Below, piece after piece: positions 1 to 11,925 of a stretch of 11,925 bases of DNA. Position 1 is the first letter of the stretch, and every line of letters starts with the position of its first letter. The notes under the pieces are model-generated. The model made no database searches. It was not told where the DNA came from and saw only the letters and a program-made list of their open reading frames with translations. Source of the stretch: Deltaproteobacteria bacterium (lineage in GTDB: Bacteria > Bdellovibrionota_F > JAHFAK01); assembly GCA_023250585.1 (NCBI GenBank), contig JAHFAK010000073.1, positions 1 to 11,925 on the forward strand, read 5' to 3'. A program made the translations under genes and the position numbers.

Positions 1-68
1 TCTAAAACAGAAATTTTCGCATTTTCTTGATTATACCACTTACCATCAATATAAATCTTATATTCCAT
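1..68 (-). CDS. Class IV aminotransferase, N-terminus only (branched-chain or D-amino-acid type)
   Basis: Only the first 22 codons are in the window; the gene runs off the left edge. The start reads MEYKIYIDGKWYNQENAKIS, the usual N-terminal pattern of PLP-dependent fold-type IV aminotransferases (IlvE, D-amino-acid transaminase), where a xxYIDGxxxxxxxAxIS stretch precedes the conserved HGLLYGDG region. IlvE interconverts branched-chain amino acids and their 2-oxo acids in the cytoplasm. The ATG at 66-68 has a GGAG Shine-Dalgarno (complement of 77-80) at 8 bp, which supports the start. The gene is divergent from rsh across a 144-bp gap. A -10/-35-like pair on this strand (83-88 and 106-111) would start transcription downstream of the Shine-Dalgarno, so the true promoter is probably further upstream. 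The family call is good; which amino acid it uses cannot be judged from 22 residues. Confidence 0.7.
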   Translation of the reverse strand, partial: MEYKIYIDGKWYNQENAKISVL

Positions 69-131
69 AGGAGCTTCTCCGTATCATACATATACTTAAA
101 AGCCAATTCAAATTTACACGTTATAGAAAAG

Positions 132-160
132 TTGATAAATTTCATAATAAGATGTATTAT
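132..160 (+). promoter_or_regulatory. Probable sigma-70-type promoter of rsh
   Basis: TTGATA (132-137) and TATTAT (155-160) are separated by exactly 17 bp, and each matches the vegetative consensus at 5 of 6 positions. A second TATAAT lies at 161-166, but it has no -35 at proper spacing. The start would fall near 167, leaving a leader of about 45 nt for rsh. This is read from the sequence only. Confidence 0.55.
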
Positions 161-212
161 TATAATTAGATAGGATCAAGTAAGTTAGCGTTAAAACAGA
201 TCTTATAACACT

Positions 213-2405
213 ATGTTTCTTAAAAAAAATAACGAAATAGTAGCTGAAGAAGATTTAGAAAAAGAGCTCCAGTACTTCTCGTATAAAATTAAGGAATATT
301 TACCTCTTTCTCATTTTGCTCCTATTGAAAAGGCGCTACATTTTGCCAATGAGGCGCATAAGAGTCAGAAAAGACTGTCAGGGGAGGCTTATTTACGTCA
401 TCCAATTGAAGTAGCAAAAATTTGTACTGAATTAAAACTTGATATTGCAAGTATTTGCGCTGCACTTTTACATGATACAGTTGAAGATACTCAGACATCG
501 TTAGATGAAATTAAAGAGAAGTTTGGAGATGAAGTTGCTTCTATTGTCGATGGGCTCACCAAATTACAAAAGATTACCTTCACCAGCCGCATTGAAAGCC
601 AAGCAGAAAATTTTCGTAAAATGCTTCTCGCTATGGCAAAAGATCTTCGTGTCATTGTTATTAAACTCGCTGATCGTCTGCATAATATGAAAACCCTCGA
701 AGCCATGCCTGAAGAAAAGCGACTTCGTATTTCCCAGGAAACGCTTGATATATATGCTCCTCTTGCTCATAGATTGGGAATTAACTGGGTTAAATCAGAT
801 CTGGAAGATTTGTCGCTCAAATATCTCAAACCAGAAATCTACTTTAAATTAGCTGAAAAAATTGTAAAGTCGCAACAAGAGAGAAATAATTATATTGAAA
901 ATGTCCTAAAAATTCTCGAAGAAAATTTAAAGAAATACAACATCAAATTTCGAGTCTATGGTCGACCAAAGCATGTGTATAGTGTCTACAAAAAGATGGA
1001 ATTCCGGAATGTGGAATTTGAGCAAATCTATGACTTAATAGCCTTTCGAATCATTGTGGAGAGCATTAAAGATTGCTATGAGGTTTTGGGAATCATTCAT
1101 TCTCTGTGGAAACCAATTCCAGGAAAATTTAAAGATTATATCGCTCTGCCAAAACCAAATCTTTATCAATCATTGCATTCTATATTAATCGGCCCAAAAG
1201 GTGAACGTGTTGAAGTACAAATTCGTACCGAAGAAATGCATAAAATCGCTGAAGAAGGAGTGGCTGCGCACTGGGCATACAAAGAAAAAAAGAAAATTAA
1301 TCAACAAGAAATGGATACATTTAACTGGATCAAGCAATTACTTGAATGGAAGGATGATCTTGTTGACTCAAATGAATTTTTGCAAACAGTAAAAACAGAT
1401 CTCTTTGCTGAAGATGTCTATGTCTTTACTCCACGTGGCGATGTAAAAGAATTTCCCCGAGGAGCAACTCCTATTGATTTTGCGTATAGCGTGCATACCG
1501 ATGTTGGACACCGCTGTGTAGGAGCAAAAATAAACAACCGCATCGTTCCACTCCGATATAAGTTACAAAATGGAGATGTCGTTGAAATTATTACCAACCC
1601 AAATCATCACCCCACTAAAGATTGGCTTAAGATGGCATTTACTTCTCGAGCAAAAACTAAAATTCGTCAAGTGGTACAAATTGAAGAACGTAAAGCAAGC
1701 CACACTTTAGGCGAAGAAGTCCTTGAAAAAGAACTCAAAAAATACAATTTCTCAATTGCTCAATTAGAAAAGATTGATAAGTTAGACAATCTTGCATCTC
1801 TCACAAAACATACATCCTTCGATGATTTATTAGTAGCGCTTGGATATGGAAAAGCTGATGTTAAAAAAATAATAGAAAAAATTCTTCCTGAATCAGCTCG
1901 TGTAAAAAAAGTAGAAGATGAATCTTTTATTGAAAGTATTATTAAAAAGGTAAAACGTAAATCTTCTACCGCAATTAAAGTAAAGGGCGTTGATGATATT
2001 CTCGTGAAATTTGGAAGATGCTGTAGTCCGATTTATGGAGATCAAATTGTTGGTTATATAACAAGGGGCCGCGGAATTACTGTTCATACAATTGATTGTC
2101 CAAAAGCCTTAGACATGGACAAAGAACGAAGAGTAGATGTGGAATGGGATCGTAAAGAAAAAACTATGCGCAATGTTAGAATCCGTGTCTTTACCATTGA
2201 TATGCCAGGTATTTTAGCCCAGCTGACAAAAGAAATTACCAATATTGGAAGCAATATCATTCAAGCAAGCATCAGAACAACCAACGATAAAAAAGCTATA
2301 AATTCATTTGAAATTACTATCGAAGATTCAACAAAACTTTATTATCTATTAAAAAATATCGAAAAAATTAAAGGCGTAATTGCAGCTGAGAGATATAGTG
2401 GATAA
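213..2405 (+). CDS. Bifunctional (p)ppGpp synthetase/hydrolase, long RSH (Rel/SpoT) family
   Basis: This enzyme makes (p)ppGpp from ATP and GTP/GDP and hydrolyses it, setting the stringent response in the cytoplasm. At 730 residues it has the full long-RSH plan. The HD hydrolase domain has RHP at 62-64, HDTVEDT at 87-93 and LADRLHN at 152-158, all intact. The synthetase domain has RPKHVYSVYKKM from 251, the YDLIAFR region at 273-279, KDYIALPKPNLYQSLHS and EVQIRT from 334. A TGS domain follows at about 404-463 (VFTPRGDVKEFPRGATPIDFA), then a Cys-containing RIS/zinc-finger-like region (FGRCCSPIYGD) and a C-terminal ACT domain (MPGILAQLTKEI). Both catalytic halves look active, so it is a Rel/SpoT-type bifunctional enzyme. 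The ATG is fixed by an in-frame TAA at 192-194 with no start between, although no good Shine-Dalgarno is visible. It converges on rplC. Confidence 0.96.
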   Translation: MFLKKNNEIVAEEDLEKELQYFSYKIKEYLPLSHFAPIEKALHFANEAHKSQKRLSGEAYLRHPIEVAKICTELKLDIASICAALLHDTVEDTQTSLDEIKEKFGDEVASIVDGLTKLQKITFTSRIESQAENFRKMLLAMAKDLRVIVIKLADRLHNMKTLEAMPEEKRLRISQETLDIYAPLAHRLGINWVKSDLEDLSLKYLKPEIYFKLAEKIVKSQQERNNYIENVLKILEENLKKYNIKFRVYGRPKHVYSVYKKMEFRNVEFEQIYDLIAFRIIVESIKDCYEVLGIIHSLWKPIPGKFKDYIALPKPNLYQSLHSILIGPKGERVEVQIRTEEMHKIAEEGVAAHWAYKEKKKINQQEMDTFNWIKQLLEWKDDLVDSNEFLQTVKTDLFAEDVYVFTPRGDVKEFPRGATPIDFAYSVHTDVGHRCVGAKINNRIVPLRYKLQNGDVVEIITNPNHHPTKDWLKMAFTSRAKTKIRQVVQIEERKASHTLGEEVLEKELKKYNFSIAQLEKIDKLDNLASLTKHTSFDDLLVALGYGKADVKKIIEKILPESARVKKVEDESFIESIIKKVKRKSSTAIKVKGVDDILVKFGRCCSPIYGDQIVGYITRGRGITVHTIDCPKALDMDKERRVDVEWDRKEKTMRNVRIRVFTIDMPGILAQLTKEITNIGSNIIQASIRTTNDKKAINSFEITIEDSTKLYYLLKNIEKIKGVIAAERYSG

Positions 2406-2529
2406 ATACTCAACACAATAACTTCGTATACCTTCATTGCTCCTTGTCTCGTCGTTGCGGCGTAACTAAGAGTACGCCTCACTTCTCGACTTTGTCGCGC
2501 CTCGGTCTACTCGTTCTTGCGTTGAGTAT
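2406..2529. repeat. Imperfect palindromic intergenic element with 9-bp terminal inverted repeats
   Basis: The ends are perfect 9-bp inverted repeats, ATACTCAAC (2406-2414) and GTTGAGTAT (2521-2529). At the centre GGCGTA (2459-2464) pairs with TACGCC (2473-2478) around an 8-nt loop. The two centres of symmetry differ by only 1 bp, so the whole 124 bp is a decayed palindrome, with patchy complementarity between. It begins directly after the rsh stop codon and covers the last six codons and stop of rplC. No abutting target duplication was found (an AGATATA lies near each side but does not touch the ends). It is most likely a dispersed, possibly non-autonomous, palindromic repeat. Between convergent genes it could act as a bidirectional terminator, but it lacks a T-run. 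Confidence 0.6.
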
Positions 2530-3190
2530 CTTTAGATATATTTTTATTTCTCTTCTTAATCGCCTGTCTTACAATGACATATCCAGAAATCGGGCCAGGA
2601 ATAGCTCCTTGAATATATATGCAATGATCTTCAGGCGTAACTTTAATAACTTTTAAATTTTGTATGGTGACTTGAGAATTACCATACTGACCAGCCATAC
2701 CAACGTTTTTATAAACACGAGAAGGATCAGAATGCTGACCAAGTGATCCACCATGGCGGAAGTACTCATGCGTTCCATGAGAACCAGGAGAACCCGTAAA
2801 ACCATGGCGTTTCATAACTCCCGTAAATCCTCTTCCTTTTGTTATACCAATAACATCAACAAAAGTTTCAGGTTTAATAACCTCTTCTACCATGACTTCT
2901 TTTCCGGGAGTGAACGTTGCCATATCTTCGCCGCTCACTTCTACTTCACGAACAAAACGTCGAGGTACTGAGTTAATCTTTTTAAACTTACTCAAAATTG
3001 GTTTTACGGTATTTTTTTCTTTTTTTGTATCAAAGCCGAGTTGAATCGCATCATATCCATCATTTTCTTTCGTCTTTTGTTGAATAACTACACAAGGACC
3101 TGCTTCAATAACGGTTACGGGAATAACCTGACCTTTAGCATCGAAAACTTCGGTCATACCTACTTTTTTACCAAGAATTGCTTGTATCAT
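2507..3190 (-). CDS. rplC: 50S ribosomal protein L3
   Basis: L3 binds 23S rRNA early in assembly of the large subunit and reaches into the peptidyl-transferase centre. The 227-residue product has the family signatures: MIQAILGKKVGMTEVF at the start, the ITKGRGFTGVMKRHGF region at 116-131, and the GSLGQHSDPSRVYKNVGMAGQ loop near the catalytic centre, including the Gln (152) equivalent to the one methylated by PrmB in E. coli. The protein is slightly longer than usual because of a basic tail. Residues 222-227 (TQRKNE) and the TAG stop are encoded inside the palindrome at 2406-2529. An AAAGGG Shine-Dalgarno precedes the ATG. L3 normally sits in the S10 cluster between rpsJ and rplD; here neither neighbour is ribosomal. 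No strong promoter is evident upstream, consistent with former co-transcription with the pseudouridine synthase. Whether another rplC exists cannot be told here. Confidence 0.96.
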   Translation of the reverse strand: MIQAILGKKVGMTEVFDAKGQVIPVTVIEAGPCVVIQQKTKENDGYDAIQLGFDTKKEKNTVKPILSKFKKINSVPRRFVREVEVSGEDMATFTPGKEVMVEEVIKPETFVDVIGITKGRGFTGVMKRHGFTGSPGSHGTHEYFRHGGSLGQHSDPSRVYKNVGMAGQYGNSQVTIQNLKVIKVTPEDHCIYIQGAIPGPISGYVIVRQAIKKRNKNISKDTQRKNE

Positions 3191-3229
3191 AACAAAACCC
3201 TTTCATGCTTACGTGAAACACGTTTTGTT
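3191..3229 (-). promoter_or_regulatory. Structured rplC leader
   Basis: On the transcript strand, AACAAAA at the 5' end of this stretch is complementary to TTTTGTT directly before the ATG. Enclosed at the 5' side is a perfect hairpin, ACGTG-TTT-CACGT (3211-3223). The AAAGGG Shine-Dalgarno falls in the unpaired part. This could be a simple translational control structure, but AU-rich pairings this short can occur by chance. No known L3 autoregulatory motif was recognised. Confidence 0.3.
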
Positions 3230-3252
3230 AATCGATTTCCATATGAATTGCA

Positions 3253-3260
3253 AGTAAAAA
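3253..3260. repeat. Target-site duplication, left copy
   Basis: AGTAAAAA directly abuts the left end (GTAATG...) of the inverted-repeat element. The same 8 bases abut its right end at 3418-3425. Confidence 0.7.
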
Positions 3261-3417
3261 GTAATGCCTCAGTTATTAGGGAGTAGGCATGTTGCAAAAA
3301 AATATTCCTATCGAGCGCGCTTTCCTGTTCTTAATAATATTATGGAAGCGACGTCGATAGGAATATTTTTTTGCAACATGCCTACTCCCTAACTCACCCC
3401 ATTAACTGAGCCATTAC
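3261..3417. mobile_element. 157-bp MITE-like element with GTAA ends and 8-bp target duplication
   Basis: The outer ends are inverted repeats, GTAATGCCTCAGTTATT (3261-3277) and the complement of 3401-3417, agreeing at 15 of 17 positions. Inside lies a perfect 39-bp inverted repeat (3276-3314 with 3354-3392) around a 39-nt centre that pairs weakly with itself. The right arm has about 10 nt (3393-3400 region) that the left arm lacks, apparently lost between two AGTTA copies. An exact 8-bp direct repeat flanks the element. There is no room for a transposase, so it would move in trans. Ends beginning 5'-GTAA and 8-bp duplications are the hallmarks of IS66-family elements, so an IS66-type enzyme is the best guess. 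The right terminus supplies the TAA stop of the pseudouridine synthase gene. Confidence 0.75.
3296..3372. terminator. Bidirectional intrinsic-terminator-like hairpin inside the MITE
   Basis: A 7-nt A-tract (3296-3302), a perfect 12-bp stem (3303-3314 with 3354-3365) and a 7-nt T-tract (3366-3372) form the classical two-way terminator layout. The loop is long (39 nt) but can fold further (CGCTTTCC with GGAAGCG). On the minus strand it lies between the pseudouridine synthase gene and rplC and could end or attenuate transcription there. The stem continues beyond the A/T tracts, which may reduce efficiency. Confidence 0.5.
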
Positions 3418-4076
3418 AGTAAAAAAGACTTCCACGACGGAGGGTAATCAGCAGTAATTTTTAATGTTTCTTCTCTAATGGGATGAGAAAATTCAACATA
3501 TCGGGAATGTAACGCTACTGAATTATGAACAAATTTTTTTTTTGCTCCATATTTTTTATCTCCCAAAATCGGAGAACCAATATAAGCAAGCTGAGCTCGA
3601 ATCTGATGATATCTTCCGGTTTCAAGGATTATTTCAATGAGTGACGTATCATAAGAAGTTCTGAGAATTGTATATGACAAAGACGCTTCTTTGAGATTTT
3701 TCCTTGGTTTTTTCTCCACTTTTGCCTTCATGCTTCCATGAGCGATATAGTGTTCTAAATTTACTTTTTTACCAACTTTACCCATACCGCCTTCTACCAG
3801 CGCATGATAAATTTTGATAATTTTTTGTTCACGCATAGAATAATTAAGGCGCGACAGAGCCTTACTTGTTTTTGCAAAAATTACGGCACCACTTACCTGA
3901 CGATCAATACGATGAACTGCATGAAGAAAAACATTGCCGGGTTTTTTATATTTTTTTTTCAGGTACTCTTTAAGATTACCTTCCAAACTGTCAGATGTAT
4001 CGTGCGGCGTTGGCTGCGTAAGCATTCCAGCTGCTTTATTCGCAACCAGAATATGATTATCTTCATATAAAATCAT
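3414..4076 (-). CDS. RluA-family RNA pseudouridine synthase
   Basis: This enzyme isomerises specific uridines in rRNA or tRNA to pseudouridine. The catalytic motif HRIDRQVSG at 55-63 carries the nucleophile Asp58. The N-terminal ILYEDNHILVANKAAG and C-terminal GRYHQIRAQLAYIGSPILGDKKYG blocks are typical of the RluA/RluC/RluD/TruC family. At 220 residues it has the catalytic domain only, with no N-terminal S4 domain, so its RNA target is not predictable. The ATG at 4074-4076 overlaps the end of the methyltransferase gene by 14 bp and has a GGA at suitable distance, implying coupled translation. The final Leu codon takes its last base, and the TAA all its bases, from the right end of the inserted MITE. 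Without the element the frame would run seven residues further (AIHMEID). Confidence 0.92.
   Translation of the reverse strand: MILYEDNHILVANKAAGMLTQPTPHDTSDSLEGNLKEYLKKKYKKPGNVFLHAVHRIDRQVSGAVIFAKTSKALSRLNYSMREQKIIKIYHALVEGGMGKVGKKVNLEHYIAHGSMKAKVEKKPRKNLKEASLSYTILRTSYDTSLIEIILETGRYHQIRAQLAYIGSPILGDKKYGAKKKFVHNSVALHSRYVEFSHPIREETLKITADYPPSWKSFLL
3418..3425. repeat. Target-site duplication, right copy
   Basis: AGTAAAAA matches the copy at 3253-3260 exactly and abuts the right end of the element. It lies within the last codons of the pseudouridine synthase gene. Confidence 0.7.
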
Positions 4077-4950
4077 GCGCTATCCAACGTGCCCACGTTC
4101 CATTTGGAAGAGAATATACATTTTTATTTCCTCGAAGAAACATTTCGCCTTTTTCTATTTTTCCCTGAGCCTTGCTCTCTAATTGCTGCAAAAGATTCTC
4201 CATTACTTGGGGGCTAAAACCAGGGGTATGACATGAAAAAAGGATAAAGAGCGGCTTTTCGCTCAGCAAACTCTGTACAAGTTCGAGTGTGGGAATAATA
4301 TCATTTTCTATTTTATATACTTCTCCTTGAGCTCCCCGTCCAAAGGTTGGTGGATCAAGTATGATAGCATCATAAGCATTCCCACGTTTTTTTTCACGTT
4401 TCATAAACTTTATAACATCATCAACAATAAAACGCACAGAAGCGTCTGCCAAATTATTGAGTGCAATATTTTCTTTTGCCCATGAAATCATACCACGTGA
4501 AGCATCGACATGGCAAACTTTTGCGCCTGCAAGTAATGCTGCCAATGTAGACCCTCCAGAATATGCGAAGAGATTTAAAACTGAAATTTCTTTTTGTCTT
4601 CTTTTTATTTGAGCCTTTTGAAGCACATCTCGTATCCAAGTCCACATTTCTCTTTGCTCAGGAAAAATACCAAGATGCCCAAAATCTGTGCCGGAGAGCT
4701 TAAAACGCATTCCATCTATTTCAATAGTAAAGCTTTCAGGAAGTATATTTCGTCCATGCCAACGTTTCCCTGATTTTCGATCAAAGGAAGCATAACAATT
4801 CGCCCAAAGATGCTCATCCAAAGTTTTTTTCCAAACAGCCTGAGCAGCAGGTCGACGGAGAATATACTTTCCAAAGCGCTCAAGCTTTTCTCCATCACCA
4901 CTATCGAGGAGAGTATAAGAATTTTGATTATTACTGAAAGCTATGGACAT
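4063..4950 (-). CDS. Class I SAM-dependent methyltransferase, RlmI/RlmK-like (probable rRNA)
   Basis: A Rossmann-fold methyltransferase of the group related to RlmI and RlmKL. Numbering is from the ATG at 4948-4950; subtract 7 from counts made from the upstream GTG. Motif I is LFAYSGGST (about 127-135), followed by an acidic VDAS that should bind the SAM ribose. The motif IV DPPTFGRG (about 199-206) is the form seen in the rRNA C5-methylcytosine or N2-guanine enzymes and relatives. The N-terminal part (YTLLDSGDGEKLERFG, FDRKSGKRWHGRN) is typical of this family. Two starts are possible: GTG at 4969-4971, overlapping secA by 16 bp, or the chosen ATG, 5 bp after the secA stop. The ATG has a GGA about 11 bp upstream, whereas the GTG has no visible ribosome site. 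Its RNA target is unknown. Confidence 0.87.
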   Translation of the reverse strand: MSIAFSNNQNSYTLLDSGDGEKLERFGKYILRRPAAQAVWKKTLDEHLWANCYASFDRKSGKRWHGRNILPESFTIEIDGMRFKLSGTDFGHLGIFPEQREMWTWIRDVLQKAQIKRRQKEISVLNLFAYSGGSTLAALLAGAKVCHVDASRGMISWAKENIALNNLADASVRFIVDDVIKFMKREKKRGNAYDAIILDPPTFGRGAQGEVYKIENDIIPTLELVQSLLSEKPLFILFSCHTPGFSPQVMENLLQQLESKAQGKIEKGEMFLRGNKNVYSLPNGTWARWIAHDFI

Positions 4951-4955
4951 GGGCT

Positions 4956-7514
4956 TTATTTTCCATGACACTTCTTATATTTTTTACCACTACCGCAATG
5001 GCATGGATCATTGCGCCCGACTTTTTCACCTTCACGTTTTATGGTTTCAGCTTTCTTTTCTACAGCTCGGCCCAATTGAAGCATTTTTTGTCGGCGCGCG
5101 TATTCTTTCTTTACTTCCTCTTCTCGATCTTCAGCTACTTGTGACATGGAAGCTTCTTCTTGTTTTACAATCTGAATCTTAAACAGTTGTTCTACGGTAT
5201 TCTCTTTAATGCGATAAAACATATCGCTAAACATATCAAAACCTTCTTTTTGATAAATAAGAAGCGGATCTTTTTGCGCATAACCATACAATCCAACCGC
5301 ATCTTTTAAATGATCCATTGAGAGGAGATGATCTTTCCATAGATTATCCATAGTTTGAAGCGTTATAATACGCTCCATTCTTCGCAGCTGCATTTCTCCG
5401 ATCAACTTTTCTTTTTCTTCATATGCTTTGAGAATTGTGTCTTTAATCAGCGTAACACTATGAGCAGTATCATTTTTTTCTAAAACTTCTTCCGAAAGAT
5501 TAAAGTGAATATTAAATGCCCCAAAGAGTGCTTCATTGAGATTTTTTAAATCAATTCTTCCCTCATCATTTAGATTGCTCATGTGAAATGAAATGAGATC
5601 TTCTATGAGTTCTTCAATCCACGTTCGTGTATTTTCTTTTATTATTTTTCCTTCTAATACTTCTCGACGTCTATTATAAATAATCTGACGTTGCTTATTC
5701 ATAACATCATCATATTTTAAAAGGTGTTTTCGAATATCAAAATTATGCCCTTCCACTTTTCTCTGCGCATTCTCTATTGCTTTTGAAATAAACGTATGCT
5801 CAATCGGCGTATCTTCATCCATACCTAATCTATCCATGAAATTTGCAATACGCTCTGATCCAAAAATACGTAAAAGATCATCTTCCAAAGAAAGATAGAA
5901 ACGACTGGATCCCGCATCTCCTTGTCTTCCAGCACGGCCTCGTAGCTGATTATCAATACGTCTACTTTCATGCCGTTCTGTTCCCAAAATATGAAGGCCT
6001 CCTTTAGCTGCAATCCCTTCACCTAAAACAATATCAGTCCCACGACCAGCCATGTTAGTTGAGATAGTTACCGTATATGGTTGCCCAGCCTGCGCAACAA
6101 TTTCAGCTTCTTTCTCATGCTGTTTTGCATTTAAGACATGGTGTTTAATACCTTCACGTGTAAGCAATTTACTTAAGAGTTCCGATTTCTCAATTGATAT
6201 AGTTCCCACAAGAACCGGACGGCCAGTACCATTGAGTTCTTTAATTTCTTGAACAACTGCTTTAAATTTCTCGCGAGCTGTTTTGTAAATTAAATCAGCA
6301 TGGTCTTTACGAATCATCGGCTTATTGGGTGGAATTACTATAACTTCAAGATTATAAATTTTTTGAAATTCCTCTGCTTCAGTATCAGCAGTACCGGTCA
6401 TCCCCGCAAGCTTTTCATACATACGAAAGAAATTTTGGAAAGTAATCGTTGCGAGTGTTTGATTTTCTTTTTCAATGGTAACGTTTTCTTTTGCCTCAAG
6501 AGCTTGATGAAGTCCATCAGAATAACGTCGTCCCGGCATAAGTCGGCCAGTAAATTCATCAACAATCACGACTTCATTCTCTTGCACGACATAATCCACA
6601 TCTTTTTTAAAACACATATGCGCTTTGAGAGCTTGACTGACATGATGGAGAAGCTCCATATTTTCTGGAGCGTAGAGATTATCAATTCCTAAACGTTTCT
6701 CTACTTTACTCATTCCCTCATCTGAAAGATTTGCGGTTTTAGTTTTTTCATCAAGTGTATAATCAATATCTTTTTTGAGGCCAAAAATTGCAGAATTTAC
6801 TTTGTAGTATTTATCGGTAGTTTCATCGGTAGGACCTGAAATGATCAATGGCGTTCGTGCTTCATCGATTAAAATACTATCCACTTCGTCTACAATAGCA
6901 AAATGAAAATCCCGTTGAGTATAATTCTCCAAACTGAACTTCATATTATCGCGTAAATAATCAAAACCAAATTCATTATTCGTTCCATACGTAACATCAC
7001 ACGCGTATGCAGCTTTTCTTTCAGTATCATTTAATCCATGAACAATAACTCCCACAGATAATCCGAGGAATTTATAAATCTCGCCCATCCATGTTGCATC
7101 TCGTTTTGCGAGATAATCATTGACTGTTACGACGTGAGCCCCTCTTCCGGTTAAAGCATTTAAATAAATGGGCAACGTTGCTACGAGTGTTTTTCCTTCA
7201 CCCGTTTTCATTTCAGCAATTTTGCCTTCGTGAAGTATAATGCCTCCTAAAAGTTGTGCATCAAAATGTCGCATACGTAATGTTCGTAAGGATGCCTCAC
7301 GAACAACAGCAAAGGCTTCAGGTAAAATGTCATTTAATGTAGATCCTCGTGAAAGTAACTCTTTAAAATAAGAAGTTTTTTCTTGTAACTGATTATCGGA
7401 GAGCGCATGAATGCCTGATTCTAATGCATTAATCTTATCGACAAGAGGCTGAATACGTTTGAGCTCTCGAGCGTTTCGCGTACCAAAAATTCTTTTTGCA
7501 ATAAAGTTAATCAT
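4956..7514 (-). CDS. secA: Preprotein translocase ATPase SecA
   Basis: SecA is the motor that pushes unfolded precursors through SecYEG at the inner membrane. The 852-residue product has the full architecture. NBD1 has Walker A MKTGEGKT at 102-109, VNDYLAKRD at 131-139, and the Walker B and following segment [20 protein letters not shown] from about 208. A preprotein cross-linking domain follows, then NBD2 with [12 protein letters not shown] and [11 protein letters not shown], and helical scaffold and wing domains including [15 protein letters not shown]. The C-terminus carries the SEC-C zinc site (Cys838, Cys840, Cys849, His850), which binds zinc and usually SecB or the ribosome. The start [11 protein letters not shown] is preceded by AGGAG. 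It heads a tight minus-strand cluster with the methyltransferase and pseudouridine synthase genes and probably once with rplC. Confidence 0.98.
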
Positions 7515-7540
7515 GAAGCTCCTAATAAATAAAAGAAGTT

Positions 7541-7568
7541 ATTATACTTAAGGTACGAGAAAAGACAA
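7541..7568 (-). promoter_or_regulatory. Sigma-70-type promoter of secA
   Basis: On the minus strand, a perfect TATAAT (complement of 7541-7546) follows TTGTCT (complement of 7563-7568, 4 of 6 matches) after 16 bp. Transcription would start near 7534, giving a short leader that contains the AGGAG site. No ribosomal or SecM-type regulatory leader is visible. Confidence 0.6.
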
Positions 7569-7592
7569 TTTTTTTCGGCGAGTCATTGTATG

Positions 7593-7613
7593 CACTTTTT
7601 ATCCTATAAAGTG
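7593..7613. promoter_or_regulatory. Inverted repeat, possible activator site between secA and the small gene
   Basis: CACTTT (7593-7598) and AAAGTG (7608-7613) form an inverted repeat with a 9-bp spacer. It lies about 85-105 bp upstream of the sigma-54 -24 element, the usual distance for a bacterial enhancer-binding protein, and about 25 bp upstream of the secA -35. Such short symmetric sites can arise by chance, so the assignment is tentative. Confidence 0.25.
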
Positions 7614-7697
7614 GGCAAAAAGCTTCCATCTGCCCCTTGTTATTGATCTTAATACGTAAAAAAACATTAAATTTCAACAGCTTATATTTATAGAAAA

Positions 7698-7714
7698 TTG
7701 GCACAAAGATTGCA
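7698..7714 (+). promoter_or_regulatory. Sigma-54 (-24/-12) promoter
   Basis: TTGGCACAAAGATTGCA matches the RpoN consensus YTGGCACGnnnnTTGCW at every core position except the G after TGGCAC. GG (7700-7701) and GC (7712-7713) are separated by exactly 10 bp, the strict spacing this sigma factor requires. The start would be near 7725, giving a leader of about 17 nt with an AAAGG ribosome site before the small ORF. Transcription would need ATP-dependent activation by an enhancer-binding protein, none of which is encoded in the window. Confidence 0.75.
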
Positions 7715-7741
7715 GTATTATCTCTATGAAAGGTATGCATT

Positions 7742-7894
7742 ATGAAAGCATATATTATCAACAAAATTAAAAAGGAAAAAGAGAGACAGAGAGAACACGA
7801 AATGGTTCTTGAGCTACCACTTGAATTTCCAAAAGCAAAAGAACGAAAAGAAGAAAAGAAAGAAGAAAAGCGTGTTATCGAAATAGAGCTTTAA
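7742..7894 (+). CDS. Small, highly charged 50-residue protein of unknown function
   Basis: I do not recognise a named family. The product starts MKAYIINKIKKEKERQREHE, has a central hydrophobic/proline segment (VLELPLEFP), then a Lys/Glu run, and ends RVIEIEL. About 28 of 50 residues are charged (13 Glu, 11 Lys, 4 Arg), there is no Cys, and no signal peptide or membrane segment is present. The two charged blocks are likely helical or disordered. It is supported as real by the sigma-54 promoter and AAAGG ribosome site placed directly in front of its ATG, by a double stop (TAATAA) at the end, and by its position in an otherwise unexplained gap. An ORF on the opposite strand (7522-7764) is ruled out because it overlaps two promoters. 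A role in regulation or protein interaction is only a guess. Confidence 0.6.
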   Translation: MKAYIINKIKKEKERQREHEMVLELPLEFPKAKERKEEKKEEKRVIEIEL

Positions 7895-7928
7895 TAATCT
7901 CAGTTTTCTCACCTTACCCAGTTTTTCC

Positions 7929-7956
7929 TTTACAATTCTACCCTAAATTTTGTATT
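7929..7956 (+). promoter_or_regulatory. Possible sigma-70 promoter of the lipoprotein gene
   Basis: TTTACA (7929-7934, 5 of 6 matches) and TGTATT (7951-7956, 4 of 6) are separated by 16 bp. A start near 7963 would place the CAATGT palindrome at the very beginning of the transcript. Alternatively the lipoprotein is co-transcribed from the sigma-54 promoter upstream; no terminator hairpin is visible between the two genes. Confidence 0.35.
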
Positions 7957-7963
7957 TTTCTTA

Positions 7964-7976
7964 CAATGTAACATTG
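7964..7976. promoter_or_regulatory. Perfect 13-bp palindrome, possible operator
   Basis: CAATGT-A-ACATTG is a perfect inverted repeat about 30 bp upstream of the lipoprotein start and just downstream of its possible promoter. That is a normal place for a repressor operator. The regulator is not identifiable from the site. Confidence 0.35.
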
Positions 7977-8007
7977 ATTCACTTAATTTTATGTAAGGAG
8001 TTTACGT

Positions 8008-8907
8008 ATGATGAAAACTAGAATTTTTACTTTCAGTATGTTTTGTTCTTTAGTAATTCTCTCATGCGGGGGAGATGATGCTGATCCAAACTTTACGATG
8101 ACAGCTGAAGATGCACAAGCCGTCTCAAGTGATGATACCGAAGCCGTTGCTCAAATTTATACTGACTCGGTAGATGGAGCTAGTTCATATTTTAAAGCTG
8201 CTCTTCAGGGTACCAATGAAGAATTCTTAAAAAATACCGCTGCTACCGTTAGTTGTGGAGGAGGTGGAACACTCGCTATCGATATACCGACACTGGCAAC
8301 GTTAACCACCGTTGCTACAAGCGGCGGGACTTTAACATTAACAGCTACTGCAACTAATTGCGTATATACTTCATCAACAACTGACGATGCTGGAAATACC
8401 TATACATACGACACAACAACAAATGGTACAATTACAACAGAGATCACCGTACCTGCAGGTGGCTATACGGCCAGTCAGCTTGGAACAGGCGCAATTCTAC
8501 AAACACTTGTAGCTACAGTTTCAGGCACTGATGTAACATTGACCTATAAATATACAGTCAGCGACGGATCAGAAGTAAGTGCATCTGAAAAGAGCACTTT
8601 TACTATTACTGTTAATCCGGCAGATAGCGATTATTACATGACTGGATCCATCACAACTGCAGGGACATATACGGAAACTGTAGACGGGACAACCTATACA
8701 GGAACCTGTGATGCTACTGCAACCATTGGAGTTGATACTACACTGAACCCAGAAATATTTACCAATAGTGCTACTATCGAAGGAAAAGTTGCAGTCTCAT
8801 GTAAAGATTCTACAGGAGTTTCAGGAAGCTATGCATTCTCATATGCCGTAGAACTTACAAATGGAGAAGTCACAACAATTACAACTACTCCTGTACCCGC
8901 GCTATAA
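8008..8907 (+). CDS. Secreted Thr-rich lipoprotein of unknown function
   Basis: No named family is recognised. An N-terminal signal peptide (Lys and Arg, then a hydrophobic core FTFSMFCSLVILS) ends in a plausible lipobox, ILSC, with Cys20 as the lipidated residue. The -2 Leu is less usual. After it comes GGDDAD, an acidic linker. The mature part is rich in Thr, Ser, Ala and Gly, has short alternating beta-like stretches, no further membrane segment, and four cysteines (83, 118, 234, 265) that could form two disulfides. This suggests an extracytoplasmic beta-rich protein, probably held at a membrane, exported through the SecA pathway. AAGGAG lies 7 bp before the first of two tandem ATGs; the second (8011) is equally possible. 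The gene converges on the HAD phosphatase gene with only 8 bp between stops. Confidence 0.75.
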   Translation: MMKTRIFTFSMFCSLVILSCGGDDADPNFTMTAEDAQAVSSDDTEAVAQIYTDSVDGASSYFKAALQGTNEEFLKNTAATVSCGGGGTLAIDIPTLATLTTVATSGGTLTLTATATNCVYTSSTTDDAGNTYTYDTTTNGTITTEITVPAGGYTASQLGTGAILQTLVATVSGTDVTLTYKYTVSDGSEVSASEKSTFTITVNPADSDYYMTGSITTAGTYTETVDGTTYTGTCDATATIGVDTTLNPEIFTNSATIEGKVAVSCKDSTGVSGSYAFSYAVELTNGEVTTITTTPVPAL

Positions 8908-8915
8908 ACTTATTT

Positions 8916-9554
8916 TTAAAGTACTTTGAATACTTCTTCAATTGAATCAAACGTATAATCAACTTTCAACGAAGCATCAAGATCCCAATTTATTTTTGCC
9001 CAACGAGCATGGCCAGCTACAACGCCTGCACGATTTGCCATTCCAATATCGTAATGAGTATCGCCAATAAAAATTGTATCTTGTGGTTTGAGATTACAGT
9101 GTCTTAAAAATACTTCGAGACCCTCTGGATGCGGCTTATGATTGCTGAGATCCGATCCAGAAATAAGAATATCATAATTGTTTTTAAATCCGAGATACTC
9201 TAAGAGATCTTCCGTAAGATTCCTCATACGTCCGGTTATAATACCTACTTTCATTCCTTTACTTTGCACTAAATCAAGTAATACTTCTACCTGCGGATAA
9301 ATAAACACCTGTGAACGATTTTTCCAAAAATGTTCTACATAAATTTCTGTTGCTCTCTGTGCTTTATTTTTGTCATTTAGAATTTTTTCAAAAAAAACAT
9401 CTTCGGGTGGACCCATATATTGTTTAAGAGACATAAAATCATCAACGCAATATCCAACAGCATCGAGACCAATTTTAAGACCTTGAAGGGAAATTTCCAT
9501 TGATTCAATGAGTGTTCCATCAAGATCAAAACCAATTCCTCTAAATTTTTGCAT
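8916..9554 (-). CDS. HAD-superfamily phosphatase, Gph/PGP-like
   Basis: A haloacid-dehalogenase-type hydrolase, using Asp as nucleophile and Mg2+. Motif I is FDLDGTL with Asp10 and Asp12, motif II is ITGR with Thr107, motif III is Lys140 in HKPHP, and motif IV is GDTHYD with Asp165 and Asp169. All catalytic residues are present. The helical cap inserted after motif I (about residues 18-85) makes it subclass I, like phosphoglycolate phosphatase, pyrophosphatase PpaX or beta-phosphoglucomutase; the substrate cannot be fixed from sequence. The 212-residue length is normal. A GGAG lies 8 bp before the ATG at 9552-9554. It is divergent from the VIT-type transporter across 66 bp; whether they share a control region is unknown. 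Confidence 0.88.
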   Translation of the reverse strand: MQKFRGIGFDLDGTLIESMEISLQGLKIGLDAVGYCVDDFMSLKQYMGPPEDVFFEKILNDKNKAQRATEIYVEHFWKNRSQVFIYPQVEVLLDLVQSKGMKVGIITGRMRNLTEDLLEYLGFKNNYDILISGSDLSNHKPHPEGLEVFLRHCNLKPQDTIFIGDTHYDIGMANRAGVVAGHARWAKINWDLDASLKVDYTFDSIEEVFKVL

Positions 9555-9580
9555 AAACTATACTCCACTTAAAACGTTAT

Positions 9581-9608
9581 TGCATAATTAAAAAAAACCA
9601 ATTATCAT
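9581..9608 (+). promoter_or_regulatory. Possible promoter of the VIT-type transporter gene
   Basis: TTGCAT (9581-9586) and TATCAT (9603-9608, 5 of 6 matches to TATAAT) lie 16 bp apart. Transcription from here would start near 9615, about 6 nt before the ATG. That is consistent with a nearly leaderless message and with the missing Shine-Dalgarno. Confidence 0.35.
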
Positions 9609-9620
9609 ATTGAACTACAT

Positions 9621-10370
9621 ATGCGCAAGTCTTCTTTATATCAGCATTCACATAATCCACAAGACATAGCCGAACGACTTGCACAAGGTCCACGTTACAG
9701 CTATCTCCGTGATTTTATTTATGGAGCAATTGATGGAACCATTACGACATTCGCTGTAGTCGCTGGTGTTGCAGGCGCTCATTTATCAAGCAAAGTTGTG
9801 ATTGTTCTTGGAATGGCTAATCTGATAGCTGATGGTTTTAGCATGGCTATAAGCAACTTTTTTGGAACGCGTTCTGAACGAGAACAACTCGATATGGCCC
9901 GCAAAATTGAACATGAGCATATTAAAAACGATCCTGAAGGCGAGAAAGAAGAAATCCGTCAAATATTTGCGAAAAAAGGATTTTCAGGAAAAAATCTCGA
10001 TAGTGCAGTTGATGTTATTACCTCCGATATTGAACGCTGGGTAAGCATTATGCTTCAGGATGAAATTGGCATGAAATTACATCCGGCCAGCCCTTGGCGC
10101 GCCGGACTATCAACTTTTACCGCATTTGCACTTGCCGGAGCTGTGCCACTTATATCATATATTATTAATCTCTTCTCTCCGCAATTTATTGGAGAACCAT
10201 TTATTGGAAGTGCCATTCTCACTGGCATTACCTTCTTTATGATCGGTTCACTCAAAGGTCCATTTGTTTTAAAATCCTGGTGGCAGAGCGGATTAGAAAC
10301 TTTTTGCGCCGGCATGGCAGCGTCTCTCATTGCATATTACATTGGGTATTCGCTGAGAAGTTTGGTGTAA
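9621..10370 (+). CDS. VIT1/CCC1-family metal transporter
   Basis: This family moves Fe2+ or Mn2+ out of the cytoplasm by proton exchange. The 249-residue product has the usual plan: TM1 about 33-53 with YGAIDGTITTFAVVAG, TM2 about 57-80, a soluble helical metal-binding arm about 83-150 rich in acidic residues and His (EHEH at 97-100, EGEKEE at 106-111), then TM3 about 160-182, TM4 about 194-212 and TM5 about 226-246. Asp38 in TM1, the equivalent of the plant-type transport Asp, is present. In TM2 the usual GEY motif is replaced by SNF (78-80), so the conserved Glu is Asn79. Ion specificity may therefore differ from plant VIT1. There is no evident Shine-Dalgarno. The ATG is the first start after in-frame stops and precedes a hydrophilic N-terminus normal for the family. 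Confidence 0.88.
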   Translation: MRKSSLYQHSHNPQDIAERLAQGPRYSYLRDFIYGAIDGTITTFAVVAGVAGAHLSSKVVIVLGMANLIADGFSMAISNFFGTRSEREQLDMARKIEHEHIKNDPEGEKEEIRQIFAKKGFSGKNLDSAVDVITSDIERWVSIMLQDEIGMKLHPASPWRAGLSTFTAFALAGAVPLISYIINLFSPQFIGEPFIGSAILTGITFFMIGSLKGPFVLKSWWQSGLETFCAGMAASLIAYYIGYSLRSLV

Positions 10371-10379
10371 AATATTTTC

Positions 10380-10408
10380 TTTACCCGATTATTGATATAC
10401 GATATACG
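10380..10408 (+). promoter_or_regulatory. Promoter of tRNA-Arg
   Basis: TTTACC (10380-10385) and TATACG (10403-10408) are 17 bp apart, each matching the consensus at 4 of 6 positions. The start would lie near 10415, about 10 nt before the mature tRNA end. The fit in position is better than in sequence. Confidence 0.4.
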
Positions 10409-10424
10409 AATACAGAAAAATTAT

Positions 10425-10498
10425 GCGCCCGTAGCTCAGCGGATCAGAGCATCTGACTACGGATCAGAAGGCCAGGGGTTCGAATCCCTTCGGGCGCG
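10425..10498 (+). tRNA. tRNA-Arg (anticodon ACG)
   Basis: The 74-nt cloverleaf is complete. The acceptor GCGCCCG pairs perfectly with CGGGCGC, the D arm is GCTC/GAGC with a 9-nt loop, and the anticodon arm is TCTGA/TCAGA around CTACGGA. The variable loop has 5 nt, and the T arm AGGGG/CCCTT (one G-T pair) encloses TTCGAAT. The loop places ACG at positions 34-36, decoding CGN arginine codons once A34 is edited to inosine by TadA. No CCA is encoded after the discriminator G. The next gene downstream (DUF1016) is of accessory type, so the 3' end could be an integration site, but no second copy of that end lies in the window. Confidence 0.95.
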
Positions 10499-10526
10499 CA
10501 TTTGTGAACACTCAGCCGTTTTCTGC

Positions 10527-10549
10527 AAGTCGGAGAACGACTTTTTCTT
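10527..10549 (+). terminator. Intrinsic terminator after tRNA-Arg
   Basis: AAGTCG (10527-10532) and CGACTT (10538-10543) form a 6-bp stem with a 5-nt loop, running into a T-rich tract that is slightly interrupted. It lies about 28 nt beyond the tRNA, a natural place to end its transcript. Confidence 0.45.
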
Positions 10550-10793
10550 CCAGCCTAATCGAATGGGCTTACAGCGGTCGTACAGGTTTTTTGAAATGAT
10601 GAGTGTAGGCGTGGCTGGATAACCTGATTTTTGACCTTCATCATGCCAAAGTAAAATAGATTTTGCAGAAGCTTGTAGATATTGCCCGATAGCAAGTGAA
10701 TAGAAGCTGCCACAAATGAGGTCTAACCTTGCGTTATGAACAAAAGTTCAGGGATATATAAATGATGACTGCAAAATGGAGATATGATTACTA
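10550..10793. other. Intergenic region without a recognised gene
   Basis: About 245 bp separate the tRNA terminator from the DUF1016 stop codon. I see no supported ORF. TCCAGCC (10549-10555) and GGCTGGA (10613-10619) are complementary across about 57 nt, and TGAAC-AAAA-TTCA-like symmetry (TGAACAAAAGTTCA, 10737-10750) forms a small hairpin near the end of the nuclease gene. Neither has the T-run of a terminator. It could be remnant sequence from an insertion next to the tRNA. Confidence 0.4.
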
Positions 10794-11846
10794 CTATTTT
10801 CCTTTTAGTTCTCTCATGATTTTCTGTTTCAATTTCTTGGCATCTGGAATTTTCCCTACCAATGCTTTTGGTAATTTCGTCGTCAACCTGTATTCGGCCA
10901 CCCCCACTGGTTTATGAATCCCACGAAGAGCAAACTCAACTTCGAATTTATCGCGATCAGCACATAAGATGATGCCAATTGATGGATTTTCATCTTTTTC
11001 TTTGACGTACGTATCAAGTAGATTCAGATAAAAATTCATCTTCCCTTCAAACTCAGGCTGGAAAGCAACCGCCTTGAGTTCAATGGCCACCAAGCACTTC
11101 AATCGACGATGATAAAAGAGCAAGTCGATAAAATATTCTTTTTTGTTCGCCTTGATCCGATACTGATTGCCAAGAAAGGCAAATCCATAGCCCAGTTCCA
11201 GAAGTACGTCTTTAATGGCCAGCACCATTCGGCTTTCCATTTCACGTTCAAGAATAGGCTTGGTGACGCCCAAAAAGTCGAGCATATAAACATCCTTCAT
11301 GGCCTTGTCTGCCTGCTCGGCCAAATGAACGGGAAGTGCTTTTTGAAAATTATGCTGTTTGGAGCTCAATTGGTGTCTTTCGTAAGCTTTGGCTTTAATC
11401 TGGTTTAACAGGACGGCGCGGCTCCAGCCCATCTTTTTCGTGGCTTCCAAATAATAAGCCCTGGCTCCTTGGTCCTTGACCTTCTGTAATACGATGAGAT
11501 TTTGCCCCCAAGGCAATTCTCCAACAAGTCGTTGGAGAATTTGCTCATCCTGATATTCAAGATAAATCTGCCGCATGAGCCATAAATTTTGCGGGGAGTA
11601 GCCGGTGCTATTTGGAAAATCTTTTTTCAGGTCTCGTGATAACCGTTCAACAACAGCTTTGCCCCACCCAAGTTTTTCTTGCTTGTCGACAATATCTTTA
11701 CCAATCAACCAATACAAACCAACCAGTCCTTTGTTCAGAATTCGCGATGCAGATATCTGAGCACTTCGAATACGAGATTTAATGCCGTTGAGAAATTCAA
11801 CGTAGTCATTGGTGGTCACTAAATTATTTGGCTTTGTTTTTTTCAT
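10794..11846 (-). CDS. DUF1016 (YhcG-like) PD-(D/E)XK nuclease
   Basis: A full-length (350-residue) member of the family named YhcG or PDDEXK-nuclease DUF1016. The N-terminal domain (about 15-160) has the conserved LYWLIGKDI, GYSPQNLWLMRQIY and LPWGQNLIVL blocks. The C-terminal nuclease domain (about 185-340) has FIDLLFYHRRLKCLVAIELK, giving the catalytic Asp241 and Glu256-x-Lys258, so it appears active. Family members are commonly carried on accessory islands, often beside type I restriction-modification genes; the exact function is not settled. The ATG at 11844-11846 directly follows the TGA of the upstream frame, so translation is probably coupled, with GGGAGG about 11 bp before it. Base composition is richer in G+C than the housekeeping genes (31 of 60 in each of two lines counted, against 21 of 60 in a line of rsh), suggesting transfer. 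Confidence 0.9.
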   Translation of the reverse strand: MKKTKPNNLVTTNDYVEFLNGIKSRIRSAQISASRILNKGLVGLYWLIGKDIVDKQEKLGWGKAVVERLSRDLKKDFPNSTGYSPQNLWLMRQIYLEYQDEQILQRLVGELPWGQNLIVLQKVKDQGARAYYLEATKKMGWSRAVLLNQIKAKAYERHQLSSKQHNFQKALPVHLAEQADKAMKDVYMLDFLGVTKPILEREMESRMVLAIKDVLLELGYGFAFLGNQYRIKANKKEYFIDLLFYHRRLKCLVAIELKAVAFQPEFEGKMNFYLNLLDTYVKEKDENPSIGIILCADRDKFEVEFALRGIHKPVGVAEYRLTTKLPKALVGKIPDAKKLKQKIMRELKGK

Positions 11847-11924
11847 TCAATTATTTGCCTCCCAAATAGTCAGTGTAAGGCCACCATCAAAATAGCGCAG
11901 AGAATAATTAACTCTATGGCCATA
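11847..11924 (-). CDS. C-terminal end of an upstream gene (partial)
   Basis: The 25 codons to the window edge are open and end at a TGA directly followed by the ATG of the DUF1016 gene. The encoded end includes RYFDGGLTLTIWEANN. A GGGAGG ribosome site for the nuclease gene lies inside it. I do not recognise the protein from this fragment, and chance openness over 75 bp is not negligible. The exact stop/start junction is what argues that it is a real, co-transcribed gene. Confidence 0.45.
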   Translation of the reverse strand, partial: YGHRVNYSLRYFDGGLTLTIWEANN

Positions 11925-11925
11925 T

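Follow-up and report, generated by a model that had tools for sequence, protein, structure and literature searches.

Does the 50-codon reading frame that follows a sigma-54-type promoter in this DNA encode a genuine protein made under sigma-54 control, and, if it does, to what kind of protein family does it belong? The window, by which we mean the whole stretch of 11,925 nucleotides that was analyzed, carries this frame between a divergent secA gene and a gene for a putative lipoprotein, and the features on which our discussion is based are as follows:

7593–7613, no strand assigned: palindrome CACTTTTTATCCTATAAAGTG, a tentative candidate enhancer (activator) site ~100 bp upstream of the promoter
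7699–7714, forward strand: sigma-54 –24/–12 element TGGCAC-AAAGA-TTGCA (TGGCACAAAGATTGCA), perfect consensus, predicted +1 at ~7725
7728–7733, forward strand: putative ribosome-binding site GAAAGG, read from the sequence, 8 nt before the ATG
7742–7894, forward strand: small-protein gene of 50 codons plus stop (MKAYIINKIKKEKERQREHEMVLELPLEFPKAKERKEEKKEEKRVIEIEL), assigned by its profile family membership
8008–8907, forward strand: downstream gene for a 299-residue putative lipoprotein with a signal ending LVILSCGGDD, not a conserved neighbor of the family and possibly co-transcribed

Promoter, leader, and product in the window

The first-pass annotation had placed an RpoN promoter with exact GG-N10-GC spacing about 28 bp before the ATG, had given the frame a ribosome site of its own, and had described a product with over half of its residues charged and a central VLELPLEFP segment, and these descriptions all hold. 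The window sequence reads TGGCAC-N5-TTGCA, with TGGCAC at 7699–7704 and TTGCA at 7710–7714, and exactly 10 bases lie between the GG (7700–7701) and the GC (7712–7713), as in the pattern GG-N10-GC within TGGCAC-N5-TTGCW. This is the sole sigma-54 site in the window with no mismatch, the runners-up having two, and ~27 sites with up to three mismatches would be expected there by chance. The element lies 27 bases from the ATG at 7742 and, taking C7713 as –12 and +1 at ~7725, the predicted leader is 17 nt in length, which is just long enough to hold the ribosome site. In the product, 28 of the 50 residues (56%) are K, R, or E, there is no D, the net charge is +2, and VLELPLEFP occupies residues 22–30. 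AlphaFold2 predicts a helix at residues 2–19 with the remainder unstructured, at low confidence (pTM 0.28).

An activator site would be looked for 80–200 bp upstream of a sigma-54 promoter; the candidate palindrome is a 9-3-9 inverted repeat with one mismatch, and is the genome's only perfect copy of CACTTT-N9-AAAGTG. Across the whole genome, copies with at most one mismatch are no commoner than the control, and the palindrome is neither common to the other sigma-54 promoters of this genome nor over-represented genome-wide.

Absence of rpoN had been named in advance as an observation that would speak against sigma-54 control; the genome does encode rpoN (PF00309, E 1.2e-17), together with AAA+ enhancer-binding proteins, represented by 11 strong and 3 weak Sigma54_activat (PF00158) domains. 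The pattern TGGCAYN5TTGCW occurs 71 times in the whole genome (2.24 Mb), compared to twice for the reversed pattern, such that most sites of this class in the genome are likely to be real, and a sigma-54 consensus site before a gene in this genome is much more likely to be real than not.

Several other sites in the same genome deserve mention in their own right. Another strict sigma-54 site (L030:1501–1516) stands before a different 50-residue ORF (MSLRDAEKIILQAGGWENIPPLHRKIIVEELSLKDYKRIKNRYIVKKKIR), and near-identical sequences bearing the MKRAFITEHGPLVRRLSELRK reading frame follow sigma-54 sites at the ends of several contigs (L017, L031, and L063). Two of the contigs with these repeats (C14 and C91) also carry activator genes, and the repeated sequences suggest repeated, putatively sigma-54-controlled modules.

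Membership and distribution of the protein family

Homologues were sought by a single-sequence search of 59 genomes, followed by a three-row profile. The single-sequence search gave only weak matches, and a single-sequence scan of genome contigs gave none, the window copy having diverged too far to be linked to its relatives without a profile. One of the weak matches, from the second of the two genomes that the set holds for the window's phylum, is a complete 54-codon ORF (MLIHPAIIDKLNRERQKQQWQPLPLQIERPVEWQRPEQDDEEHTSFGNVIEIQL) with the same order of parts, and a second, from a 9-Mb genome, reads MLDAFIIEEIKRRERLRREEYERPVAELPLPMPEDRPHRKTDTENEKPSRGVVVIDLCV. With the three-row profile, matches with E ≤ 1, mostly one full-length match each, were obtained in 178 of the 193 genomes of the phylum to which the 9-Mb genome belongs, and the named records of this phylum are Myxococcota (Myxococcus xanthus, Corallococcus, Archangium, Anaeromyxobacter, and others). 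The family is also present in 68 of 95 genomes of a further phylum, while only 7 matches came from 386 broadly sampled bacteria, and it is thus common in a few phyla and not universal. A weak match in another genome (G328, locus L169) was judged to be spurious.

Family members are stand-alone ORFs of about 50–66 codons, with an N-terminal hydrophobic helix, a central (E)LPLPxP, and a C-terminal (R)GVVIID[L/Y/F]. Their plan can be written as MLDAFIIEEIKRRE...RPxxELPLPxP...RGVVIID[L/Y/F] or, in full, as MLDAFIIEE[IL]KRRE followed by charged residues, then RPxxELPLPxP, an acidic linker that varies, and a near-terminal RGVVIID[L/Y/F]. The window protein follows this plan through its segments AYIINKIKKE, ELPLEFP, and KRVIEIEL. 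It has MKAY and R-V in place of the family-majority MLDAF start and the G before VVIID, but other accepted members also deviate at these positions, and we therefore do not treat those residues as defining.

Short charged ORFs arise randomly and blur similarity searches, and one might accordingly ask whether the window holds only a low-complexity charged ORF beside a coincidental GG-N10-GC motif. However, against a leave-out profile of 30 named homologues, from which the window protein was excluded, the window ORF scores 36.2 bits over its full length, a score reached by none of 5000 composition-preserving shuffles, none of which exceeds 19. It is also the sole significant match (E 1.3e-7) among 3571 ORFs in 239 kb of its own genome. 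Together with the excess of genomic sigma-54 sites over the reversed pattern, and the recurrence of such sites upstream of homologues (see below), this makes coincidence extremely improbable.

A frame conserved in relatives with purifying codon substitution had been anticipated for this ORF, and an unconserved frame or frameshifted homologues had been named as grounds for rejecting it. The frame is conserved in the two phyla in the proportions given above, the listed homologous frames contain no internal stops, and close ungapped pairs of myxobacterial copies give dN/dS values of 0.08–0.16. Values of 0.3–0.8 for distant ungapped pairs were set aside, as indels misalign these pairs. This conservation also bears on whether the transcript could instead be a regulatory small RNA in which the reading frame is incidental, as might be supposed from an ORF that is short and of low complexity, and from the fact that known small RNAs, Qrr and GlmY among them, are transcribed from sigma-54 promoters. 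It is the amino acid sequence that is conserved, at the low dN/dS noted and with frames intact in many genomes, and Rfam matches one tRNA in the window and nothing else, so that we consider a small RNA very unlikely. We take the reading frame to be, almost certainly, a real protein-coding gene.

This protein has no Pfam match up to E = 10, and a Pfam search with 31 members returned only stray single low-complexity matches (the best being Granin, 0.0012). NCBIfam and PHROGs gave insignificant matches only, a search of plasmids and an annotated phage collection for the family gave nothing significant, and literature searches found no description of it. The gene is a familiar kind of sigma-54 target, and its protein has no meaningful counterpart in the Pfam, NCBIfam, and PHROGs collections. 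Family members are also found on IMG/VR viral contigs (L227:5001–5162, L228:5001–5201, and L229:5001–5201). The L228 and L229 copies adjoin genes that we take to be amidase-like and GIY-YIG-like, and the L228 copy has a doubled motif at its end (RVIIIDT...IGIVIDL).

Sigma-54-like sites and neighboring genes across homologues

The expectation that the same promoter would be found upstream of homologues was borne out for most copies, although few have it in the phylum with 68 carriers among 95 genomes. A copy was counted as having a site if the 150 bp before it contain GG-N10-GC with 8 or more of the 11 consensus bases matched. By this rule, 28 of the 42 non-redundant copies have one, compared to a mean of 2.75 (maximum 9) in 200 dinucleotide shuffles and 7 for the mirrored pattern. 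At a threshold of 9/11, the corresponding values are 15 of 42, against 0.4 and 0, and when one copy is counted per taxonomic family, 10.6 of 18 have a site, against 1.1. Upstream regions of other genes at the same loci reach 8/11 in 7% of cases. The copy in the other genome of the window's phylum has TGGCCCGGTCTTTGCT 54 nt before its ATG, and the M. xanthus copy (L194) has the candidate sigma-54-like site GGGTTCTTAATTTGCA, the Myxococcota sites being degenerate in the –24 half. Judged from these upstream regions, predicted sigma-54 control is conserved among family members both in the Myxococcota and in the window's phylum. In the phylum with 68 carriers, only 3 of 20 listed upstream regions reach 8/11, one of them perfect, and sigma-54 control is thus not defining for the family as a whole.

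The perfect site in that phylum (L254) scores 11/11 and lies 71 nt upstream, most relatives there being without one, which would point to sigma-54 wiring having been lost or gained in the course of the family's history. One genome in which no rpoN match was found (G083) has a family copy without a sigma-54-like site. Five reduced genomes are without both rpoN and the family, while other genomes without the small protein retain rpoN, and a tie between the two absences is only suggestive.

The genes around the family also differ between lineages. Neighbors were clustered with composition scoring, as antisense ORFs in GC-rich DNA confound plain ORF clustering. In many Myxococcota, a Polyketide_cyc2/SRPBCC gene (a neighbor cluster of 29 loci) stands before the family gene, often with what we take to be a glpX-like fructose bisphosphatase gene further upstream, and the family gene sometimes precedes enolase; the neighbors in another genome (G001) differ again from those in both the window and the Myxococcota. 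The small gene with its predicted promoter is the constant unit, while its neighbors vary between lineages.

The lipoprotein gene at 8008–8907, the product of which has no Pfam match, nevertheless raises the question of which gene the promoter serves. Between 7500 and 9620, no terminator-like site was seen, and sigma-70-like sites are no more frequent than in shuffles, such that, with no terminator or distinctive sigma-70 promoter before the lipoprotein gene, read-through into it is possible. In the window's genome (G000), a crude classifier assigns the product a signal-peptide, membrane, or lipoprotein-like character at 46 of the 63 sigma-54 sites with a downstream ORF. Sigma-54 regulons are generally biased to exterior functions (PMC3162934), and this bias seems to hold here, in a large predicted regulon from a little-sampled phylum, where the small protein belongs to the minority of predicted cytosolic products. 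All of this would suit a promoter whose target is the lipoprotein gene, with the small ORF as only a leader upstream of it, or as the opening gene of an operon of two. On the other hand, a ribosome site of its own lies close to the small ORF, the protein sequence is conserved between phyla, and sigma-54-like sites are kept where the downstream neighbors differ or point in the opposite direction. We thus find it improbable that the lipoprotein gene is the promoter's real target, and co-transcription of the two genes, while possible, would not reduce the small ORF to a mere leader.

Taking these points together, the stretch 7699–7894, as far as can be read from the DNA, holds a complete small gene: a promoter, a leader with a Shine–Dalgarno site, and an ORF of a conserved family. 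The sigma-54-driven small protein proposed in the first-pass annotation is upheld by the intact, conserved family frame, by the presence of rpoN, and by the sigma-54-like sites that recur upstream of homologues. Control of the small gene by sigma-54 is predicted with high confidence from these sites, and the 50-residue protein very probably belongs, as a genuine member under sigma-54 control, to a family of small proteins as yet undescribed.

Two observations elsewhere in the window are separate from this gene. At 3276–3392, a 58-nt inverted repeat (1-nt gap, 86% complementary) adjoins a pseudouridine synthase gene on one side and, on the other, what is presumably the gene for ribosomal protein L3; it may form a strong hairpin, either terminator-like or a small mobile element. 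At 10794–11846, there is a YhcG-type PDDEXK nuclease with a DUF1016 N-terminal domain, just after a tRNA at 10425–10498, which is plausible as an insertion site for a mobile, defense-like gene.

A possible mode of action and its meaning for the family

On the basis of known sigma-54 biology, RNA polymerase–sigma-54 would wait in a closed complex at the 7699–7714 promoter, to be opened once a signal is sensed by an enhancer-binding protein, which may bind close to the palindrome (7593–7613). By analogy with such systems, expression would be inducible, the small protein being made on demand and only while the enhancer-binding protein is active. The anatomy of the product suggests, speculatively, a soluble, mostly disordered cytosolic adaptor, with possible contact points at the N-terminal amphipathic helix (AYIINKIKKEKER; LDAFIIEEIKRRE in the family), the central ELPLxFP, and the C-terminal strand-like VIEIEL (RGVVIIDL/Y in the family). 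A variable charged linker would join these points, and the adaptor may tie or block a conserved partner. An adaptor that contacts its partners through short motifs would fit a protein that is conserved at both ends and in the middle but free to vary in its charged linker, and we put this mode of action forward as a tentative model. The combined reading, of a sigma-54-switched, conserved small protein that is a candidate adaptor, is in our view probably the best explanation of the locus as a whole.

The gene resembles sigma-54 (RpoN)-dependent genes served by enhancer-binding proteins in its –24/–12 consensus, in the presence of rpoN and activators, and in its tight spacing to the start codon, but differs in that its target is a 50-residue protein of an unnamed family. 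Small sigma-54-driven products are known elsewhere, such as PspG in Escherichia coli, the Qrr RNA in Vibrio, and the GlmY RNA in enteric bacteria. The likeness is that in each case a sigma-54 promoter supplies a short product on demand, and we claim no homology: PspG is a membrane protein and Qrr and GlmY are RNAs, whereas the window product is a charged, predicted soluble protein of a separate family.

A protein that is kept in over 90% of the sampled genomes of one phylum, and ~70% of those of another, has no entry in Pfam, NCBIfam, or PHROGs, and the starting point that led to it was unannotated sequence from a lineage with few sampled genomes. As M. xanthus carries a copy, its role is testable at once in a genetic model, and one with many sigma-54 activators without known targets. 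That sigma-54 sites recur in lineages far apart suggests that on-demand expression matters to the function of the protein, and the copies on viral contigs hint at a process that phages find worth controlling. At its most far-reaching, and we consider this rather doubtful, the family could be an unrecognized regulatory micro-protein present almost throughout the Myxococcota and allied phyla, acting as an adaptor switched by sigma-54 that would control a conserved core process and that phages may have taken up to steer their hosts.
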